Origin: Bdellovibrio svalbardensis
GTDB lineage: Bacteria > Bdellovibrionota > Bdellovibrionia > Bdellovibrionales > Bdellovibrionaceae
Direction: 5' to 3'
Assembly: GCF_029531655.1 (NCBI RefSeq)
Contig: NZ_JANRMI010000003.1
Coordinates: forward strand, 434,001-498,000
DNA length: 64,000 nucleotides
Shown: positions 1 to 64,000 of the stretch, in pieces
Layout of the letters: each line of letters begins with the position of its first letter
Position numbering within the stretch: position 1 is the first letter of the stretch
The notes under the pieces: generated by a model
Seen by the model: the letters and a program-made list of their open reading frames with translations, nothing else
What the model was told of the DNA's origin: nothing
The model's database searches: none
Translations under genes and position numbers: made by a program

Positions 1-135
1 GTGAAAGATGGAAACAGACATAAATACCATTAACCAATTAGTTAAAACTTCTGTCAACTATTTACAAAACAGACCTAGGCCTCAAAAAGGGCTTCTTGTA
101 TAAATGGTTTCATCCAAACAAACCAAGGAGTTGTT

Positions 136-804
136 ATGAAGCTATATGCTGTTGTTGTTGCCCTGACTGTTTTTATGAGCTGGTTCACAGTTCATGCCCA
201 AGACTCTGTCACTGTTGTCGAAAAACCTGTTGAGATGGTTTACAAAAATTCCAGTGAACACAATCGCATGGATAAAAAATGGACCGCACAATGGCAGCTC
301 TTCGGCGCCGGTCCCAACGGAACTTCTGAAAGCGCGATCATTGGTGGGTATCATCTTGATAGAAACTCTGTAGTGCAATTGGAAGTCGGAAGCGGTGGGA
401 TTTCTGGCAACTCAATCTTCATTGATGATAAATACGAACTTTCTGGTTCGACCGTGGGTTTGCACTATAAGAAATTCTTCGGCAACTCATTCTATGCAAA
501 GATCGGTTTGGATTATCGTTCTGTGACTTATAAATACAAATATCCGTTCACTGGAAACCAAGAAGGCTTCACCGGCGAATCACTTGGCGCTGGATTGGTT
601 ATCGGCAATCAGTGGCAGTGGGAAAACTTCACTTTAGGTTGTGATTGGATTGGCCTCAGTCTGCCGTTTGCAAGCACCGTGAAGTCGGAAACACTCACAA
701 GCTCTGACTCTTTCTATCGCGATGAACTCAACAGTGCCCAACAAAGATATTTGAGAAATGGCTTTGCACAAGCTCTTCGTTTCTATGTCGGCTACACGTT
801 TTAA
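136..804 (+). CDS. Outer-membrane beta-barrel-like protein, uncharacterised
   Basis: The 222-residue product starts with a Sec signal peptide (hydrophobic residues about 5-18, likely cut after the HAQ at 20-22). The rest is rich in alternating aromatic and polar residues with many Gly-x-Tyr/Phe strands. It ends in YVGYTF with a terminal Phe, the usual BAM recognition signature. An AAGGAG lies 8 nt before the ATG. I infer a small monomeric outer-membrane barrel of about 8 strands. No enzymatic motif is visible and I recognise no family name. The upstream 135 bases hold no gene. Confidence 0.7.
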   Translation: MKLYAVVVALTVFMSWFTVHAQDSVTVVEKPVEMVYKNSSEHNRMDKKWTAQWQLFGAGPNGTSESAIIGGYHLDRNSVVQLEVGSGGISGNSIFIDDKYELSGSTVGLHYKKFFGNSFYAKIGLDYRSVTYKYKYPFTGNQEGFTGESLGAGLVIGNQWQWENFTLGCDWIGLSLPFASTVKSETLTSSDSFYRDELNSAQQRYLRNGFAQALRFYVGYTF

Positions 805-863
805 GCGAAACTCAAAATTTAGAGACAATCGAACCCGCTCTATGAACAAGGCGGGTTCTTTAT

Positions 864-1340
864 TTAACGATTTAGTTTTTCACCCAAACTCTGCAATTGC
901 TCTGGCGCCAGACAGATAAAGAGTCCCTTCGAACGCGCATATATTTTCGTTGAATCAAATATTTCAGCCTCAACGAAAATTTTCCGATTTTCAGTGGAAA
1001 CAATTTTTCCGCGCAGTGAGTACTGCTTTCTTACCGGAACCATCTCTAAAAATTCCACTTCGATCTTGGCCGCGACCACGCCGAAACCATGATGCCATCC
1101 TGTCGAGCCCATCACTTCATCCAGAACTGCAGCCTGGCAACCGCCATGCACATGCCCCGGTGGACCTGCCGACTCCACCTCAAACCAAACTTCGCCCAAC
1201 AGCTCTTGTGGCTCACTGGATTTCAGCAAGACAATTTCCAGTTGCGATGACTCCATCACATAGGAACCCCGTGAGTCACCTTTGTAGGGCTTTGGAACTT
1301 CCAAAGATTTGTCATACTTCAATTTCATTGTTTCGGGCAT
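864..1340 (-). CDS. PaaI-like hot-dog fold thioesterase
   Basis: The 158-residue protein carries the hot-dog thioesterase core: GPPGHVHGGCQAAVLDEVMG, with the His-Gly-Gly turn and the Asp/Glu-bearing long helix, then strands ending in YSLRGKIVSTENRKIFVEAE. Proteins of this family hydrolyse acyl-CoA thioesters. The substrate cannot be read from sequence. The gene stands alone, tail to tail with the barrel gene at 136-804. The start is ATG at 1340 with an AAGAAGAG-type ribosome site. Confidence 0.8.
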   Translation of the reverse strand: MPETMKLKYDKSLEVPKPYKGDSRGSYVMESSQLEIVLLKSSEPQELLGEVWFEVESAGPPGHVHGGCQAAVLDEVMGSTGWHHGFGVVAAKIEVEFLEMVPVRKQYSLRGKIVSTENRKIFVEAEIFDSTKIYARSKGLFICLAPEQLQSLGEKLNR

Positions 1341-1560
1341 AGCACGCTCTTCTTTCTAATTGCCTTAATAGAGTGCCAGATCTTCTAGAGTGATTCCTCT
1401 AAAAAATAAAGAATCCCATACAGTTTTTCGAGGAACCTGAACAAGAGAGCATTGCCAACGTTAAGATCGTATTTTCTTTTAGCACTCTCCCCGAATTTGC
1501 TTTCATGCGACAGCAAAGTTTGTTAGCTCAGTACCAGTTTGCGAATCCACCGAGGTCTTT

Positions 1561-2790
1561 ATGAAGCGACTTGCACTGTTCCTTTTTGCATTGATGACAT
1601 TGCCTGCAACTGGCCAAACAAGAAGTCTGACAATTTCAGGAATTTCTTCCGGCGGATTTATGGCATCGCAAATGGCGACAATTTACTCGGATCAATTTTC
1701 AGGAGTCGCAACGGTCGCTGGTGGTGTCTTCTTCTGCGCACAGAATGTATTTCAAAATAATCTCTCTGCCTACGGACAGGCCGCCTATTTTAACTATGGA
1801 GTGAATGCTGCTGGTCACAACACCCCCTCCATCCTAGAGCCATTAGAGTCCAACCCTCTCTATCAGGCACTCGGTGTGTGCATGCAACATCCCGAAAAAG
1901 CCCATCAAAATGAGGCGGCAAAAACCGCCAGTGCTCAACCGATGAATCTGGACTTCCTAAACGACTTTGTCACAAAGCAACTCATCGCTGACACCTCAAA
2001 TATTTCCGAGCAACGTGTTTTAATTTACCAAGGTACCAATGACGAAACTGTGCGTGCGGGAATGGCCGATAGGCTTCAAGAGTTTTACACTCGTCTTGGC
2101 GCGACAGGGAATCAATTGAAGATGGTCTTCTCAGAGGGGAATCATAACTTTCCAACATTGCGCGAAGATGGAATTCCCTGCGCAGAAGCAAAGCCTCCCT
2201 ATATCGCCAATTGCAAGATTGATCTTGCCGGACAAATTCTAACTCATCTTTTGAATCGCAACTTAGTTCGTTCAAAGTTCAATGAGCACAACTTCCATGT
2301 CGTGTCGCAAACCAAGGGACCTGATTCGGTGGCGAGTTATGGTTATCTGTATGCAAATCCTCTGTGCTTGAATAAGCCTTCGGCCTGTGATCTTCACGTG
2401 GCTCTGCATGGTTGCAAGATGTCCGATTCATTCGACAAGAATTTTCAAGCCGCCTATGAAGCCAAAGTCCAATTGACCCGCGTGTTGAATATTCAAGATT
2501 ATGAATTGAAAGCCCGCTCGCCCAAAATGGGAGCATTGGCCTTTGCAAAAAAAGCGGGCTATGCAGAGTACGCCGAAGCTTCCGCAAATCATTTGATGGT
2601 CTTCTTTCCGCAAACACAAATCACCTCTGACAACTATCCCGCCAATCCAAATGGCTGCTGGGACTGGTATGGTTGGACCGGAAAAGAATACGCCACCAAT
2701 CAAGGAAGCGAGCCCTCGTGGTTGATTCAGCAGATCAATGCGATCAAGAAAAATCCTCGTGCTCTACTTCTGCAGGAAATCCCTCAATAG
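1561..2790 (+). CDS. Secreted PHB-depolymerase-like esterase
   Basis: This 409-residue alpha/beta hydrolase has an N-terminal signal peptide (about residues 1-18). Family motifs run in order: nucleophile elbow GISSGGFMA near residue 30, the acidic-residue loop YQGTNDETV near 160, the histidine loop GNHNFPT near 200, an oxyanion-type LHGCKMS near 282, and the Trp-rich NPNGCWDWYGWTG near 360. The set matches extracellular poly(3-hydroxybutyrate) depolymerases of the esterase PHB family. In a predator this would act on prey storage polymer after export. That use is inference. A terminator follows at 2795-2822. Confidence 0.82.
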   Translation: MKRLALFLFALMTLPATGQTRSLTISGISSGGFMASQMATIYSDQFSGVATVAGGVFFCAQNVFQNNLSAYGQAAYFNYGVNAAGHNTPSILEPLESNPLYQALGVCMQHPEKAHQNEAAKTASAQPMNLDFLNDFVTKQLIADTSNISEQRVLIYQGTNDETVRAGMADRLQEFYTRLGATGNQLKMVFSEGNHNFPTLREDGIPCAEAKPPYIANCKIDLAGQILTHLLNRNLVRSKFNEHNFHVVSQTKGPDSVASYGYLYANPLCLNKPSACDLHVALHGCKMSDSFDKNFQAAYEAKVQLTRVLNIQDYELKARSPKMGALAFAKKAGYAEYAEASANHLMVFFPQTQITSDNYPANPNGCWDWYGWTGKEYATNQGSEPSWLIQQINAIKKNPRALLLQEIPQ

Positions 2791-2794
2791 ATCC

Positions 2795-2822
2795 AAAATG
2801 CCCCCGTCTATTGGGGCTTTTT
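2795..2822 (+). terminator. Rho-independent terminator after the PHB-depolymerase-like gene
   Basis: The arms GCCCC (2800-2804) and GGGGC (2813-2817) are preceded by an A-run and followed by five T. A second inverted repeat, CTAAGTA / TACTTAG at 2832-2852, follows without a T-run and is unexplained. Confidence 0.75.
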
Positions 2823-3056
2823 CGAGACGCCCTAAGTACTCGTAATACTTAGCCTATTGTGATTCCCTTTGTTCCCTCTAGGGGCCAAAGTACCGCACTC
2901 TTTGCAAGGCCACACACCCAAGCCTCACTCCCACACCCCCTTCGTCTTAAATAGAGCCAGTACTCTTGCTGCAGGGCTTAATTACATGGACTCCTACTCT
3001 GTAGAATGCTAGTTTCCCAGCCGATAATAAGACTGGAAAACTCAAGGAGAACCAAC

Positions 3057-5894
3057 GTGGATTACTCTAACTTTAAGAATCTAAAACCAGAGGTTTTGAA
3101 AAATGCAACCCCTGAGATTTTGGACGCTATCGCAAGACGTGCGCACTACCTGTCCACTCAGATGATCTGGCAAGCGAATCACCGCTCAGATAAAGAAAAA
3201 GGCGACCCAAAAATTGGTGGTCACCCTGCTGCTTGTGCCAGCTCACTTCACATCATGGGTGCTTTGCACTTGTTGGTGAAATCAAGCTTCGACCACATTG
3301 CCAATAAACCCCATGCTTCGCCAGTAGATCACTCTTACAACTACTTGCTCGATATTCTTTTGAAGAATGACTTGTCAAAGTTGACTCAAGAACAAGCCGA
3401 CCAAGCAATGCATGGTCTTCGTAAATTCACTGATGGCAGCGAATTTGTATTCCAATCATACCACTCTGCTTACGATCCCGATCATCACAACTTCTTCCCG
3501 TCTGGTACGGTGGGCATTCCACCAGTTGAAGCGGGTTACATGGCCTTGGCTTACCGTTATGCTCGCGAGCACGGTTATGAAGTTCCAGATGCACACTTCT
3601 GGGCTGTTTGCGGTGACTCTGAATTCCGCGAAGGTTCTATGTACGAAGCGGTTCCTGACTTTGCTGAGCGTGAGCTGGGTTCATTGACTTGGATCCTGGA
3701 CTACAACCGTCAATCACTTGATGGTCACCGTATCACGAACAAAGAAATCATGAACGGCACTGATGCGGACCGTGTTGAGCGCACAATGAAAGCCAACGGT
3801 TGGGAAGTCATCCAGGTTCGTCACGGTTCTAAACGCCAGGCTTTGTTCGCAAAAAAAGACGGACAACTATTCCAAAACTTCTTGGAAAAAGAATTGGAAG
3901 ACTACGAACTTCAATCATTGCTTCTTGTTCAAGACATGAAAGCTTTGAAAAAAGGTATCGCCAAAGAACATCCAGCAATGAAGAAATTCTTGGACAGCAT
4001 CACTGACCAAGAGCTTTTCGATGCAATCCGCGATTTCGGTGGTCATGATATGTTGGCTTTGGCTGACGCCATGATGACTTCAAAAAAATCAACTCGTAAG
4101 CCGACAATCATCATCGCCCACACTTTGAAAGGTTGGGGCTTGAAATCAGCAGCTCAACCGGGCAATCACTCTTCTTTGCCACAAGAAGAAGAAGTGGTGG
4201 AGTTGCGAGCAAAACAAGGTATCACTGGTGACAAGCTCTATGAGCGTTTTGCAGCGAACACTCTTGAAGCGAAATTCTTGGCGACTCGCTCAGAAAAACT
4301 TTATGGTGAAATCAAAGCTCAACATGCTTTGAAAGCAAAAAACCAAGAGTTCTTCCTGAAGAAGCTCACTGAGTTCGGCGAGATCCCACAATCTTTGGAT
4401 ATCAACACCAAAATGACCAGCTATCCTCATACACAGTGGATGCTCGGTCAGTTGACTGCAAAATTGACTCGTATCGCGAATACACCGCTTGATGAGAAGA
4501 AACTGGGCGAAAAACAAAAAGCTCTTATCGACTCTGAAAAACCATTCAAACTTCCAGGCGAATTGTTCATTTCAATGGCTCCTGACGTGGGAACTTCAAC
4601 GAACTTAAATCCAGCGATGGATGGTAAGATCTTCGGTGCCCCTGTGGTAACTGACCATGAAACTGACTTGGGCGTAAAAGACCACAAACTTCCTGACTTG
4701 GTTCCTGGCGAAGAAGAATCAGATCGCTTCTTGCGTTTTGAAATCGCTGAAGGAAACGTTATGTCTTGCGTGGGCGCATTCGGAAAAATGCGTGATATCG
4801 TAGGCGTTCCAATCATCCCATTGATGACTGTTTACGATTTCTTCGTAAAACGTGCATTGGACCAATACTTCTACAACCTTTATTGGAAAAGTTCTTTCAT
4901 CTGCGTGGGCACTCCATCAGGCGTGACATTGTCTCCTGAAGGCGCGCAACATGGTTGGAAGTCAGACATCCAAATTCCAAATCAAATCACTTGGGAGCCG
5001 TTCTTCTGCCAAGAATTGGACTGGATCATCTGCGATACTATCAAACGTCATGTGATGAACGACAACGCAGGCCGCACGGGCACGATGCTTCGTTTGGTCA
5101 CTCGCGGTGCTGAACAAAAAGACATGATGCACTACCTGAAAAAACAAGCGCGCTTCAAAACGGGTCTTGAAGGAACTTTGGCTCGCGCTGAATTCCCGAT
5201 CACAGGTGCCGCAAACGAAGAAGAATTGGGAACTGCTGAAGAAGCACAAATCCTAGCGACAATCAGAGAAGAAGTGCTTCAAGGCGCTTACTACTTGATT
5301 GATTACCGTGGTTACGCTGGCTACGAGCCTGGCGACAACGTGGTGAATATCTTCGCTATGGGTTCTATGGTTACTGAAGGCATTAAGGCTTCTGAAGCCC
5401 TTCTTGCTCGCGGTATCTATGCAAACGTGATCGTTGTCACTTCATCTGATCTTTTGACAGGTATTTTGGCTCATGAAAATGACTACGAGTACCTGAAAAA
5501 TGGTTTGGGCATCAACTCAAACTTGTACTTGAACAAAGCGGAAGAGGTTTCTTCTGGCGACCTAATCACAGTAGCTGGCCGCCGCGTTCCTGTTGTCAGC
5601 GTTGCCGACGGAGAAGCAGGATTGTTGGATAATATCGGTTCAATCATCGGTGTTCGCCAAGAGGCTTTGGCGGTTCGTAAGCACTCCAAGTGCGGTCGTC
5701 CTTCAGAGATCTACGCTTACCACAGCATCGACGCTGAATCAGTTGTTGAAGCTTGCGGTAAAGTCCTTGCAGACACAGCACTTGAAAAAGTCATGGTTTC
5801 TGAAAATGCTTTGGGTGCAACTCATCAGGCAGAGGGGCGCACAGCTCACTGGACTGATTTGTGGCCTGCGAAGTCACCTGTTCACAAACACTAG
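3057..5894 (+). CDS. aceE: Pyruvate dehydrogenase E1 component (homodimeric type)
   Basis: The 945-residue product is a homodimeric AceE-type E1, which decarboxylates pyruvate on thiamine diphosphate and passes the acetyl group to E2 lipoate. The N-terminal half has the thiamine-binding stretch (GDSEFREGSMYEA, then ILDYNRQSLDGH). The C-terminal half has RLVTRGAEQKDMM and the transketolase-like pyrimidine domain. The reading frame opens at 3006, but the GTG at 3057 follows CAAGGAGAACCAAC and its product begins VDYSNFKN, so I place the start there. A TAGAAT at 3002-3007 could be its -10. No E2 or E3 gene lies nearby, so aceE is monocistronic here. A terminator follows. Confidence 0.95.
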   Translation: MDYSNFKNLKPEVLKNATPEILDAIARRAHYLSTQMIWQANHRSDKEKGDPKIGGHPAACASSLHIMGALHLLVKSSFDHIANKPHASPVDHSYNYLLDILLKNDLSKLTQEQADQAMHGLRKFTDGSEFVFQSYHSAYDPDHHNFFPSGTVGIPPVEAGYMALAYRYAREHGYEVPDAHFWAVCGDSEFREGSMYEAVPDFAERELGSLTWILDYNRQSLDGHRITNKEIMNGTDADRVERTMKANGWEVIQVRHGSKRQALFAKKDGQLFQNFLEKELEDYELQSLLLVQDMKALKKGIAKEHPAMKKFLDSITDQELFDAIRDFGGHDMLALADAMMTSKKSTRKPTIIIAHTLKGWGLKSAAQPGNHSSLPQEEEVVELRAKQGITGDKLYERFAANTLEAKFLATRSEKLYGEIKAQHALKAKNQEFFLKKLTEFGEIPQSLDINTKMTSYPHTQWMLGQLTAKLTRIANTPLDEKKLGEKQKALIDSEKPFKLPGELFISMAPDVGTSTNLNPAMDGKIFGAPVVTDHETDLGVKDHKLPDLVPGEEESDRFLRFEIAEGNVMSCVGAFGKMRDIVGVPIIPLMTVYDFFVKRALDQYFYNLYWKSSFICVGTPSGVTLSPEGAQHGWKSDIQIPNQITWEPFFCQELDWIICDTIKRHVMNDNAGRTGTMLRLVTRGAEQKDMMHYLKKQARFKTGLEGTLARAEFPITGAANEEELGTAEEAQILATIREEVLQGAYYLIDYRGYAGYEPGDNVVNIFAMGSMVTEGIKASEALLARGIYANVIVVTSSDLLTGILAHENDYEYLKNGLGINSNLYLNKAEEVSSGDLITVAGRRVPVVSVADGEAGLLDNIGSIIGVRQEALAVRKHSKCGRPSEIYAYHSIDAESVVEACGKVLADTALEKVMVSENALGATHQAEGRTAHWTDLWPAKSPVHKH

Positions 5895-5917
5895 TTTTTA
5901 AAAAAATCTAAAGATTG

Positions 5918-5947
5918 AAAAATGGGAGCCACAAGCTCCCATTTTTT
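5918..5947 (+). terminator. Terminator after aceE
   Basis: ATGGGAGC and GCTCCCAT form an 8-bp stem with a CACAA loop, an A-run before it and seven T after it (5921-5947). Confidence 0.85.
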
Positions 5948-6069
5948 TCGCCGATTCACGGGTTTTCGATTCTTTGTCCTTTGCAAGCTTTCCCGCAAAT
6001 AACGTGACCCTTCTTGAGTATCCGAAAAAAATCGGATGTCACTCAACTTTTTGCGAAAGGCCGAACACA

Positions 6070-6558
6070 ATGGGACTAATCAGTTTCTTTAAAGATGCTG
6101 GCGAAAAACTATTTCATTCAAAAGATGCAAAGGCGGCGGAAGCCTCATCGCTCAATACTGAGTCGATTAAGAAATACATCCAGACCCAAGGGCTCAGAGT
6201 CGACAATTTAGAAATCGGCTTTGACAGTGTTCGCGACACCGTCACAGTTGCCGGCAAAGTGGCGGATCAGGCCACCAAAGAAAAAGTTTTACTCTGCTGC
6301 GGAAACATCAATGGAGTCGCCAATGTCGACGATCGCCTCACTGTCACAAATCCAGCTCCCGCGTCTCAGTACTACACGGTCAAATCGGGCGATACTTTGT
6401 CTAAAATCTCCAAAGAGTTGTATGGCGATGCAAATAAATACAATCTGATCTTTGAAGCCAATAGGCCGATGCTCTCGCATCCTGACAAGATCTATCCTGG
6501 CCAAAATTTGCGCATTCCCCCACAGGCAACTTCGCAGCAAAAGATGGCTCAACTTTAA
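6070..6558 (+). CDS. BON and LysM domain protein (YgaU/Kbp-like)
   Basis: The 162-residue protein starts MGLISFFKDAGEKLF, the usual opening of the YgaU (Kbp) family. A BON domain spans about residues 30-95. A LysM domain follows at about 102-155 (YYTVKSGDTLSKISKELYG ... IYPGQNLRIP). E. coli Kbp is a cytoplasmic K+-binding protein. No signal peptide is seen here either. The frame opens at 5974, but the family start is ATG 6070 with GAAAGG upstream, so the longer version is rejected. Confidence 0.88.
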   Translation: MGLISFFKDAGEKLFHSKDAKAAEASSLNTESIKKYIQTQGLRVDNLEIGFDSVRDTVTVAGKVADQATKEKVLLCCGNINGVANVDDRLTVTNPAPASQYYTVKSGDTLSKISKELYGDANKYNLIFEANRPMLSHPDKIYPGQNLRIPPQATSQQKMAQL

Positions 6559-6632
6559 CCCCCAAGGTCCTGCTTTCAAGTCCGACCCGAAGCTCCTTGC
6601 CCCCAACTCTGAAGATCCTTATGATGGGGGCC

Positions 6633-7403
6633 ATGGATTATAGCCAATTCACAGACTCACAGCTGCCGTTCGAAGGTGAATTCTTCCTTTCTCGTAAAAA
6701 GAAATTTGAAGAACTTATTTTCTTCGTTCATTTTTATGATGGATCGAAACGTCAGCTGCTTCGTCATATTAAAATGGTGAATGATCTGGGCTTTGACGCT
6801 TTTGCCTTTCAGCTTCAAGGGACCCACAAAGATTTGCTAAAACACATTCCGCTAAATACCGGTCTGAAGTTTGGTATGAAACACGCCTATGCAGATCAAA
6901 TCGAAAAACTTCTGAATGAAATTCCCGGCAAGAAAATTATTTTTTCTTTTTCAAATCCTTCTGCCGCGGCCATTGAAGCCATGGCACGCAGACAGTGCTC
7001 TGACACTGTTGCCTTGATTTGTGACAGTGGTCCGACGGCAAGATTTCTGCCATCCGCTTACAAGCTTTTTGGCGAAGAGTATAAAGTGCAGTCATTTGCC
7101 CTGAAAGCTGCGCTCGCACCTCTTTTAAGCCTTGGCTGGAGCCCTCATTTGCATCGAGACATGTCGGCGCAGCTGGCGAGTTTCCCTGAAGGATTTAAAA
7201 TTTTATCCATTCGCGGATGGAGAGATAAACTCATCCCACCAAGTCACATTGATGAAGTCTTTGAACCTCATACAAATCTTGATTGGACCAAGCTTTCTTT
7301 GCCTGAATCTGATCATTTAACAGGACTTCGCGACTTTCCTAGTGAATATATTCCCGGCGTTGAGAAGTTCCTTAACAGCATTGCCACTGCAATTTCCACC
7401 TAA
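6633..7403 (+). CDS. Alpha/beta-hydrolase-like protein with altered nucleophile elbow
   Basis: The protein is about 256 residues, uncharacterised, with an alpha/beta-hydrolase layout. A strand-turn FVHFYDG comes first, a position equivalent to the nucleophile elbow reads FSFSNPSAAA instead of G-x-S-x-G, then come an Asp in GWRDKLIPPSH and a His in SDHLTG. This resembles the TMEM53/DUF829-type hydrolases more than classic esterases. Catalytic activity is uncertain. The frame is open from a TTG at 6597. ATG 6633 follows GGGGGCC and is preferred, but ATG 6621 and 6624 are possible. Confidence 0.6.
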   Translation: MDYSQFTDSQLPFEGEFFLSRKKKFEELIFFVHFYDGSKRQLLRHIKMVNDLGFDAFAFQLQGTHKDLLKHIPLNTGLKFGMKHAYADQIEKLLNEIPGKKIIFSFSNPSAAAIEAMARRQCSDTVALICDSGPTARFLPSAYKLFGEEYKVQSFALKAALAPLLSLGWSPHLHRDMSAQLASFPEGFKILSIRGWRDKLIPPSHIDEVFEPHTNLDWTKLSLPESDHLTGLRDFPSEYIPGVEKFLNSIATAIST

Positions 7404-7483
7404 CTTGCAGTGGTTCATTAATCCCATGTAACTGGGCCTCCGAACTCAAGTTCTTTACTCTGATTTTTGGAGGGAACTTGATC

Positions 7484-8491
7484 ATGAACGTTTCTTTTTT
7501 TAAGCATATCCTATGGACCCTTATCCTTGCTTCGTCAGTCAATGCCTGGGCGTGGCCCTGGTCTCGAGCTCCTAAGACTGAGACCTATCTTTATCAGCCC
7601 GAATTTCAGCGCATGGGTCAAAGCTATTTGGATTTGCTGGATGGCTTTCCTACGGACAAATTAAGCTCCCTTCCTGCCGATCAAAAGGCGGCGTGTGTTG
7701 ATCGCTACAGCGGAATTCTAAAAGACGGAGTTATCGATATTCGCCTGGCACTTGGCTATTTTGATTGGACCACTGGGACACCCGTCGGAAATTACGGGCT
7801 CAGTCCCTCCATGGATCTAGGTGCCTATGCCGCACTCAAAGATGTTCTGACAAATTCCTGCACTGGAAGTTTGCGGATCTGTGGATTTAAGCAAGACCCT
7901 AAAAATCCGTATATCTTCACTCGTGAGGTTGTGGTCTTTGGGCAAAAATATCGAGCCCGAGTTGAAATGCATTTCTCTTCCGCGACGGAATACTATTCCA
8001 GCAATGTAGGAAAATACGCCAACGACCAACGCGAGCGAACTCAATTCATGGATAATTTCTTTGCCTCAGCATTGCAAAATGCGGACGCGACCTTTTACTT
8101 TGGACATTCTCGCAATGGAGGCGGCCCGGACTTCTCTCCGCCTCGCCTGACCAGTAAAAACAAGGTCGATTATGACGGCTACTACGAAGTGGTTCGCCCC
8201 GGCTTTAAGAAAATGCTGAGTGCTTTATCAAATGGTTCGAGCCAAACCAAAATATTTGGTTTGATGTCCTGTGATTCTCGCGATCACTTCCTTGGAAAGC
8301 TTCGCGGCGCGGCTCCTAAAACGGGCGTCATCACTTCGACAGCCGTCTTAAATGTCGACGAAGTTTACACCGCGATGATCGGCGCCATCGACGCCCTTTT
8401 GCGTGGGCAATGTCAGAAGTCCTTCTATAAAGAGCTTCGCATGACTGAAAGAAATCAAAAGTACATCACCATGGATGGCATGTTCGAATAA
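7484..8491 (+). CDS. Secreted protein of unknown function
   Basis: The 335-residue product has a signal peptide, MNVSFFKHILWTLILASSVNA. The mature part contains FYFGHSRNGGGPDFSPP, MSCDSRDHFLGKLRG and YTAMIGAIDALLRGQCQ. The Gly-rich GHSRNGGG and the following CDSRDHF hint at an enzyme fold with a His and an Asp, but I recognise no family. A GGAGGG lies about 10 nt before ATG 7484; a TTG two codons earlier is also open. The next gene starts 14 bases after its stop, so the two may be co-transcribed. Confidence 0.6.
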   Translation: MNVSFFKHILWTLILASSVNAWAWPWSRAPKTETYLYQPEFQRMGQSYLDLLDGFPTDKLSSLPADQKAACVDRYSGILKDGVIDIRLALGYFDWTTGTPVGNYGLSPSMDLGAYAALKDVLTNSCTGSLRICGFKQDPKNPYIFTREVVVFGQKYRARVEMHFSSATEYYSSNVGKYANDQRERTQFMDNFFASALQNADATFYFGHSRNGGGPDFSPPRLTSKNKVDYDGYYEVVRPGFKKMLSALSNGSSQTKIFGLMSCDSRDHFLGKLRGAAPKTGVITSTAVLNVDEVYTAMIGAIDALLRGQCQKSFYKELRMTERNQKYITMDGMFE

Positions 8492-8505
8492 CAAGGAGAT
8501 TCGCT

Positions 8506-8946
8506 ATGATTCAGATTTCGCAGCTTCCTCACCCGGACTATCTAAAATACCCCAAGCATCACACTTTGTGCTTCTTCAGCACTGAAGAACAAGCTCAGAA
8601 TACCGCCGAGGCCATTTTACGCCAAGGCCTTCACGAAAAGGACATCAATATATACGAAGGAGCTCATGGCTTGAATGCGATTGATTCTGCGGGCAATCAG
8701 CATTCCGTCAAGGAGGCTTGGGCACGCTGGGTGCAAAAGTTCTTGGGCACGGGCGAATGGGATTTGGTGTCTGAAGCGGACCGCGAGCTGCGCGAAGGGC
8801 ACCTTTTAATGAGTGTATTGACCGTGAAAGAAGATCAAAAGGATCAGGTCGCGGAACTGATGCTGCTGAATGGAGGACACTCCATTCGCTATATAGCGCC
8901 CCTCTACAATGAGGAGATGACTCCACCCAGCCAGCACCCTTCCTAG
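8506..8946 (+). CDS. Small uncharacterised cytoplasmic protein
   Basis: The 146-residue protein has a CAAGGAG ribosome site 8 nt before ATG. It opens with a strand-helix unit (HTLCFFSTEEQAQNTAEAILRQG) and ends with LLMSVLTVKEDQKDQVAELML. This looks like two ferredoxin-like halves of the kind seen in general-stress 17M-type proteins. That comparison is weak. There is no signal peptide or membrane segment. It follows the secreted gene at 7484-8491 by 14 bases. Confidence 0.55.
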   Translation: MIQISQLPHPDYLKYPKHHTLCFFSTEEQAQNTAEAILRQGLHEKDINIYEGAHGLNAIDSAGNQHSVKEAWARWVQKFLGTGEWDLVSEADRELREGHLLMSVLTVKEDQKDQVAELMLLNGGHSIRYIAPLYNEEMTPPSQHPS

Positions 8947-9027
8947 TCTTCTTTCACACCCTAAAAGATGACATGACACCGCTCGTGAAACAGGCTATGT
9001 CTGCCCTCATCAAAAATGAGGTCAGAC

Positions 9028-9528
9028 ATGAACGATTTAGAATTCCGTATTTATAAAGTTGCTTCCGTATTTGGCGATTGGCTTGCGGCCTTCGAAGGTG
9101 ACGAAATGGTTTTCCTGGGCAACTACAGCGCCGGAAAAAAATTAGTTGAAGACGACTTGGCAAAATTCTTCTATGACAACTATGGCTTCAAAGTCGGCAA
9201 ATTCACTCCTGCAAAATGGACTAAAGGCAAATTCTGGAGCACTCGCCACAAGATCAAACTTCAAGGCACTGAGTTCCAAATGAAAGTTTGGTTGGAGCTT
9301 CTTAATATCCCAGAAGGCAAAACTGTCAGCTACACAGATCTTGCGAAAAAGATCCGCAAGCCTTCTGCAGTTCGTGCGGTGGCTTCTGCGGTTGCCAGAA
9401 ATCCGGTTAGCTTCTATGTTCCCTGCCACCGTGTCGTCGGCAAAGGCACTTCAACCAGCTCTAAGTTGAAATATCACTGGGGTTCTGATTTGAAGAGAGA
9501 GCTTTTGACTAGCGAAGGCGCTCTTTAA
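9028..9528 (+). CDS. ogt: Methylated-DNA--protein-cysteine methyltransferase (Ogt/MGMT type)
   Basis: The 166-residue protein removes alkyl groups from O6-alkylguanine by transfer to its own cysteine. The active-site PCHRVVGK is present near residue 136. Before it stand the winged-helix segment LNIPEGKTVSYTDLAKKIRKPSAVRAVASAVARNP, with the Arg finger, and an N-terminal RNase-H-like domain. ATG 9028 has GAGGTCAGAC before it. The frame is open from ATG 9016, so four more residues are possible. It is a suicide repair protein, so one protein is consumed per lesion. Confidence 0.93.
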   Translation: MNDLEFRIYKVASVFGDWLAAFEGDEMVFLGNYSAGKKLVEDDLAKFFYDNYGFKVGKFTPAKWTKGKFWSTRHKIKLQGTEFQMKVWLELLNIPEGKTVSYTDLAKKIRKPSAVRAVASAVARNPVSFYVPCHRVVGKGTSTSSKLKYHWGSDLKRELLTSEGAL

Positions 9529-9540
9529 TTTTCAATTCAT

Positions 9541-9579
9541 AAAAAAAGCGCATCACTCGTCTCGATGATGCGCTTTTTT
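9541..9579. terminator. Bidirectional terminator
   Basis: GCGCATCA (9548-9555) and TGATGCGC (9566-9573) form an 8-bp stem with seven A before and six T after, so it can serve ogt on the plus strand and the converging minus-strand gene. Confidence 0.88.
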
Positions 9580-10366
9580 AATACCTCTTCATAATCTTTT
9601 CGAACTCCCCGCTTTTCATCATCTCCAGCAAGCGCTGATCAAGAATTTTTAAAACCTCTTCGGCATCTTTATACTTAGGACTCATTGCTAAATAGAAGTT
9701 GAAGGGCTTAGGCCCCAGTTCCGCCACACGAATAAAGGCATCTTGCGATATTCCTTCCTCTTTGGCTATACGACGTAAAACTCGTTCATCATCAATAATC
9801 AAGTCCACTCGTTTATTGATCAACTTCAGCAAGTTGTTTCTTCCGGCGGAGTCACCATAGGAAAACTCAATAAAATTTCTTCCTGCTTTTATTAAAAGAA
9901 AATCTCCGAGGTGTCCAAAGAGCACTTGCTCATAGCCGGCGACCAGTCCGACCTTTTTTCCCTCCAAGGAGTGGGGTCCATCGTATTTCCACGAGACACC
10001 GGGCCGGGCAAAAACCGCATACTGCAGAATTGCCAACGGCACTCGGTGCTTCAATAACAAGGGAGGCCCCGCGCTTTCAGAGTCAAAGCCCGTCCCTCCA
10101 AACACCCCTTGCGACAGACCTTGCTGCGCTCTTCGCACAGCGCGATTCCAAGGGACAATTTCATAGCGAATGGAGTAACCGGAGCCGGCAAGTGCCGCCT
10201 CGGCAAGCTCAACCGCAAAACCCTTTCTTTCATCTTTGGGGCCGCAGTTGTAGGGACAGTAAAAATCCGCCTCGATCAAAAGCTCCTTGGTCTTGGCAAT
10301 GGCGTTTTCCGCCAACAATAGCGATGCAATCATCTGCAAAAAGAAGAATACAAATTTTGATGGCAT
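9578..10366 (-). CDS. Periplasmic solute-binding protein, amino-acid (SBP_bac_3) type
   Basis: The 262-residue product has a signal peptide (MPSKFVFFFLQMIASLLL, cut near AIAK). The mature part has family-3 binding-protein features: KGFAVELAEAALAGSGYSIR, VPWNRAVRRAQQGL, LEGKKVGLVAGYEQ and VDLIIDDERVLRRI. The frame opens at 10432, but ATG 10366 starts the signal peptide directly. No permease or ATPase gene is near, so it is an orphan. Such orphans in this group may also act in ligand sensing or polar amino-acid uptake. The ligand is unknown. Confidence 0.75.
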   Translation of the reverse strand: MPSKFVFFFLQMIASLLLAENAIAKTKELLIEADFYCPYNCGPKDERKGFAVELAEAALAGSGYSIRYEIVPWNRAVRRAQQGLSQGVFGGTGFDSESAGPPLLLKHRVPLAILQYAVFARPGVSWKYDGPHSLEGKKVGLVAGYEQVLFGHLGDFLLIKAGRNFIEFSYGDSAGRNNLLKLINKRVDLIIDDERVLRRIAKEEGISQDAFIRVAELGPKPFNFYLAMSPKYKDAEEVLKILDQRLLEMMKSGEFEKIMKRY

Positions 10367-10519
10367 GATGTTCACTTTAATCCAAATACTGAGGTTCTGT
10401 ATTATATTTGGGAAAGTAACATCCCAGCTCATTAGTAAAGTTAAGTAACCGTATCTACGCCATTTATTTGAAACTACCTTGAAGCGGCTAGACCAAAGAC
10501 CAAGGCCTATTAAGCCCTT

Positions 10520-10560
10520 TGACTTACATATAATTTACATAGTAACTTATATGTAAGTCA
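10520..10560. promoter_or_regulatory. LexA box inside a 41-bp nested palindrome, imuA promoter
   Basis: The central TTAC-ATA-GTAA at 10535-10545 fits the Bdellovibrio LexA motif TTAC-N3-GTAA. Around it, on the same centre (10540), lie perfect 14-base arms: TGACTTACATATAA at 10520-10533 and TTATATGTAAGTCA at 10547-10560. Only the pair 10534/10546 breaks symmetry outside the 3-base centre. A TATAAT at 10529-10534 overlaps the left arm, and a TTGACT lies at 10519-10524. LexA bound here would cover the promoter of imuA. Confidence 0.85.
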
Positions 10561-10575
10561 CCCATGGAGAGCCGA

Positions 10576-11325
10576 ATGAATACACTCGCCCTTCCCGCCC
10601 TAGCAAATATTCCCTTCGTCTCTGCTGAGGACCTACAACCACCAGCTGGGGTTCCTACTGGCATCAATACTTTGGATGATTTCCTTTTATGGAAAGGCAT
10701 TCCCAAAGGAGACCTCAGTCTTTTCCAGGGAACCCCAGGTACGGGGGCCACGTCTTTATGGGTTTCCCTTACGCAGAAAGCTCACGAACAAAACAAATGG
10801 GTTGCTTGGGTAAATGGCGGAGCACAGCTTCTTCCCACTCATCTGGTCAGTCGCCAGATCAATCTCAAAAAGCTTTTGGTTGTGAAAGAACCCCATGAAG
10901 CCGAGCAGTTGTTTTGGGTTCTACAGGAATTGATCACAAGCTCATTGTTTGAAGTGATCGGCTGCGAACTGAAAGAGATGTTCTTTAAAAATCATCAGCT
11001 GCAAAAACTTAAAAATCTTTGCCGCTTTCACAAAGTGGCACTGATTTTTGTCTGCCACAAAATCAGTCGCTTCGTAAATCCTCTTTTTAGTTTGATCATT
11101 CAATTTCAAAGAGACTTCATCACGATTCAAAGAGCACTTCACCGCCCGACACCTTTCAGTGTCGCGGGCAGCGTGATTCATTCGCATTTTTTATTTCAAT
11201 CTAAAAATGATAAAGATCAAAAACGTGTTGCAAAGAAATTCTTTCTTGAGAGTTCAGATACTCCAACAACGTCAAAGACTTATGTAGATTATTCTTCGCA
11301 AAAAGATCGGCAGCTTTCTCGATAA
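10576..11325 (+). CDS. imuA: ImuA-like mutasome protein with degenerate Walker A
   Basis: The 249-residue protein is a RecA/SulA-like ImuA, the accessory factor of the ImuA-ImuB-DnaE2 translesion complex. It has PTGINTLDDFLLWKGIPKGD near residue 27-45 and GTPGTGAT at 52-59, where the Walker A lysine is replaced by Ala. That agrees with a structural and not an ATPase role. The context (LexA operator upstream; imuB and dnaE2 downstream) supports the call more than similarity alone. ATG 10576 follows GGAGAG with 4-nt spacing; the ATG at 10564 precedes that site. Its last 125 bases overlap the convergent gene at 11201-12484. Confidence 0.8.
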   Translation: MNTLALPALANIPFVSAEDLQPPAGVPTGINTLDDFLLWKGIPKGDLSLFQGTPGTGATSLWVSLTQKAHEQNKWVAWVNGGAQLLPTHLVSRQINLKKLLVVKEPHEAEQLFWVLQELITSSLFEVIGCELKEMFFKNHQLQKLKNLCRFHKVALIFVCHKISRFVNPLFSLIIQFQRDFITIQRALHRPTPFSVAGSVIHSHFLFQSKNDKDQKRVAKKFFLESSDTPTTSKTYVDYSSQKDRQLSR

Positions 11326-12484
11326 AACTAGGGCGCATCTTGAATTCTTCAGGATGCAACTTTGCTAAAAACAATCCGTCCAAAACCGCACTTGAAAATT
11401 GCAGACGACTCAATCGAGTCATTGCCAGTCTTCTTTTCACAAGACTTTTTGCCTCAGGAATAAAGCCATTCGCCAGGCAATAAAACAATTCAAATTTTTC
11501 CACTCTTGAATCCAGGCGGTGGAACTGCGAGACATCGCGCAGTCTTTTCGCCTTGCCCAACTGGGAACGCACTTCATTATAAGATTCCCCGTGCAAAATA
11601 CGAATGATGCCCATGCAAAAATGGCTGTATGATTGACCACGCACCCAGCCTGCACGCTCTGAACTTTTCAGATTCCTGATAAAAGAGATACGGGCATTCT
11701 TAAAGTCCCGAGCCCGCAAATAAGTCTCACCAAGATGAAAATACTTTACAGATATCATCACCTGGTTTGTGCTGTTCATTTTACGATCTAACAGAATAGA
11801 CTTACGAAGATGGTGAGCAGCATCCTTATGGTTTTCAAGAAAATGCAGAACTCGTCCCAACTTGAAATGGTAGTCTGATTTACATAGGGGATTATCGGTC
11901 TTTGCCAACAGTTTTCTGGATTCTTCGAAATAGTCCAAAGCAGGCAAAAGATGACCTACCAACTCCGAACGAATTGCGAGCCAATTCAAAATAAATATCT
12001 GCTCATCAAAAGATCGCAGGGCTTGAGCAATCTCCAAAGCTTTTTCCAAATTTGATTTTGCTGAACGAAGCTTACCAATAAAGAGGGAGGCAAAACCAAT
12101 ATGCTTATACAAAATCAACTCTTGCTGCGTCCCCAAACCACGCCCTGAATATGTTTTCAATATGCGACGATAGCTTTCCCAGTCGTTCGCGGCACGCACA
12201 CGCTGGATGAAATGATCTGAACACAACTCTTCTAAAGATCGATCAATAGGACGCTTGGCCACCACGACAGGCGAAGTGCAAAGTGCAGAGGGAGATACCC
12301 CTAATGCTTTTGCCAAGGCCCCTAGAGTGTCTGGCTTCAATCGACGAACAGTTCCATTTAGCCAACGTTGAATAGTCTTCGTCGTGACCTTGAGTGTTTG
12401 CGCCAGATGCGTCCGCGGGAGACCTTGAGCCTCCAGAAACTTACGTAAGATCGCTGCATCGATTTCTATCAATTCGAGTGTCAT
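11201..12484 (-). CDS. XRE-type HTH regulator with TPR-like repeats
   Basis: The 427-residue protein opens with an XRE helix-turn-helix (AILRKFLEAQGLPRTHLAQTLKVTTKTIQRWLNGTVRRLKP, about residues 10-60). From about 90 to the end it is helical with TPR-like pairs (IGFASLFIGKLRSAKSNLEKALEIAQ; YFHLGETYLRARDFKNARISF). This is the layout of RRNPP-like or Xre-TPR regulators whose repeats sense a peptide or partner; the ligand is unknown. It lies antisense between imuA and imuB, is divergent from imuB, and overlaps the imuA 3' end by 125 bases. I see no strong ribosome site before ATG 12484. Confidence 0.75.
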   Translation of the reverse strand: MTLELIEIDAAILRKFLEAQGLPRTHLAQTLKVTTKTIQRWLNGTVRRLKPDTLGALAKALGVSPSALCTSPVVVAKRPIDRSLEELCSDHFIQRVRAANDWESYRRILKTYSGRGLGTQQELILYKHIGFASLFIGKLRSAKSNLEKALEIAQALRSFDEQIFILNWLAIRSELVGHLLPALDYFEESRKLLAKTDNPLCKSDYHFKLGRVLHFLENHKDAAHHLRKSILLDRKMNSTNQVMISVKYFHLGETYLRARDFKNARISFIRNLKSSERAGWVRGQSYSHFCMGIIRILHGESYNEVRSQLGKAKRLRDVSQFHRLDSRVEKFELFYCLANGFIPEAKSLVKRRLAMTRLSRLQFSSAVLDGLFLAKLHPEEFKMRPSFIEKAADLFAKNNLHKSLTLLEYLNSQERISLQHVFDLYHF

Positions 12485-12559
12485 ATATTAGGGAGCCTAA
12501 GTTATTTAGAAATTCCGTCAACAAAAACCATAGCAAAACTCGTTTTCCAAGCTACGAGA

Positions 12560-12587
12560 TCACATAAGTAACTAATTTATATAAGTT
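12560..12587. promoter_or_regulatory. Degenerate copy of the mutasome operator
   Basis: In the divergent spacer between the XRE-TPR gene and imuB, CATAAGTAACTAAT resembles the imuB operator half CATGGTAACTAAT, with one base inserted before GTAA. Without a correct TTAC-N3-GTAA it may be a decayed or weak site. Confidence 0.3.
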
Positions 12588-12622
12588 TTTAGCCAAAGGT
12601 CTAGAGCTCCATCCGAGACTTG

Positions 12623-12659
12623 ATTTACATATAATTTACATGGTAACTAATATGTAAAT
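12623..12659. promoter_or_regulatory. LexA box inside a 37-bp nested palindrome, imuB promoter
   Basis: The central TTAC-ATG-GTAA at 12636-12646 is a LexA-type box. Symmetry continues outwards on the same centre (12641) to ATTTACATATA / TATGTAAAT, with two broken pairs (12635/12647 and 12633/12649). TATAAT lies at 12630-12635 and TTGATT at 12620-12625, in the same positions relative to the box as at imuA. Confidence 0.85.
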
Positions 12660-12674
12660 AAAGAGAGCCACACT

Positions 12675-13997
12675 ATGCGCACACTGTGTTTGAATTTTAA
12701 AAGCCCCCAAGAAAGTTCCTGTGCTGAAGCCTTCTTAACCTTCAGCCCGAAGGTGCAATTCCGCTTTCCACACTTTGTCTTTATCGATATCGAATCGACG
12801 GCGCATCTGTTGGGCGGCGAAGTGGCTTGCCTGGAAAAAGCTTTGCAGATTGCGCGCAAGTTTTCTGCAGAAACCAGCGCAGCTATTGCTGACACTCCTC
12901 CTGTTGCACAGATGATGGCGAAGTGGAAGCCGTCCTCCATTTCTCTGAAGGGTCAAGAGGCCAAGTCTTTACAGGGCTTGGGCTTGGATGCCTTGAAGGA
13001 TCTGGAAGGACTGGTCACATGGACTCAGAAAAGACAGATCGAGCATGTGATTTCTTTTGCGCACTCTTTGGGAATTTGCACTTTAGAAGAAGTTTATAAC
13101 TTTAGACTCGTTTCATTGCGTGAGCGTTGGGGGGATTTTGGTGTTTTACTTTGGAATCGTTTGCATAGTCAGGACTCTCAAGTCATTTCACCTTTTATTC
13201 CTCGCGACCCTCTTGTGGGCTATGGCTACCTGGATGATCCCATAGGAGTGGTGAATCTTCTTTTTAATCGCATTCAACCTCATTTAAATATTCTCTTTGC
13301 CCGTCTGAATGGATTGGCCCGTTACGCACAAAAAATGGAAGTGATCCTGCACTGTGAGTACTCGGATAAAAAACATATTTTGCAAATTGAACCCGTCAGT
13401 GCCAGTCGTGACCAGATGCTCTTTGAAGATCTTCTTTGGAAGCGCATGGAAAAGACCGAACTGGAAAATCCGATTCGAGAGTTTGAAATTACAATTTATG
13501 ATGTGCCGGAAAAAGTTCAGCAGTTGAATTTTTTCGAACCGCGCGATAACAGTGAAGATCGCTGGCGCCGCCTGATCAGTTTTGCCAAGCAAGCCAATTG
13601 CGAAATGGGTTTCCTGCAATTGGAAGCCAATCACTTTCCGGAAAAAAGTTTTAAACTGGTCACGGAATGGCCGGAGGACTTTGTCTCTGAAGATTTGGTA
13701 GAGCGACAAGACAATGCCTTACAAATCAAAACAACTTATGCAAAAGGCTTGGCGCAAAGCCCGCGCCCATCCCTTTTGCTGGAACAACCGCAACCTCTTT
13801 CCGATGAAGAGTTGCGCAAGATCCGTTTTGTCTCAGCTCTACCGAGCGAGCGCATTGAATCTTCCTGGTGGCAACTGACAGAGCAAGAGCTTAAATACCG
13901 CGATTACTATTTCGCCCTTTCAAACCAAGGGCAATTGCTGTGGGTTTTCCAAGATCGCATGAGCACACAATATTATTTGCATGGGTATTTCGACTAA
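12675..13997 (+). CDS. imuB: ImuB, Y-family polymerase-like mutasome hub
   Basis: The 440-residue protein follows the ImuB plan: an inactive Y-family polymerase that bridges DnaE2, ImuA and the sliding clamp. Family landmarks are FVFIDIESTAHLLGGE near 34-49, IADTPPVAQMMAKW near 71-84 and RDPLVGYGYLDDP near 177. The catalytic acidic triad of true Y-polymerases is absent. A beta-clamp motif QLNFF stands at residues 283-287. ATG 12675 follows AAGAGAG. The dnaE2 frame continues immediately after its stop, in the same reading frame. Confidence 0.88.
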   Translation: MRTLCLNFKSPQESSCAEAFLTFSPKVQFRFPHFVFIDIESTAHLLGGEVACLEKALQIARKFSAETSAAIADTPPVAQMMAKWKPSSISLKGQEAKSLQGLGLDALKDLEGLVTWTQKRQIEHVISFAHSLGICTLEEVYNFRLVSLRERWGDFGVLLWNRLHSQDSQVISPFIPRDPLVGYGYLDDPIGVVNLLFNRIQPHLNILFARLNGLARYAQKMEVILHCEYSDKKHILQIEPVSASRDQMLFEDLLWKRMEKTELENPIREFEITIYDVPEKVQQLNFFEPRDNSEDRWRRLISFAKQANCEMGFLQLEANHFPEKSFKLVTEWPEDFVSEDLVERQDNALQIKTTYAKGLAQSPRPSLLLEQPQPLSDEELRKIRFVSALPSERIESSWWQLTEQELKYRDYYFALSNQGQLLWVFQDRMSTQYYLHGYFD

Positions 13998-14006
13998 GGA
14001 CATTTT

Positions 14007-17000
14007 ATTAAAAATCAGAGTGGAGACAACCTACTCCGACAGAGTCGGAGTGTAAACAGCCTAGGTACTTACAATGGAGGACGCTCTTTAAAAGAGCCTC
14101 CCTCATCCGCCTTAGTCACCCGTCACCATAAACAACCTCAAGTTTCAGCACCGAAAGCGAAAGCCTTTGTTGAACTTCTCGCACGCAGTAATTTTTCTTT
14201 TCTGTGTGGAGCTTCCCACCCCGAGGAAATGGTTGAGCAAGCTATTAAGCTGGAATACGACGGCATTGCTCTTTGTGATTTGAATGGCCTTTATGGAGTG
14301 GCCCGTGGCTATGCGACGGCCAATTCCGATTCCACCTTCACCGCTTCCAAAAAACCCAAGGAAGGCTTCCATTATCTCATTGGCACGGAGCTGACTTTAA
14401 CTGATGAAACGGCCATCACCCTGATTCCTCAAAACAAGCAGGGCTATTCCCATCTATGCGAATTGCTTACAATAGGAAAACGTCAGGCGACCAAAGGTTT
14501 CTCGTCCCTGCACCTGGAGCAAGTCGAAAAGTACAATCAAGATCTTCTGTGCATCGCCATTCCTCCCATCAGCGAAGAGCGTTATGAACATTTGCATAAA
14601 GTTTTCGGTGACCGCCTTTATATTCCAATATGGCGGGATCTGACTTGGGAGTCTCAAGAGTTTTGCAAACAGGCCTTTCTTCTTGAGGAAAAATATAGCG
14701 CACAGCTTTTCGTCACACAGCGAGCGTTCATGCACACGTCCGAGCGCAAGCCTTTATTTGACGTCCTGACCTGCATTCTGCACCACACGACTCTGGATAA
14801 TGCCAAAGACAAATTGATTCAAAATGCAGAGCGCTCTTTGAAATCTCTCGAAGAGCTTTCCACCTTATGGAGTGATCGCATTGATCTTGTGGAAAAAACT
14901 GTGGAGATCTCGGCACGTTCGACTTTCTCTTTGAGTGAAATTCGCTATCGCTACCCGCGCTCTAACATTCCCAACAACCTCACACCTTCAGAATATCTGC
15001 GCAAACTGGCTGAAGATGGCGCCCAGTGGCGTTTTCCAGATGGCGTGCCTGAAAAAATCTTGCAGCAAATTAACAAAGAACTGACTCTGATTCAAAGTCT
15101 CCAATACGAAGATTATTTTATTACGCTGAAAGAGATCTGTCAGTTTGCCCAGGAAAAAGGAATTTTACATCAAGGACGTGGCTCCGCTGCGAACTCCGTC
15201 GTGTGCTATTGTTTGGGACTGACCTCTGTGAATCCAACAGAGATTGATTTGTTGTTTGAAAGATTTATTTCAGCAGAACGTCGCGAACCACCGGATATTG
15301 ATATCGACTTCGAGCACAGTCGGCGCGAAGAAGTGATCCAGCATATTTATCAAAAATACGATGAGCGCCATGCGGCCATGGTCTGCACTGTGATTCGTTT
15401 TCGATCGCGCATGTCGATTCGCGAAACGGCCAAAGTCTTTGGCGTTCCTCTGGCGAAAATCAATGCCATGATCAAGTTCATGGGCCGCGATGGAATGCGA
15501 CGCCTGACCGAAGATCCGAATGTCTGTCACCAGTTTGGAATGCCTTTGGAGCAATGGAAGTTATTTTTGAATATGGCGAAGCAGGTACACGGATTTCCCC
15601 GCCACTTAGGCATTCACACCGGCGGCTTTCTTATCACCCAAGACTCTATCACCGAGATGGTCCCCGTAGAAAAAGCGACAATGAATGGCCGCTATGTCAT
15701 TCAGTGGAATAAAGATGACGTCGCCGCCATCGGACTTATGAAGATCGACGTCTTAAGTTTAGGCATGCTAACTTGTCTGCGGAAGTGCTTTGACCTTTTA
15801 AAACATCACAAAGGCATCAGCTTCAATCTTGCGACCATTCCTCAAAACGACAAGCCCACTTACGAAATGATTTGTCGTGCTGAAACGGTCGGCGTCTTTC
15901 AAATCGAATCCCGCGCGCAGATGAACACCTTGCCGCGTATGAAGCCACAAAACTTTTATGACTTGGTTGTTGAAGTCGCGATTGTACGCCCCGGCCCCCT
16001 GCAAGGAGGCATGGTTCATCCTTACCTCAAGCGGCGACAAGGACTAGAAAAAGTCACTTATCCAAGCCCCCTGCTGGAACCAATTTTAAAACGCACCCAT
16101 GGTGTTCCTATTTTCCAAGAACAAGTGATGAAGATAGTCATTGCGGCGGCAGGTTTTTCCCCTGGAGAATCTGATGAATTGCGACGAATCATGTCCTCTG
16201 CCTGGCGCAAGCGCTCGACCATGGATGCGATTCGCGAGCGTATCTTGCGTGGTTTTGAAGAGCATCAGATTTCTCGTGAGTACGGTGAGCAAATTTACAA
16301 AACTATTGAAGGCTTTGCGAACTATGGTTTCCCAGAAAGTCATGCCGCCAGCTTTGCTTTGCTCACCTACGCCAGTTGCTATTTAAAATGCCGACATCCC
16401 GATGTCTTCGCCTGCGGATTGCTCAACAGTCAGCCCATGGGTTTCTATGCTCCGCGCACGATTATTTCCGAAGCTCAACAGCATGGCGTGGAAACTCTGC
16501 CTTTATCCATTCAGCACTCTGACTATGATTACACTTTGGAGCCTAACGGAAGGGAGATCCTTTCTTTGCGCGTGGGTTTGCGCTCTCTTTACGGAGTTCC
16601 TGAACAAATCGCACGCAGCATTGAGGACGAGCGAAAGCTTCATGGACCTTTTGAAGATCTGACGGATTTTATTCGCAGAACTTCTTTGCCCAAAGCCTTA
16701 CCCAGAGCTTTATTGGTGAAACTCGCCGCTTCAGGAGCCATGGATTGTTTCAATGTCAGCACGCGCGAATTGATTTGGCATATTGAAAGCCTGAGCCTGG
16801 ATCAAGGCAGCTTCCTGTGGGGCAAGCCGAAAGAAAGTCTGGTGCAAGGTGATTTCGAAGAGGACGACGTGGAAAGTCTGCCTTTTGAGTCCAACTGGGA
16901 TAAGCTACGCCGTGAATATGACACCAAGGGATTTTCTGTCGATGCACATCCGATGTCAGTTTTGCGCTCTTACCTCAACGTGAAAAATCAGGAGCTGATC

Positions 17001-17297
17001 CAACAGCGTTATGTTCCTTACATGACCTCGGAAAACTTAAAGACCCTTCCCAACAAACGAAAAGTGCGTGTCGCTGGATTGGTGGGCATTACGCAACGAC
17101 CTCCGACTGCCAAAGGCATGTGCTTTATCACTTTGGAGGACGAGCATGGGTTCATCAATATTGTGATCCACCCCGAGGTCTATCAAAAAGACCGCATGGC
17201 CATCTATGGCAAGTCGCTTTTGGAAATTCACGGCCAAGTCGAAAAAGTCGGTGATATCATCAACGTGCGCGCCGCACGAGTCCTGCCACTGCAGTGA
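14007..17297 (+). CDS. dnaE2: Error-prone DNA polymerase III alpha, DnaE2 (ImuC)
   Basis: This is the translesion polymerase of the ImuA-ImuB-DnaE2 system. It has a PHP domain (FVELLARSNFSFLCGASHPE from about 14166), GRGSAANSVVCYCLGL, catalytic PPDIDIDFEHSRRE, helix-hairpin-helix and C-terminal OB segment. The PHP metal histidines are replaced (LLAR for H-x-H), as usual in DnaE2. The first ATG is 14229, which would cut away the conserved PHP opening. Between the imuB stop and that opening there is no in-frame ATG, GTG or TTG. An ATT at 14007 follows AAGGA with a 7-nt gap, so I propose AUU initiation, giving 1096 residues. The end is certain; the start is inference. Confidence 0.9.
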   Translation: MKNQSGDNLLRQSRSVNSLGTYNGGRSLKEPPSSALVTRHHKQPQVSAPKAKAFVELLARSNFSFLCGASHPEEMVEQAIKLEYDGIALCDLNGLYGVARGYATANSDSTFTASKKPKEGFHYLIGTELTLTDETAITLIPQNKQGYSHLCELLTIGKRQATKGFSSLHLEQVEKYNQDLLCIAIPPISEERYEHLHKVFGDRLYIPIWRDLTWESQEFCKQAFLLEEKYSAQLFVTQRAFMHTSERKPLFDVLTCILHHTTLDNAKDKLIQNAERSLKSLEELSTLWSDRIDLVEKTVEISARSTFSLSEIRYRYPRSNIPNNLTPSEYLRKLAEDGAQWRFPDGVPEKILQQINKELTLIQSLQYEDYFITLKEICQFAQEKGILHQGRGSAANSVVCYCLGLTSVNPTEIDLLFERFISAERREPPDIDIDFEHSRREEVIQHIYQKYDERHAAMVCTVIRFRSRMSIRETAKVFGVPLAKINAMIKFMGRDGMRRLTEDPNVCHQFGMPLEQWKLFLNMAKQVHGFPRHLGIHTGGFLITQDSITEMVPVEKATMNGRYVIQWNKDDVAAIGLMKIDVLSLGMLTCLRKCFDLLKHHKGISFNLATIPQNDKPTYEMICRAETVGVFQIESRAQMNTLPRMKPQNFYDLVVEVAIVRPGPLQGGMVHPYLKRRQGLEKVTYPSPLLEPILKRTHGVPIFQEQVMKIVIAAAGFSPGESDELRRIMSSAWRKRSTMDAIRERILRGFEEHQISREYGEQIYKTIEGFANYGFPESHAASFALLTYASCYLKCRHPDVFACGLLNSQPMGFYAPRTIISEAQQHGVETLPLSIQHSDYDYTLEPNGREILSLRVGLRSLYGVPEQIARSIEDERKLHGPFEDLTDFIRRTSLPKALPRALLVKLAASGAMDCFNVSTRELIWHIESLSLDQGSFLWGKPKESLVQGDFEEDDVESLPFESNWDKLRREYDTKGFSVDAHPMSVLRSYLNVKNQELIQQRYVPYMTSENLKTLPNKRKVRVAGLVGITQRPPTAKGMCFITLEDEHGFINIVIHPEVYQKDRMAIYGKSLLEIHGQVEKVGDIINVRAARVLPLQ
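14033..14051. repeat. TCCGAC/GTCGGA hairpin, loop AGA
   Basis: ACTCCGAC and GTCGGAGT form a perfect 8-bp stem around AGA in the imuB-dnaE2 junction. The same arms recur at 36841-36859 with loop TTC. Confidence 0.75.
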
Positions 17298-17340
17298 TTT
17301 TTTCTTCCTCTTTCGGGAATTCTCACGCTACATTAGGCTC

Positions 17341-18135
17341 ATGATTTTTGAATCCCTCGAATTTTTCCTGACGCCAACAACTCCCCTTGCACGCAAGTAT
17401 GGATTTCTTTATTCATCTATCTCTTTGAAACACAGATACGAGCGCTGCAAGAAGATGTGGATTCCCCATCTTAAAAACTGTCAGGATCTTTTCACCGACG
17501 CCGTGGCCTCTTTGCCGCAAAAGAAAAGCGTGGTCATCTTGGGAAGTGCTCATTTGCATGAAATCCCCATGCATTTGCTCCTGGAAAATTTCGAACAGAT
17601 CACTTTGGTGGATGTGGTTCACCCCTTAAAGCATCATTGGCTGGCGAAAAGAAATCACCGCGTGAAACTGATCACTCAGGATTTGACAGAAGCTCTTCAG
17701 CATCTTGAAAAGTTAAACTCTTTGGATGAATTGCATGCTTTGGGACAAGAGCTGGCAGGGAAAGATCTGTTCCACTTCGAGGCAGATCTGATTGTTTCCG
17801 CGAATCTTCTCTCGCAACTGGCACTTCTGCCCATCGATGCGATTGAGAAAAAGCTAAAACGCGAATTGACCGTCGACGAAAAAGATCAAATCTGCACTGA
17901 TTTCGCCCAGACTCATTTGAAAAATCTGGAAGGCTGCAAAGGCAAAAAACTGATCTACGCGGATCGTGAAGTGATTTACAAAGACCCCCAAGGGGAAGTC
18001 ATCTATCGCGGGCATTATCCTGTGAACTTCGCGGGCTACAAAGAACTTAAGAAATGGAATTGGGTCTTAGCTCCCCTGGGCGAAGCTTCAAAAAAGTATT
18101 CTGTTGAAATGAATATTGAAGCTTACAGCAAATAG
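17341..18135 (+). CDS. Uncharacterised protein, possibly Rossmann-fold
   Basis: The product is 264 residues from ATG 17341, 43 bases after the dnaE2 stop. A segment KKSVVILGSAHLHEIPMHLL followed by ITLVDVVHPLKHHW resembles motif I and II of class I methyltransferases, but the glycines are not canonical. The C-terminus is AGYKELKKWNWVLAPLGE. The frame opens at 17206, inside dnaE2, which I reject. I see no signal peptide. Its position leaves open that it belongs to the imuB-dnaE2 transcript. Confidence 0.6.
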   Translation: MIFESLEFFLTPTTPLARKYGFLYSSISLKHRYERCKKMWIPHLKNCQDLFTDAVASLPQKKSVVILGSAHLHEIPMHLLLENFEQITLVDVVHPLKHHWLAKRNHRVKLITQDLTEALQHLEKLNSLDELHALGQELAGKDLFHFEADLIVSANLLSQLALLPIDAIEKKLKRELTVDEKDQICTDFAQTHLKNLEGCKGKKLIYADREVIYKDPQGEVIYRGHYPVNFAGYKELKKWNWVLAPLGEASKKYSVEMNIEAYSK

Positions 18136-18225
18136 CAGAATTGAGAGCCCGCTTGATCACAACTTGCGGCGCCGGTGCCGCATTGCTCCCTTGGCTGAGT
18201 GCGAACCATCAGCAAATACAAGGCA

Positions 18226-18885
18226 CTATTTTTTCACAGCGACAAACAAACCTTCAAAGGTTGGTGCAATTGCGCTGTCATAAAGATCAGGATTTGCCAG
18301 GCGTTCATTGAACTCGCGCAAAATACGAACCTGCTTTTCGGAAAACTTCTGCGAAGTCATATCACCCCACAAAGAGCCCGACAGAAAAATATTATCCGCC
18401 AAGATCAAACCACCCGAACGCAGATTTTTTTCAGCCCATAGCAGATAATCCAAATAAGCGGCCTTGTTGCCATCAATGAAAACTCCGTCGAAAGGCCCCT
18501 GCGCAGAAAGACTTTCCAACTCTTGACGGGCATCGCCCATCACAAGATGGATTTTCTTTTTACTTTGATCGATCTTCGAAAAAGCTTCTGCTGATTTTTC
18601 GCCGTGCTTGGGATCTTTTTCCAAAGTCCAAAGCTCCCCACCGTCTGGCAACGCTTCAAAAATATATTGTGCCGACAAGCCCGTCAGAGTTCCAATTTCC
18701 ACAAACTTGCGGCAGCCATGCATCTTCACCAGTAGGGCAATTAACTTCGCTTCCGGAGCCGAGATACTGATACGAGCCAGACCCAACTCTTCCGCAAACT
18801 GACGCGATAGTTTTTTATTCTCACTCTCGCTGGAGAATAATGAGCCTAAGTATTCTTCTTTGTTTGATAGCACTGATTCACGCAT
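18226..18885 (-). CDS. Class I O-methyltransferase (catechol-O-methyltransferase-like)
   Basis: The 219-residue SAM-dependent enzyme of the Methyltransf_3 family carries FVEIGTLTGLSAQYI (motif I), ELWTLEKDPKHGEKSAEAF (motif II), GPFDGVFIDGNKAAYLDYL (motif III with metal-binding Asp) and GGLILADNIFLSG. Family members methylate catechol-like hydroxyls with Mg2+ help. The acceptor here is unknown. The start is ATG 18885 (MRESVLSNKEEY), matching the family length of about 220; the longer frame from 18978 would run back into the divergent lipoprotein promoter. Confidence 0.88.
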   Translation of the reverse strand: MRESVLSNKEEYLGSLFSSESENKKLSRQFAEELGLARISISAPEAKLIALLVKMHGCRKFVEIGTLTGLSAQYIFEALPDGGELWTLEKDPKHGEKSAEAFSKIDQSKKKIHLVMGDARQELESLSAQGPFDGVFIDGNKAAYLDYLLWAEKNLRSGGLILADNIFLSGSLWGDMTSQKFSEKQVRILREFNERLANPDLYDSAIAPTFEGLFVAVKK

Positions 18886-18978
18886 GAGCCTATCCTCGCA
18901 TGGCCCTTCGTCAATGTTAACAGGAAGTTCATTTGCGACAGGTGCCAGCGAAGAATAGCCTGTTAAAAGGAGGATCAC

Positions 18979-19494
18979 ATGAAGAAATTATCTGCATCGC
19001 CAGCATTCACCGTGCCCATCCTCCTCTTTGTCGCCGCCTGTTCAACAATGCCTAAGGATGATTTCAACTATCCACTCCGACCTCATGACATCACCGAGGG
19101 TCCTCCGCCCTCAGGCCTTCAAGGGGCCTCCACGGATTTGCGCAGGAATAACAAGCTTTCAACTCTGAGCCAACAGGTCATCTTTGACTATGCCAGTGCA
19201 GATTTAAATGCTTCAAGCAAAGAAGCTCTCGATCAAATAGCTGAAGAGATGAAAAAAAGTTCCAGCTCTTTTCAAAAAATTCGCATCTCGGGCTTTACTG
19301 ATGCCCGTGGCTACCCTTCACGAAATTTAGATCTGTCACAACGTCGAGCCGATAATGTGCGCAAATATCTTATTTCAAAGGGAGTTCCCTCAGATAAATT
19401 GGAATCCATCGGCATGGGCTCAGCCGGCTACGATGATCCCCGCTCCAACAACATGACCTCTGACCGAAGGGTGGAGTTTGAGATCGTACAGTAG
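18979..19494 (+). CDS. OmpA/Pal-like lipoprotein
   Basis: The 171-residue protein has a lipobox (LFVAAC, Cys at about 21) and a C-terminal OmpA peptidoglycan-binding domain from about 65 to 170. It contains IRISGFTDARG, then NLDLSQRRADNVRKYLISKGV and SDRRVEFEI. It would sit in the outer membrane facing the periplasm and bind meso-diaminopimelate in peptidoglycan. It is like Pal in layout, but no tol genes are near, so it need not be Pal itself. ATG has AAAAGGAGG upstream. Confidence 0.85.
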   Translation: MKKLSASPAFTVPILLFVAACSTMPKDDFNYPLRPHDITEGPPPSGLQGASTDLRRNNKLSTLSQQVIFDYASADLNASSKEALDQIAEEMKKSSSSFQKIRISGFTDARGYPSRNLDLSQRRADNVRKYLISKGVPSDKLESIGMGSAGYDDPRSNNMTSDRRVEFEIVQ

Positions 19495-19543
19495 GTACGT
19501 TTTGGATTGTGCAATGACATGATCGCGGGCAAAATACGGGTCT

Positions 19544-20227
19544 ATGAATCAGCACCCACTTCTTGTCTTCGACCTCGACGGAACATTAATTGATTCCGCT
19601 CCTGATATTATCACTGCCGTGAATCGCACTTTGACCGACAATGGAAAACCGGCGCAAAGCGATGCGGAGATCATCGCCCATATCGGGGAAGGTCTGAAGA
19701 AACTGATCGCCGATTTATTTAAGGCCGACAATCTTGAAGCCCAGCGGATCAATGAACTGGAATTGGAATTTCTTCACAACTACCATGCAGAAATGCTTAA
19801 CAAAACTCGCATCTTTCCTGGCGTTGAAGAGTTCTTAGGCTCCTATCCAGGCCCCATTGCCATCATCACCAATAAAAACGAAGCTCCGGCAAAAAAGATC
19901 GTGGAGCACCTGAAGCTCCACCGCTTCCCTTGGGTTAACATCTTTGGGGCCGACACCCTGGAAGAACGCAAGCCCAGCCCCCTGCCTTTGCGGACCATGA
20001 TGAAATTGGCCGGGCATGGGACTCACAACACGATCATGATCGGCGATGGCATCCCCGACATGGTTTCGGCTCAAAATGCCGGTGTCCCCTCCATTGCCAT
20101 CGACTTTGGTTATACCGCCCCCGCTATTTTGAAAAAATACGAGCCACGCGGAATCCTAAAGCACTACAATGAGCTTCATAAAATGGTAAATGAGCTGTTC
20201 CCGGCCGAACTGGTAGAGCCAGAATAA
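19544..20227 (+). CDS. gph: HAD phosphatase, phosphoglycolate phosphatase-like
   Basis: The 227-residue HAD-superfamily enzyme carries motif I FDLDGTLIDSAPDI at the N-terminus, a four-helix cap, motif II IAIITNK, motif III Lys in ERKPSPLP, and motif IV IGDGIPDMVSAQNAG. This is the Gph pattern (dephosphorylation of 2-phosphoglycolate, often arising from DNA 3'-end repair). Close relatives act on other small phosphates, so substrate is an inference. Confidence 0.85.
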   Translation: MNQHPLLVFDLDGTLIDSAPDIITAVNRTLTDNGKPAQSDAEIIAHIGEGLKKLIADLFKADNLEAQRINELELEFLHNYHAEMLNKTRIFPGVEEFLGSYPGPIAIITNKNEAPAKKIVEHLKLHRFPWVNIFGADTLEERKPSPLPLRTMMKLAGHGTHNTIMIGDGIPDMVSAQNAGVPSIAIDFGYTAPAILKKYEPRGILKHYNELHKMVNELFPAELVEPE

Positions 20228-20338
20228 GTCGATAACGCAACCCCGCCAGAAAAAAGAACCTGGCACATTATCACGACTTGCCTCAGGGCGGCGTGAAATA
20301 TATAAGATGAAAACTTTCAGAATGGGGGGCTGTCTCCA

Positions 20339-21328
20339 GTGAGTGATATCCTTTTAGAGGTCCAAAATTTAAAGACGGGTTTTAAAACCGACGAAGGCGC
20401 TTTCCGCGCAGTCGACGATGTTAGTTTCTACGTTAAAAAGGGTCAAACCCTTGGAATCGTAGGCGAATCTGGTTGCGGCAAATCCGTAACTTCTTTGTCT
20501 GTGATGCGTTTGATTCAAAAACCGGGATCTATTGAATCCGGTAAGATACTCTTTAAAGGCCAAGATCTTCTTAAACTCTCTGAAGATAAAATGCGTACGA
20601 TCCGCGGTAACGAAATCGCGATGATCTTCCAAGAGCCTATGACCTCTTTGAACCCGGTTTACACGATTGGTGACCAAATCGAAGAAGCGGTTCTTTTGCA
20701 CCAAAAACAATTCAACAAAGAGCAAGCTCGCGAGCGCGCGATCGAAATGCTTCGTTTGGTTGGTATCCCAGCTCCTGAAAAACGTTTCCACGAATATCCG
20801 CACCAACTTTCGGGCGGTATGAGACAACGTGTGATGATCGCAATGGCGATCTCTTGCAATCCTGAACTTTTGATCGCCGATGAACCGACGACAGCTCTTG
20901 ATGTGACAATCCAGGCACAAATCCTGGATTTGATGAGAAAGCTGCAAAAGGAATTCAATGCCGGCATGATTCTGATCACTCATGATCTTGGTGTCGTTGC
21001 AGAAATGTGCCAAGAAGTGGCTGTGATGTATGCAGGCCGTATCGTTGAGTTCGGTACTGTGGAAGATATCTTCTATCGTCCGAAGCATCCTTACACTCGT
21101 GGACTTTTGGATTCGATCCCGCACTTTGAAACAGGTCACAAGCTCGACCAGTTGAAAACAATCAAAGGGATGGTTCCAAGTCTTTACAATCTTCCTGTAG
21201 GCTGCCGCTTTGCGGATCGTTGTCCTTACGCTCAAGAAGATTGCCGTCAGATTTACCCTACTCTTGAAAACATGCGTGGCATTCACAAAGTGGCCTGCCA
21301 TCATCCATTGTCTGAAGAGGTAAAATAA
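20339..21328 (+). CDS. oppD: Oligopeptide/dipeptide ABC transporter ATP-binding protein (OppD/DppD)
   Basis: The 329-residue ATPase has Walker [11 protein letters not shown]-loop [10 protein letters not shown], signature LSGGMRQRV, Walker [13 protein letters not shown] and H-loop THD. The C-terminal oligo_HPY region with Cys-rich [14 protein letters not shown] is typical of OppD. GTG 20339 is the start. It overlaps the next gene by one base (TAATG). The matching permeases and binding protein are probably those at 39904-43589. Confidence 0.93.
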
Positions 21329-22296
21329 TGAGCACTCCTCTTTTGAAGGTTGAAAATCTAGTTAAGTCTTTCCCAATTCACGGCGGAATTTTCAGTCGTG
21401 AAATCGCCAGCGTTAAAGCGGTGGCGGACGTTTCCTTTGAAATCAAAAAAGGGGAAACACTGGGTCTAGTTGGCGAATCAGGCTGTGGTAAGTCGACACT
21501 TGGTCGCTGCTTGACCCGCTTGCATGATCCTTCTTCTGGAAAAATTATTTATAATGGAAAAGATATTACGAACATCAAAGGCGAAGAGCTGCGCGAGATT
21601 CGTAAAAAAATTCAAATCATTTTCCAAGATCCGTTCGCATCTTTGAATCCACGTATGACAATCGGTTCTGTTCTTGAAGAGCCGTTGATCATCCATGGTA
21701 TCGGCGAAACACCAAAAGACCGTTTGGATCGCGTGCATGAATTGATCGACCTCGTCGGTCTTCGTCGCGAACATTTGAATCGTTACCCTCATGAGTTTTC
21801 AGGTGGACAACGTCAACGTGTGGGTATCGCCCGCGCTTTGGCCGTGAACCCTGAATTGATCATCTGTGACGAGCCGGTTTCCGCTTTGGACGTTTCCATC
21901 CAGGCGCAAGTTATCAACTTGTTGATGGAACTTCAGAACAAATTGGGACTTACTTATGTTTTCATCGCCCATGACCTTAAAGTCGTAGAACACGTTTCTA
22001 CACAAGTGGCAGTGATGTATTTGGGTAAAATCGTTGAGCAAGCGGAAGCCGAGGAACTTTATAGAAATCCTAAGCATCCTTACACAAAAGCATTGATGTC
22101 AGCGATTCCAGTTCCAGATCCACGCCGCAAAGAAGAACGTATCATTTTGACTGGGGACGTTCCTTCTCCAATCAATCCTCCGTCAGGCTGTCACTTCCAC
22201 CCTCGTTGCCCTATGGCGATCGAAGAGTGCAAGACCAAGGTCCCGACATTGGAATTGAAGTCTTCAAATCACACGGCGTCCTGCATTCGCGTATAA
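21328..22296 (+). CDS. oppF: Oligopeptide/dipeptide ABC transporter ATP-binding protein (OppF/DppF)
   Basis: The 322-residue partner ATPase has [52 protein letters not shown] and the C-terminal CHFHPRCPMAIEEC. It is translationally coupled to oppD. OppD and OppF form the heterodimeric motor that drives peptide import through OppB/OppC. Peptide uptake would fit feeding on digested prey protein. Confidence 0.93.
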   Translation: MSTPLLKVENLVKSFPIHGGIFSREIASVKAVADVSFEIKKGETLGLVGESGCGKSTLGRCLTRLHDPSSGKIIYNGKDITNIKGEELREIRKKIQIIFQDPFASLNPRMTIGSVLEEPLIIHGIGETPKDRLDRVHELIDLVGLRREHLNRYPHEFSGGQRQRVGIARALAVNPELIICDEPVSALDVSIQAQVINLLMELQNKLGLTYVFIAHDLKVVEHVSTQVAVMYLGKIVEQAEAEELYRNPKHPYTKALMSAIPVPDPRRKEERIILTGDVPSPINPPSGCHFHPRCPMAIEECKTKVPTLELKSSNHTASCIRV

Positions 22297-22363
22297 AGAA
22301 GTCCACAAAGTTGACCGATAACTCCTTGGAACTTAGGTCTCAGTCTTAAGTTTTAGGGAGTTT

Positions 22364-23242
22364 ATGAAAACACAAGGCAAGGTCTGGCTATTTTTCGACT
22401 CAGAAACGAAAGCGCAGTCTAAACCATTTTCGTTGGTTCAGGCGCAGGCCCACCTATTGACCTTGAATCCCTCTGAATTCAATAAATTCTTTCTTTGGAC
22501 TCCCGGTTGGGACGACTGGATTTGCATCAAAGAATTCCTTAAAAGTGAGCAAAAATATTTTGTAGTCATGCAGCCTCCAAAGCCACCTTCTGAAGATGGT
22601 ACTGGGGCAACACCTCCTCCTCACCCTGGTCGATCTTCTGACAAGGGATTGGGTGAAGAGACCCTGACAGCTACGCACAATGCGCCTTCGTCCAGAGATC
22701 CCGACAGTCCTTACACTCAGGTGGTCGCGGGCGAAGCTGTGAAGCCGCAAGACGACTATGGATATTTTCACCAAGACTTTAACGGTGATGATCTGGATCT
22801 TAAGAAGATCGCCCAGATTAAAGCTGATCCTACGACAAAAAAGAAGATCACTCCACGCGAGGCCCCGAAAGAGGAAGAACGTCGCTCAGGATCAGATCGT
22901 CGTAAAGATGCTCGTCATAATTTTAAAATTGAAGTGGTGTTGGTTTCCAAAGCTCGTTCATTCAGAACTTACTCACGAGATATTTCTTTAAGCGGAACTC
23001 AGCTTGAAGATGAGATCCCGAAAGATTTCTTAAACCAGCCTTTCGACCTGATCATAGTAAATCCATTCGAACGAGATCCTGCAAAAGCGCGCTTGCTATT
23101 CCGAGCAAAAATCGTAGGTGACATGACAGATCCGCGCCGTTTGATGTTTATCGAGCAGGATGTTGCGATGACGTTAAGATTGGATGCCCTATTAAAAGCC
23201 TATGTCGCATATCAAGCGCAGATACGTAAAACTGCGGGCTAG
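22364..23242 (+). CDS. PilZ-domain protein with GYF-like N-terminus
   Basis: In the 292-residue protein the first 60 residues (KVWLFFDSETKAQSKPFSLVQAQ ... PGWDDWICIKEF) look like a GYF_2-type domain. A Pro/Asp-rich linker follows. A PilZ domain starts about 175, with DRRKDARHNF (c-di-GMP-binding Arg residues) and DISLSG, the two canonical parts of the c-di-GMP pocket. Binding is therefore likely. It stands near other second-messenger genes only loosely (the GGDEF gene is 10 kb away). The output partner is unknown. Confidence 0.8.
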   Translation: MKTQGKVWLFFDSETKAQSKPFSLVQAQAHLLTLNPSEFNKFFLWTPGWDDWICIKEFLKSEQKYFVVMQPPKPPSEDGTGATPPPHPGRSSDKGLGEETLTATHNAPSSRDPDSPYTQVVAGEAVKPQDDYGYFHQDFNGDDLDLKKIAQIKADPTTKKKITPREAPKEEERRSGSDRRKDARHNFKIEVVLVSKARSFRTYSRDISLSGTQLEDEIPKDFLNQPFDLIIVNPFERDPAKARLLFRAKIVGDMTDPRRLMFIEQDVAMTLRLDALLKAYVAYQAQIRKTAG

Positions 23243-23334
23243 TTTTACTTCCCTTGTTAAAAAATTAATAAAACGTAATAAAGTTCCCTTAACAGTGCGC
23301 CGATATCTCATATTGAAGCACGTTAGGAGAGCAC

Positions 23335-24405
23335 ATGAGTACATTGAAGTACGGTGTCGCATTTGGAACTTTAATATTCGGTATCAGTGCCTGTGCACCC
23401 AAAGTGGATGAACAATCCTCTTCAGGTAAATACCTCTATGCCGTAAGCGGCGGTTGCTATGTTGGCAGCGCGACAGCATCTTCTGCAGCAAAAACCATTG
23501 TGCGCTACAACCTCTCTACTGGAAATATTGATCGCACCATTATCGACTACAATGCTATCGCGGGTGACACTCCTGTTGCGGCTATCAATTCTGATGATAG
23601 CAACATCCTGGTCCTTGTTGAGAACACTGCAGGCCGTCGCGTGGACTCTGTTAACAAACTCACTGGCGTTCGCACAACTTTGACAACTCTGGTTGGAACA
23701 ACGACAGTCGCACGTGATCTCGTTGCTCTTAAAAATGGAGGCTATCTAGTGCCTCGCTCTGCTGCGATGGAAAAATACAACTCAGCCTTTGCCCGTGTTT
23801 TTTCAAACGCCGCAAATCCTTGGATGAATGGTCCCGGTGGTACTTGTGCAACTTCGACAACTACGGTTTCGCGTGCAGTTGAACTGGCCAATGGAAAAGT
23901 TATTTTCTCACACGGTACTGCCAGTCAAAATCGATTTGGCATTCTTCCCGCAACCATGGCGACTCAAGCTGATTGTTTGCAGGGACAAGCTTCTCCGATT
24001 ATCGCTTCGGCATTTCCAACGGCCATGACCTACATTCCTGATGCAGGCGGCGCTGGGATCGGACACTTGTTAGTTGCTTATGCAAGTGCCACAGGTGCGA
24101 CAGTGGCTTCTAATTTAATTGGCCAGTACGCCATCACCGAATCTTCAAACGTGATCACTCCGAGCGCTGCTACCAATGCCGCAGCTTTCGCAGACACGTC
24201 GATCATCAACGGTCCTTCTGCGATGGTTTATGATTCTGATTCTGGATATTTGTATGTCGCCAATGGTTCAACGAATCTCGCGAATACCATTGAGAAATTC
24301 ACCTACAATGCTTCGACGAAGCTGCTTACTCGCGTCGGCACTTCTTCTTTCGCACCAGAGACGATCAACAGCCGTTGTATCAACTCTATGTTTTTAGCTA
24401 ATTAA
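23335..24405 (+). CDS. Lipoprotein with propeller-like repeats, unknown function
   Basis: The 356-residue product has a lipobox (FGISAC, Cys near 20). The mature part holds repeating strand units such as YLYAVSGGCY, TIVRYNLSTGNIDR, VDSVNKLTGVRT and YLYVANGSTNLANTIEKFTYN, which suggest a beta-propeller. Several Cys residues could form disulphides. No catalytic motif is visible. AGGAGAGCAC precedes ATG. A strong terminator follows, so it is likely a single-gene unit. Confidence 0.7.
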   Translation: MSTLKYGVAFGTLIFGISACAPKVDEQSSSGKYLYAVSGGCYVGSATASSAAKTIVRYNLSTGNIDRTIIDYNAIAGDTPVAAINSDDSNILVLVENTAGRRVDSVNKLTGVRTTLTTLVGTTTVARDLVALKNGGYLVPRSAAMEKYNSAFARVFSNAANPWMNGPGGTCATSTTTVSRAVELANGKVIFSHGTASQNRFGILPATMATQADCLQGQASPIIASAFPTAMTYIPDAGGAGIGHLLVAYASATGATVASNLIGQYAITESSNVITPSAATNAAAFADTSIINGPSAMVYDSDSGYLYVANGSTNLANTIEKFTYNASTKLLTRVGTSSFAPETINSRCINSMFLAN

Positions 24406-24435
24406 ATTTTTTTTGGAACGTTTTTCAGGTAAAAC

Positions 24436-24472
24436 AAAAACCTGCGTCGTATAAAGGCGACGCAGGTTTTTT
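24436..24472 (+). terminator. Terminator after the propeller-like lipoprotein gene
   Basis: AACCTGCGTCG and CGACGCAGGTT form an 11-bp stem with loop TATAAAGG and flanking A and T runs, able to act in both directions. Confidence 0.88.
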
Positions 24473-24481
24473 ATTGTCCTC

Positions 24482-25282
24482 TTAATGAAGAGGTAAGTTG
24501 GTATTGCGCTCGTAGACCTCAATCCACGACATATAGCGCTTCATATCCTGAACATAGGAATTTGACTCTGGCGTTGCAGTGTTTTGGACGATCGCTTTTG
24601 TTCTGCCAAAGTAAATGTAAGGAAGATAGTCAACGTATCGATCCGGCGTCACAAAATCCAATTTATTGATCACCACTCGGCGCTTGAGTTCACCCAAAGC
24701 CTCGATCAAATACCCCATCGTGGCGAGGGCTGCATTTTCAGGAATATATAAATTGTCAGGAGTAACCCCAAAGCGCTCAGCCACCTTCGTCGGAACAATT
24801 TTAATTTGCGTGGGACCACGGCTGTTGTTCGACGGATTGCGATCGGAGCCCTCAAGATAAATCTCGATGATCTTTGCCAAACGAACCGCCCACGGCATCG
24901 CCTCTTTCAACCGGTAGCGTTTGCTGGTGAAAAACAAAGACTCGCGCCCAAGAATTCCCACCGACATATGAGCTAGCAGATTATACTCAGCCCCGTGAAC
25001 ACCATAAAGCTCTTGCAATTCCGCTTTATGCGCGACCAAGGCATGAATGAAAAGACGAACTTTTTCCGTACGCACTTCTTCGTGGGTTGGAAGCAACAGG
25101 ATGTCACAATTGGCACAATCATTTTTCATCCACTCCCATTTTTGATAGCCATTACTATCTAATAGAGAGTGCTCCTGGATCAGGGTCTGTTCCAGAGGTG
25201 AAAGGGCAAAGCTGCTGTCAACAAAACCGACAGAGACAAATAATGCCACTAAAATTGAGAGCCAAACGCGATTTAAAGACAT
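24482..25282 (-). CDS. Secreted lytic-transglycosylase-like protein
   Basis: The 266-residue product has a signal peptide (cut near SSFA). It contains VGILGRESLFF, where the Glu would be the catalytic acid, NSRGPTQIKIVPTKVAERFGV, equivalent to the GxxQI block, and NAALATMGYLIEALGE, equivalent to the N-terminal repeat helix of SLT enzymes. YVDYLPYIYFGRTKAIV ends the domain. I therefore propose a peptidoglycan lytic transglycosylase. Similarity is by motif order only. A predator needs such enzymes to open prey wall. Confidence 0.6.
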   Translation of the reverse strand: MSLNRVWLSILVALFVSVGFVDSSFALSPLEQTLIQEHSLLDSNGYQKWEWMKNDCANCDILLLPTHEEVRTEKVRLFIHALVAHKAELQELYGVHGAEYNLLAHMSVGILGRESLFFTSKRYRLKEAMPWAVRLAKIIEIYLEGSDRNPSNNSRGPTQIKIVPTKVAERFGVTPDNLYIPENAALATMGYLIEALGELKRRVVINKLDFVTPDRYVDYLPYIYFGRTKAIVQNTATPESNSYVQDMKRYMSWIEVYERNTNLPLH

Positions 25283-25326
25283 TACGTCCTCCGCCCGCCT
25301 GTTATTGCAACTGGCACACCAGGGAA

Positions 25327-26877
25327 CTAGTTCTGCGTTTTCTTAAGATGAAATATAAAGTCTGATTCAAATATGTTTGCTGGATCGACTTGCTCTTTCA
25401 TTTTAAAGAACGATTGAATATTTTCTCTATCCCGATGATTGATTTGATCAACACTCCACCATCTGTGGTAGGGCCAATAGAAAGTGCCACCAAGGTCTTG
25501 GGATCCCTGAATAAGCTCCTGAGTCCAGACCGAGCCATCGTACTGAACTTGAAGACCATTTCTTAGATTCTTTGCCTCTTTGATATTGAAATACAAAACC
25601 ACCGCGACCAGATCTTGCTTATCCGAGTATGGCGACAATATACCGTCATTTTTCTTTTCAATTTTAGGGATATATCTCATGGTCACATTCATCAGGTCTA
25701 ACTGATGTTTATTCGTGGTCTCTTTGAGTCGCTCCAGAAATGGTTCGAGCTTATCCACGGGCAAGAAGTACTCTTGTAGAATATCCACAGATTCTTTTTT
25801 ATTATAAAAACTATCAAACAAGAACTGAACGGGGTTGTTCAGAATATTGTTTTTTGTTTTTCTGGCCCCTGTCTTTGGCAACCCCAAAAACTTGTCGAGG
25901 AAGTCCTTTACATACTTTCCAAAGTTGGATGTCGGGCGATAGCGCATGAGATTCATGACCATCGCTGATGCCCATCTGTTCTTTTCAACCAAATCCAGCT
26001 TCCACCCCTTCCAAGTTGCAGGTTCAGCCTTCTCATTGATTGGCTTCCACTCCACATAGCTGACTTTCTGAAAGGACTGATTCCCAGAAATATTCACTCG
26101 CGCATAGTGCATAATATCGTCAGGTTTCTGGGGTAGATTTTTGAGATATTCCATGTATTCGCTCACGGAAACATCTTTGGTCGAATGAGCTTCATAGAGA
26201 TAGTTTTTCTCAACCTTCAAAGTGACTTCGGTAATCACCCCAAATGCGCCGTAACCACCGATAATGGCACGAAAAAGTTCAGGCTCGATTTCGCGACTGA
26301 CTTTCCTTTCCACTCCATTCGCATCGATAAATTGAATCGCTTTTATTGAATTCGCCAAAGGGCCATGCACATCTCTACCATGAACATTTGTCGATACACT
26401 TCCACCGATACTAAAAATATTCGACGATTGCTCTGTCATCGCAGCAAGACCCCGCTCATTAAGAAAAACTGAAAGGTCTTTCCAAGTGACTCCGGATTGC
26501 ACTGTCACTTCATTCAACGCAGGTTCAAATTTAAGAATTTTATTATAACCGATCATGTCGAGCTGAATAGCTCGGGGATTTCCATGTGTGTCTTCAGATT
26601 TGCGATTGTGCCCGCCATGACTGTGATTGGTCCCTTTGACGGTGATCTTCAAATCATGCTCTTTGGCGTAAGCAATCGCCTGAAGAATCTGCCCTTTGCT
26701 TGAAGGCGCAGATATATAGGTCAGGGCCTTTTCCGTTCGCGAAACATCCATCACCTCACGTGTCTCAAACTGAGACTTGACGTCAGTGACAAAGATGGCC
26801 TCACATCTGTTTGCAGAGTGCGCAGTAGCCCCCACTAAAAATGTATTTAATAGCAAACAAATGGTTAATTGCTTCAT
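25327..26877 (-). CDS. Secreted FAD-dependent oxidoreductase (aldonolactone-oxidase-like)
   Basis: The 516-residue product has a signal peptide (cut near AHSA). The FAD_binding_4 (VAO-type) domain shows ITVKGTNHSHGG, MTEQSSNIFSIGGSVSTNVHG, and YGAFGVITEVTLKVE. The C-terminus VDPANIFESDFIF resembles sugar-lactone oxidases. The usual covalent-FAD histidine pattern (GxGH) is only roughly matched by GTNHSHGG. Export of a flavoprotein suggests Tat or Sec transport with periplasmic loading; no twin Arg is seen in the signal. Substrate unknown. Confidence 0.78.
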   Translation of the reverse strand: MKQLTICLLLNTFLVGATAHSANRCEAIFVTDVKSQFETREVMDVSRTEKALTYISAPSSKGQILQAIAYAKEHDLKITVKGTNHSHGGHNRKSEDTHGNPRAIQLDMIGYNKILKFEPALNEVTVQSGVTWKDLSVFLNERGLAAMTEQSSNIFSIGGSVSTNVHGRDVHGPLANSIKAIQFIDANGVERKVSREIEPELFRAIIGGYGAFGVITEVTLKVEKNYLYEAHSTKDVSVSEYMEYLKNLPQKPDDIMHYARVNISGNQSFQKVSYVEWKPINEKAEPATWKGWKLDLVEKNRWASAMVMNLMRYRPTSNFGKYVKDFLDKFLGLPKTGARKTKNNILNNPVQFLFDSFYNKKESVDILQEYFLPVDKLEPFLERLKETTNKHQLDLMNVTMRYIPKIEKKNDGILSPYSDKQDLVAVVLYFNIKEAKNLRNGLQVQYDGSVWTQELIQGSQDLGGTFYWPYHRWWSVDQINHRDRENIQSFFKMKEQVDPANIFESDFIFHLKKTQN

Positions 26878-26983
26878 GACAATTAATCACTTCAATTTTG
26901 ATGCTCAATTTTATGGGCGAACTAACGAAATGAGGCTCACCCCCCAAGCCCGAAGCAAGGGGGAGAACTTAAATTGATTCTAT

Positions 26984-27475
26984 CTAGGGATTCAACTTCA
27001 GAAGCGTTTCAACAGTCTTCTTTAGCTTCTCAACATCAAAAGGCTTTTTGATGTAATCATCAGCGCCGATTTCGAACGCTTTCTTCATGTCTTCTTCAGA
27101 AGCTTGTCCTGAAACGAAGACCAAGGGAATTTTCTTAAGGTCTTTGTGCTCTTTCAACAATTGCGCGAGCTCAAAACCATTCACCCAAGGCAAACCCACA
27201 TCCATCAAGATCAAATCGACAGAGTGATCATCCAGAACTGTGGACAGCTCTGTGGCATCAGCCGCCATCTTGATCACATGCCCTTCCATTTCCAAGATTC
27301 TTTTCATCGCGTGGCGCATAGTTTCGTCGTCTTCGATAACCAAAATCACTTTTGGGTCGAGCTTCTTCTTTACTTCACGGAACTGATCTAAAGACACCAC
27401 ATCCTGACTTGCGATGCGGGCCTTTGTCATCTTCTCAATCTTGGTAACCAAATCCTTGGTATTGATCTTTTTCAT
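26984..27475 (-). CDS. Single-domain response regulator with N-terminal extension
   Basis: The 163-residue protein has about 40 residues of charged helix, then a receiver domain: VILVIEDDETMRH (acidic pocket), DLILMDVGLP (phospho-Asp), FVSGQASEE (switch Ser) and DDYIKKPF (Lys). No output domain follows. ATG 27475 lies 7 bases after the trxB stop with AAGGA in between, so it is co-transcribed with trxB. The partner kinase is not in the window. Confidence 0.9.
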   Translation of the reverse strand: MKKINTKDLVTKIEKMTKARIASQDVVSLDQFREVKKKLDPKVILVIEDDETMRHAMKRILEMEGHVIKMAADATELSTVLDDHSVDLILMDVGLPWVNGFELAQLLKEHKDLKKIPLVFVSGQASEEDMKKAFEIGADDYIKKPFDVEKLKKTVETLLKLNP

Positions 27476-27482
27476 ACTATCC

Positions 27483-28436
27483 TTAGTGTGATTCTTGACC
27501 TTCAAGCCATCTTTCAGCATCAATTGCCGCCATACATCCCGTACCCGCTGCAGTGATTGCCTGACGATATACGTGATCTTGTACGTCTCCCGCGGCAAAC
27601 ACACCGGGAATATTCGTATAAGTCGTATTTGGCTGAGTCACAAGATAACCTGTCTCGTTCATATCGAGAACACCTTTAAACAAATCAGTGTTCGGCTTAT
27701 GACCGATGGCTAGGAACAGACCCGTCACTGGCATCTCTTTAACCGTTTCATCGACCACATTACGGATTTTAGCGCCCGTCATGCTCTTACCGTCACCGAT
27801 AACTTCGATAACTTCAGAATTCCAGATCACTTCGACCTTAGGATTCTTCATAGTTCTTTCAGCCATGATTTTAGAAGCTCTGAAATGATCGCGTCTGTGA
27901 ACAAGGTAAACCTTTGAAGCAAAGCGAGTCAGGAATTGAGCCTCTTCCATTGCCGTATCACCACCGCCAACAACGACGATCTCTTGATTGCGGAAGAAAG
28001 CTCCATCACATGTTGCACAAGCGGAAACGCCGCGGTTCATGTAAGTTCTTTCAGAAGGAAGTCCCAAGTACTTCGCACTTGCACCCGTCGAGATAATGAT
28101 AGTTTTCGCAAGGTGAAGTTTGTCACCAATCCAGACTTTGAATGGACGTTGAGAGAAATCAACTTTAGTGACGTTGCGAGTGATGAAACGTGTTCCAAAT
28201 CTTTCGGCTTGTTTTCTCATCACACCGATCAACTCTGAACCAGTCACACCGTGTTCGAAGCCTGGGAAATTTTCAACTTCAGTTGTAAGCATCAACTGAC
28301 CGCCGGCTTCTTCGCCTTCGATCATCAATGGAGCCAAGTTCGCGCGAGCGCTATAAATAGCTGACGTCAAACCCGCTGGGCCTGAACCGATAATAATAAC
28401 GTTTTCAATTTTTGTATCTTGAACTTCTTGAGACAT
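27483..28436 (-). CDS. trxB: Thioredoxin reductase
   Basis: The 317-residue flavoenzyme has FAD motif IIGSGPAGLTSAIYSARA, GGQLMLTTEVENFPG, the redox pair CATC in SACATCDGAFF, the NADPH motif VVGGGDTAMEEA, and C-terminal GVFAAGDVQDHVYRQAITAAGTG. It reduces thioredoxin with NADPH in the cytoplasm. The response regulator gene follows in the same operon. Two TTC-loop hairpins lie just upstream (28450-28496). Confidence 0.96.
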   Translation of the reverse strand: MSQEVQDTKIENVIIIGSGPAGLTSAIYSARANLAPLMIEGEEAGGQLMLTTEVENFPGFEHGVTGSELIGVMRKQAERFGTRFITRNVTKVDFSQRPFKVWIGDKLHLAKTIIISTGASAKYLGLPSERTYMNRGVSACATCDGAFFRNQEIVVVGGGDTAMEEAQFLTRFASKVYLVHRRDHFRASKIMAERTMKNPKVEVIWNSEVIEVIGDGKSMTGAKIRNVVDETVKEMPVTGLFLAIGHKPNTDLFKGVLDMNETGYLVTQPNTTYTNIPGVFAAGDVQDHVYRQAITAAGTGCMAAIDAERWLEGQESH

Positions 28437-28449
28437 AGGTACCTTTCAC

Positions 28450-28496
28450 ACTTCGGTTTCACCGAAGTAAGCTCTACACTTCGGCTTCACCAAAGT
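28450..28496. repeat. Tandem ACTTCGG hairpins in the trxB leader
   Basis: The first copy, ACTTCGGT-TTC-ACCGAAGT (28450-28468), is perfect. The second (28478-28496) has the same arms with one broken pair. They are built like the TCCGAC hairpins at 14033 and 36841. Confidence 0.7.
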
Positions 28497-28586
28497 AAGA
28501 CCATAATTACGGACTTAGGCTATCAATAAACACCCCCCTTTTCATTAGTTCTTTACTTGTTTTGGACCGCGTCAGTACAATGAGCC

Positions 28587-28874
28587 ATGCCTTTGATTTC
28601 TTTTAAGAAAAACAGAACTCCCCTAACAGTTCCCATGGGGGCCAACCTGATGCAGGCCCTGCTCGACGCTGGGTTGCCGGTCGCCTCCAGCTGCAGCGGG
28701 GATGGGGTTTGCGCCAAGTGCAAAATTCAAGTCATTGAAGGGATGCGGAATATTAGCCCGGAAAATGCTACTGAGAGCTTTCTTCGTGAAAGCAAAGGCC
28801 TTCCCGGGGATCAGCGCATAAGCTGCCAAGTTCAGGTCCTTGGGGACATTACCATCGATACTACTTACTGGTAA
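28587..28874 (+). CDS. 2Fe-2S ferredoxin
   Basis: The 95-residue protein has the plant-type [2Fe-2S] pattern: SCSGDGVCAKC (C-x5-C-x2-C) near residues 33-42 and the fourth Cys in RISCQVQ near 80. An electron carrier in the cytoplasm; partner reductase not present. It is divergent from trxB across a 150-base spacer that holds the hairpins. Confidence 0.9.
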   Translation: MPLISFKKNRTPLTVPMGANLMQALLDAGLPVASSCSGDGVCAKCKIQVIEGMRNISPENATESFLRESKGLPGDQRISCQVQVLGDITIDTTYW

Positions 28875-29040
28875 AAGTTCCGACTTCATTTTCTCACTAA
28901 ACCTATGTTGAAACTCACTCGAATCTCCTAAGTGTTGATTTGAAAGTTTGCTGTAGTAGCTTATTCAGAAGGCCCGTCTTCGATGGGAAAATAGCGATCT
29001 TCACACAGCGAATCCCCATCAAGATATTAGGGAGTTAACT

Positions 29041-31236
29041 ATGTTGAAACGTTTCTTGAGCTCTCCAATTTTAAAAACAGCACTGGCTCTCTTTTGTTTT
29101 TTAAATTCTGGGCAGGCCCTGGCAAAAAGACCGCGCATTGGCTTGGTCTTGGGGGGCGGCGGCGCCCGCGGATTCTCTCACGTCGGTGTTATCAAAGTTC
29201 TCGAGGAAAACCGCATCCCCGTGGATTGCATCGTCGGCACCAGTATTGGCTCCCTGGTGGGCGCGTCTTATGCCGCAGGTCGCACCCCAAAGGAAATGCA
29301 GGAGCAAATCGAAGCTGTCGACTGGGACGACATCCTATCTTCAGAAGTCCCACGCCAAGCCAATACTTTTCGCAAAAAACAAGATGATTCGCTTTCACTG
29401 CTGGGTCTCGAGGCTGGAATTACCGATAAGGGCGAACTCAAATTGCCTCTTTCAGCCATAAGCACTCAGAAAATTGAATTTTTCTTACGCACTTTAACCT
29501 TTGGTGGAACGACACCCACTTTTGATCAACTCTCGATTCCCTATCGTGCTATTGCTACGGACTTGGCCACTGGCGATATGATTGTACTCAAAGATGGCGA
29601 TCTCGTGACCGCTATGCGCGCCAGTATGGCCGTGCCAGGTGTATTTCCCTCTGTACCTGTAAAAGGACACACTCTTGTAGATGGTGGGCTGGTTCGAAAT
29701 CTTCCTGTCGATATCGCGCGACAGACCTGCGCCGATGTTGTCATTGCGATTGACGTTGGCTCGCCTCCGTTGAAATCGGATGAACTCAATGATATTTTTA
29801 CCGTCGCCGATCAATACACTCGTCTGATGATGATACAAAATGTCTATCCGCAAATTAAAAGTTTATCGGCGGATGATTTGTTAATTACACCACAACTTGG
29901 TTTATTGAGTTCTTCAGATTTCAAACAGAACAGAGCCTTCATCGATGCCGGGGAAGCGGCGGCCCGCGCGGCATTACCACAATTGAAGCGCTACTCAGTC
30001 AGTCCGGCAGAATATAAAACCTGGCAGGATCAGCATTTCTCCAAACGCCTGAAGCCAGCACCTGTAAAAAATGTGATTGTCAGTCCAAGCAAATGGGTCA
30101 ATCCCGAAGTGATGAAAGGCGCTCTGGATGTGAAACCAGGAGCTCTACTTCCACAACAAACCTTTCACTCTCGCCTCCTTGAACTTTATGCCCGCGGTGA
30201 CTACAGCCAACTTGACTATGAATTGCTCTACAACCCTGAAGGACAGACTGTTTCGCTATTACCTGTAGAAAAAAGCTGGGGGCCGAACTACCTCAATTTT
30301 GGTCTTAGCTTAGGAACAGATTTCCAAGGTTCAAGTCCCTGGAATATCGCAGCGATGTATCGCCGCACCTGGGTGAACTCTTTGGGGGCTGAGTGGAAAA
30401 CAATCGCGCAGATGGGTAGCTCAACACTGCTTAGTACTGAATTTTACCAACCACTCCAGCTGAGTGGTTATGCCTTCACATCTCCCTACCTGGTTTACAC
30501 AGAAAATCCATTGGCCCTTTGGAAAGAAGATTCAGAGATTGCTGAATATCGATACTCTAAAACTTCGACAGGAATAGACATAGGTTCCGGATGGACCCGA
30601 TTTGGTGAAGTGCGGTTCGGGCCTCTTTACAGCACCTATCGCGGCACTCGGCAGATTGGATCAGCGCTTTTGCCAGACGTTAGAACTTTTGATTACGGCC
30701 TGCGTTTGAACTTACTCTATGATCAACTAGATCACTTTTTCTTTCCAAGATCCGGTCAGTATTTGAATATCTATGGGTACTACTCACTGGGAGGCGAAGA
30801 CGTCATTAGCAACTACAATCGCTATGGACTGAACTTTCGCGCCGCCATTCCCACCGGGCGCGGTGGTGCCTTTCAAGTAACCCTCAAAGGACAAAATGCC
30901 AATGGCGACCGTCCCGCATTTGTGGATGTGAATTGGCTGGGTGGATTCCTGAATCTTTCAAGTTACCGCTATCAGCAACTCATTGGTGATCAATATGCCT
31001 ATGGATCACTTCAGTACTATAAGATGTTTGATTTCTTATCTGGGAGTTACTGGGGCTTAGCCATGGAGGGTGGACGGTTGTTCAATCCTGTGGATCCATC
31101 GGTGACAGATGCGTGGCATAGCTCTGTCACAGCTTATTTAGCTTATGACAGTATTTTGGGACCGTTATACTTTGGTGGCTCCTACGGGGACAACCACCAA
31201 TCGCGTTTCTATTTGATGCTGGGGAAACAGTTCTAA
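29041..31236 (+). CDS. Patatin-like phospholipase fused to an Omp85-type barrel
   Basis: The 731-residue protein has a signal peptide (cut near ALA), then a patatin domain with oxyanion GGGGARG (about 38-44), nucleophile GTSIGS (about 66-71) and catalytic Asp in DGGLVRNLPV (about 211). A POTRA-like segment lies at about 340-420. The C-terminal half is a surface-antigen (D15/BamA-like) barrel ending in MLGKQF with terminal Phe. This is the PlpD or type Vd secretion layout. A lipase could be displayed outside and act on prey membrane; that is inference. The stop overlaps trmB tail to tail by 4 bases. Confidence 0.88.
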   Translation: MLKRFLSSPILKTALALFCFLNSGQALAKRPRIGLVLGGGGARGFSHVGVIKVLEENRIPVDCIVGTSIGSLVGASYAAGRTPKEMQEQIEAVDWDDILSSEVPRQANTFRKKQDDSLSLLGLEAGITDKGELKLPLSAISTQKIEFFLRTLTFGGTTPTFDQLSIPYRAIATDLATGDMIVLKDGDLVTAMRASMAVPGVFPSVPVKGHTLVDGGLVRNLPVDIARQTCADVVIAIDVGSPPLKSDELNDIFTVADQYTRLMMIQNVYPQIKSLSADDLLITPQLGLLSSSDFKQNRAFIDAGEAAARAALPQLKRYSVSPAEYKTWQDQHFSKRLKPAPVKNVIVSPSKWVNPEVMKGALDVKPGALLPQQTFHSRLLELYARGDYSQLDYELLYNPEGQTVSLLPVEKSWGPNYLNFGLSLGTDFQGSSPWNIAAMYRRTWVNSLGAEWKTIAQMGSSTLLSTEFYQPLQLSGYAFTSPYLVYTENPLALWKEDSEIAEYRYSKTSTGIDIGSGWTRFGEVRFGPLYSTYRGTRQIGSALLPDVRTFDYGLRLNLLYDQLDHFFFPRSGQYLNIYGYYSLGGEDVISNYNRYGLNFRAAIPTGRGGAFQVTLKGQNANGDRPAFVDVNWLGGFLNLSSYRYQQLIGDQYAYGSLQYYKMFDFLSGSYWGLAMEGGRLFNPVDPSVTDAWHSSVTAYLAYDSILGPLYFGGSYGDNHQSRFYLMLGKQF

Positions 31237-31937
31237 GCTTTTTGCAAACGCACGAAGTTGATTTTGATTCCTTCGCGCAAGAAGATTTTTTCGAAAGCAG
31301 TTTCGAAGTTTTCTTCTTTGATAGGCGAATTGTGCAAATCTTGTGTTTCAAAAAGAATTTTGTATTTGGACTGACGGATTTCATCCATGGCCCATAAGAA
31401 ATAAACCAAAGAATCCGTTTTGAATTCGATGATAGATCCCGGTTTTTGCATTGAATGAAGAATGTCTAAATTTCTTTTACAAACCACGCGATTTTTTGGT
31501 TTCTTCGGTGAAGTCCATGGATCCGGGAAGTGAATAAAGACATTGTCGATTTCACCCTCAGTGAAAAGCTCTTCAATATTGAAAGCATGAAAACGTGCCA
31601 CGGCTGCATTTGAGCAGTTGGCATTCATTGCACGACGGATCGTCTGGATAAGAGGTTTGTATTTCAATTCCAAACCAACTAAAAGACGTGATGGATTTTT
31701 TTGTACGTAATGCGCGAAGTGAGTTCCATTGCCAGTACCGATCTCAACGTCCATGGGAGTTGCAGCCTCAGCTTTGAAAACGTCAGAGCGCCATTTTCCT
31801 TTGTTTAAAGGAGCACGAACCTCATCAAAAGCAACATGAGAGTACTCACCATTCAGAGCCAAAGTGTACTCTGTTTGATGAGGCAAATTCGTGGTGATAT
31901 TAATCTGACGTCTAGTTGGATCGATTGGCATTTTCAT
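31233..31937 (-). CDS. trmB: tRNA (guanine-N7-)-methyltransferase
   Basis: The 234-residue SAM enzyme has DVEIGTGNGTHFAHYVQKNP (motif I), GLELKYKPLIQTIRRA, and the family hallmark VFIHFPDPWTSPKKPKNRVV. It makes m7G46 in tRNA. Its start overlaps the end of the upstream efflux gene by 26 bases. Confidence 0.93.
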   Translation of the reverse strand: MKMPIDPTRRQINITTNLPHQTEYTLALNGEYSHVAFDEVRAPLNKGKWRSDVFKAEAATPMDVEIGTGNGTHFAHYVQKNPSRLLVGLELKYKPLIQTIRRAMNANCSNAAVARFHAFNIEELFTEGEIDNVFIHFPDPWTSPKKPKNRVVCKRNLDILHSMQKPGSIIEFKTDSLVYFLWAMDEIRQSKYKILFETQDLHNSPIKEENFETAFEKIFLREGIKINFVRLQKA

Positions 31938-32946
31938 AGGCCAATGGATTAGTCGCCGCCGGCCCGCCGGTCAAGCTTTTCACTGTGAACGGACGCAAAG
32001 TTTTAAAAGGAACCCGTCTAATTGGACAATTTTCGAGATCACAGATTTCACAAAAGGATTTTTTACAAGGATCCAAGTGAAAGGCGATTTCGCCATCCAC
32101 GGGATAATCTTGAACCACTTTTCGCTCAAAATCATGAGTTTCGTTATGAGCTTGCAGCATATTCCAAAACTCCGGAACAACTAAATGTGCATCCACGTGA
32201 TGAAAACTTCCCGAGCGAATGATGCGCAAGTGATGAATATCAATAATCCCTGGCATACGGTTTTTCTGAAGGGCATTGGTCAAATTTTCTAAAGAGCCCT
32301 CATCCATTTCATCCAGCAGTCCGCCCCAGGATTGACGTACAATTTTGAATCCCTGGAAAGCCAACTGCAGGCCCACCAAAATCGCAATTGCCGGATCCAG
32401 CCACTCAATCTTAGTCCACAGAACCAAACCAAGACCCACCATCACACCGACAGTCGTCGTCACATCTGAAATAACGTGGGCACCGCTGGCTTGCAAAGCT
32501 TCAGAGTGATGCTTTTTGCCCATCTGCTTAAGATAAACGCCCAAAAGCAGATTCAAAAAGGCCGCGCCACCAATAATCAAAACACCCAGCTCAAGTTTCT
32601 GAGCGGGTTCGTGATTAATCAAGGCCTTCAAACTCTCGCCAATGATCATCAGGGCGGCGAAGAAAATCAAACCGCCTTCAAAGGCTGCAGAAAAATATTC
32701 TGCCTTGCCATGCCCATAGGGATGTTCGGCGTCCGCTGGTTGAGATGCAAAACGAATCACGAAAAGCGCAACGATGGAGGCCACAACATTAACGATACTC
32801 TCAAGAGCATCAGACAAAACCGCCGCTGAGCCCGTCAGACGGTAAGCTCCCATCTTGATAAGGAAAATGAATACGCTCGCAATCGCGGAAATCCATGCGG
32901 CTCTATTGCGATATTTTTCTGAGGGATTAACGTTAGTTGCAACCAT
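31912..32946 (-). CDS. Cation diffusion facilitator transporter
   Basis: The 344-residue protein has six predicted membrane helices. Metal-site residues appear in SDALESIVNV (helix 2, a divergent version of the usual HxxxD) and HPYGHGKAEYFSA, with the second site in helix 5 (SDVTTTVGV). The cytoplasmic C-terminal domain (residues about 210-300) is followed by an unusual tail, CKKSFCEICDLENC (C-x4-C-x2-C-x4-C), that could bind an extra metal. It exports Zn2+, Fe2+ or Mn2+ against protons; specificity cannot be read. Confidence 0.9.
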   Translation of the reverse strand: MVATNVNPSEKYRNRAAWISAIASVFIFLIKMGAYRLTGSAAVLSDALESIVNVVASIVALFVIRFASQPADAEHPYGHGKAEYFSAAFEGGLIFFAALMIIGESLKALINHEPAQKLELGVLIIGGAAFLNLLLGVYLKQMGKKHHSEALQASGAHVISDVTTTVGVMVGLGLVLWTKIEWLDPAIAILVGLQLAFQGFKIVRQSWGGLLDEMDEGSLENLTNALQKNRMPGIIDIHHLRIIRSGSFHHVDAHLVVPEFWNMLQAHNETHDFERKVVQDYPVDGEIAFHLDPCKKSFCEICDLENCPIRRVPFKTLRPFTVKSLTGGPAATNPLAYENANRSN

Positions 32947-32997
32947 ATTAGGGTTGTCCTAGCTTAGACAAAGACAGTCAATGAATTACTGTGTGGA

Positions 32998-33999
32998 TTA
33001 TTCGCCCGCGGCTTTTTTGCGCTTTTGCGAACCGGTTTTTAACTCGACAACTTTACTGATTTCCGGCTTGTGAAAGCAAACCTGATTGCGGCCGCCGCGT
33101 TTTGCATCATAAAGGGCATGATCGGCTCTGCGCACTAGTTCACGAGCACTCAAAGACTCCCCTGGAATCGTAATCGCAAAGCCCAAAGAGGCCGTGAGCT
33201 TAATTGAATCTTCTTCTGTTTTAAACGTCGTCTTTTCAATATTCTCACGCAAACGCTGACAGAAATGCATAGCGCCTTCGTGATTGGTTTCAGTCAGCAC
33301 AACCAGGAATTCGTCACCGCCATAGCGCGCAGGAATATCGATATTGCGAGTGCAAGCTCGAATGATCTTACCCACCTCGGAAAGAACATAACTTCCGAAT
33401 AGATGATCATGACCATCATTTACAGTTTTAAAATAGTCCATATCCATCATCACGACGCAGACATCACGATTGAAACGTCTTGCACGCTCCATCTCGAAGT
33501 CAAGACGTTGATAGAGTGAGCGCATATTGTACAGACCCGTAAGATCATCGGTATCAACCAGCTCTTTGAGCCGCTCATTTGCATAGAGCAATTGCTCATT
33601 CAAATCACGAATGCGCAACTGTGTCCGAATGCGGGCGAGAAGTTCAAGAGGAACAAAAGGCTTTACGATGTAGTCGTCAGCTCCCGCATCCAGAGCTTCA
33701 ATGATCGCTTCGGTGCTTGAGTTCTCTGAAACGAAGACACAGGAAACATGAGCCAGACGTTCGCGCACCGTTTTCAAAACACGCAAACCCGCCATTGATG
33801 GCGCCATCCAATCCAAAATCACAACATGAGGAACCCACGACTCAATCAACTTATGGGCATCTGCTTCCGTGGTTACACCACGGGCATCGTAGCCTTCCCA
33901 ACGGAGAGGCTCGAGCAAGATTTCCATGCTGTCTTGGTCATCGTCGATTACTAGAATGCGGCGACTTTTTGGATGTTTAATAGTGCCCTCGAAATTCAT
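32998..33999 (-). CDS. Response regulator diguanylate cyclase (REC-GGDEF)
   Basis: In the 333-residue protein the receiver domain (about 14-130) has VIDDDQDSME, phospho-Asp in VVILDWMAPS and IVKPF. A short coiled coil (RDLNEQLLYANERLKELV) leads to a GGDEF domain with intact RYGGDEFLVVL. The inhibitory I-site RNID stands five residues before GGDEF. So this is a c-di-GMP synthase controlled by phosphorylation and product feedback, like PleD without the second REC domain. Confidence 0.93.
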   Translation of the reverse strand: MNFEGTIKHPKSRRILVIDDDQDSMEILLEPLRWEGYDARGVTTEADAHKLIESWVPHVVILDWMAPSMAGLRVLKTVRERLAHVSCVFVSENSSTEAIIEALDAGADDYIVKPFVPLELLARIRTQLRIRDLNEQLLYANERLKELVDTDDLTGLYNMRSLYQRLDFEMERARRFNRDVCVVMMDMDYFKTVNDGHDHLFGSYVLSEVGKIIRACTRNIDIPARYGGDEFLVVLTETNHEGAMHFCQRLRENIEKTTFKTEEDSIKLTASLGFAITIPGESLSARELVRRADHALYDAKRGGRNQVCFHKPEISKVVELKTGSQKRKKAAGE

Positions 34000-34101
34000 C
34001 TTACATACCAGTGTAACTTCAGAGCTTCTTCTCGGTTAATTTGTCGATTTTATTTAGGACAAAATCTCTTCCTACGTCTGTCCTTCGACTTAGATCTCGG
34101 T

Positions 34102-34237
34102 CGGGTTCAGAGGGCTGGGAGAGCTGCACTCATCGCTTCGGACAGTCCTCGCTCGACTGGGCTTGGGTCTTGAAGTAGACCTTTGCCGAGCTTGCGGAAC
34201 TCGCGCTGAGTGCAGCTCTCCCAGCCCTCTGAGCCCG
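34102..34237. repeat. 31-bp inverted repeat enclosing three small hairpins (cloverleaf-capable element)
   Basis: Arms 34102-34132 and 34207-34237 pair over 31 positions, with one T/G pair (34106/34233). The 74-base interior can form CAGTC/GACTG (34143-34159), GGTCT/AGACC (34166-34181) and CGAG/CTCG (34187-34203). It lies in the 396-base gap between the divergent GGDEF gene and leuS, which otherwise holds only the leuS promoter. No T-box or known riboswitch motif is seen. It may be a structured RNA or a small MITE-like repeat. Confidence 0.85.
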
Positions 34238-34271
34238 CGAAATTTATGTCTTTGATGTGTGTTCTTAGGGT

Positions 34272-34300
34272 TTGAATTGTTGTGAAATTTTCGGTATTTA
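34272..34300 (+). promoter_or_regulatory. Candidate leuS promoter
   Basis: TTGAAT (34272-34277) and TATTTA (34295-34300) are separated by 17 bases. Transcription would begin about 34308 and exclude the cloverleaf element. Confidence 0.45.
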
Positions 34301-34395
34301 CATAGAGGTTCAAAGAAGCTTTTTGGGAAGTTTTGCGTGAGTGGGATTTTCTGGGGGTTTTCTTCGCTTTTTTATTTTTTGTGGAGCGTGTTTTT

Positions 34396-36831
34396 ATGGG
34401 TTTGAATTTTAGTGAGTATGAATCGAAGTGGCAGAAAAAGTGGGCTGAGGCTAAAGCGTTTCAAGCTGAGACGACTTCTGCGAAGCCTAAGTATTATGCT
34501 TTAGATATGTTTCCTTATCCTTCTGGATCGGGGCTGCATATTGGGCATATGGCTTCTTATACTCCGGGGGATATTGTTTCGCGCTACAAACGTGTAAATG
34601 GTTTCAATGTTCTTCATCCGATGGGCTATGATGCGTTTGGTTTGCCGGCTGAGCAGTATGCTATTCAAACTGGAATTCATCCCGCTATCACAACTGATAA
34701 GGCTATTGCCAGCTTCCGCAAAACACTTCAGTCATTTGGGTTTAGCTTTGACTGGAGTCGTGAGATTTCCACTTGCGAGCCTAAGTACTACAAGTGGACT
34801 CAATTTATTTTCTTGAAACTCTATGAGCGCGGACTGGCTTATCAAAAAGAAGTTCCTGTGAACTGGTGTCCAGCTTTGAAAACTGTTTTGGCCAACGACG
34901 AAGTCATCGATGGAAAATCAGAGCGTGGTGGACATCCGGTCATTCGCGTTCCAATGAAACAGTGGATGCTTAAAATCACTGATTATGCGGAACGCCTTTT
35001 GAATGATCTGGATAAAGTCGATTGGCCTGAACGCACGAAAGAGGCACAACGCAATTGGATTGGAAAATCTGAAGGCGCGCGCATCACTTTCAAAATTGAA
35101 GGAGAGAGTGAAACCTTTGAAGTCTTCACCACCCGCCCTGACACTTTGTTTGGCGTAACTTTTATGGTGATGGCTCCAGAACATCCACTTGTTAAAAAAA
35201 TCACTTCTCAGCCGCAGCATGCTGCTGTCGAAGATTATGTTTTGGCGACTTCTCGTAAATCTGAAGTTGATAGAAAAGCGACGACTGACAAAACCGGTGT
35301 TTTCACCGGTGCTCATGCTCTTCACCCAATCACGGGAGAGAAAATTGAGATCTGGATTGCTGACTATGTTCTGACTGATTACGGTACCGGTGCAATCATG
35401 GCAGTTCCTGGTCATGATGCTCGCGATTTTGAGTTCGCGAAGAAATTCAATTTACCGGTGAAGAGAGTCCTGTCTCCAGCCGCCTCTGGCGGTGGTGAAG
35501 GTGGCGATGAGTTGCCTTTCGAAGGCGAAGGCACGTTAGTGAATTCTGATTTCTTGAATGGTCTTTCTAAAGCAGAGGCCATCAAGAAAATGCTTTCTCA
35601 CTTGGAATCTAAAAAATTAGGAATTCGCGAAGTTCAATACAAGCTTCGTGATTGGCTCTTCAGCCGCCAACGTTACTGGGGTGAGCCCTTCCCTATTGTG
35701 AACTTCCCGAAAGCAGGTCAATTGGGCGTCCCTGTGAACGAACTTCCTGTGATGCTTCCAGAAGTGGCGGACTACGAGCCATCAGATTCGGGTGAAGCTC
35801 CGTTGGCAAAGATCGCTGACTGGGTGAACTATGCTGGCAAACCTGGATTTGGCGAAGGCGAACAAGGCCGTCGCGAAACAGACACGATGCCAGGTGCTGC
35901 CGGTTCTTCTTGGTACTTCCTTCGCTACATCGACCCGAACAACGACAAGGCTCCGTTCAGCCCTGACGCTGAAAAATACTGGATGCCGGTAGATTTGTAC
36001 GTCGGCGGGCCGGAACATACTGTGGGTCACTTGCTGTACTCTCGTTTCTGGATGAAGGTGCTTTTTGATGTGGGCTTGGTCACTCATGATGAGCCTTTCA
36101 AAAAACTGGCTCACCAAGGGATGATTTTGGGACCTGACGGTCAGAAGATGTCAAAGTCTCGTGGCAATGTGATTTCTCCGGAAGAGATCGCAAAAACTCA
36201 CGGCGCTGACTCGATCCGAACTTTCATCAGCTTCATGGGGCCTTTGGATACCGACAAACCTTGGTCTCCGACAGGAATTGATGGCGTGAAGCGCTTCTTG
36301 GACCGTGTGGGTCGCTTGGTTGTGACTGACGACGGTCAATACGTGGCGACGAAGGATGCTTTGCCGCCAGCGACTGAGAAATTACTTCATAAAACCATCA
36401 AAAAGGTCACAGAAGACATCGAGAGCATGAGCTTCAATACAGCCATTGCGGCGATGATGATCCTCGTAAATGACCTGTATAAGGCAGAATGCCGCTCGGA
36501 ATTAGCTCTCAAACCTTTGACGCAGATCCTGGCTCCTTTTGCTCCCCATTTGGCAGAAGAATTGTGGGAAAAATTGGGCGGAACGGGACTTTGCTCTTTG
36601 GCTCCATGGCCAAAATATGATAGTACCCTCTGCGCTGATGACACTGTAACTATTGGCGTGCAGGTGAACGGAAAAATGCGCGGCACGATTGAGCTGGGCG
36701 TGACGGCTTCCGAAGAGGAAGCACTTGCGGCGGCGAAAGAAGTTTCAACTGTTGCAGCTGTTCTTGCTGGTAAAAATCCCGATAAGGTGATCTACAAAGC
36801 AGGAAAAATTTTGAACTTGATTGTTAAATAG
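34396..36831 (+). CDS. leuS: Leucyl-tRNA synthetase
   Basis: The 811-residue class I synthetase shows PYPSGSGLHIGHMASYTPGD (HIGH), an editing domain in the middle (TTRPDTLFGVTFMVMAPEHP; GTGAIMAVPGHD), KLRDWLFSRQRYWGEP, the leucine-specific and zinc-like insertion, and KMSKSRGN near residue 600. It charges tRNA-Leu and edits mischarged amino acids. The frame opens at 34333. ATG 34396 follows GTGGAGCG and begins MGLNFSEYESKWQ, the family start. Confidence 0.97.
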   Translation: MGLNFSEYESKWQKKWAEAKAFQAETTSAKPKYYALDMFPYPSGSGLHIGHMASYTPGDIVSRYKRVNGFNVLHPMGYDAFGLPAEQYAIQTGIHPAITTDKAIASFRKTLQSFGFSFDWSREISTCEPKYYKWTQFIFLKLYERGLAYQKEVPVNWCPALKTVLANDEVIDGKSERGGHPVIRVPMKQWMLKITDYAERLLNDLDKVDWPERTKEAQRNWIGKSEGARITFKIEGESETFEVFTTRPDTLFGVTFMVMAPEHPLVKKITSQPQHAAVEDYVLATSRKSEVDRKATTDKTGVFTGAHALHPITGEKIEIWIADYVLTDYGTGAIMAVPGHDARDFEFAKKFNLPVKRVLSPAASGGGEGGDELPFEGEGTLVNSDFLNGLSKAEAIKKMLSHLESKKLGIREVQYKLRDWLFSRQRYWGEPFPIVNFPKAGQLGVPVNELPVMLPEVADYEPSDSGEAPLAKIADWVNYAGKPGFGEGEQGRRETDTMPGAAGSSWYFLRYIDPNNDKAPFSPDAEKYWMPVDLYVGGPEHTVGHLLYSRFWMKVLFDVGLVTHDEPFKKLAHQGMILGPDGQKMSKSRGNVISPEEIAKTHGADSIRTFISFMGPLDTDKPWSPTGIDGVKRFLDRVGRLVVTDDGQYVATKDALPPATEKLLHKTIKKVTEDIESMSFNTAIAAMMILVNDLYKAECRSELALKPLTQILAPFAPHLAEELWEKLGGTGLCSLAPWPKYDSTLCADDTVTIGVQVNGKMRGTIELGVTASEEEALAAAKEVSTVAAVLAGKNPDKVIYKAGKILNLIVK

Positions 36832-36840
36832 TTTGTTTGC

Positions 36841-36859
36841 ACTCCGACTTCGTCGGAGT
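36841..36859. repeat. TCCGAC/GTCGGA hairpin, loop TTC
   Basis: ACTCCGAC-TTC-GTCGGAGT is a perfect 8-bp stem between leuS and speA. The arms are identical to those at 14033-14051. Confidence 0.8.
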
Positions 36860-36892
36860 AGGTATGACGGTAAGTCAGAAAGGTCTACAGAG

Positions 36893-38806
36893 ATGTCACA
36901 GACACCAAATTGGAGTCCTGAAAAGAGCGCGGAGCTTTACGGTATTAACAACTGGGGCAACGGTTATTTCAGAATTAACGGATCAGGCAATGTGTCTGTT
37001 ACTCCGATGGGTGCAAATGGCCCCGCTGTAGATCTTCATGAGTTAACTCAAGATCTTTTGGATCGCGGTATCCGCGTTCCAATCATGATCCGCTTCCCTG
37101 ACATCATCAAATCTCGCGTTGAGCTTTTGAACGGTTGTTTCAAAAAAGCCTTTGCGGATCATGGCTACAAAGGCAACTACAACGGCGTTTACCCGATCAA
37201 GGTGAACCAACAAAGACATCTCGTTCAAGAGATTGTGAAATACGGCAAAGACTTCCAAATGGGTCTTGAGTGCGGCTCTAAGCCTGAACTTCTTGTCGTT
37301 CTTGCTTTGATGAACACGGAAAACGCGTTGATCATCTGCAATGGCTTCAAAGACGCTGAGTACATCGAAACAGCTATTCTTTCGCAAAAACTAGGTCGCA
37401 ACACCATCATCGTTGTTGATCGTAAAGAAGAATTGAAAATGATTGTGGAAGTGGCGAAGAAATTCAACACTCGTCCAAAAATCGGCTTCCGCGCGAAATT
37501 AAATACGCAAGGCGCTGGTAAATGGGTTGATTCTTCTGGAGCACGTTCTAAGTTCGGTCTGACTGCAACTGAGATCGTGGACGGCGTTGAGTACTTGAAA
37601 ACTGAAGGCATGCTAGATTGTCTTGAGTTGATGCATTACCACATCGGTTCACAAGTTCCTGCCATCCAAAGCATCAAGTCTTCTTTGAAAGAGGGCGCAC
37701 GTTTCTATACTGAACTTGTAAAAATGGGCGCGGGCCTTAAGTACATCGACGTCGGTGGCGGTCTTGGCATCGACTACGACGGCTCTGGCCACTCTGACAG
37801 CTCTGTAAACTACTCTGAGCAAGAATATGCGAACGACATCGTGTCTGTTCTGCAAACTCTTTGCGACGAAAAAGGCATCCCACATCCAAATATCGTGACA
37901 GAGTCTGGCCGCTTCCTAGTGGCGCATCACTCTGTTTTGGTGTTTAACGTGATGGGCGTGAACGATCTTCATCGCCAAGAACCACCTCGTCCTGCAACGA
38001 AATCTGATCCATCGATCATGAACGATATGCAGTACATCTTTGAAAAAGTGAACAAAGACAATATCAACGAATGCTTCAATGACCTTGAGCAATCGAAACA
38101 GGAAACTTTGCAGCTTTTCACTTATGGCGTTCTTTCACTTGAACAACGCGCTTGGTGTGAAAGCATGTACTTCACTATCGCAACTAAGATGGTGAAATTG
38201 GCGAAGACTGTTCCTGATACGGAAGATATCGTTACCGCTCTTTCTAAAGAGTTGTGCGATACTTACTACTCAAACTTCTCTTTGTTCCAATCGCTTCCTG
38301 ACTCTTGGGCCGTGGGACAACTGTTCCCAGTGATCCCTATTCACCGCTTGGGTGAAGAGCCTGTGCGTGAAGCCACATTGGCCGATTTGACTTGTGACTC
38401 TGATGGTGTGATCGAGAAATTCATCGATACAGAATCTGGCGAACCAAAGGAAACTTTGCGCGTACACCAATTCACAGAAGGTCAACAATACTACTTGGGC
38501 GTATTCCTCACGGGTGCTTACCAAGAGATCCTAGGCGACTTGCACAATCTCTTCGGCGATACCGATGCAGTCCACATCTCTTTGAACGGAATTGGTTATA
38601 CAATCGACCATTATGTTCCTGGCGATACTGTGACTGAAGTTTTGTCATACGTTCAATACGGTCGCTCTGAGATGGTAGACAACGTTCGTCAAGCAACGGA
38701 AGAATCCATCCAAAAAGGCACGATCACGAAGCAAGAAGCTAAACTTTTGATCAAGCACTACGAAGAAGGCCTCTCAGGTTACACATACCTCGAAGAAGCC
38801 GAATAG
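36893..38806 (+). CDS. speA: Biosynthetic arginine decarboxylase
   Basis: The 637-residue PLP enzyme converts arginine to agmatine. It shows NGVYPIKVNQQRHLV (PLP lysine), QMGLECGSKPELL, GFRAKLNTQGAGKWVDSSGARSKFGL, YHIGSQ, DVGGGLGIDYDG, and ESGRFLVAHHS. ATG 36893 (MSQTPNWSPEKSAELYGI) has AAAGG about 9 bases before it and matches the family start; the frame from 36821 overlaps leuS and the hairpin. The stop TAG at 38804-38806 is the first part of a GGTACCTGCTTCC repeat. An agmatinase-family gene lies at 43738. Confidence 0.96.
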   Translation: MSQTPNWSPEKSAELYGINNWGNGYFRINGSGNVSVTPMGANGPAVDLHELTQDLLDRGIRVPIMIRFPDIIKSRVELLNGCFKKAFADHGYKGNYNGVYPIKVNQQRHLVQEIVKYGKDFQMGLECGSKPELLVVLALMNTENALIICNGFKDAEYIETAILSQKLGRNTIIVVDRKEELKMIVEVAKKFNTRPKIGFRAKLNTQGAGKWVDSSGARSKFGLTATEIVDGVEYLKTEGMLDCLELMHYHIGSQVPAIQSIKSSLKEGARFYTELVKMGAGLKYIDVGGGLGIDYDGSGHSDSSVNYSEQEYANDIVSVLQTLCDEKGIPHPNIVTESGRFLVAHHSVLVFNVMGVNDLHRQEPPRPATKSDPSIMNDMQYIFEKVNKDNINECFNDLEQSKQETLQLFTYGVLSLEQRAWCESMYFTIATKMVKLAKTVPDTEDIVTALSKELCDTYYSNFSLFQSLPDSWAVGQLFPVIPIHRLGEEPVREATLADLTCDSDGVIEKFIDTESGEPKETLRVHQFTEGQQYYLGVFLTGAYQEILGDLHNLFGDTDAVHISLNGIGYTIDHYVPGDTVTEVLSYVQYGRSEMVDNVRQATEESIQKGTITKQEAKLLIKHYEEGLSGYTYLEEAE

Positions 38807-38819
38807 GTACCTGCTTCCT
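38805..38819 (+). repeat. GGTACCTGCTTCC repeat, copy 1
   Basis: AGGTACCTGCTTCCT starts within the speA stop codon. It is the same as copy 2 (38875) and inverted in copy 3 (39884). Confidence 0.8.
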
Positions 38820-38839
38820 ATTAGTTCAACAAAGTACAC

Positions 38840-38866
38840 AAAAAGGCGCTCAAAAGGCGCCTTTTT
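38840..38866 (+). terminator. Terminator after speA
   Basis: AAAAAGGCGC and GCGCCTTTTT form a 10-bp stem with a 7-base loop and a T-run. Confidence 0.85.
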
Positions 38867-38874
38867 CTTTCAAG

Positions 38875-38889
38875 AGGTACCTGCTTCCC
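38875..38889 (+). repeat. GGTACCTGCTTCC repeat, copy 2
   Basis: AGGTACCTGCTTCCC lies 133 bases before the transposase start; GTACC follows at 38893. Confidence 0.8.
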
Positions 38890-39022
38890 TTTGTACCAAA
38901 AAGTGCTCAACGTTGTTAAAATATTCAAGCAATCCAGAATCCATGCATCGGACCTGAGAACTTATTTGAAGCTATTAGAATAGCTCCCAACTGTCTGGGG
39001 AAATTGCATACCCTTCCGACAT

Positions 39023-39664
39023 ATGCCAAGAAAACAACAAATATACACTTCAGAGTTCCCGTATCACATATCAGCGCGGTGCCACAATAAGGAATGGTTT
39101 GGTCTTCCTTTGGAAGAGGTTTGGGCCACAATGTCGAATTATCTATTTTTTATTTCAACAGCCTACAAAATTGAAATTCACTCTTTCGTTCTTATGAACA
39201 ACCACTTTCATCTTATTGCCAGGTTTCCCGAAAACAACATGTCAGAGGCGATGAATTATTTTATGCGAGAGACTTCTAGAGTCATTTCTAGATCCTCTAT
39301 GCGAATCAATCAAACTTACGGCGGAAGATATTTTCGTTCAGCCATCACCAAACCTCATTATCTTGAGCACGTGTATAAGTATGTTTACAGAAATCCCATC
39401 GAAGCTGGTCTTGCTTCAAATGCTGAAGAGTATCCTTACAGCACACTCTCGATTCTTCTTGGCAAGAAAAATGGAATAATCCCACTAATTCGTGACCCTC
39501 GCCTCGAACCGAAACTGCTGGAATCTACCTTGAGATGGCTTAATAAAAAGCCTGTTAGCGAAGACAAAGAAGAGGTCCGAAAAGCTTTAAGAAAACCTCA
39601 ATTCACGTTAACAACGAAGGCAAAAAATATGTTCGTACACCATCTTGAGGTAGACCGATTGTAG
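39023..39664 (+). CDS. REP-associated tyrosine transposase (RAYT, Y1 family)
   Basis: The 213-residue single-strand transposase of the IS200/IS605-related Y1 family has the metal-binding HUH-type motif HFHLI in LMNNHFHLIARFPE (near residue 67). The likely nucleophile Tyr is in KYVYRNPIEAGL (near 125), and GGRYFRSAI lies between. Unlike IS200 it is a lone chromosomal gene flanked by short inverted copies of GGTACCTGCTTCC, as expected of RAYTs, which act on REP hairpins. No intact insertion sequence ends are seen. Confidence 0.88.
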   Translation: MPRKQQIYTSEFPYHISARCHNKEWFGLPLEEVWATMSNYLFFISTAYKIEIHSFVLMNNHFHLIARFPENNMSEAMNYFMRETSRVISRSSMRINQTYGGRYFRSAITKPHYLEHVYKYVYRNPIEAGLASNAEEYPYSTLSILLGKKNGIIPLIRDPRLEPKLLESTLRWLNKKPVSEDKEEVRKALRKPQFTLTTKAKNMFVHHLEVDRL

Positions 39665-39675
39665 AATCGAATAGA

Positions 39676-39816
39676 ATGATGTATCCGCTGAAAGTGGAAA
39701 GCAAGAAAGCTGCCTTTAAAGCGCACTTCGAAATGTCGCACACAATAGAATATGTCACAAAAGATCTAACAGAAGTGGTGCAGCACTTTCAAACCGACAA
39801 GTTATTGAGTCTATGA
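39676..39816 (+). CDS. Possible 46-residue protein downstream of the RAYT
   Basis: An ORF begins MMYPLKVESKKAAF 11 bases after the RAYT stop and ends QTDKLLSL. It has a mixed charged and hydrophobic composition typical of real protein, but no clear ribosome site. A terminator follows at once, which would suit a gene or gene remnant. It could be the decayed 3' end of another gene. Confidence 0.3.
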   Translation: MMYPLKVESKKAAFKAHFEMSHTIEYVTKDLTEVVQHFQTDKLLSL

Positions 39817-39820
39817 AAAT

Positions 39821-39849
39821 AAAAAAGACGAAGTCGCCTTCGTCTTTTT
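39821..39849 (+). terminator. Terminator after the RAYT region
   Basis: GACGAAG (39827-39833) and CTTCGTC (39838-39844) are flanked by A-run and T-run. Confidence 0.8.
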
Positions 39850-39883
39850 ATCTTTTTAAATCTATGTACCAATTCTTACTAAA

Positions 39884-39898
39884 AGGAAGCAGGTACCT
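39884..39898 (-). repeat. GGTACCTGCTTCC repeat, copy 3 (inverted)
   Basis: AGGAAGCAGGTACCT is the reverse complement of copy 1 and closes the RAYT region, just before the oppC stop codon. Confidence 0.8.
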
Positions 39899-39903
39899 TT
39901 AGA

Positions 39904-40923
39904 CTACATTTTAGAGTCGAAAGCGTCGCGGACTGCTGTACCGATGTTGTTCAAAAGAATCAAAGTTACAACGATCGCTACCAACGGACCCCACACCAAC
40001 CACTCAGCGATGGTGAACCATTTTTGAGCTTGTGCCATCAACTCACCCCATGAAGGAGTAGGCGGACGCAGACCCAAGCCCAAGTAATCCAAGATCGACA
40101 AAGAGTACACGTTTGCAGAAATCGCAAACGGTGCAAATGTGATGATCGGAGTCAGAGCGTTCGGCAAGATATGTTTACTGATGATACGTGTGTGATCTGC
40201 ACCGATAGCGCGAGCCGCTTCCACGTATTCACGTTTACGCAAAGACAAGAACAGGGCACGCATATAAGCCGAGATACCTGTCCAGCCGAACAACGCTGAG
40301 AATACGATCAACAAGCCTAAGCTTGGAGTGAAAATCGAGATAATCGTAATCAATACGAAAAGGTACGGGGTACTTTCAACGATCTCAACCACACGTTGGC
40401 CGACCAAGTCCCATTTACCACCAAGATAACCCATCATCGCACCGAAGGTGATACCGATAAGATAAGTCACCGCCCAAGCACCAAAAGCAAAGATCATCGT
40501 GTAACGGAAACCATAAAGAAGACGAGTCATGACGTCACGACCGCTTTCATCTGTTCCGATCCAATTTTGCTTCGAAGGAGCTGAAGGATAAGTGTCTACA
40601 GATTTATTGCTTTCATAAGGGTCCCACTGAATAACCGGCCAAATTGCCCAGTCATCCTTGCCCATTTCCAAAGCGCGATAGTCCATCACATAGATGTCTT
40701 CGCGATCGAAAGCTGTTGGATGGTAATCTACAAACAACGGGAAGAAAGTCTTCCCATGGTAATGCATGATATGAGGACGGTTGTTCGCCCACAATTCAGC
40801 AGTAAAGCTGAAGAAGAACATCGCCAGAAGGATCCAAACAGACGCAACCGCAACGCGATCACGTTTGAAGCGCTTGTATCTCTTGAGAGTAAGCTCATTT
40901 TTAATAAGGTATTTCTGGATCAT
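39904..40923 (-). CDS. oppC: Oligopeptide/dipeptide ABC transporter permease (OppC/DppC)
   Basis: The 339-residue permease has an N-terminal helix (VASVWILLAMFFFSF), a long periplasmic stretch, then the BPD_transp_1 domain with the EAA loop EAARAIGADHTRIISKHILPNALTP. The GTDESGRDVMTRLLYG segment before the domain is typical of OppC. Its start overlaps the oppB stop by 4 bases. Confidence 0.93.
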   Translation of the reverse strand: MIQKYLIKNELTLKRYKRFKRDRVAVASVWILLAMFFFSFTAELWANNRPHIMHYHGKTFFPLFVDYHPTAFDREDIYVMDYRALEMGKDDWAIWPVIQWDPYESNKSVDTYPSAPSKQNWIGTDESGRDVMTRLLYGFRYTMIFAFGAWAVTYLIGITFGAMMGYLGGKWDLVGQRVVEIVESTPYLFVLITIISIFTPSLGLLIVFSALFGWTGISAYMRALFLSLRKREYVEAARAIGADHTRIISKHILPNALTPIITFAPFAISANVYSLSILDYLGLGLRPPTPSWGELMAQAQKWFTIAEWLVWGPLVAIVVTLILLNNIGTAVRDAFDSKM

Positions 40924-41948
40924 TTGAAGTCAATCCTTGGATCGATAAGAACATAGATGATGTCGCTCAAGATACGACCCACCATAAGTAGCATTGATGA
41001 AATGAAGGTCAAACCCATGATCACGTTATAATCACGAGACAATACAGATTGGTAACCGAGCAAACCGATACCATCCAGATTGAACATTTGCTCGATGATC
41101 AAAGAACCCGCAAGGAAGGCTCCCAAGAAGCCACCAAGACCGGTCGCAATTGGGATCAACGCGTTTCTAAGAGCATGCTTGAACACAACCACGCGTTCAG
41201 AAAGACCTTTTGCACGAGCTGTTCTAACGAAGTCAGACTTAATAATGTCCAACATCGAGTTACGCATCAAAATAGAAAGTTCTGTAAATCCACCGATCAT
41301 GTAACAGATCAAAGGAAGTACAAAGTGATGAACACGGTCAACGATCTGCTGCCAGTTTGTCATTGAGTCATAGTCATCAGACTGGAAACCACCAATAGGG
41401 AAAAGATTAAGCTTCCCGGCGAAAACAACGATTAAGAAGATACCGAGGATGAGTGGCGGAATCGCATATGTGAAATTGAGAATAATAGAAGAGATACGAT
41501 CGAAACTTTTTCCTGCCGTAATCGCTTTGCGCACTCCAAGCGGAATACACACAAGATAGGTCAGGATCAAAGAAGCAATACCGAAGGTAATAGATACCGG
41601 AAGTTTGCTTTTGATGACGTCGATAACTGGCTCTTGATAGGTGAAGCTTTCACCGAAATCCAGAGTTGATAGGTTCTTCAACCAAATCAAATATCGTACG
41701 TGCATAGGTTTATCGAAGCCGTATTGTTTTTTTAAGGCTTCGATAACTTCTTGGTTTACAGACGTGTCACCACGGCTGTTAGCACCACTTGATCCGCCGC
41801 CGCTAGCAGCCGATCCGAAACGGATCGCCTGCAGCTTCTGCTCAATAGGACTCCCTGGAGCCAAATTAATTAGGACAAAGGTAACTACAGTGATCCCGAG
41901 AAATGTCGGGATCATTAGCAATAATCGACGGATAAGGTAAACGAACAA
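40920..41948 (-). CDS. oppB: Oligopeptide/dipeptide ABC transporter permease (OppB/DppB)
   Basis: The 342-residue permease has MFVYLIRRLLLMIPTFLGITVVTF at the N-terminus, typical of OppB, and the EAA loop VRTARAKGLSERVVVFKHALRNALIP. A Gly/Ser-rich insert (ASGGGSSGANSRGD, about residues 48-61) is unusual in length. It follows the binding-protein gene by 21 bases. The set B-C-A here with D-F at 20339-22296 would make one complete importer. Confidence 0.93.
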   Translation of the reverse strand: MFVYLIRRLLLMIPTFLGITVVTFVLINLAPGSPIEQKLQAIRFGSAASGGGSSGANSRGDTSVNQEVIEALKKQYGFDKPMHVRYLIWLKNLSTLDFGESFTYQEPVIDVIKSKLPVSITFGIASLILTYLVCIPLGVRKAITAGKSFDRISSIILNFTYAIPPLILGIFLIVVFAGKLNLFPIGGFQSDDYDSMTNWQQIVDRVHHFVLPLICYMIGGFTELSILMRNSMLDIIKSDFVRTARAKGLSERVVVFKHALRNALIPIATGLGGFLGAFLAGSLIIEQMFNLDGIGLLGYQSVLSRDYNVIMGLTFISSMLLMVGRILSDIIYVLIDPRIDFK

Positions 41949-41969
41949 GGCCCTACTCCAAATTTCTTC

Positions 41970-43589
41970 TTAAGGTTTCATCCACCAGTAGTCTTTACCA
42001 ATATCGAACTTGAAAGTCTCTGCTGGCATACCTACTTTTGAAGAATTTGCATAAAAATCGAACTTATCGTTGAAAAGGAACGCGTACGGAGCATCGTCAG
42101 CGATCTTTTTGTAAACTTCTTTAAGCAATTTCACGCGTTTAGCTTTAACTGGCTCAACACGAGCTTCGTCGATCAATTTGTCAACTTCAGGGTTTTTGTA
42201 AGCGATGAAGTTAGATCCGCCCGGAACTGCGCCAGATGAATGCCAGATTTGTTTAGGATCTGGATCTACTGAACCGCCACCCCACGCCATTGTCACAGCG
42301 TCGAAGTTACCTTCATCAACCAATTTCAAGAATGAGTTCCATTCAAGATACTTAAGCTCAAGGTCGATACCGGCTTTTTTAAGGTCTTCGCGGTACATTG
42401 TGTAGTATTTCTCAACGTCTTTGTTCGGGTAGATCAACGTGAATTTGAATTCAGTCTTTTTACCGTTCACAACTTTATCAAGAACACCGTTCTTGTCTGA
42501 ATCTGCCCAACCAGCTTTAGCCAAAAGTTCCTGAGCTTTTTTCGGATTAAACTCAATCGCTTTGTTGCCAGGGTTGTATTCAGATCTCAAGTAAACAGCA
42601 CCGTTTGCAAGATCAGACATTCCATAACGGAATTTTTTGTTCATCTCTTCGCGGTTCAACAAGTGAGCTAGCGCGATACGAACATCTTTGTCTTTGAAAA
42701 GATCTTTACGGAAGTTCCAACCGATGAAACCGAAAGATTTCGGAGCGTCGTTAGCAACTTTGTGTTTGATAACTGTTTTGCCCCAAGGAGCGCCTTCAGT
42801 TTTCTTCATGAAAGACTCGATACGGAGATCGATGTAGTCCAACTCACCTTTTTTAGCGCGCTCAAGAACAACGTTGTCGTCTTTGTAGAAACGCATAGTG
42901 ATGTTTTCGAAATTGTACATGCCTTTGAAAGCAGCGTCTTTGTTGCCGTACCATTTGTCGAATTTTTTCAACTGGATCAATTGACCACGGTCGAATTTAG
43001 ACAAAACGTAAGGACCCGCACAGATCAACTCTCTGTTCATTTTTTTAGACTTAGCAACATCGCCGTAAACGTGTTTCGGGATGATTGTCATAGTCGCAGC
43101 AGATTCGAAGTTTTGGAAGTAAAGGTCTTTTGCTGTGATTTTCACAGTCAAAGGATCTACAACTTCTACTTTTGCCAAACCTTCATAGTAAGGGCGCAAG
43201 TGAGCCGCTTCATATTTTGGTTCAAAGATAGCATCGAAAGAGAATTTAACGTCTTCAGCAGTTACAGGCTTACCGTCGTGGAAAACGGCATCTTTGCGAA
43301 GTTTGAAAGTGAAAGTTTTGTTGTCTTTAGAGATCTCCCACTTTTCAGCCAGACGTGGAGTCCAGTTGTAAGTTTCGATATCGTGAGTCGCCAAAGTATC
43401 ACAAACGTAGTTCTGAACATAACGTGCGTATGTATCAGTAGCTGTGATCGGGTGAACCGTCGGTGGTTCGCCACCTAGGTTGTAAACGAAATTTCCGCCA
43501 ACTGGAGCATTTGCATTTGGTGCAGCAGCCATAGCGGGAGCGGTCAAAGCTGAGCTCAATACGAGCGCCAGTAGTCCCATCATTTTCAT
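41970..43589 (-). CDS. oppA: Oligopeptide/dipeptide-binding protein (SBP_bac_5)
   Basis: The 539-residue periplasmic protein has a signal peptide (MKMMGLLALVLSSALTAPAMA). Family 5 features are NLGGEPPTVHPITATD, LAEKWEISKDNKTFTFKLRKDAVFHDGKPVTAEDVKFSF and the C-terminal YAFLFNDKF. ATG 43589 has GGAGGAGACACA before it; the frame from 43625 is longer but lacks a site. It delivers peptides to OppBC. No Cys lipobox, so it is free in the periplasm. Confidence 0.93.
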   Translation of the reverse strand: MKMMGLLALVLSSALTAPAMAAAPNANAPVGGNFVYNLGGEPPTVHPITATDTYARYVQNYVCDTLATHDIETYNWTPRLAEKWEISKDNKTFTFKLRKDAVFHDGKPVTAEDVKFSFDAIFEPKYEAAHLRPYYEGLAKVEVVDPLTVKITAKDLYFQNFESAATMTIIPKHVYGDVAKSKKMNRELICAGPYVLSKFDRGQLIQLKKFDKWYGNKDAAFKGMYNFENITMRFYKDDNVVLERAKKGELDYIDLRIESFMKKTEGAPWGKTVIKHKVANDAPKSFGFIGWNFRKDLFKDKDVRIALAHLLNREEMNKKFRYGMSDLANGAVYLRSEYNPGNKAIEFNPKKAQELLAKAGWADSDKNGVLDKVVNGKKTEFKFTLIYPNKDVEKYYTMYREDLKKAGIDLELKYLEWNSFLKLVDEGNFDAVTMAWGGGSVDPDPKQIWHSSGAVPGGSNFIAYKNPEVDKLIDEARVEPVKAKRVKLLKEVYKKIADDAPYAFLFNDKFDFYANSSKVGMPAETFKFDIGKDYWWMKP

Positions 43590-43737
43590 TGTGTCTCCTC
43601 CAAAGAATTTCGTAGGGAATTTCAATAGTTCCCAAAGTGGGCTTAAAATCGGTTATGCCGGAAAAATAATCAAGTTATTGCTCGATTAACGCTACGCCCA
43701 AATGCTATATACGTGGAGAATTTTCAAGGAGAAAAAG

Positions 43738-44829
43738 ATGTCTGAAAAGACAGCGGAAAACGCATCAAAAAACCCAGCCAGCCAAGCACCAAAGTTCGAC
43801 CCAACAACAACCATTTCTGCCGAGTTCGGAATCTTCGGAATTCCGATGACTGAAGAAGAATCCAAAGTGGTTCTCGTCCCGGTTCCTTGGGAAGTGACGA
43901 CTTCTTACGGCGAAGGTGCTTCTCGTGGCCCTCAAATCATCCGTGCTGCCAGTGAGCAGATCGACCTCTTCGACATCGAAGTGGGCAAGGCTTACGAAGT
44001 CGGCTACCACATGCGCGACCTCTCTGAAGACTTATGTAACATGAATGACAAATTCAAGGGTGTTGCCCAAGAACTCATCGGCATGCGCACAAATATGAGC
44101 ACTGACACAGCAAAGATGAACTCTTTGGCAGCGCAAGTGAATGAAGCCTGCGAAGAGATGAGCCAATGGGTCTACGATCAATGCTCGGATGTATTAAAAA
44201 AGGGCAAGCTTCTGGGTCTTGTCGGCGGAGACCACTCCACTCCTCTGGGTGCAATTCGCGCCGTGAGTGATAAATTCAAAGGTGAGTTCGGTGTTTTGCA
44301 TATCGATGCCCACGCGGATTTACGTAAAGCTTACCAAGGCTTCAAACAATCTCACGCCTCAATCATGTACAACGTAATGACGGACGCGAAGAAGCCGCAG
44401 AAACTTGTCCAAGTCGGTATTCGCGATTTCTGCGAAGAAGAATATGACTTCAGCGAGTCTCGCAAAGACATTAAAACTTTCTATGACCTAGAGTTGAAAC
44501 GTCGCCTTCTAAAGGGTGAGACTTGGGAAAAAGTTTGCCAAGACATCATCAAAGAACTTCCGCAAAACGTTTATATCTCTTTCGATATCGACGGTTTGGA
44601 TCCGGCTTTCTGCCCTCACACTGGAACTCCGGTTCCTGGCGGCTTGAGCGTGGATCAAGTGTTCTTCCTTTTCCGTGAAGTTCACGCTTCAGGTCGCAAG
44701 ATCATCGCATTTGATTTGAACGAAGTTTCTACCGGTGGTCTGGACGAATCCGAAGTTGAATGGGACGGCAATGTGGGCGCACGTATTTTGTATAAAATGT
44801 GCGGCTGGTTGGTGAAGAGCAATGCTTAA
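43738..44829 (+). CDS. speB: Agmatinase/arginase-family ureohydrolase
   Basis: The 363-residue binuclear-manganese hydrolase has the metal motifs GGDHSTPLGA, HIDAHADLR and SFDIDGLDP. An insert of about 50 residues in the first half (NMNDKFKGVAQELIGMRTNMSTD) makes it longer than E. coli SpeB. Together with speA 5 kb upstream it would give arginine to agmatine to putrescine. Agmatine versus another guanidino substrate cannot be settled by reading. The next gene overlaps by 8 bases. Confidence 0.87.
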   Translation: MSEKTAENASKNPASQAPKFDPTTTISAEFGIFGIPMTEEESKVVLVPVPWEVTTSYGEGASRGPQIIRAASEQIDLFDIEVGKAYEVGYHMRDLSEDLCNMNDKFKGVAQELIGMRTNMSTDTAKMNSLAAQVNEACEEMSQWVYDQCSDVLKKGKLLGLVGGDHSTPLGAIRAVSDKFKGEFGVLHIDAHADLRKAYQGFKQSHASIMYNVMTDAKKPQKLVQVGIRDFCEEEYDFSESRKDIKTFYDLELKRRLLKGETWEKVCQDIIKELPQNVYISFDIDGLDPAFCPHTGTPVPGGLSVDQVFFLFREVHASGRKIIAFDLNEVSTGGLDESEVEWDGNVGARILYKMCGWLVKSNA

Positions 44830-45181
44830 AGTTTACGAATACGCCAAGTGCTCAACTTGCGTAAAAGCATTGAAGTTTCTAGATGCGAAAAAAGTTTCGT
44901 ACCAGAAACTTCCTATCGTGGATAAAGCTCCCTCACAGACAGAACTGAAGAAAATGCTGACTGCGCTGAAAGAGCGCGGCGGCAGCATCAAAAATCTTTT
45001 TAATACTTCCGGTGTTTTGTACAAAGAATTCAAGATCAGCGAAAAGCTTCCGAATATGAGCGAAGCCGAAGCCTTGAAACTGTTGTCTGAACACGGAAAG
45101 CTCGTCAAAAGACCATTTGTTTTGGGCGACGATGTCGCCTTGGTTGGTTTCAAGGAAGATGATTGGAAAAAAGTTTTCTAG
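44822..45181 (+). CDS. ArsC/Spx-family thioredoxin-fold protein
   Basis: The 119-residue protein opens LKVYEYAKCSTCVKALKFLD with a CxxC at about 10-13, the Spx or YffB-like type of ArsC fold. The ArsC arginines are partly conserved (LVKRPFVLGDD). It overlaps the agmatinase gene by 8 bases, so it is translationally coupled. A true arsenate reductase role is doubtful; YffB-like thiol function is as likely. Confidence 0.8.
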   Translation: MLKVYEYAKCSTCVKALKFLDAKKVSYQKLPIVDKAPSQTELKKMLTALKERGGSIKNLFNTSGVLYKEFKISEKLPNMSEAEALKLLSEHGKLVKRPFVLGDDVALVGFKEDDWKKVF

Positions 45182-45264
45182 TCTGACTTCTGACACAAAA
45201 TCGGCAATGCGAATATTTAGCGTAGGTTAAATATTGTAAGCTGATTGTGACCAAGGAGGTCTAT

Positions 45265-45414
45265 ATGGTAAGCCTCTCGATAGTAGTCTTAACCGTGGCG
45301 ATCGTCGGCACGGGGCTTTGGATGGTTTTCCGCTTCTCAGCAGGTGGCGAGCTGAAAAAAGAAACCTACCATAAAATTCCCGCCCATCATTCAGATAAAA
45401 AAAGGAGAGTATAA
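45265..45414 (+). CDS. 49-residue single-span membrane protein
   Basis: ATG 45265 follows AAGGAGGT with a 4-nt gap, a near-ideal ribosome site. The product has a transmembrane segment (residues 4-23, LSIVVLTVAIVGTGLWMVFR) and a basic tail ending KKRRV. The TAA stop lies in the 4-base loop of the terminator hairpin at 45397-45430. No family is recognised. Confidence 0.75.
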   Translation: MVSLSIVVLTVAIVGTGLWMVFRFSAGGELKKETYHKIPAHHSDKKRRV

Positions 45415-45430
45415 ACTCTCCTTTTTTTTT
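45397..45430. terminator. Terminator overlapping the small membrane protein stop
   Basis: GGAGAGT (45404-45410) and ACTCTCC (45415-45421) with loop ATAA are flanked by seven A and nine T, so it can serve both converging genes. Confidence 0.88.
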
Positions 45431-45450
45431 ACAAACTGATCGCTAAGCTA

Positions 45451-46080
45451 TTAGTAGCAAAGAGTTGCGCCCATCTCAGGAGAGCAACCATTCCAGTTTG
45501 TAGACTTGCAGTACAGATTTTGCGGAGTTCTCCACTTCCCTTTAGCCATACAAGATTCCCAGTAAGGGCTTTCAATATCTGCAGCTTGCGCCTCAAACTC
45601 ACGATTCATGGAAATCAAAAGGTCACGAGACTGCGCTTCTGACATATCTAGTTTTGTCGCCAAAGATTTAATTGCAGCCGAAGACGGCAGGTCATGCTTC
45701 ATCAATGTTTCGATATCTTTTTTATTCAAACCAATTTTTGCCAATGAAGACAGACCCTCTGTTTTTACTCCATTCAAGGCAGTCTGCACCTTCTCTGCCG
45801 CTGTCATGCTAATGTTGTGTTTCAGAGCGAAGTCAGCGGCTGCAACGTTTGCAGACTCGCCCGTGGTTGGCAAAGTGATACTGGCAGTGGAAACGAAGTT
45901 GCGGCGACCTGGACGAACTGGGCGATAAGGGGCTGGGCGGCGATCATGGTGATGATGGCCATCGCCAAGACCAATACCGATGATCACGCCAATCGCACCG
46001 GCGGTGATTTCTTCGTCAGTACAGCCAGCGTTGAATAACATTGCAATCGTGAGGACACTCAAAAGAATAACTTTTTTCAT
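45451..46080 (-). CDS. Lipoprotein of unknown function with His-rich segment
   Basis: The 209-residue product has a lipobox (FNAGC, Cys at 20), then glycine-rich AGAIGVIIGIGLGDGHHHHDRRPAPYRPVRPGRR, a helical middle (about 75-165) and four Cys near the C-terminus (WESCMAKG, YCKSTNWNGCSPE, ATLCY). The HHHH could bind metal. ATG 46080 follows AAGGAACC. I recognise no family. Confidence 0.7.
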   Translation of the reverse strand: MKKVILLSVLTIAMLFNAGCTDEEITAGAIGVIIGIGLGDGHHHHDRRPAPYRPVRPGRRNFVSTASITLPTTGESANVAAADFALKHNISMTAAEKVQTALNGVKTEGLSSLAKIGLNKKDIETLMKHDLPSSAAIKSLATKLDMSEAQSRDLLISMNREFEAQAADIESPYWESCMAKGKWRTPQNLYCKSTNWNGCSPEMGATLCY

Positions 46081-46198
46081 GGTGGTGGTTCCTTGTTTTA
46101 TTTGGCTTCGCGATGTCACAATGTCACCGCGTTTTTGCGAAAGAACCTTAAAGCAACTTAAGTGCCAGCCTGACTTAGCCGAAAGTGCACCACTTTAA

Positions 46199-47269
46199 TT
46201 AGATAGCGAATTTTAACTGCGAGGTTACAGGTTCGTTAGATACTTTGTTTTGAGTGCCCAGCCTAACTCCCAAGCCCACAAGGCGAACTGCGACACCACG
46301 GCGCGACCAGGCTCGTTCCAAAAGTCTTTCAAAATCTTTCTCGGTGGGAATTCCATGAATCACTTCTTCATGCGTTGTTGATTTGAAATCAAAGAACTTC
46401 AACTTCACAACCATACCGCGCACGCGATCTTCGTACTCACCTTGAATGAGGCGCTGATAGAAATCTTCGTAGAGAGCAGGAATGCGCTTTCGGCACTCCT
46501 CATAGGTTTGCAGATCAGTATTATAAGTCTCTTCCACAGTCAGAGATTTTCGCTCCCACTCGGTGACAACCTCGCGATCATCAATACCTCGCGAGAAATC
46601 ATAAAGCTCTTGAGCGCGTGAACCAAACCAACGATGCAACTCTGGCACAGAAAATTTTTGAATATCAGAACAGGTGTACAAACCAAGCTCGTGCATTTTT
46701 TGAGCGGTGACTTTACCGACTCCGAAAATCTTTTCCACCTTCAGGTCTTTGACGAAACCTTCCACGTCTTGAGGCCGAACGACGAATTGCCCGTTAGGCT
46801 TTTTCCAATCGCTGGCAATCTTGGCGATGAACTTGTTGGGTGCAATGCCCGCAGAGGCTGTCAGATTCAGCTCTTCAAAGATAAGGCGGCGGATTTCCTG
46901 GGCGATCAAAGTGGCACTGCCACCAAACTGCTTACAATCAGTCACATCAAGATAAGCCTCATCCAAAGAAAGGGGCTCAATCTTGTTCGTGAAGCGTTCA
47001 AAGATTTCGCGAACCTTGCGGCTTTCCTCTTTATAAAGATCAAAATGCGGAGGGATTAGAATCAACTGCGGGCACAAACGCACCGCCTGGGAAGAGGGCA
47101 TCGCCGAGCGCACACCAAACTTGCGCGCTTCATAACTCGCCGTGCAAAGTACACTGCGAGTATTCGGTGGCCCGCCAATGCCCAAAGGTTTCCCTTTAAG
47201 TTGAGGGTTAAATTTAACCTCAACCGCAGCATAAAAACAGTCCATGTCGATATGGATGATCTTCCTCAT
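46199..47269 (-). CDS. dinB: DNA polymerase IV (Y family)
   Basis: The 356-residue translesion polymerase has all catalytic acids: IHIDMDCFYAAVE (Asp 8) and LSLDEAYLDVT (Asp-Glu), with SAGIAPNKFIAKIASDWKKPNG. It ends SQLKFAI, a C-terminal clamp-binding motif like E. coli Pol IV. The gene is separate from the imuABC cassette. No ribosome site precedes ATG 47269, and the best promoter would start transcription at about that base. Confidence 0.95.
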   Translation of the reverse strand: MRKIIHIDMDCFYAAVEVKFNPQLKGKPLGIGGPPNTRSVLCTASYEARKFGVRSAMPSSQAVRLCPQLILIPPHFDLYKEESRKVREIFERFTNKIEPLSLDEAYLDVTDCKQFGGSATLIAQEIRRLIFEELNLTASAGIAPNKFIAKIASDWKKPNGQFVVRPQDVEGFVKDLKVEKIFGVGKVTAQKMHELGLYTCSDIQKFSVPELHRWFGSRAQELYDFSRGIDDREVVTEWERKSLTVEETYNTDLQTYEECRKRIPALYEDFYQRLIQGEYEDRVRGMVVKLKFFDFKSTTHEEVIHGIPTEKDFERLLERAWSRRGVAVRLVGLGVRLGTQNKVSNEPVTSQLKFAI

Positions 47270-47305
47270 TTACACATTATTTACATATCTAATTATGAGG
47301 GTCAA
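47270..47305 (-). promoter_or_regulatory. Candidate dinB promoter with TTAC half-sites
   Basis: On the minus strand TTGACC (47305-47300) stands 18 bases before AATAAT (47281-47276). Two TTAC half-sites on the plus strand, 11 bases apart (47270 and 47281), echo the mutasome operators, but there is no complete TTAC-N3-GTAA. Confidence 0.4.
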
Positions 47306-47340
47306 GGCAGAAAGTTTCAGTCCAAGACCAAAGAATGCCC

Positions 47341-47396
47341 GCTACCTTTTCCGAAAATGTGACAGGCACCTTTTCGGAGAAAACGGCAGGCACCTT
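47341..47396. repeat. CAGGCACC-TTTTCCG repeat cluster
   Basis: Between dinB and the acyltransferase stop there are about three broken copies of a CAGGCACC / CCTTTTC(C)G unit. They are related to the perfect palindrome at 50203-50239. Confidence 0.65.
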
Positions 47397-48224
47397 CTAA
47401 GTGGTTTCGAGTTCGGGAGGAACTGCAGGGACTGCGATGCCTTTTACTGGGACAAACTTTTCTGAGATCAGGCTGTGTGCTTTGTCAGCGATCAAGCCGC
47501 GGTCGTCTTCCGGGGTTGTGTGAATCTGTTCTAGGAACTCGATTTCGGCGTGCAATGATTTAAGCGTCAGAGCTTTCCACAAAGAGGTCGCGAACGTGAT
47601 GTCGCCGTACCAGCACAAGTGATCGCGCCATTTCAAAGAAAAGTCTTCTCCGTTCACTTTGCGGAAGTTGACTACTGCAGGCTGAATTGGAACTCCAGCG
47701 TGGGAAGCAGCCATCATCAAGGTTCTCTTGAAAGGAAGTACCTGCTCCCCGTTTGTCGAAGTGGCTTCAGGATAAAGCACGATGCGGAAACCATTTTGCA
47801 ATGCCGTCACGATCGACTTCATCTCATCCAGGATTTTAGTGCGACTGCGACGTTCAACGTACATGCAACCACCCATCTCGGTCAGAAGACCCAAGAAAGG
47901 AGTTTCACGCATTTCGTTGGAAGTTACAAAAAGCAGCGGAAAGATCGAACCCATCAACAAGATGTCGACGAAGCCCATGTGATTGCTCACCAACAAAAAC
48001 TTTTCGCCGTCTTTAGGTTTGTTCTTCACGGTGAGATTCATTCCGAAAGCTTTCAGAATGATCCGACAGAAGAAGGTCACATTTTTTGAAAATTGCGCTC
48101 TTCGTTTTTCAGGATTGCGGATCACCAAATGACAAAGGAATGACCAAGCCAAGAAAGTGACAATAACTAGAACGAAATAAATTAGATTTAGGACTCCGCG
48201 GAGCCCAGCTTGAATCTCTTCCAC
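47397..48224 (-). CDS. 1-acyl-sn-glycerol-3-phosphate-type acyltransferase (PlsC family)
   Basis: The 275-residue membrane-anchored acyltransferase has an N-terminal helix (VLNLIYFVLVIVTFLAWSFL), motif I SNHMGFVD (H-x4-D), and motif III LYPEATSTNGE. Start is GTG 48224; it overlaps the upstream gene by 37 bases. Next to an OlsB-like gene, the natural role is the second step of ornithine-lipid synthesis (OlsA), though ordinary PlsC activity is possible. Confidence 0.85.
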   Translation of the reverse strand: MEEIQAGLRGVLNLIYFVLVIVTFLAWSFLCHLVIRNPEKRRAQFSKNVTFFCRIILKAFGMNLTVKNKPKDGEKFLLVSNHMGFVDILLMGSIFPLLFVTSNEMRETPFLGLLTEMGGCMYVERRSRTKILDEMKSIVTALQNGFRIVLYPEATSTNGEQVLPFKRTLMMAASHAGVPIQPAVVNFRKVNGEDFSLKWRDHLCWYGDITFATSLWKALTLKSLHAEIEFLEQIHTTPEDDRGLIADKAHSLISEKFVPVKGIAVPAVPPELETT

Positions 48225-49039
48225 AGAGTTCTATTTAAATCTTCTCTGTGCAGAATGGTCAAGAAGTCTATGCATTGGAACTCTTTATCCCAGGCTGGCT
48301 CTCCGCCTATGTAGGCGCCAATCTTGAGGTAGGCTCTACATAGCGGGGGCAAAAGCTCTTCTGCTTCTTCTCGTTGCGTCTGAGTCAGAGGATTGCGCAG
48401 TTCATCCTTAAAGAAACTAAACATCGGCATCGTATATGCCAAAGTCGGGCGAGTTCTAAATCCAGGATTAATTCGGCCTTCTTCTTCAAAGTACCGGGTT
48501 AAAAGAGCCGCATCGCGAGGATCATCCGTTTTCACAGTCGCGCAACCAAATAGAAATTGCGAGTCGGAGGCCGCAAGATAGTCAGCAATTCCTCGCCACA
48601 ACAAAGAGATCACAACACCTCTGCGGAAATCCTTGTGAATACAAGCGCGACCGAGTTCAAGCTTCACTCCAGGTTGTTGAAGGATGGAGCTCATCATGAA
48701 CTCTTTCGCGGAATAAAATTGATTTGTAAATTCAGAGCAGCGCACGCGATAAGTGCCGACCACTTTGTTCGAACGCTTTTCCTTGATAATCAAGTGATCA
48801 CAGTCAAAATCGAACTCGTCGATATCCAAGCCCCAGGGAGTCGTCTTGCCAATCATCTCTCGATGGAACACTTCAAAGCGAAGTGCCAAGGCCTCTTTCA
48901 GCTCTTCGGTCGTCGTCACTGTTTTAATCATGAAGGGTCCCACCTCAGATTGAATCGCAATCTTCGGCTTGAACTTATGCATGTTATTAGAGCGCATTTG
49001 ATAGAAAGACTGAATGTTCTGAGAAATCCGTTCAACCAT
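48188..49039 (-). CDS. olsB: OlsB-like N-acyltransferase (GNAT)
   Basis: The 283-residue protein of the Acetyltransf_5 (OlsB / hemolysin-like) group shows ALRFEVFHREMIG, GLDIDEFDFDCDHLIIKE, VVGTYRVRCSEF, FYSAKEFMM, KLELGRACIHKDFRRG and SLLWRGIADYL. OlsB acylates ornithine with a 3-hydroxyacyl-ACP. It overlaps the downstream acyltransferase, matching olsBA operons. GGAGG lies 4 bases before ATG 49039. The assignment depends on motif order and neighbour. Confidence 0.72.
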   Translation of the reverse strand: MVERISQNIQSFYQMRSNNMHKFKPKIAIQSEVGPFMIKTVTTTEELKEALALRFEVFHREMIGKTTPWGLDIDEFDFDCDHLIIKEKRSNKVVGTYRVRCSEFTNQFYSAKEFMMSSILQQPGVKLELGRACIHKDFRRGVVISLLWRGIADYLAASDSQFLFGCATVKTDDPRDAALLTRYFEEEGRINPGFRTRPTLAYTMPMFSFFKDELRNPLTQTQREEAEELLPPLCRAYLKIGAYIGGEPAWDKEFQCIDFLTILHREDLNRTLWKRFKLGSAES

Positions 49040-49118
49040 GCATCCTCCGTGGATAGCATCAGGCTAACAAACTTCAGATCTCAACATTGTCAGGACTCAG
49101 TAAGGAAACTGTCAGGAC

Positions 49119-50135
49119 TTAAATGATCAGGCTCGCGGCTTTATTTAAACGATCGAACAAAGACTCCCAGCGCTCCCCGACCTGATGTTCTTCGCGGTAG
49201 AAGATAATGATATCTTTGCCTTTGGCTGCTACGTCGCGCAGATGTCCGTAAAATTCACGGGTTGCCAGCAGGGGATCTTTGGAAAGGTTCAACACTTCCG
49301 CAGAATGGACTCCATTTTTAGGTTTGATGATCTTAATGCTTTCGATTTCCTCTGGCAGCGTCGACAGTTTTTCGTTCACCTCTTGGATGATACTTTCAAC
49401 TGAGCGGTTCTTTTCAGTGCAAACAATCAATGGAACCGGCGGCATATAGTGATGCTTCATATGCCCTGGAGATTCCCGTTTATCGACTTGTTCCAAGAAT
49501 TCAAACTCAAAACCTTTTTCGGCAAGAACTCTTTCAATATCTGATTTCAGAATATGCCCACGACGTAAAATTGAAAGCACAACTTTGTCAGGGCGATGAC
49601 GAATCAACAGCACTGTCGATTCAATACCGATTTGACAGTCTCCGCCATCCAGGACAAAAACATTTTCATTTTTGAATTCAACGCGCACATGGCTTGCCGA
49701 TGTCGGTGAGGTTCTTCCAAATTTATTTGCACTAGGCGCAGCAAGCGGAATACCCACTTCCTCAATCAACTCTAAAGCCAACGGATGATTCGGCATGCGA
49801 ATACCCACTGACTCCAAGCCAGACGTGATCATTCCATTCACAGAGGGATCTTTAGGCAGAATCATCGTCAATGGACCCGGCCAGAAAACTTCAGCCAAAG
49901 CCTGAGAAGCAGGCCCCCAGTAAGCCGTCACTTTTTTGGCCATCTCGATCGAAGAGACATGCACGATCAAAGGATCGAAAAACGGGCGCTCTTTGACCTT
50001 AAAGATCTTTTCAATCGCTCCAGGGACATCAATGCGCGCAGCCAAACCATAAACAGTCTCAGTAGGAAGCCCGATGACTCCCCCTTCTTCCAATATGACT
50101 TTCGCTTTAGCAAGACCCTCGTTGGGCGACATCAT
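49119..50135 (-). CDS. L-threonylcarbamoyladenylate synthase (Sua5 type)
   Basis: The 338-residue protein has a YrdC domain (GGVIGLPTETVYGLAARID; ALAEVFWPGPLTMIL; APSANKFGRTSPTSASHV) and a C-terminal Sua5 domain after the KRESPGHMKHHYMP linker. It makes threonylcarbamoyl-AMP for t6A37 in ANN-reading tRNAs. Start ATG 50135 has AAAGGA 8 bases upstream; a TTG at 50159 is also in frame. Confidence 0.92.
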   Translation of the reverse strand: MMSPNEGLAKAKVILEEGGVIGLPTETVYGLAARIDVPGAIEKIFKVKERPFFDPLIVHVSSIEMAKKVTAYWGPASQALAEVFWPGPLTMILPKDPSVNGMITSGLESVGIRMPNHPLALELIEEVGIPLAAPSANKFGRTSPTSASHVRVEFKNENVFVLDGGDCQIGIESTVLLIRHRPDKVVLSILRRGHILKSDIERVLAEKGFEFEFLEQVDKRESPGHMKHHYMPPVPLIVCTEKNRSVESIIQEVNEKLSTLPEEIESIKIIKPKNGVHSAEVLNLSKDPLLATREFYGHLRDVAAKGKDIIIFYREEHQVGERWESLFDRLNKAASLII

Positions 50136-50202
50136 GAAAAAATCCTTTGATGTCCCCAACTTACCGCAAAACCCAAACCCGCGCTATCTCAAAAACCAAA
50201 AA

Positions 50203-50239
50203 GGTGCCTGCCATCTTTTCCGAAAAGATGGCAGGCACC
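50203..50239. repeat. 37-bp perfect palindrome GGTGCCTGCC...
   Basis: GGTGCCTGCCATCTTTTC (50203-50220) and its exact complement (50222-50239) meet around one C. It lies in the 113-base gap between the Sua5-type gene and the end of the FtsX-like gene. No T-run follows, so it does not look like a plain terminator. It shares CAGGCACC and TTTTCCGAAAA with the cluster at 47341-47396. Confidence 0.9.
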
Positions 50240-50248
50240 CCCGGGAAC

Positions 50249-52795
50249 TTAGGATTCGCGGAGGATGCTGAGGGCGCTTTCTTTTACTATGTCGAGGCTT
50301 GCGAGGAAAGAGATGAGCAAGCTGAGGGCCGTGATGATGAGGACTGAGATGAGAGGTTGGGCGAGGGAGAACTCGAAGGAGCCTTCGAAAAGGAAGCGGT
50401 TCAGGGCGTAGCTGACTCCGATACTGAGGAAGGCGCCGACGAAGGAGCTGATAAAGGCTAAGAAGGCGAATTCAGTCAGGATGAAGCCTGAGACTTCCTT
50501 GAAGCTGGCGCCTAGGATTTTTAGCATGTTGAGTTCCCAGCGGCGCAGTTTAATTTGGCTGCGCACGATTGAGAACAACACGATGTAACCGGTGATCAGA
50601 GCCAGATAAGCCATCAGCTCCAGGGACCAGCTCATCTTTTCTGCAGTACTCAAAATTTCATCCACCAAACGAACCACGTCGATAACGGATACGTTTGAAA
50701 ACTTCTGCGCAATTTCTGTTTGCAGATGATTTCGCATCTCTGCATTCAAAGATGGTACCGAGGTGATAAAGGTTTTAGGAGCATCATTTAGAACTCCGTT
50801 TTGAACCAAAATAAAGAAATTCGGTTGGAAGCTGGTCCACTTCACTTTGCGGAAGTTGGCAATTTGCGCTTCGACTTCCACCCCTTGAACGTCGAAGACG
50901 ACCAGGTCATTCAAATGAAAGCCCATGCGCTCCGCAAACTTCTGCTCGACAGAAAGTTGCGGATACTTTTGCTTGCTGGCGTCGAAGTCACCTGTGATCG
51001 GTTGCCCCTCGGTGATCTCTTCCGTTTCAGAGAGTTTAGTCCGATAGGACAAGTTTACGCCGCGATTACGGAAGCGTGCTTCACGCTCTTCTTCGCGGGT
51101 TTTAAATCCTTGAGCTTCGATCTTTCTTTCATAGTCCTGACCGTTGACCTTAAGGATACGCGCGCGAACCATCGGTGACTCACCCAAGGCTTGCACTTTG
51201 TTGTCAGCAAGAATTTTTTGAACTCCACCGAGCTGTTCATCCTGGATATCAAACAAGAACAGCGAAGGAATCTTTGAATGACTGTCGACGCGGAAATCAG
51301 CCTGCAGGGAGTTTTTTAGCTGAGGCAGAATATTGATCAGCAACGCTCCCATGCCTAAAGCCACAAACACCGCCAAACTGGCAGCGGCTCTTCGGGATAC
51401 GCTCAAGAAACTAAAGCGCATGAACCAACGGTGAACGTTTTTCAATAGTCCCGCACCACGCACGGTCAGATATCCCACCGAGACAAGGACTGCGACTACG
51501 ACCAGCAGCGCCCCCACAAAGATCGAACCAATCTTCCACGAGTGAGCTTGATAAACCGAAAGACCAAAGAACAACACCGCCGTCGGCACATACGGCCAGT
51601 ATCTGCGCGGTCCTTCACCGACTGAAAACTTCTCTTCACTAAAGAGCTTGGCGGCGCGAAGGTCAAAGATCTTAATCATAAATGGCAAGCTGACAACAAA
51701 ACTGCCCACCACCGCCATCAACAAACACAAGCCCCACGCCTCAAGAGTCACCCGCGGTTGTAAGTTGAAAGGAGTAAAGCTGCCTAGCAGTTTGGTCAAG
51801 AGTGGCAATACCAACTCACTAAAGAGCAAAGTCGGAATCGTCGCCAACAGCCCCAGCAAAGAAGCTTGAATCACATAGACACCGACAGCTTCTGCACTTT
51901 GCAAACCCAAAGTTCTTAAGATGGCGATCTCTTTCATACGACTTGAGAGGAACAAACGATAGATATAGGCGGCTCCCAAAGCCGACATAAATAAAGCGAC
52001 CAAAGCCACCAGACCTAAATAGTCTGACAGATAACCTAACTGCCGCCCTGAATCCTCACCCGCGGTAGCGGGGGTATCCACAGAAACCTGCGGGTCGGTG
52101 AGTTTCTTATACAAAGACTCTTTAAGAGTCTCTTCCTGCGCTGCCACAGGAAGCTTGAATAGATAAGCTAAGGAAAACGTACTGCCGTACTGAATCAAGC
52201 CTGATTCCGGCAACAAAGCGCGGTTGATAAACACCCGCGGCGCCATAGTGGCCGCTCGGAAAGTCTGTGTTTCATCTTTGGTGATCACATCAGAAATTTT
52301 TAACTTAAGCTGTCCCAGTTGAACATCATCACCGGTCTTTAAGCCCATCTGAGATTCGAGCTCTGGATACACCCAAGCTGTTTTCTCTCCGATGATGTCT
52401 TTGGGACTGCCGCTTGCGATCCGCTTTCCTGATTGCAACTGCAAGTCACCATAAAACGGATAAGCTTGATCGACCGCTTTGACCAAAACCAAGCGCGAGC
52501 CTTTTGCTGAACTGAGCATCGCAAAGAATTCGTAGTTCTTTGCCTCCAAAGTTCCCTCTGGCAAAGCACTGCGCATGTCTTTCAGTTCAGTCTCTGTCAA
52601 TTCACGGCGAGAAGACACGGCAAGGTCCGCAGAAAGAATCGACTTCGCGTTGTTTTTGATTTCACTCTCTAAAGCACTGTTAAAGGCCTTCAAAGAGACA
52701 AAGCCCGTCAGCCCCAAACTAAGATTGAAGATGAAAAACAAACCAAAGCGCCAGCTGCGCCTCATTTCCCTGATGGCTAAGCGAATTAAAATCAT
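50249..52795 (-). CDS. ABC transporter permease, FtsX-like (YbbP type)
   Basis: In the 848-residue protein one N-terminal helix (FGLFFIFNLSLGLTGFVSL) and a periplasmic domain are followed by FtsX-type membrane blocks. The first is at about 255-440 (YLGLVALVALFMSALGAAYIYRLFLSSRMKEIAILRTLG) and the second is C-terminal (LELMAYLALITGYIVLFSIVRSQIKLRRWELNMLKILG). This is the double-FtsX layout of YbbP. It overlaps the ATPase gene by 4 bases. The exported or extracted substrate is unknown. Confidence 0.88.
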   Translation of the reverse strand: MILIRLAIREMRRSWRFGLFFIFNLSLGLTGFVSLKAFNSALESEIKNNAKSILSADLAVSSRRELTETELKDMRSALPEGTLEAKNYEFFAMLSSAKGSRLVLVKAVDQAYPFYGDLQLQSGKRIASGSPKDIIGEKTAWVYPELESQMGLKTGDDVQLGQLKLKISDVITKDETQTFRAATMAPRVFINRALLPESGLIQYGSTFSLAYLFKLPVAAQEETLKESLYKKLTDPQVSVDTPATAGEDSGRQLGYLSDYLGLVALVALFMSALGAAYIYRLFLSSRMKEIAILRTLGLQSAEAVGVYVIQASLLGLLATIPTLLFSELVLPLLTKLLGSFTPFNLQPRVTLEAWGLCLLMAVVGSFVVSLPFMIKIFDLRAAKLFSEEKFSVGEGPRRYWPYVPTAVLFFGLSVYQAHSWKIGSIFVGALLVVVAVLVSVGYLTVRGAGLLKNVHRWFMRFSFLSVSRRAAASLAVFVALGMGALLINILPQLKNSLQADFRVDSHSKIPSLFLFDIQDEQLGGVQKILADNKVQALGESPMVRARILKVNGQDYERKIEAQGFKTREEEREARFRNRGVNLSYRTKLSETEEITEGQPITGDFDASKQKYPQLSVEQKFAERMGFHLNDLVVFDVQGVEVEAQIANFRKVKWTSFQPNFFILVQNGVLNDAPKTFITSVPSLNAEMRNHLQTEIAQKFSNVSVIDVVRLVDEILSTAEKMSWSLELMAYLALITGYIVLFSIVRSQIKLRRWELNMLKILGASFKEVSGFILTEFAFLAFISSFVGAFLSIGVSYALNRFLFEGSFEFSLAQPLISVLIITALSLLISFLASLDIVKESALSILRES

Positions 52796-53457
52796 CGCTC
52801 CCTCAATTGACCATCTTCAAGGCGCAAAGTGCGTTCGCATCTTTTTGCAAGGGCCTCACTGTGAGTCACTAATATGGTGGTAATCTTGTGTTTGCGAATA
52901 ACATCGAAGAAGACATCCATGACTTTATCGCCGGTATGAATATCCAAGTTTCCACTGGGCTCATCGGCCAAAAGGATTTTTGGTTTTACGACAAGGGCAC
53001 GGGCGATTGCTACACGCTGGCATTCTCCCCCGCTCAGTTGACTTGGAAAATGCTCTAAGCGATGTCCCAGGCCCAACTCGCGCAAAGCTTCTTCAGCACG
53101 TACTCTAGGGTTTTCCATTTTCAAAATTTCCAACGCCAACATCACGTTCTCGAGCGCAGTTAGGTGCGCAATCAAATGATACTGTTGAAATACGATGGAA
53201 ATATTCTGCGCCCGAAATAGAGTCAGCTCCTGTTCAGTCATTGGAACAAGATTGGCTTTATCCACCAAGATATCCCCACGATCCGCGCGCTCCAAGCCCG
53301 CAAGAATAGACAGCAACGTGGATTTGCCGCTTCCGGATTGACCAACAATCGAGACAATCTGTCCTGGCTCAATATTGACATTCAGTCCTTTGAGAACTTG
53401 AATCTCGACATCCCCCTGATGAAAACTTTTGCGAACATCGTTTAAGATCAAACTCAT
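52792..53457 (-). CDS. ABC transporter ATP-binding protein (YbbA/LolD-like)
   Basis: The 221-residue MacB/LolD-class ATPase has VGQSGSGKSTLLSIL (Walker A), FQQYHLIAHLTALENVMLAL (Q-loop), LSGGECQRVAIARAL, ILLADEPSGNLD and VTHSEALAKRC. Overlaps with the permease and with the esterase gene upstream (ATGA-type, 4 bases each) show one operon: esterase, ATPase, permease. E. coli keeps tesA next to ybbA-ybbP too. Confidence 0.92.
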   Translation of the reverse strand: MSLILNDVRKSFHQGDVEIQVLKGLNVNIEPGQIVSIVGQSGSGKSTLLSILAGLERADRGDILVDKANLVPMTEQELTLFRAQNISIVFQQYHLIAHLTALENVMLALEILKMENPRVRAEEALRELGLGHRLEHFPSQLSGGECQRVAIARALVVKPKILLADEPSGNLDIHTGDKVMDVFFDVIRKHKITTILVTHSEALAKRCERTLRLEDGQLRER

Positions 53458-54077
53458 AAAGAACCTTTCAAGGCTGTGAACACAGTATCGGCGATAATTT
53501 TATGACCTTCTTCATTGGGATGAATGCCATCGGCGAGATTGTATTTGGGATTACCCGCCACTTTATCCAAAATGAAGGGAACGAAAGTCAGCTTGTATTT
53601 TTTCGCCAGGGATTCGTACATTTTTTTAAACTTGTCAGAGTAATCTTTGCCGTAATTGGGAGGCATATAAAGTCCGCCTAAAATCACGCGAACTTTTTGG
53701 GCTTGAGCATACTCGATCGCACTCGCAAGATTCTTCTCACTTTCGTCGACTTTCAAACCGCGCAAACCATCATTGGCTCCCAAGGCCAAGAACACGGCAT
53801 CTGGTTTCGATTTAAAAATCCATTTCATACGACCAATACCAGAGGCGGTGGTTGAACCGCTTACGCTGGCGTTAAACACGGTCCACTCTTTCTTGCCAGC
53901 TTCATGCAATTTCTTTTCAAGCAATACTGGATAGGCGGCATCTTTCGCAACGCCGTAACCTTCGGAAACAGAATCACCGAGGACAACTAATTTTTTTTGT
54001 GCCGACGTTTGCGCGAGTGCGGAGGAAAAACTCAAAGAGGAAACTATAAGAAGAGCTGCAAATAAAAAAGGTCTCAT
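53454..54077 (-). CDS. tesA: Secreted SGNH arylesterase / lysophospholipase (TesA-like)
   Basis: The 207-residue SGNH hydrolase has a signal peptide MRPFLFAALLIVSSLSFSSALA, block I LVVLGDSVSEGYG (nucleophile Ser), block III LALGANDGLRG, and block V DGIHPNEEGH (Asp-x-x-His). It acts in the periplasm on acyl esters or thioesters. The start ATG lies inside one arm of a 14-bp hairpin with a GAAA loop (54066-54097), so expression may be gated. Operon with ybbA/ybbP-like genes. Confidence 0.9.
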   Translation of the reverse strand: MRPFLFAALLIVSSLSFSSALAQTSAQKKLVVLGDSVSEGYGVAKDAAYPVLLEKKLHEAGKKEWTVFNASVSGSTTASGIGRMKWIFKSKPDAVFLALGANDGLRGLKVDESEKNLASAIEYAQAQKVRVILGGLYMPPNYGKDYSDKFKKMYESLAKKYKLTFVPFILDKVAGNPKYNLADGIHPNEEGHKIIADTVFTALKGSL

Positions 54078-54097
54078 AGTTTCCTATGAGACCTTTT
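54066..54097 (-). terminator. Terminator-like hairpin covering the tesA start codon
   Basis: Read on the minus strand, AAAAGGTCTCATAG, loop GAAA, CTATGAGACCTTTT, then more T, gives a 14-bp stem plus T-run. The tesA ATG and its AGGA site lie in the loop and 3' arm. It can end transcription from the RRM gene or act as an attenuator. Confidence 0.85.
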
Positions 54098-54136
54098 ATG
54101 AATTCTTAATTCAAGGCTGACTTAGTCAAACTGGCT

Positions 54137-54155
54137 CTTATCAACATCTGATAAG
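54137..54155 (-). promoter_or_regulatory. Second hairpin upstream of tesA
   Basis: CTTATCA (54137-54143) and TGATAAG (54149-54155) form a 7-bp stem about 40 bases before the terminator-like hairpin. Confidence 0.5.
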
Positions 54156-54186
54156 GACTAATTAACTACGACGTCCAAAGTTTCAA

Positions 54187-54540
54187 CTAGCGACGACCGC
54201 CGCCACCGAAACCACCACGTCCGCCGCCGCCACCGCCGCCGCGTCCGCCACCGAAGCCACCACGACCACCGCCGCGACCACCTTCACGTGGTTCTTGTGG
54301 ACGAGCTTCAGATACATTGATCTGACGACCGTTCAACTCAACGCCGTTTGCTCTTTCGATAGCAGCGTCAGCAGCTGAATCATCAGCCATTTCAACGAAG
54401 CCAAAACCTTTTGAACGGCCTGACTCTCTGTCCATGATAACTTTTGCTGAATCTACTGCACCGAATTGTGCGAAATGAGAGTGCAAAGCCTCGTCATCAA
54501 CTGAATAAGGCAAATTGCCTACGTATAACTTCTTAGCCAC
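54187..54540 (-). CDS. Glycine-rich RRM RNA-binding protein
   Basis: The 117-residue protein has one RRM: KLYVGNLPYSVDDEALHSHF (RNP2) and GRSKGFGFVEMAD (RNP1). An Arg/Gly-rich tail of about 35 residues follows. It is like the cold-induced Rbp proteins of cyanobacteria and other bacteria, which bind single-stranded RNA. GTG 54540 has AGGAGG 6 bases upstream; the frame from 54603 lacks a site. It is the last gene before the hairpins in front of tesA. Confidence 0.92.
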   Translation of the reverse strand: MAKKLYVGNLPYSVDDEALHSHFAQFGAVDSAKVIMDRESGRSKGFGFVEMADDSAADAAIERANGVELNGRQINVSEARPQEPREGGRGGGRGGFGGGRGGGGGGGRGGFGGGGRR

Positions 54541-54676
54541 AAAGACCTCCTGTGGATTTGTTAAACCCGAGGAAGCCTTCGAACAACATAAAATCGAGAA
54601 CAATCACTTCGGGACCTGTACCTATAAAAAACCTACTTAAAGGCTAGCATAGCGTAAGTCCCGTGCAAGCCCAATT

Positions 54677-55168
54677 TTACGATCTCATATTATTAAATTG
54701 TAAGGGTACTGCGAAGCTTCCCCCTCGTACCAGGGCGATACATTCCTGAAGATCATCGATACTTTTACCAGAGACCTTCAGTTTATCATCAGCGATTTGC
54801 GGCTGTACTTTGAGCTTGGAATCTTTGATGACTTTAATAATTTCTTTAGCAACTTCGCGGTCAATGCCTTGCTGTAAAGTGACCTTCTGGCGGAGCATTT
54901 TGCCACCAGCTGGTTCAACTTTATCAAACTTCACAGCTTTGATATCCACCCCACGGCGATGGAGCTTGGTCTGCAAGATGCTTCCCATCTGCTCGATCTT
55001 GTAATCATCTTCAGCGTTCAAAGTAATTTCTTTTTTATCTTTGTCCCAACCGATTTCAGACTTGCTGCCCTTAAAATCATAACGACCATCAACCTCTTTA
55101 CGAGCCTGATTAACAGCATTATCAATCTCTTGAATATCAAGTTCAGAAACAATATCAAACGAAGGCAT
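54677..55168 (-). CDS. yajQ: YajQ-family nucleotide-binding protein
   Basis: The 163-residue DUF520 protein begins MPSFDIVSELDIQEIDNAVNQA and has RYDFKGSKSEIG and KVTLQQGIDREVAKEIIKVIKDS, all family hallmarks. YajQ relatives bind nucleotides, and in Xanthomonas one is a c-di-GMP effector. In this c-di-GMP-rich lineage that role is possible. It lies 22 bases after the gene at 55191-55676. Confidence 0.93.
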   Translation of the reverse strand: MPSFDIVSELDIQEIDNAVNQARKEVDGRYDFKGSKSEIGWDKDKKEITLNAEDDYKIEQMGSILQTKLHRRGVDIKAVKFDKVEPAGGKMLRQKVTLQQGIDREVAKEIIKVIKDSKLKVQPQIADDKLKVSGKSIDDLQECIALVRGGSFAVPLQFNNMRS

Positions 55169-55190
55169 TGTGCTCTATCTCCGAAAAAAA

Positions 55191-55676
55191 TTAGTGACCG
55201 TGGTGGTGACCAGCGTCTCCGTGCAATCCGTGTGGATGTCCGTGCTGAAGTTCTTCAGCAGTTGCTTCACGAATTAGAACCATTTCGATTGCGAATTCCA
55301 GAGGCTGACCTGCCAATGGGTGATTTCCATCAAGAGTTACGTGAGTGTCTGTGATTTTTGAAACGCGAACAATGTGGGCTCCACCGCTCAACTCAAGGCG
55401 AAGGTGCGCGCCGATTTCAAGTTGTGGCAAATGAGCAAGTTCTTCTTTAGGAACTTCCATGAACATGTTGTCACGAACTTCGCCGTAAGCATCTTTCGCT
55501 TCCAGCTTAACAGTTTTTTTATCGCCTTCTTTAAGGTCTTTGATTTCTTCTTCAAGTTTAGGAAGGATTTGTCCAGCGCCTTCAAGGAAAGGAAGTGGTT
55601 GGCCTTGCTCTGAAGCATCCAAAACTGCTCCGTCAGGTCCTTTTAAAACATAGTTAAACGCCAATACTCTTCTCAT
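55191..55676 (-). CDS. slyD: FKBP-type peptidyl-prolyl isomerase (SlyD-like)
   Basis: The 161-residue protein starts MRRVLAFNYVLKGPDGAVLDAS. FKBP active-site parts are LPFLEGAGQILPKLEEEI and an IF-type insert with DAYGEVRDNMFMEVPKEEL. The His-rich tail (HGHPHGLHGDAGHHHGH) is the metal-binding end known from SlyD. It catalyses prolyl isomerisation, assists folding and may carry nickel. Confidence 0.93.
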   Translation of the reverse strand: MRRVLAFNYVLKGPDGAVLDASEQGQPLPFLEGAGQILPKLEEEIKDLKEGDKKTVKLEAKDAYGEVRDNMFMEVPKEELAHLPQLEIGAHLRLELSGGAHIVRVSKITDTHVTLDGNHPLAGQPLEFAIEMVLIREATAEELQHGHPHGLHGDAGHHHGH

Positions 55677-55832
55677 TTTGAGGCTCCTTTTTTATGGGGG
55701 CAGGTATCCCATTGAACTGGACCTTTGGCAACCGTAATGCCCCGTATTTCTCAATATTTAACAGCGGGGGCTTGAAAACCCTAGGCCCACTTAGGTATAA
55801 TTAAGATAGAGAACGCACCAGAAGGGGGATTC

Positions 55833-56366
55833 ATGCATCACATGGCCTCAGTGAGGTCTTTGTTGCTCAACGCAAGTTACGAGCCCATGCGGATTGTAAG
55901 TTGGCAAAAAGCCTTGGTTTTGTGGTTTCAGGATAAGGTTGAGATACTCGAATATCATTCAGCCTTCGCTCGGTCGGTCCATTTAAGGTTTAAGCTGCCC
56001 AGTGTTTTGCGGCTGAGGACCTACGTTCGACCCCGGGCCAATCATGCCGTGCGGTTCTGCCGCGAAAATGTATATATCCGCGATAATTACACCTGCCAAT
56101 ACTGCGGCACAAAGTTTCACGCCAAGCAGCTCACTCTTGATCACGTCGTCCCCGCATCTCATAACGGACCTAAAAATTGGACAAATGTTGTTTCCGCTTG
56201 TCGCGATTGCAATCAACGCAAAGCAAATCGCACGCCGCGAACAGCAAATATGCCTTTACTGACAGAGCCGCGTGCTCCATCGTGGTTACCAACACTGGAA
56301 TTAGAAATCAGTGCCGACCACGTTCCGCCCGATTGGGCGCCCTATTTAAGGCTTAAAACAGGATGA
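55833..56366 (+). CDS. HNH endonuclease
   Basis: The 177-residue protein has an HNH domain at about 87-132: two CxxC zinc pairs (CQYCG; CRDC) around LTLDHVVPASHNGPKNWTNVV with the catalytic His pair and Asn. The N-terminal part, LLNASYEPMRIVSWQKALVLW, is typical of a wide family of bacterial housekeeping HNH proteins of unknown role. The next gene overlaps by 4 bases. Confidence 0.9.
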   Translation: MHHMASVRSLLLNASYEPMRIVSWQKALVLWFQDKVEILEYHSAFARSVHLRFKLPSVLRLRTYVRPRANHAVRFCRENVYIRDNYTCQYCGTKFHAKQLTLDHVVPASHNGPKNWTNVVSACRDCNQRKANRTPRTANMPLLTEPRAPSWLPTLELEISADHVPPDWAPYLRLKTG

Positions 56367-56842
56367 CATCGAAGTACGAAATCAGGCTGAACTCCAAGAT
56401 TGATATCCGACGGATATACACAAATGAAACTCTTCCTTTACGCAAAAAAGTTTTAAAACCTTTTCTGACAGAGGAAGAGTGCATAAACCCCGGTGACGAC
56501 CTGACGTCGACTTATCATTTCGGATTGTTCCAGGAAAATAAACTCATCTCGATCTCGACCTTTATTCAAGAAGGTCATCCTGATTTTCTCTCGACATTTC
56601 CTTATCGCCTGCGCGGAATGGCCACGGATACAGAATTTCAAGGACAAGGTCTTGGTGGAATTCTGCTTCAACACGGTGTTGAATATTTGCGACAAAAAGA
56701 ATGCGACTTTTTATGGTTCAATGCTCGCATCAAAGCATTTCCTTTTTATGAAAAATTGGGCTTTTCATACTATGGTCCACTCTTCGACATCAAGGACATC
56801 GGCCCCCATAAAGTCATGTACAAGATTCTTATTCCCAAGTAG
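56363..56842 (+). CDS. GNAT N-acetyltransferase
   Basis: The 159-residue GNAT protein has the acetyl-CoA motif A, RGMATDTEFQGQGLGGILLQHGVEYLR, and FPFYEKLGFSYYG (motif B). It is translationally coupled to the HNH gene. The acceptor is unknown; small cytosolic GNATs of this length often act on amino groups of metabolites. Confidence 0.88.
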   Translation: MTSKYEIRLNSKIDIRRIYTNETLPLRKKVLKPFLTEEECINPGDDLTSTYHFGLFQENKLISISTFIQEGHPDFLSTFPYRLRGMATDTEFQGQGLGGILLQHGVEYLRQKECDFLWFNARIKAFPFYEKLGFSYYGPLFDIKDIGPHKVMYKILIPK

Positions 56843-56874
56843 TCTTTCCAGATGCATCTGCTAAGGAGAAACCG

Positions 56875-58515
56875 GTGAATAAGGATATTCATAATCAACT
56901 CGTTTCGGCTTTGACCACGATCATCAGCGAAACCAACGGCATCTCCTTATCCGACACGATTGATCTTCTCTTGTCGTCCGATTTGCAAAGAACTCATCGC
57001 GAAGCCTACGATCTCGTTTTCGAATTTCGGGATTTACTCAACCGCTTTCAAATAAACCAAGTTGTAATCTCGGCTTTATTGAAGCACCCGGTTTCTGCGG
57101 CGCTTTTTGAGTTCTTTAAAAACTTCCCTTTAAAATATCATGAAGAGCATATCCATCTGACTGGAGCGATCTCCGCAGAGTTTCTATATCCTCGCCTGAT
57201 GAAGCTTCTGGAAGGCCCGGATAAAAAACTTTATGAGGAAAAAATCACGGAAGTTTATGGCGCCGATGCTTTGCCGATCCGCACGGTGGGCGATGTCGAC
57301 CGCTTGATTCGCCTGCAAGAAAACGAAGGCTTTTCACGCTATCTTAAAATTTTGTATTTGCCGAAGTTGATCTTCCTCAATCGTGAAGTGCATGCCGAAG
57401 CCGCCTATCATATGGCAAACGAACTGCGCGAAAAGTACAACGTGGGCTCCATCCGCCTGAAGTTCTCATTGTCGCGTTCGACTTCCAGCTCTTCCGAGCA
57501 GATCCCGGGTATTGAAAACGTCACCCCGGAAGATGTCGTCTTGGGTCTTTATGATGGCTTTAAAAAATTCAAAGATGAGCATCCTGATTTTAATTTTATC
57601 CTTTCGCCGTCATTCAGAAAAGAAGCCAATCACTTTGACTCAGAAAGATTTAGCAATCGCAAAGATCACTTCATGGAGCAAATTGACGAGCTGGTGCAGA
57701 TGCTCGACAAGCATCCGTTTCTTGTGCCCCATATGACGGATGTGGACACTGTCGGCGATGAGCGCGAGCTTTACCGCAAAGAGCATTTCAATGAGATGCA
57801 GGCCGGGTTTAGAAAGTTGCAATATCGTGGCTTTAAAATCCGCTCGCATCACGGAGAAACTTGGCACACTCTCAAGAAAGGCATTCAAGCCGTCGACAAT
57901 GCCATGAACATTTGGCATATCGACACGCTCGAGCATGGAATCAGCCTGGGGATTAATCCCAACAAGTATTTCCATCGCCTGTATCAGGAAATCTTGCGAA
58001 AGAACCAGGGCGGACTTCCAATCACGAACAAGGACCCTCTTTACCGCGAGTTGACAGAGCTTGATTGGGGCCACCACCACGCTGTCCTTGAAAAACTGAA
58101 AAAGGGTGAACCGCTTAATGAACAAGAAGATATTCTTTTCGTAAAGGCGAAGTTCCATACAGCACGCGAAGTGGAGCACTATCAGCATGACGTTTTGAAT
58201 CGTATGATTCAAAAAGGCGTGACGCTGGTGTCGCTCCCCTCTTCAAACAACAAATTGACCGGTAAGTTTGAGGACTACAAAGACCATCCGTTCTCATGGT
58301 GGGAGAAAAAAGGCGTACAATTGGGCGTCGGAACCGACAATCACATCACGCTGAACACCAACTTCATCTATGAAATGCTGATTTTGCTTTACACGGACGC
58401 TGTAAATCTTAAAATCACTAAGCTTCTTATGGTTACCACTGGCGAGACTCGTCGTCCGTTCATCAGTCATCTGCTGTGGACCATGAAAAAGAATTTACGC
58501 AAAGTAACCTCGTAA
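56875..58515 (+). CDS. Adenosine-deaminase-like metallohydrolase, divergent
   Basis: The 546-residue enzyme follows the ADA/AMP-deaminase order: HIHLTGAISAEFL (metal HxH) near 96, HHGET (HxxE) near 325, DTLEHGISLG near 352, SLPSSNNKL near 455, and GVGTDNHITLNT near 485 where classic ADAs have TDDP. An N-terminal helical region of about 90 residues makes it much longer than usual (about 340). GTG 56875 follows AAGGAGAAACCG. Substrate is unclear; AMP or a modified nucleoside is possible. Confidence 0.8.
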   Translation: MNKDIHNQLVSALTTIISETNGISLSDTIDLLLSSDLQRTHREAYDLVFEFRDLLNRFQINQVVISALLKHPVSAALFEFFKNFPLKYHEEHIHLTGAISAEFLYPRLMKLLEGPDKKLYEEKITEVYGADALPIRTVGDVDRLIRLQENEGFSRYLKILYLPKLIFLNREVHAEAAYHMANELREKYNVGSIRLKFSLSRSTSSSSEQIPGIENVTPEDVVLGLYDGFKKFKDEHPDFNFILSPSFRKEANHFDSERFSNRKDHFMEQIDELVQMLDKHPFLVPHMTDVDTVGDERELYRKEHFNEMQAGFRKLQYRGFKIRSHHGETWHTLKKGIQAVDNAMNIWHIDTLEHGISLGINPNKYFHRLYQEILRKNQGGLPITNKDPLYRELTELDWGHHHAVLEKLKKGEPLNEQEDILFVKAKFHTAREVEHYQHDVLNRMIQKGVTLVSLPSSNNKLTGKFEDYKDHPFSWWEKKGVQLGVGTDNHITLNTNFIYEMLILLYTDAVNLKITKLLMVTTGETRRPFISHLLWTMKKNLRKVTS

Positions 58516-58547
58516 AATATTCTCTTAACAGAAAGATTCAGCACGGA

Positions 58548-59804
58548 ATGACAGCAAAGAAAAATCTTCTTAAAGAACTTCTCAGCAAACAGATGCTTAT
58601 CATTTTCCTTCTTGGCTTCTCCAGCGGTCTTCCGCTGGCGTTGACGGGCGGAACTTTGAAAACCTGGCTCTCCCGCGAGCATGTGGACATCAGCACAATT
58701 GGTTATTTTAGCTGGGTGGGCATTGCCTACTCTTTGAAATTCCTTTGGTCGCCACTTTTAGATCGTTTTACTTTGTTTAAAGTCGGTCGTCGTCGCAGCT
58801 GGATGCTGACCATGCAAGTGGCCCTCATCGGCAGCTTGGCATATATGGGAACTTTGGAACCAACTTTGAACTTGCCGGTGATGGCAACCATGGCCGTTTT
58901 GATTTCATTCTTCAGTGCGACTCAAGACATTGCGATCGATGCTTATCGCCGCGAGCTATTGACCAATGAAGAACTGGGACTGGGGTCTTCGCTCAATATT
59001 TACGGCTATCGTATTGCCATGTTGATTGCTGGCGGTGCCGGTATCGGTTTGGTCGGTTCAAGTATTTGGCCGATTAGCTGGGGTCAGCTCTATTTCCTTA
59101 TGGCCGGCTGTATGTTCGTGGGTTTGATTACAACACTTCTTGCCCCGGAACCAAAACTCGACAGTCCTCCTCCAAAAACTTTGTTGCAAGCGATCGTCGA
59201 TCCCTTTGCAGAATTTTTGAAACGTCCGGGGGCTTGGTACATCCTGGCTTTCGTTTTGTTGTTTAAACTTGGCGATGCTTTGGCGATTGCCCTGTTGAAC
59301 CCTTTCTATGTTGAGATTGGTTTTAGTAATGCCGACATCGGCTTGATCGCGAAAACTTTCGGATTGATCTCTTCACTGGTGGGCTTCTTCTTGGGTGGCG
59401 TGGTGATTTACTATCTAGGTATTTACCGCTCCCTGTGGACCTTTGGCATCTTGCAAGCCATCTCCACGGCGTCTTTTGCAGTGCTAACATACACCGGCGC
59501 GCAACTTGTTCCGTTTGCACTAGTTGTAATCTTCGAAGATGTCAGCACGGGTATGGCCACTTCTGCTTTTGTCGCCTTCATGGCGGCGCTAAGTAACAAG
59601 AAGTACACGGCCACTCAATACGCTATCCTTTCTAGTATTGCGACTCTAGGAAGAACCTTTTTCTCTGGTTTTACCGGAGACATGGTGAAATATTTAGGAT
59701 GGGCGAATTTCTATTATGTGTGCGCCCTGATCGCAATTCCAGGATTGTTAATGCTTCTGGGAATGCGCAAATATCACACTGATGACATGCTCAAATCTGC
59801 CTAG
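58548..59804 (+). CDS. ampG: AmpG-like muropeptide MFS permease
   Basis: The 418-residue 12-helix MFS protein begins MLIIFLLGFSSGLPLALTGGTLKTWLSREHVD, then FLWSPLLDRF and FFSATQDIAIDAYRRELL, the AmpG hallmark with conserved charged residues. AmpG imports GlcNAc-anhydroMurNAc peptides. For a predator it could recover prey wall fragments. ATG 58548 starts at the family N-terminus; the frame from 58476 overlaps the deaminase-like gene. Confidence 0.92.
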   Translation: MTAKKNLLKELLSKQMLIIFLLGFSSGLPLALTGGTLKTWLSREHVDISTIGYFSWVGIAYSLKFLWSPLLDRFTLFKVGRRRSWMLTMQVALIGSLAYMGTLEPTLNLPVMATMAVLISFFSATQDIAIDAYRRELLTNEELGLGSSLNIYGYRIAMLIAGGAGIGLVGSSIWPISWGQLYFLMAGCMFVGLITTLLAPEPKLDSPPPKTLLQAIVDPFAEFLKRPGAWYILAFVLLFKLGDALAIALLNPFYVEIGFSNADIGLIAKTFGLISSLVGFFLGGVVIYYLGIYRSLWTFGILQAISTASFAVLTYTGAQLVPFALVVIFEDVSTGMATSAFVAFMAALSNKKYTATQYAILSSIATLGRTFFSGFTGDMVKYLGWANFYYVCALIAIPGLLMLLGMRKYHTDDMLKSA

Positions 59805-59858
59805 TGTTTTGTTACACTGGATCTGTCTTCAAAAAAATGTGCCCTCTAAACTGGGGGC

Positions 59859-60968
59859 ATGTATCTAGAAAACTTTTATTCAATAAAGCCGCCGTATTCA
59901 AGCACTCAAGAAGAGTGCTTTCTTTGGTTGTCTGAAGCTCACCACATCGCTCAAAAGGATCGGCATGATACGACGGAAGGGTACCTAAAACTCTTTCACC
60001 GTGTCGGCTGCACGCAAGGACAAATTGGACGTCGTTACTTTTTCACGTCCGACTTGTCTGAAGGCGATTGGGATCACAAACAGATCTACCCAGTGCACGC
60101 TTCCGCTCGCGGAGCAACCATGCAACAGCGGCATGAGTTCTTTCATAAAACCGTCAAAAAATTATTTGATGATATTTATGAAGAACGCCCATTCCCGAAT
60201 GACATCATCCATGTCAGTTGCACGGGTTATATTTCACCGAGTGCGGCACAACTGACGGCGCTCAAATCAAAAAAACCTGTCACCGTCACTCACTCTTATC
60301 ATATGGGCTGCTACGGCGCCTTTCCCGCTTTGCGTATGGCTTCGGGATTTTTGGCGAACCAAGAAATCCTGGGCAACAAGAAATCCGTCGACTTGGTTCA
60401 CACCGAACTTTGCAGCTTACATTTGAATCCCCAGGACAGCAGCCTGGAACAACTGGTGATTCAAAGTTTGTTTGCGGACGGATGCATTGCCTACTCGATG
60501 ACCCATGAAGCGCCCAAGCAAGGATTTAAATTATTATCCCTTTATGAAGAGCTGATTCCCGAAACATCAGATGCGATGGAGTGGATGGTTTCTGATTGGG
60601 GTATGAAGATGACTCTCTCCAAAGATGTACCCAGCATGGTGGGCTCGAAAGTCCGCGATTTCACTTTCCGATGGCTCAAGGATCGCAATTACAATATCGA
60701 CCACATTCAAAAGAATGCCATTTTCGCCGTTCACCCTGGCGGGCCGAAAATCATTGATCAAGTAAAAGAAAAACTCGAACTTCGCGAAGACCAAGTCGCC
60801 GCGAGCCGTGAATTGCTGCGTGAACGCGGCAACATGTCTTCCGCAACTTTGCCTCACCTGTGGCAAAAAATTCTTAATGACGACAAAGTTCCTTCAGGCA
60901 CGCCCATCATCAGCTTTGCTTTCGGCCCAGGTCTGACGATTTGTGCAGGATACATGGAGAAACTCTAA
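59859..60968 (+). CDS. Type III polyketide synthase (chalcone-synthase-like)
   Basis: The 369-residue protein has the thiolase-fold Cys-His-Asn triad: Cys in SYHMGCYGAFPALRMA, His in FAVHPGGPKIIDQV and Asn in RERGNMSSATLPH, with SFAFGPGLTICAG near the end. Such enzymes build alkylpyrones, resorcinols or other aromatic polyketides from fatty acyl-CoA and malonyl-CoA. A one-base overlap with a small membrane protein gene suggests a two-gene unit. No methyltransferase neighbour of the usual ICMT type is recognisable. Confidence 0.9.
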   Translation: MYLENFYSIKPPYSSTQEECFLWLSEAHHIAQKDRHDTTEGYLKLFHRVGCTQGQIGRRYFFTSDLSEGDWDHKQIYPVHASARGATMQQRHEFFHKTVKKLFDDIYEERPFPNDIIHVSCTGYISPSAAQLTALKSKKPVTVTHSYHMGCYGAFPALRMASGFLANQEILGNKKSVDLVHTELCSLHLNPQDSSLEQLVIQSLFADGCIAYSMTHEAPKQGFKLLSLYEELIPETSDAMEWMVSDWGMKMTLSKDVPSMVGSKVRDFTFRWLKDRNYNIDHIQKNAIFAVHPGGPKIIDQVKEKLELREDQVAASRELLRERGNMSSATLPHLWQKILNDDKVPSGTPIISFAFGPGLTICAGYMEKL

Positions 60969-61468
60969 TGAGCGCCTTTCTGATCGTTTCCGCCATTCAA
61001 GGGACTTCCATCCTGGTCGATGAATTTTTCTTTCATCACCGGCGAACGATGCCCCGCTGGGAACGCCTGGGGCATCCGATCGATACGGCCACAGTCTTGG
61101 CTTGCTTGTACTTTCTTTATTTTACGGATCCGACCCCACTCAACATTACGATTTACTACGTGATGGCCCTGGCATCTTGCCTTTGCATCACCAAGGATGA
61201 GTGGGTGCACTGGAAGTACTGCGGCCCGACCGAGATGTGGCTGCACGCTATGCTCTTCGTCACGCACCCCTTACTGCTGTTTTCAGCGATGGCCGAATGG
61301 CAAACCGAGCGCCCCGCCTTCCTGATGGTCGCCCTGGGGGTCACGGTCTTTTTCGTCTATCAGATCGTCTTCTGGAATTTCCTAGAGCCTTACCTTCGCA
61401 GGCTAAAGGCCGAAAAGCGCAATCGCGCAATTTCGAAGGATGAGTTGTATGAATACTTTGGGGAATAG
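60968..61468 (+). CDS. Small integral membrane protein coupled to the type III PKS
   Basis: The 166-residue product has about four hydrophobic segments (LACLYFLYFTD, ITIYYVMALASCLCI, MLFVTHPLLLFSAM, LMVALGVTVFFVYQIVFWNFL) and acidic or His-rich loops: DEFFFHHRR and KDEWVHWKYCGPTEMWLHA. Spaced His, Asp and Glu residues recall membrane di-iron enzymes, but I cannot name the family. ATG 60968 is in a TAATG junction with the PKS stop. Confidence 0.75.
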   Translation: MSAFLIVSAIQGTSILVDEFFFHHRRTMPRWERLGHPIDTATVLACLYFLYFTDPTPLNITIYYVMALASCLCITKDEWVHWKYCGPTEMWLHAMLFVTHPLLLFSAMAEWQTERPAFLMVALGVTVFFVYQIVFWNFLEPYLRRLKAEKRNRAISKDELYEYFGE

Positions 61469-61535
61469 CTAAAATTTAAGGCCTAGAGCTCTTGCTTTGC
61501 CACTTTGCGACATGTTATCTTGATCTTCCTATTGC

Positions 61536-61626
61536 GGAGGGTTGGCCGAGTGGCTGAAGGCGCTCGCTTGGAAAGCGAGTTTACACCAAAAGTGTAACGC
61601 GAGTTCGAATCTCGCATCCTCCGCCA
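61536..61626 (+). tRNA. tRNA-Ser (GGA)
   Basis: Acceptor GGAGGGT (61536-61542) pairs with ATCCTCC (61616-61622); G is the discriminator and CCA is encoded. The anticodon stem CTCGC/GCGAG holds loop TTGGAAA with anticodon GGA. A long variable arm (TTACACCAAAAGTGTAA), typical of serine tRNAs, and GTTCGAATC T-loop follow. The 3' half is read through by the recombinase gene on the other strand. Confidence 0.96.
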
Positions 61627-63212
61627 TTTTTGATAGTAGTCGAACCCTCGATAGGGTGAACCTTAGAATCCTTTAAATTTGAATAGCCTCCGTAAACCCC
61701 AAGCCTCAGCTTGGTCGCGTGTATTTCTGCGAACTGAATGGCGTTATCAAAGACTTCGCGGTGCTTTTCTTTTGGGGCCTCGCTGAGGTGTTTGATGGCA
61801 TACTCAACCCGAGCCTTTAAGGAGCTTTCGCTAACACTCGATTGCGAGGACTTTCTTTTTTGGGACTCTAACTCCAATAAACCTGCCTTAAGCTCTTGGG
61901 TTTTTTTATTGATTTCCGTTAGACGTTTATAAAAAAGCTCTGCGGAAAGCTCCGAAGGAAGCTCTTCTATCCGTTGTATAATATTTTGCGCCTTCTTTTC
62001 GTTGACCTTGATGTCTTCGGCAATTGTTTTGATTCTGGATTCAATCAAAGGCAGTTCTTTATTATTCGCGTTTTCATAGGCTTCAATTGCTTTAGCCATA
62101 AGCTCTGGTCGCGCAAGGATCTGCTTGAGGGAACTTAAAACTAAATCCTCGAACTTCATAGCTCGGACTCTTTGGACTTGGCATTTGTGCTTTGCGACTC
62201 CGGCCATGTTCAAAGTGCGGGCATGATCGTAATAAAAGTGCTTCTGGATTTTGCCATGAGCACTCTTACCATTGAGATGCTTGCCGCATTCACCACAAAT
62301 CACTTTCCCTGTGAGCGGATAAGGATAGGTCTTCCATTCATCGGGTTTGAATCTTCTTCTGTTTGATTCAAGGATATTTTGAACCGCTGCAAAATCCTTC
62401 ACCTCGATGATTGATTGCCATGAAGCCTTCACTTGACGAACATCGCCGCGTTTCTTATTGATCTCGCGCATTCCGATAAAAGTTGCATTAGTTAATAAAT
62501 GATAAAGACTGGCCACTGTGAATTTGTTGCCGCCTTTGGATTCACCTTTGCCATTGATGTAAGACTTGGTGCGAATACCAAGGTCATTTAATTTCAAACA
62601 AGTCTGACGCAGGTTTTTTATCTCTAAGAAAATCTTAAAAATTATTTTAACGGAATCAGCGTCCGTCTCATCAATTAAAAGACTTCCCGGATTTTCAGGA
62701 TTGCGCTTGTACCCAAGCGGAATCACGCCGCCATTCCATAGGCCACGTTCTGCGCGACTGGTAAAGTTGGCGGTAATCCTTTCACCAGTTTGTTTTCTTT
62801 CGAACTGATTGAAGTTCACAAGATTAAACATCATTAGCTCGCCAGCCGCCGTGGTCGTGTCGAACTGTTCACGAAGGGTGACTAGCTTGACCTTATGTTC
62901 TTTGAAAAAATCTAACAGACCACAAAAGTCTTTGATGGATCTTGATAGTCGCGAAAGTTCCGACGCCAGAACCAAATTGATTCGGCCAACGCGAATGTCT
63001 GAAAGAAGTCTTTGGAATTCAGGACGGTTCATGTCCTTGCCTGACTTAGCTTCGTCGCAATAGACATCGACGATAGTGCCCCAGTTGGGCTCGCGTCGAT
63101 TTTGTCCATCGATGTATTCTTCAGCTCGTCGTCGTTGTGAAACTAACGATCCTTCAAGAATCTTGGCCTGCTCTTCTGTAGAAACGCGAAGATAAATTCC
63201 AATCCTATTCAT
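61581..63212 (-). CDS. Large serine recombinase of an element integrated at tRNA-Ser
   Basis: The 543-residue site-specific recombinase shows a resolvase domain at 1-150 (IGIYLRVSTEEQ with catalytic Ser; ELSRLSRS), Recombinase domain at about 165-270, and a zinc ribbon (ICGECGKHLNG ... HKCQVQ). A coiled coil lies at about 375-455. The last residues, GCEIRTRVTLLV, are encoded by the tRNA-Ser 3' half, as in elements integrated at tRNA ends. ATG 63212 follows GGAAGGAGG and overlaps the upstream gene (ATGA). Integration or excision function is likely; the rest of the element lies past the window. Confidence 0.92.
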   Translation of the reverse strand: MNRIGIYLRVSTEEQAKILEGSLVSQRRRAEEYIDGQNRREPNWGTIVDVYCDEAKSGKDMNRPEFQRLLSDIRVGRINLVLASELSRLSRSIKDFCGLLDFFKEHKVKLVTLREQFDTTTAAGELMMFNLVNFNQFERKQTGERITANFTSRAERGLWNGGVIPLGYKRNPENPGSLLIDETDADSVKIIFKIFLEIKNLRQTCLKLNDLGIRTKSYINGKGESKGGNKFTVASLYHLLTNATFIGMREINKKRGDVRQVKASWQSIIEVKDFAAVQNILESNRRRFKPDEWKTYPYPLTGKVICGECGKHLNGKSAHGKIQKHFYYDHARTLNMAGVAKHKCQVQRVRAMKFEDLVLSSLKQILARPELMAKAIEAYENANNKELPLIESRIKTIAEDIKVNEKKAQNIIQRIEELPSELSAELFYKRLTEINKKTQELKAGLLELESQKRKSSQSSVSESSLKARVEYAIKHLSEAPKEKHREVFDNAIQFAEIHATKLRLGVYGGYSNLKDSKVHPIEGSTTIKNGGGCEIRTRVTLLV

Positions 63213-63400
63213 GCGGCCTCCTTCCAAACGACCTCTTCTTTTCGGTCATTCCGTGTGATTTCTAAAAGCTTTGCATTTTGATTTCTTAAGAGTGTTTCAA
63301 TCTCAAGCAGTGCCGCCACTAGCTGAACTCTTTTACGGTTTAATTCGTTCTCACTAATGCAAACTTCGCGCTGTTCGATCTTTAAGTCCTCTATAATCAA
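63209..63400 (-). CDS. Small helical protein coupled to the recombinase
   Basis: The 63-residue product is predicted to be a charged coiled coil (LNRKRVQLVAALLEIETLLRNQNAKLLE). It overlaps the recombinase start by 4 bases. The first in-frame start is TTG 63400, which lacks its own strong site. Just upstream a mini-ORF (GTG 63421, AAAGGAGGT before it) encodes MAKEFLN and ends in TGA overlapping that TTG, with a TTTAAAT slippery heptamer right before the stop. The spacer 63429-63488 is T-rich with no gene. Confidence 0.65.
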   Translation of the reverse strand: MIIEDLKIEQREVCISENELNRKRVQLVAALLEIETLLRNQNAKLLEITRNDRKEEVVWKEAA

Positions 63401-63488
63401 TTTAAAAATTCCTTCGCCACAAAATACCTCCTTTTAAAATTTGTTACCTTTGCCTTTTTACTTCCTTTTTTTCTACTTCTCTCCTTTC

Positions 63489-64000
63489 TTATCCACATTT
63501 CTTTAACTCACTACTTACACTAAACGCCCTCATTCCATCCCCCTCTCGGTTCTCTACTCCTGACCCCTTACCACCACTCGTTGGGGGTGAGGGGTCAGGA
63601 GTAGAGAACCCGCCACGCAGTGGCGCTGGAAAGAGGGAGTTGGGTTGTAAATCCGAGGGCTTAGGTGTTGCTTCCAACTGCTCCCCCGGATCGTTTTGCC
63701 TGCTCACCCCTTGAGCGGGGGTGTGAGCGGGGGAACTGATCGTTAGATGATCAAATAAGATCCGCGTTAACGGCATCCATTCAGGTTCTTGAATAGGATA
63801 GATATCGGGTATTGGTTCTTTCAAAAAATTTGAAGTAATTGAAAAGAACAGATTGCCTTCATCAAAACCGAAGGTTCTTTCTGCGGCCTGATATATTTTG
63901 AAAAGATCCTTGGTGTCGTTTACGAAGTACCAAATGATGTCGTAACGAAGATCTTTGTATTCCCTGAATATGCGCTTGTAACGTGCTTCACTTTTCCTGG
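63489..64000 (-). CDS. Partial gene of the integrated element, 5' end outside the window
   Basis: The frame is open from the window end to the stop at 63489 (170 codons). The visible part begins RKSEARYKRIFREYKDLRYDII, continues WYFVNDTKDLFKIYQAAERTFG, and then becomes Pro/Ser/Gly-rich to the end. A folded domain with a disordered tail is likely. The first part resembles the end of replication-relaxation-type proteins, but that is a weak impression. The tail DNA contains a long hairpin. Confidence 0.6.
   Translation of the reverse strand, partial: RKSEARYKRIFREYKDLRYDIIWYFVNDTKDLFKIYQAAERTFGFDEGNLFFSITSNFLKEPIPDIYPIQEPEWMPLTRILFDHLTISSPAHTPAQGVSRQNDPGEQLEATPKPSDLQPNSLFPAPLRGGFSTPDPSPPTSGGKGSGVENREGDGMRAFSVSSELKKCG
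63548..63610. repeat. Long inverted repeat in the 3' part of the partial gene
   Basis: GGTTCTCTACTCCTGACCCC plus T (63548-63568) pairs exactly with 63590-63610. After one T/G mismatch the pairing continues for three more bases. A second imperfect hairpin, GCTCACCCC / GGGGTGTGAGC, lies at 63703-63731. Confidence 0.8.

Follow-up and report, generated by a model that had tools for sequence, protein, structure and literature searches.

A four-half-site arrangement of 11-bp direct repeats as the probable LexA operator before imuA in Bdellovibrio svalbardensis

The long palindrome that precedes the mutasome gene imuA of Bdellovibrio svalbardensis is probably a LexA operator, whose four half-sites form two 11-bp direct repeats in facing orientation with 3 bp between them, an arrangement from which we infer occupancy by two dimers. 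Comparative analysis supports the assignment of the half-sites well, and two LexA dimers are the probable occupants of the site. The operator lies in a 64-kb stretch of DNA that was analysed as a whole (hereafter the window), at the head of a cassette with the following features:

10519..10524, forward strand: TTGACT, a probable -35 element that overlaps the first half-site; its TTGAC part is conserved, with a putative promoter role
10520..10560, no strand: full 41-bp palindrome, with an outer 4 bp on each side that lack conservation as a pair
10524..10556, no strand: conserved 33-bp operator before imuA, TTAC-N7-TTAC-N3-GTAA-N7-GTAA, from alignment and pattern search
10564..11325, forward strand: imuA (NF033429 ImuA, E 3.4e-12, under its curated cut-off)
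11201..12484, reverse strand: HTH-TPR (XRE) regulator, between imuA and imuB
12625..12657, no strand: a further operator with the same arrangement, upstream of imuB-dnaE2 and divergent from the XRE gene
12675..13997, forward strand: imuB, so named for its position within the cassette and because it is conserved beside imuA in relatives
14229..17297, forward strand: dnaE2, error-prone DNA polymerase (NF004225, over the cut-off)

The palindrome consists of two 19-nt arms (10520-10538 and 10542-10560) that are complementary at 18 of 19 positions (95%) and lie 3 nt apart. It is the top palindrome of this build (19-nt arms, 3-nt gap, 18/19) in the entire window, and the best score over 100 shuffles of the window, with gaps of 0-5 allowed, was 15/19; the claim of the initial annotation that symmetry extends beyond a LexA-type core around a single centre was thus borne out. 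The core itself, TTAC-ATA-GTAA at 10535-10545, has the form of the published TTAC-N3-GTAA box, and the four half-sites occupy 10524-10527, 10535-10538, 10542-10545 and 10553-10556. As had also been proposed, the distance from the outer TTAC (10524) and GTAA (10553) to the inner half-sites is exactly 11 bp, and each outer half-site repeats its inner neighbour in the same orientation (TTAC at 10524/10535, GTAA at 10542/10553), with outer and inner half-sites sharing the sequence TTACAY. A TTAC-N3-GTAA core is likewise present in the imuB operator (12636-12646) and before lexA of this genome (G000:C1:552755). Within the cassette, comparison with relatives makes it more likely that imuA starts at an in-frame ATG (10576) closely preceded by GGAG; past about residue 215 the imuA frame fails to align with those of relatives. 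Searches of domain and family libraries and of PDB sequences gave no match for imuB. In relatives imuA and imuB overlap; here the XRE gene separates them, and imuB has an operator of its own. Among the genomes examined, this one alone has the XRE-TPR gene at this position. In outlying genera lexA and imuA stand together behind one operator; in the genus of the window they are apart, with one copy each.

An alignment of 22 imuA operators from genomes of the genus Bdellovibrio revealed that TTAC at positions -16 to -13 and -5 to -2, and GTAA at +2 to +5 and +13 to +16, are invariant or nearly so, with information contents of 1.74 bits per column for the arms, 1.97 for the core, and 0.74 and 0.42 for the two flanks. 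Two arm positions vary, 8 and 11, and left and right match there in 20 and 19 of the 22 operators, respectively (Fisher p 0.0008 and 0.004, kinship being ignored). As judged from this alignment, the arms of the imuA operator are under selection. Conservation of the arms in relatives, on which the initial annotation had staked its proposal, was examined directly: the arm half-sites are kept in the 22 genomes of the genus, and also at lexA. The extended pattern occurs in 27 of 60 related genomes, at imuA within the genus and at lexA in the other genera of the family, counts that overstate the number of independent events because the genomes are related and were not corrected for phylogeny. The symmetry had been described over 41 bp, and this extent holds in the present genome, but the symmetric part that is conserved among the 22 operators measures only 33 bp. 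The right GTCA is found in this genome alone among the 22, and besides in the altered operator of another member of the genus (G004), and the left TGAC of the palindrome is part of the conserved, -35-like TTGAC, which accompanies most of the order's lexA and imuA sites. A sigma-70 consensus scan returned scores not above those of shuffled sequence, with TTGACT at 10519 left unscored. The TATAAT that had been said to overlap the arms is indeed present at 10529-10534, but it varies among genomes (TATAAT, TATTAT, CATAAT or CATTAT), whereas TTGAC is nearly constant. The conserved TTGAC beside the left arm and the TATAAT-like letters within it would fit an explanation in which the arms are promoter elements only (-35, -10 and an A+T-rich spacer), with symmetry arising as a by-product. 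Such an explanation is difficult to reconcile with the left-right covariation and with a GTAA that is invariant on the side remote from the -35 element.

The promoters of lexA itself point to the direct repeat as the underlying unit. Exact 5-mer repeats at a lag of 11 are present in 24 of 29 lexA promoters of the order, as against 0-6 at other lags and a mean of 2.8 (maximum 7) in shuffles, and only a few promoters of the order are without an exact 11-bp repeat. In a second collection, which overlaps the first in part, the lag of 11 was found in 44 of 48 Bdellovibrionota promoters versus 3-14 at other lags. Over a slightly longer stretch of the same 48, the repeat is present in 45, of which 22 have the inverted core and 23 do not; one promoter has the core and no exact repeat, and two have neither, making 23 with the core in total. 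Outgroup families possess tandem arrays of 2-4 units with no inverted pair (e.g. TTACACGAAACTTACATCTAACTTACACCTTACTTACAG and TTGACTTACGCAGAACTTACGCAT), with four units in a row in one genome (G059). Across the order, these comparisons establish the direct repeat, and not the palindrome, as the more constant sequence unit. The initial annotation had missed both the direct repeats of the form TTAC-N7-TTAC and the imuB and dinB sites of the same window. A strict 11-bp lag in 44 of 48 lexA promoters also tells against arms made of promoter elements only, and promoter hexamers would not be expected to repeat every 11 bp in 2-4 copies; together with the tracking of the LexA helix by the repeat unit, described below, these points leave that explanation most improbable.

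In other phyla, lag-11 matches are mainly those of Gemmatimonadales, and none was found in the Desulfobacterales lexA promoters of the same collection. The Gemmatimonadales promoters (L291, L293, L295-L299, L301, L306, L311) contain the 11-bp direct repeat TTCGG-N6-TTCGG, which is often followed some 14 bp later by another TTCGG, and this order is probably another lineage with direct-repeat LexA operators.

The lexA promoters of Bdellovibrionota also bear on how the half-sites are paired. LexA might read all four half-sites through a central dimer on TTAC-N3-GTAA, with flanking dimers bound cooperatively and making one specific outer contact each. This differs from the facing-repeat model only in the pairing of half-sites, and comes near the cooperative dimers of the initial annotation. 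In its favour, the core is the published box, and the N3 spacing is constant in the genus, whereas the right arm of genus lexA promoters, which do carry arms, is usually at a distance of 12 bp (N8) and not 11 (N7). Against a central dimer stands the direct repeat without an inverted core, seen in about half of the lexA promoters of the phylum, at the genus dinB sites and in G004, a member of the same genus in which the inner GTAA has been lost at both lexA and imuA and TTAC-N7-TTAC is kept. In G035, another genome of the family, the central spacing is N4 and both N7 repeats are unbroken, which likewise speaks against a central dimer. We regard the central-dimer pairing as possible though rather doubtful, and prefer the facing repeats.

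The arms are assigned to LexA chiefly because the two copies of the repeat unit change together, following the recognition helix of LexA across the phylum. The pairs, taken from exact 5-mer repeats, which were absent from a few promoters, are: 1) NSVQ/NSAQ with TTACA; 2) S[LF]G[TS]VQ with TTACGC; 3) KS[ST]VQHY with GTACG; 4) KSTVHHY with GTTCG; 5) VGTVQHY with TTATGG; and 6) in Gemmatimonadales, LATVHEH with TTCGG. LexA half-sites are hence the most likely identity of the arms on this comparative evidence. A structure model of LexA has the winged-helix and peptidase domains joined by a low-confidence stretch (82-104), and this modelled linker is compatible with independently oriented DNA-binding domains that could adopt the direct-repeat orientation. 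Linker length does not separate mirrored from tandem operators (p 0.12). Two members of the family, G028 (L131/L181) and G035 (L055), encode a second LexA paralogue with 11-bp repeats of GTTCG or GTACG beside a TTAC-type LexA, a case of paralogue divergence in operator sequence.

Pattern searches of the 3.9-Mb genome illustrate what the arms contribute. The bare TTAC-N3-GTAA occurs at 36 sites as against 62 for the reversed control, i.e. it is not enriched, and only two sites, before imuA and before imuB, lie within 3 mismatches of the 33-bp pattern. With the left arm plus core and one mismatch allowed, only lexA, imuA and imuB were recovered in this genome, and essentially lexA and imuA genus-wide. 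A genus-wide search with the arms alone, held at the same distance, matched only the imuA, imuB and lexA operators. Since the two kinds of search find the same operators, arms and core make up one site. If this is true, the arms supply the information missing from the 8-letter box, and a regulon of few genes in a 3.9-Mb genome is explained.

The same result bears on the suggestion, offered in the initial annotation beside that of cooperative dimers, that a second factor shares the operator. A candidate is the XRE-TPR protein encoded between imuA and imuB: its HTH-TPR gene is located within the cassette in divergent orientation to the imuB operator, and the Myxococcus XRE regulator DdiA co-regulates dnaE2 (PMC12288472). 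Its distribution in the genus disfavours it as the arm binder, for a homologue was not detected in 12 of 23 other genus genomes, about half, and the genomes without it have the operator; nor was the gene found beside the operator in relatives. The use of the arms independently of LexA was likewise rejected, the arms-only search having returned LexA-type operators alone. Furthermore, the arms have the sequence of the inner half-sites, and the repeat unit tracks the LexA helix. A second regulator on the arms is accordingly highly improbable, and of the two earlier suggestions that of several LexA dimers is the better supported, as the arms track the LexA helix.

Direct repeats without a facing partner extend the set of predicted LexA sites in the window to a further locus:

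46199..47269, reverse strand: dinB, DNA polymerase IV (NF002677, over the cut-off)
47270..47286, no strand: direct-repeat-only predicted operator, GTAA-N7-GTAA read in the dinB direction, ending at the dinB start codon
47305-47301, reverse strand: -35-like TTGAC near the dinB repeat

The dinB site has the repeat and no inverted core in 10 of 10 genomes examined, with 1.90 bits per column over its 17 bp versus 0.71 upstream. Genus-wide, TTACAYNNNNYTTACAY matched at about 3-5 sites per genome in most cases, the dinB site being one of them, as against 0-2 in the control. Four genus genomes have the same direct repeat where a TIGR03916-type 'DNA modification/repair radical SAM' gene begins (L234:1352, L238:1284 on the reverse strand, L242:1270, L244:1267), identified by a TIGR03916 search in L234, by its radical SAM domain in L242, and by sequence likeness in L238 and L244. 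Both dinB and this repair gene are predicted SOS genes in Bdellovibrio, additions to those already recognized. LexA-type direct repeats also lie upstream of modules of mobile mystery protein A/B (HTH and Fic-like; L229:1294, L231:4552, L216:1501), which suggests SOS control of a toxin-antitoxin-like mobile element. At L239:1282-1328 and at L232:1512-1558, the inner half-sites of two facing TTAC-N7-TTAC repeats are 17 bp apart, not 3, as would suit a direct repeat that can move as a module; the L239 site has a homologue of the window's XRE gene about 700 bp downstream. A fifth direct-repeat site of the window's genome (L227:1360-1376; G000:C2:749859) adjoins TTGACA, with no identified gene directly downstream.

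In the facing-repeat model, each LexA dimer would bind one direct repeat, and the two half-sites of a repeat would present the same face of the DNA, as 11 bp is about one helical turn. Two dimers would fill the region just downstream of the -35 element of the imuA promoter and thereby block transcription of the mutasome. LexA cleaves itself upon stimulation by RecA when DNA is damaged, and such cleavage would free the operator. Several points weigh against the two-dimer model: 1) the published B. bacteriovorus box is the core only, so the arms may not have been essential in those assays; 2) little space is left between adjoining half-sites; 3) most genus lexA operators have N8 in the right repeat; 4) linker length does not tell mirrored from tandem operators, and an exact 11-bp repeat is missing from a few lexA promoters of the order. 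In evolutionary terms, the direct repeat is most simply taken as the older unit of the order, with the facing arrangement a later product of the family and TTAC-N3-GTAA the junction that two facing repeats would create. More broadly, we lean towards the view that the LexA of Bdellovibrionota was at its root a direct-repeat repressor, as in Alphaproteobacteria, with the short palindrome a junction, the mirrored operator a bridge between both types of box, and SOS genes such as dinB hidden from searches for palindromes. A single order displaying tandem, facing and single repeats for close LexA orthologues, with the recognition helix tracking the half-site, bears on how LexA boxes change.

The binding site of LexA has changed repeatedly in evolution, from palindromes to direct repeats. 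In B. bacteriovorus the box is reportedly bound by LexA in vitro and DNA damage-induced, and the LexA regulon is said to include only lexA and one cassette. This box, TTAC-N3-GTAA, as quoted in later papers (Campoy et al. 2005, cited in PMC8565304 and PMC3323433), is the exact centre of the operator described here, and like it precedes lexA and the imuA-imuB-dnaE2 cassette. In contrast, the conserved site here spans 33 bp and has two more half-sites, and, as genomes and genes exist with the repeat and no inverted core, it is not the short box that is conserved most. No paper in the literature examined, with Campoy et al. 2005 outside it, was found to describe a direct-repeat or four-half-site operator in Bdellovibrio. 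The alphaproteobacterial LexA operator, GTTC-N7-GTTC (PMC8565304, PMC3323433, PMC9578287), is likewise a direct repeat with an 11-bp start-to-start distance, and one LexA paralogue in the family of the window, G028a, even has GTTCG-N6-GTTCG; GTTCG was found only at that paralogue, whereas the half-site of the window's operator is TTACA, and its two repeats face each other. In Balneolaeota the LexA motif TTACACATATTTTWTACATA, described as a direct repeat and bound in EMSA (PMC7739468), starts with TTACACAT like the Bdellovibrionota unit and has, by our own count, ACATA copies 11 bp apart, but it is a single repeat from a distant phylum, with no second repeat facing it.

Follow-up and report, generated by a model that had tools for sequence, protein, structure and literature searches.

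The long inverted repeat upstream of leuS in Bdellovibrio svalbardensis is one member of a family of palindromic DNA elements that seems not to have been described before and occurs in two distant phyla. That the family is real and crosses phyla is nearly certain. The unit of conservation is a head held inside the arms, and not the 136-bp cloverleaf of an earlier note on this DNA. On balance we favor reading it as a palindromic DNA element that bears this head and has its arms rewritten by DNA synthesis templated on the hairpin. A search of openly licensed PMC papers found neither a description of the head family nor the head words as text.

Within the 64-kb stretch of DNA analysed (the window), the arms lie at 34102–34132 and 34207–34237, the right arm being the reverse complement of the left on the plus strand. 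They form 31 contiguous pairs with a single non-Watson-Crick pair, T34106·G34233, exactly as had been noted. The regularity, thought too great for chance, is indeed so: as RNA, the 136 bases reach −99 kcal/mol, whereas 200 dinucleotide shuffles average −54.8 and none of them goes as low (z −10.6), and the repeat tops the 12 inverted repeats scoring at least 13 in a scan of the window, with a score of 31 and a runner-up of 25. The three small hairpins described inside the arms were not recovered as clean hairpins. At minimum energy this part forms a single 3-bp hairpin and a long irregular stem, the three hairpins are not conserved, and the enclosed sequence differs between copies except for two head motifs. 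Reading inward on the plus strand, the left arm ends in TCGC (34133–34136), of which the final GC pairs with the GC at 34203–34204. It is followed by the left half of the conserved head, TTCGGACAGTCCTCGCTCG (34137–34155), a variable loop (34156–34189) that places this copy in the middle of three genus-wide classes of head-motif spacing, the right half of the head, GCTTGCGGAACTC (34190–34202), and the inner end of the right arm, GCGC (34203–34206). Both halves of the head were delimited in an alignment of copies (A3), the right half with its position taken from the arm pairing.

The element sits between divergent genes, a response regulator with a GGDEF domain (32998–33999, minus strand; Pfam PF00072 and PF00990) and the leucyl-tRNA synthetase gene leuS (34396–36831, plus strand; Pfam). 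No terminator-like site was found in 33900–34500, and the single promoter-like site near the element is on the opposite strand (0.4 expected). Since this copy lies between two divergent genes, it is probably not chiefly a terminator or a leuS leader; for the leader, the earlier note had said the same. A simple terminator was rejected for the leuS copy, which has no terminator-like site, while some other copies have terminator-like loops. An element occupies the same place upstream of leuS, with unlike arms, in 11 of the 23 assessable genus genomes (24 were compared, and G014 was left out as not assessable).

BLAST of the 136 bp found no second sequence-like copy in the same genome, and the weak matches in relatives mostly pile on one stretch of about 20 bp. 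The loci of these relatives have a common head, with (C)TTCGGACAGTCCTCGC on the left and GCTGCGGAACTYG on the right, also written TTCGGACAGTCCTCGC ... GCGGAACTYG, and arms that differ per locus yet are complementary. A copy is laid out as arm - YTCRRAC - AGTCCTCGC - loop - GCTGCGGAACT - Y - arm′, an asymmetric hairpin head. Two schemes of pairing within the head can be drawn, either TTC:GAA plus CAG:CTG or AGTCC with GGAACT and a bulged A; the second is that seen in the folds of copies from other families. The spacing of the head motifs in 92 genus elements is 25–30 (14 elements), 38–46 (37) or 73–78 (39), while one element has a spacing of 7 and another is unassigned. Loops vary in sequence, and several long ones hold a terminator-like hairpin plus a T run.

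Other copies, which the earlier note had proposed to look for, are many. Of the 37 middle-class elements, 29 went into a covariance model; the other 8 rows, in which the head lacks one base or is shifted, were excluded for register. The model detects 9 copies in the same genome and 2–21 copies in each of 23 of the 24 Bdellovibrio genomes. A 20-mer head pattern with up to 3 mismatches also matches 23 of the 24, and its reversed control gave few matches. Under stricter filters, an order-wide search gave matches in 39 of 140 genomes and 16 of 65 genera. Thirty loci outside the genus came from 16 genomes, and the 27 examined (3 at contig ends were left out) have the head in common and unrelated arms, the left motif being less exact in L231 and L238. 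Across the phylum, at least 37 of 368 genomes have matches, further families included, which is an undercount since 9 candidates were scored per genome. The left head motif also occurs in Coriobacteriia. An exact 18-mer is present in 15 stretches from contigs of 84,980 species, of which 4 in Bdellovibrio and 3 in Coriobacteriia have arms scoring at least 16; the other 8 do not. Two Coriobacteriia genomes hold 17 and 5 model matches, and 89 of 197 sampled Coriobacteriia genomes have matches at 1e-4; a genome behind L057 gave none. Phages were searched by BLAST with the leuS-upstream element, and nothing was found. A viral source was dropped, as no stretch matched the short-spacer form of the head and the 2 that matched a 17-mer lack long arms when folded. 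A link to DUF3800 was likewise abandoned, the match on a Methanothermobacter plasmid being a different hairpin with only CTCGCTTCGCTCG-type letters in common. On that plasmid (pFV1; L288, about 1100–1160) an unrelated hairpin with a CTCGCTTCGCTCGCT tip lies upstream of a DUF3800 gene.

The arms are held together by pairing and not by sequence. In the alignment of 29 sequences, 92.4% of cells are paired, against 52.7% with shuffled partners and 35–47% when one side is slid by 1–3 columns; covariation is 0.967 against 0.185 when shuffled, both sides change at 31 of 32 arm positions, and most positions show all four kinds of Watson-Crick pair. Because arms are unrelated between loci, this count alone attests pairing, and compensatory evolution has to be read from orthologous copies. 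In an arm-to-arm BLAST of 65 arms, every match joins what is apparently the same locus in different species, and among words common inside arms none is clearly beyond Markov expectation, apart from words of tRNA ends.

Orthologous copies show many paired changes; with the many copies found, this goes against two of the three findings by which the earlier note would have been refuted. Thirty orthologous pairs (22 from Bdellovibrio, 8 from Collinsella) give 923 comparable base pairs, not counting 73 positions where the reference copy is unpaired, 24 that are out of register and 14 gaps. Of these pairs, 121 have changed. In 94 the two sides have changed together into another Watson-Crick pair, in 4 both have changed and are mismatched, and in 23 a single side has changed (to G·T in 6, to A·C in 8 and otherwise in 9). 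If the two sides changed independently, 13.0 double changes would be expected, 4.3 of them Watson-Crick. These counts rest on alignments that favor identity, with arms defined by pairing in one genome of each two. The rate of change is very uneven, since some arms, those of L123/L141 among them, hardly differ from one species to the next. When the HD100-like genome (G006) is compared with its neighbor G002, arm identity ranges from 54% to 100% and loop identity from 74 to 100%; at three loci both arms are essentially replaced, with a loop still 74–87% identical. The same is found in Collinsella, where arms are wholly or partly replaced and the loop and flanks stay similar. An indel is matched on both arms in L311/L321, clustered two-arm changes keep complementarity in L305/L319 and L302/L308, and the head is inverted between sister genomes in L304/L318. 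Mismatches are rare at a distance of 10–22 pairs from the head and more frequent both beyond it and in the few pairs next to the head.

Such changes could be produced in RNA or in DNA. In the first case the family would be a structured RNA (a 3′ UTR, an antiterminator or a processing stem) whose pairing is kept by compensatory mutation, and the strong covariation of the arms speaks for it, as do the many copies just past a stop codon or a tRNA 3′ end, the hairpin plus T-run terminators in the loops of the ahcY copies (L118, L171, L013) and others, and the six Ts found in 33 of 174 loops. However, the kinds of pair found fit it poorly. Among 174 distinct elements from three groups, arm pairs number 5571 Watson-Crick, 81 G·T, 115 A·C and 258 other, with G·T and A·C scored alike. 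An RNA stem under selection should tolerate G·U in the strand that is transcribed, yet G·T is near absent, no commoner than A·C, and the one-sided intermediates of stepwise RNA stem evolution are rare; DNA copying therefore fits better. Moreover, 27 of the 91 genus copies classified by simple ORF calls, the leuS group included, lie between divergent genes. The 18 copies compared from the HD100-like genome overlap none of the 8 attack-phase sRNAs tabulated in Table 2 of PMC3627812. Rfam 15 has no family at gathering threshold on the element, in keeping with the earlier view that it is not a T-box, and the weak matches to miRNA precursors reflect the long stem. The arms thus lean against an RNA stem, and we regard this explanation as unlikely. 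Nevertheless, transcripts may also use the structure, since some class-C and Coriobacteriia loops hold terminator-like or conserved apical hairpins.

It is likely, instead, that the arms are maintained and diversified as DNA, by templating. Template switching is described in parts of the literature as homogenising the arms of inverted repeats and inverting their spacers (PMC8604942), and as making multibase compensatory changes (PMC8794818). Clustered two-arm changes that keep complementarity are what the 94 of 121 changed pairs amount to. We infer, with good though not full confidence, that the arms are written and rewritten by fold-back template switching. One strand would fold back at the head, and the polymerase would switch template and copy one arm into the other. 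Templated rewriting of this kind would keep the arms perfect, alter several neighboring pairs at once, and could invert the head. At times, the copying might extend to host sequence beyond the arm and leave inverted copies of host ends.

Copies of host ends are present. Many elements lie directly after a stop codon or a tRNA 3′ end, and among the 91 genus elements with enough flank, 12 begin at a tRNA 3′ end (11 tRNA-Leu, 1 tRNA-Arg), several of the 12 being the same gene in different species. The right arm of L122/L138 repeats about 20 nt of the tRNA-Leu(gag) 3′ end in inverted form, with a few mismatches. Collinsella L313 and its counterparts carry, in the distal part of the right arm, an inverted GACCGCGTGCTGCATCTC, the final codons (DRVLHL) of a 493-aa open frame that presumably has an NrdD-type C-terminus. 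Since these gene ends have a function of their own, it is the opposite arm that is the copy. Further neighbors include rpoN, lgt, dnaJ, ahcY, a thiolase and a penicillin-binding protein. An origin of the arms as CRISPR-like spacers, which they resemble in length, was considered and rejected: orthologous arms change gradually, and tRNA ends are included.

The tRNA genes that bear an element are all for Leu or Arg, in more than one genus (L122, L128, L161, L165, L181, L227, L230, L244), and leuS likewise bears one. At the ahcY 3′ end, three Bdellovibrio species (L118, L171, L013; ahcY by Pfam in the first two, and inferred from position and sequence in L013) carry an element with loops of different classes. 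In two of the three, L013 and L171, a T-tract terminator could arise by pairing between the loop and the head itself.

Whether the element moves is a further matter. Alternatively, it could be a non-mobile DNA site, such as a cruciform or a target of gyrase, a nuclease or a recombinase, that serves chromosome structure, replication or recombination, is inherited vertically and is exchanged by conversion. Its positions are conserved across the genus (leuS, ahcY, tRNA-Leu), a second genus likewise carries it at tRNA-Leu(taa) and tRNA-Arg(tct) (L230, L244), and loop alleles switch between sister species at one locus. Against this stand a copy number that ranges from 0 to 21 within the genus Bdellovibrio and the Collinsella copies at unrelated loci, which have in common the head and an 11-bp inner stem (e.g. 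GGTTAAGTTTG) and differ in their outer arms; this suggests recent spread of the head plus inner stem. We give the non-mobile site only a small chance. That the head is kept by a protein reading the folded DNA hairpin, and that the head with a short inner stem spreads as a small non-autonomous or selfish element, is to us a guess with slightly less than even odds. A head spreading in this way would settle between genes and at gene and tRNA 3′ ends. More doubtful, though conceivable, is a new class of mobile DNA in which the head primes its own fold-back synthesis, writes the reverse complement of neighboring host sequence as the second arm, and keeps overwriting both; each copy would then make its own locus-specific stem after landing.

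No clean insertion of the element was caught among the loci compared. Empty sites were seen in L120/L176, L140/L178 and L303/L320, and they fit loss as well or better. In L303/L320, loss is the likelier event since a remnant of one arm is left in the near-empty genome and the element is present in a third species; an inverted duplication at a caught insertion, for which this was the best case, was given up once the third species had been read. In L120/L176, the empty genome has a plain hairpin at the site.

Two side observations concern Collinsella. L293/L294 and L296 are the same locus with the same arms and two alleles of the apical hairpin, GCTC-GCACGAAG.. and GCGCAAGACGAAG..; each allele also occurs at other loci, so that this looks like conversion between copies. 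L291, L292 and L297 have arms, loop and one flank in common, and their other flank diverges just outside the arm, as if a rearrangement had broken at the element.

Among known mobile repeats, the nearest likeness is to REP, BIME and REPIN sequences (TnpA-REP, RAYT), which are described in part of PMC8266576 as short, dispersed, intergenic palindromic repeats with bulged hairpins. The element is likewise short, dispersed, intergenic, palindromic and bulged, and Y1_Tnp genes occur in 21 of the 24 genus genomes, one of them (IS200-like/RAYT-type, window 39023–39664) 4.8 kb from the leuS-upstream element. A REP/BIME-like element with unusually long arms, mobilised by a Y1 transposase, is thus conceivable. 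However, it is the tip of the element that is conserved rather than the foot or the arms, which are locus-specific and 20–50 bp long, and the REP-type GTAG at the hairpin foot is found in 8 of 174 elements, with about 12 expected by chance. Nor is there a strict link to Y1: no Y1_Tnp was found in G008, G013 and G017, which carry 5, 8 and 5 copies, and one was found in G004, which has no element. Y1 transposases do not track the element, no protein is linked to it, and this explanation is quite improbable. A 15-bp inverted repeat (39524–39654) overlaps the 3′ part of the Y1_Tnp gene in the window.

Integron attC sites likewise fold into a hairpin that conserves certain unpaired bases, ends in a variable loop and has paired arms of variable sequence. 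The element is like them in all of this, but its conserved boxes lie on the tip side, and its copies are dispersed and not in cassette arrays; the R-box pair RYYYAAC ... GTTRRRY is absent from the leuS-upstream element and present in 1 of the 174. Like a MITE, the element is small, non-coding and dispersed with inverted arms. It is nevertheless no classical MITE, because the arms are not common to copies and no target-site duplication of at least 4 bp was seen in 174 elements (none has a 4- to 9-bp direct repeat at the ends detected for its arms, though the true ends may lie elsewhere). The earlier note had offered a structured RNA, a MITE or a DNA structure; a repeat or DNA structure stands, the classical MITE does not, and the RNA stem is leaned against, as above. 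Quasipalindrome correction by template switch, as far as it is covered in the sources cited above, resembles the changes found here in arm homogenisation, clustered multi-base changes and spacer inversion, yet it is otherwise a mutation process at ordinary repeats, whereas here it seems to operate all through a repeat family with a head conserved across phyla. Long near-perfect palindromes whose arms stay complementary are described for nematomorph mitochondria in part of PMC6649704; as described there they resemble the element in their arms, but they are mitochondrial, lie within genes (coding) and have no common head. Every known kind tested fails a defining feature, and the family is therefore judged categorically new. 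A sceptic could place it as a variant within "interspersed palindromic repeat", which is a broad known category.

If the rewriting of arms by DNA synthesis is right, covariation, the standard proof of RNA structure, would here come mainly from DNA copying, and elements of this kind would be mistaken for RNA genes. The family, which extends over Bdellovibrionota and Coriobacteriia, would be rewriting gene and tRNA ends, and some protein or process would be reading the head. The family would also offer a natural system in which to measure template switching at perfect palindromes in bacteria.

Other repeats lie in the same window. The sole Rfam match at threshold is a tRNA gene (61536–61623). 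A perfect 18-bp palindrome, GGTGCCTGCCATCTTTTC, is found at 50203–50239, and GGTRCCTG-type repeats, which also adjoin L115/L143, may be a separate REP family of the genus. A second very long and near-perfect hairpin, with 29-bp arms, a 5-nt loop and no head, lies at 63548–63610 and is possibly a relative of the element, like the plain hairpin at the L176 site.
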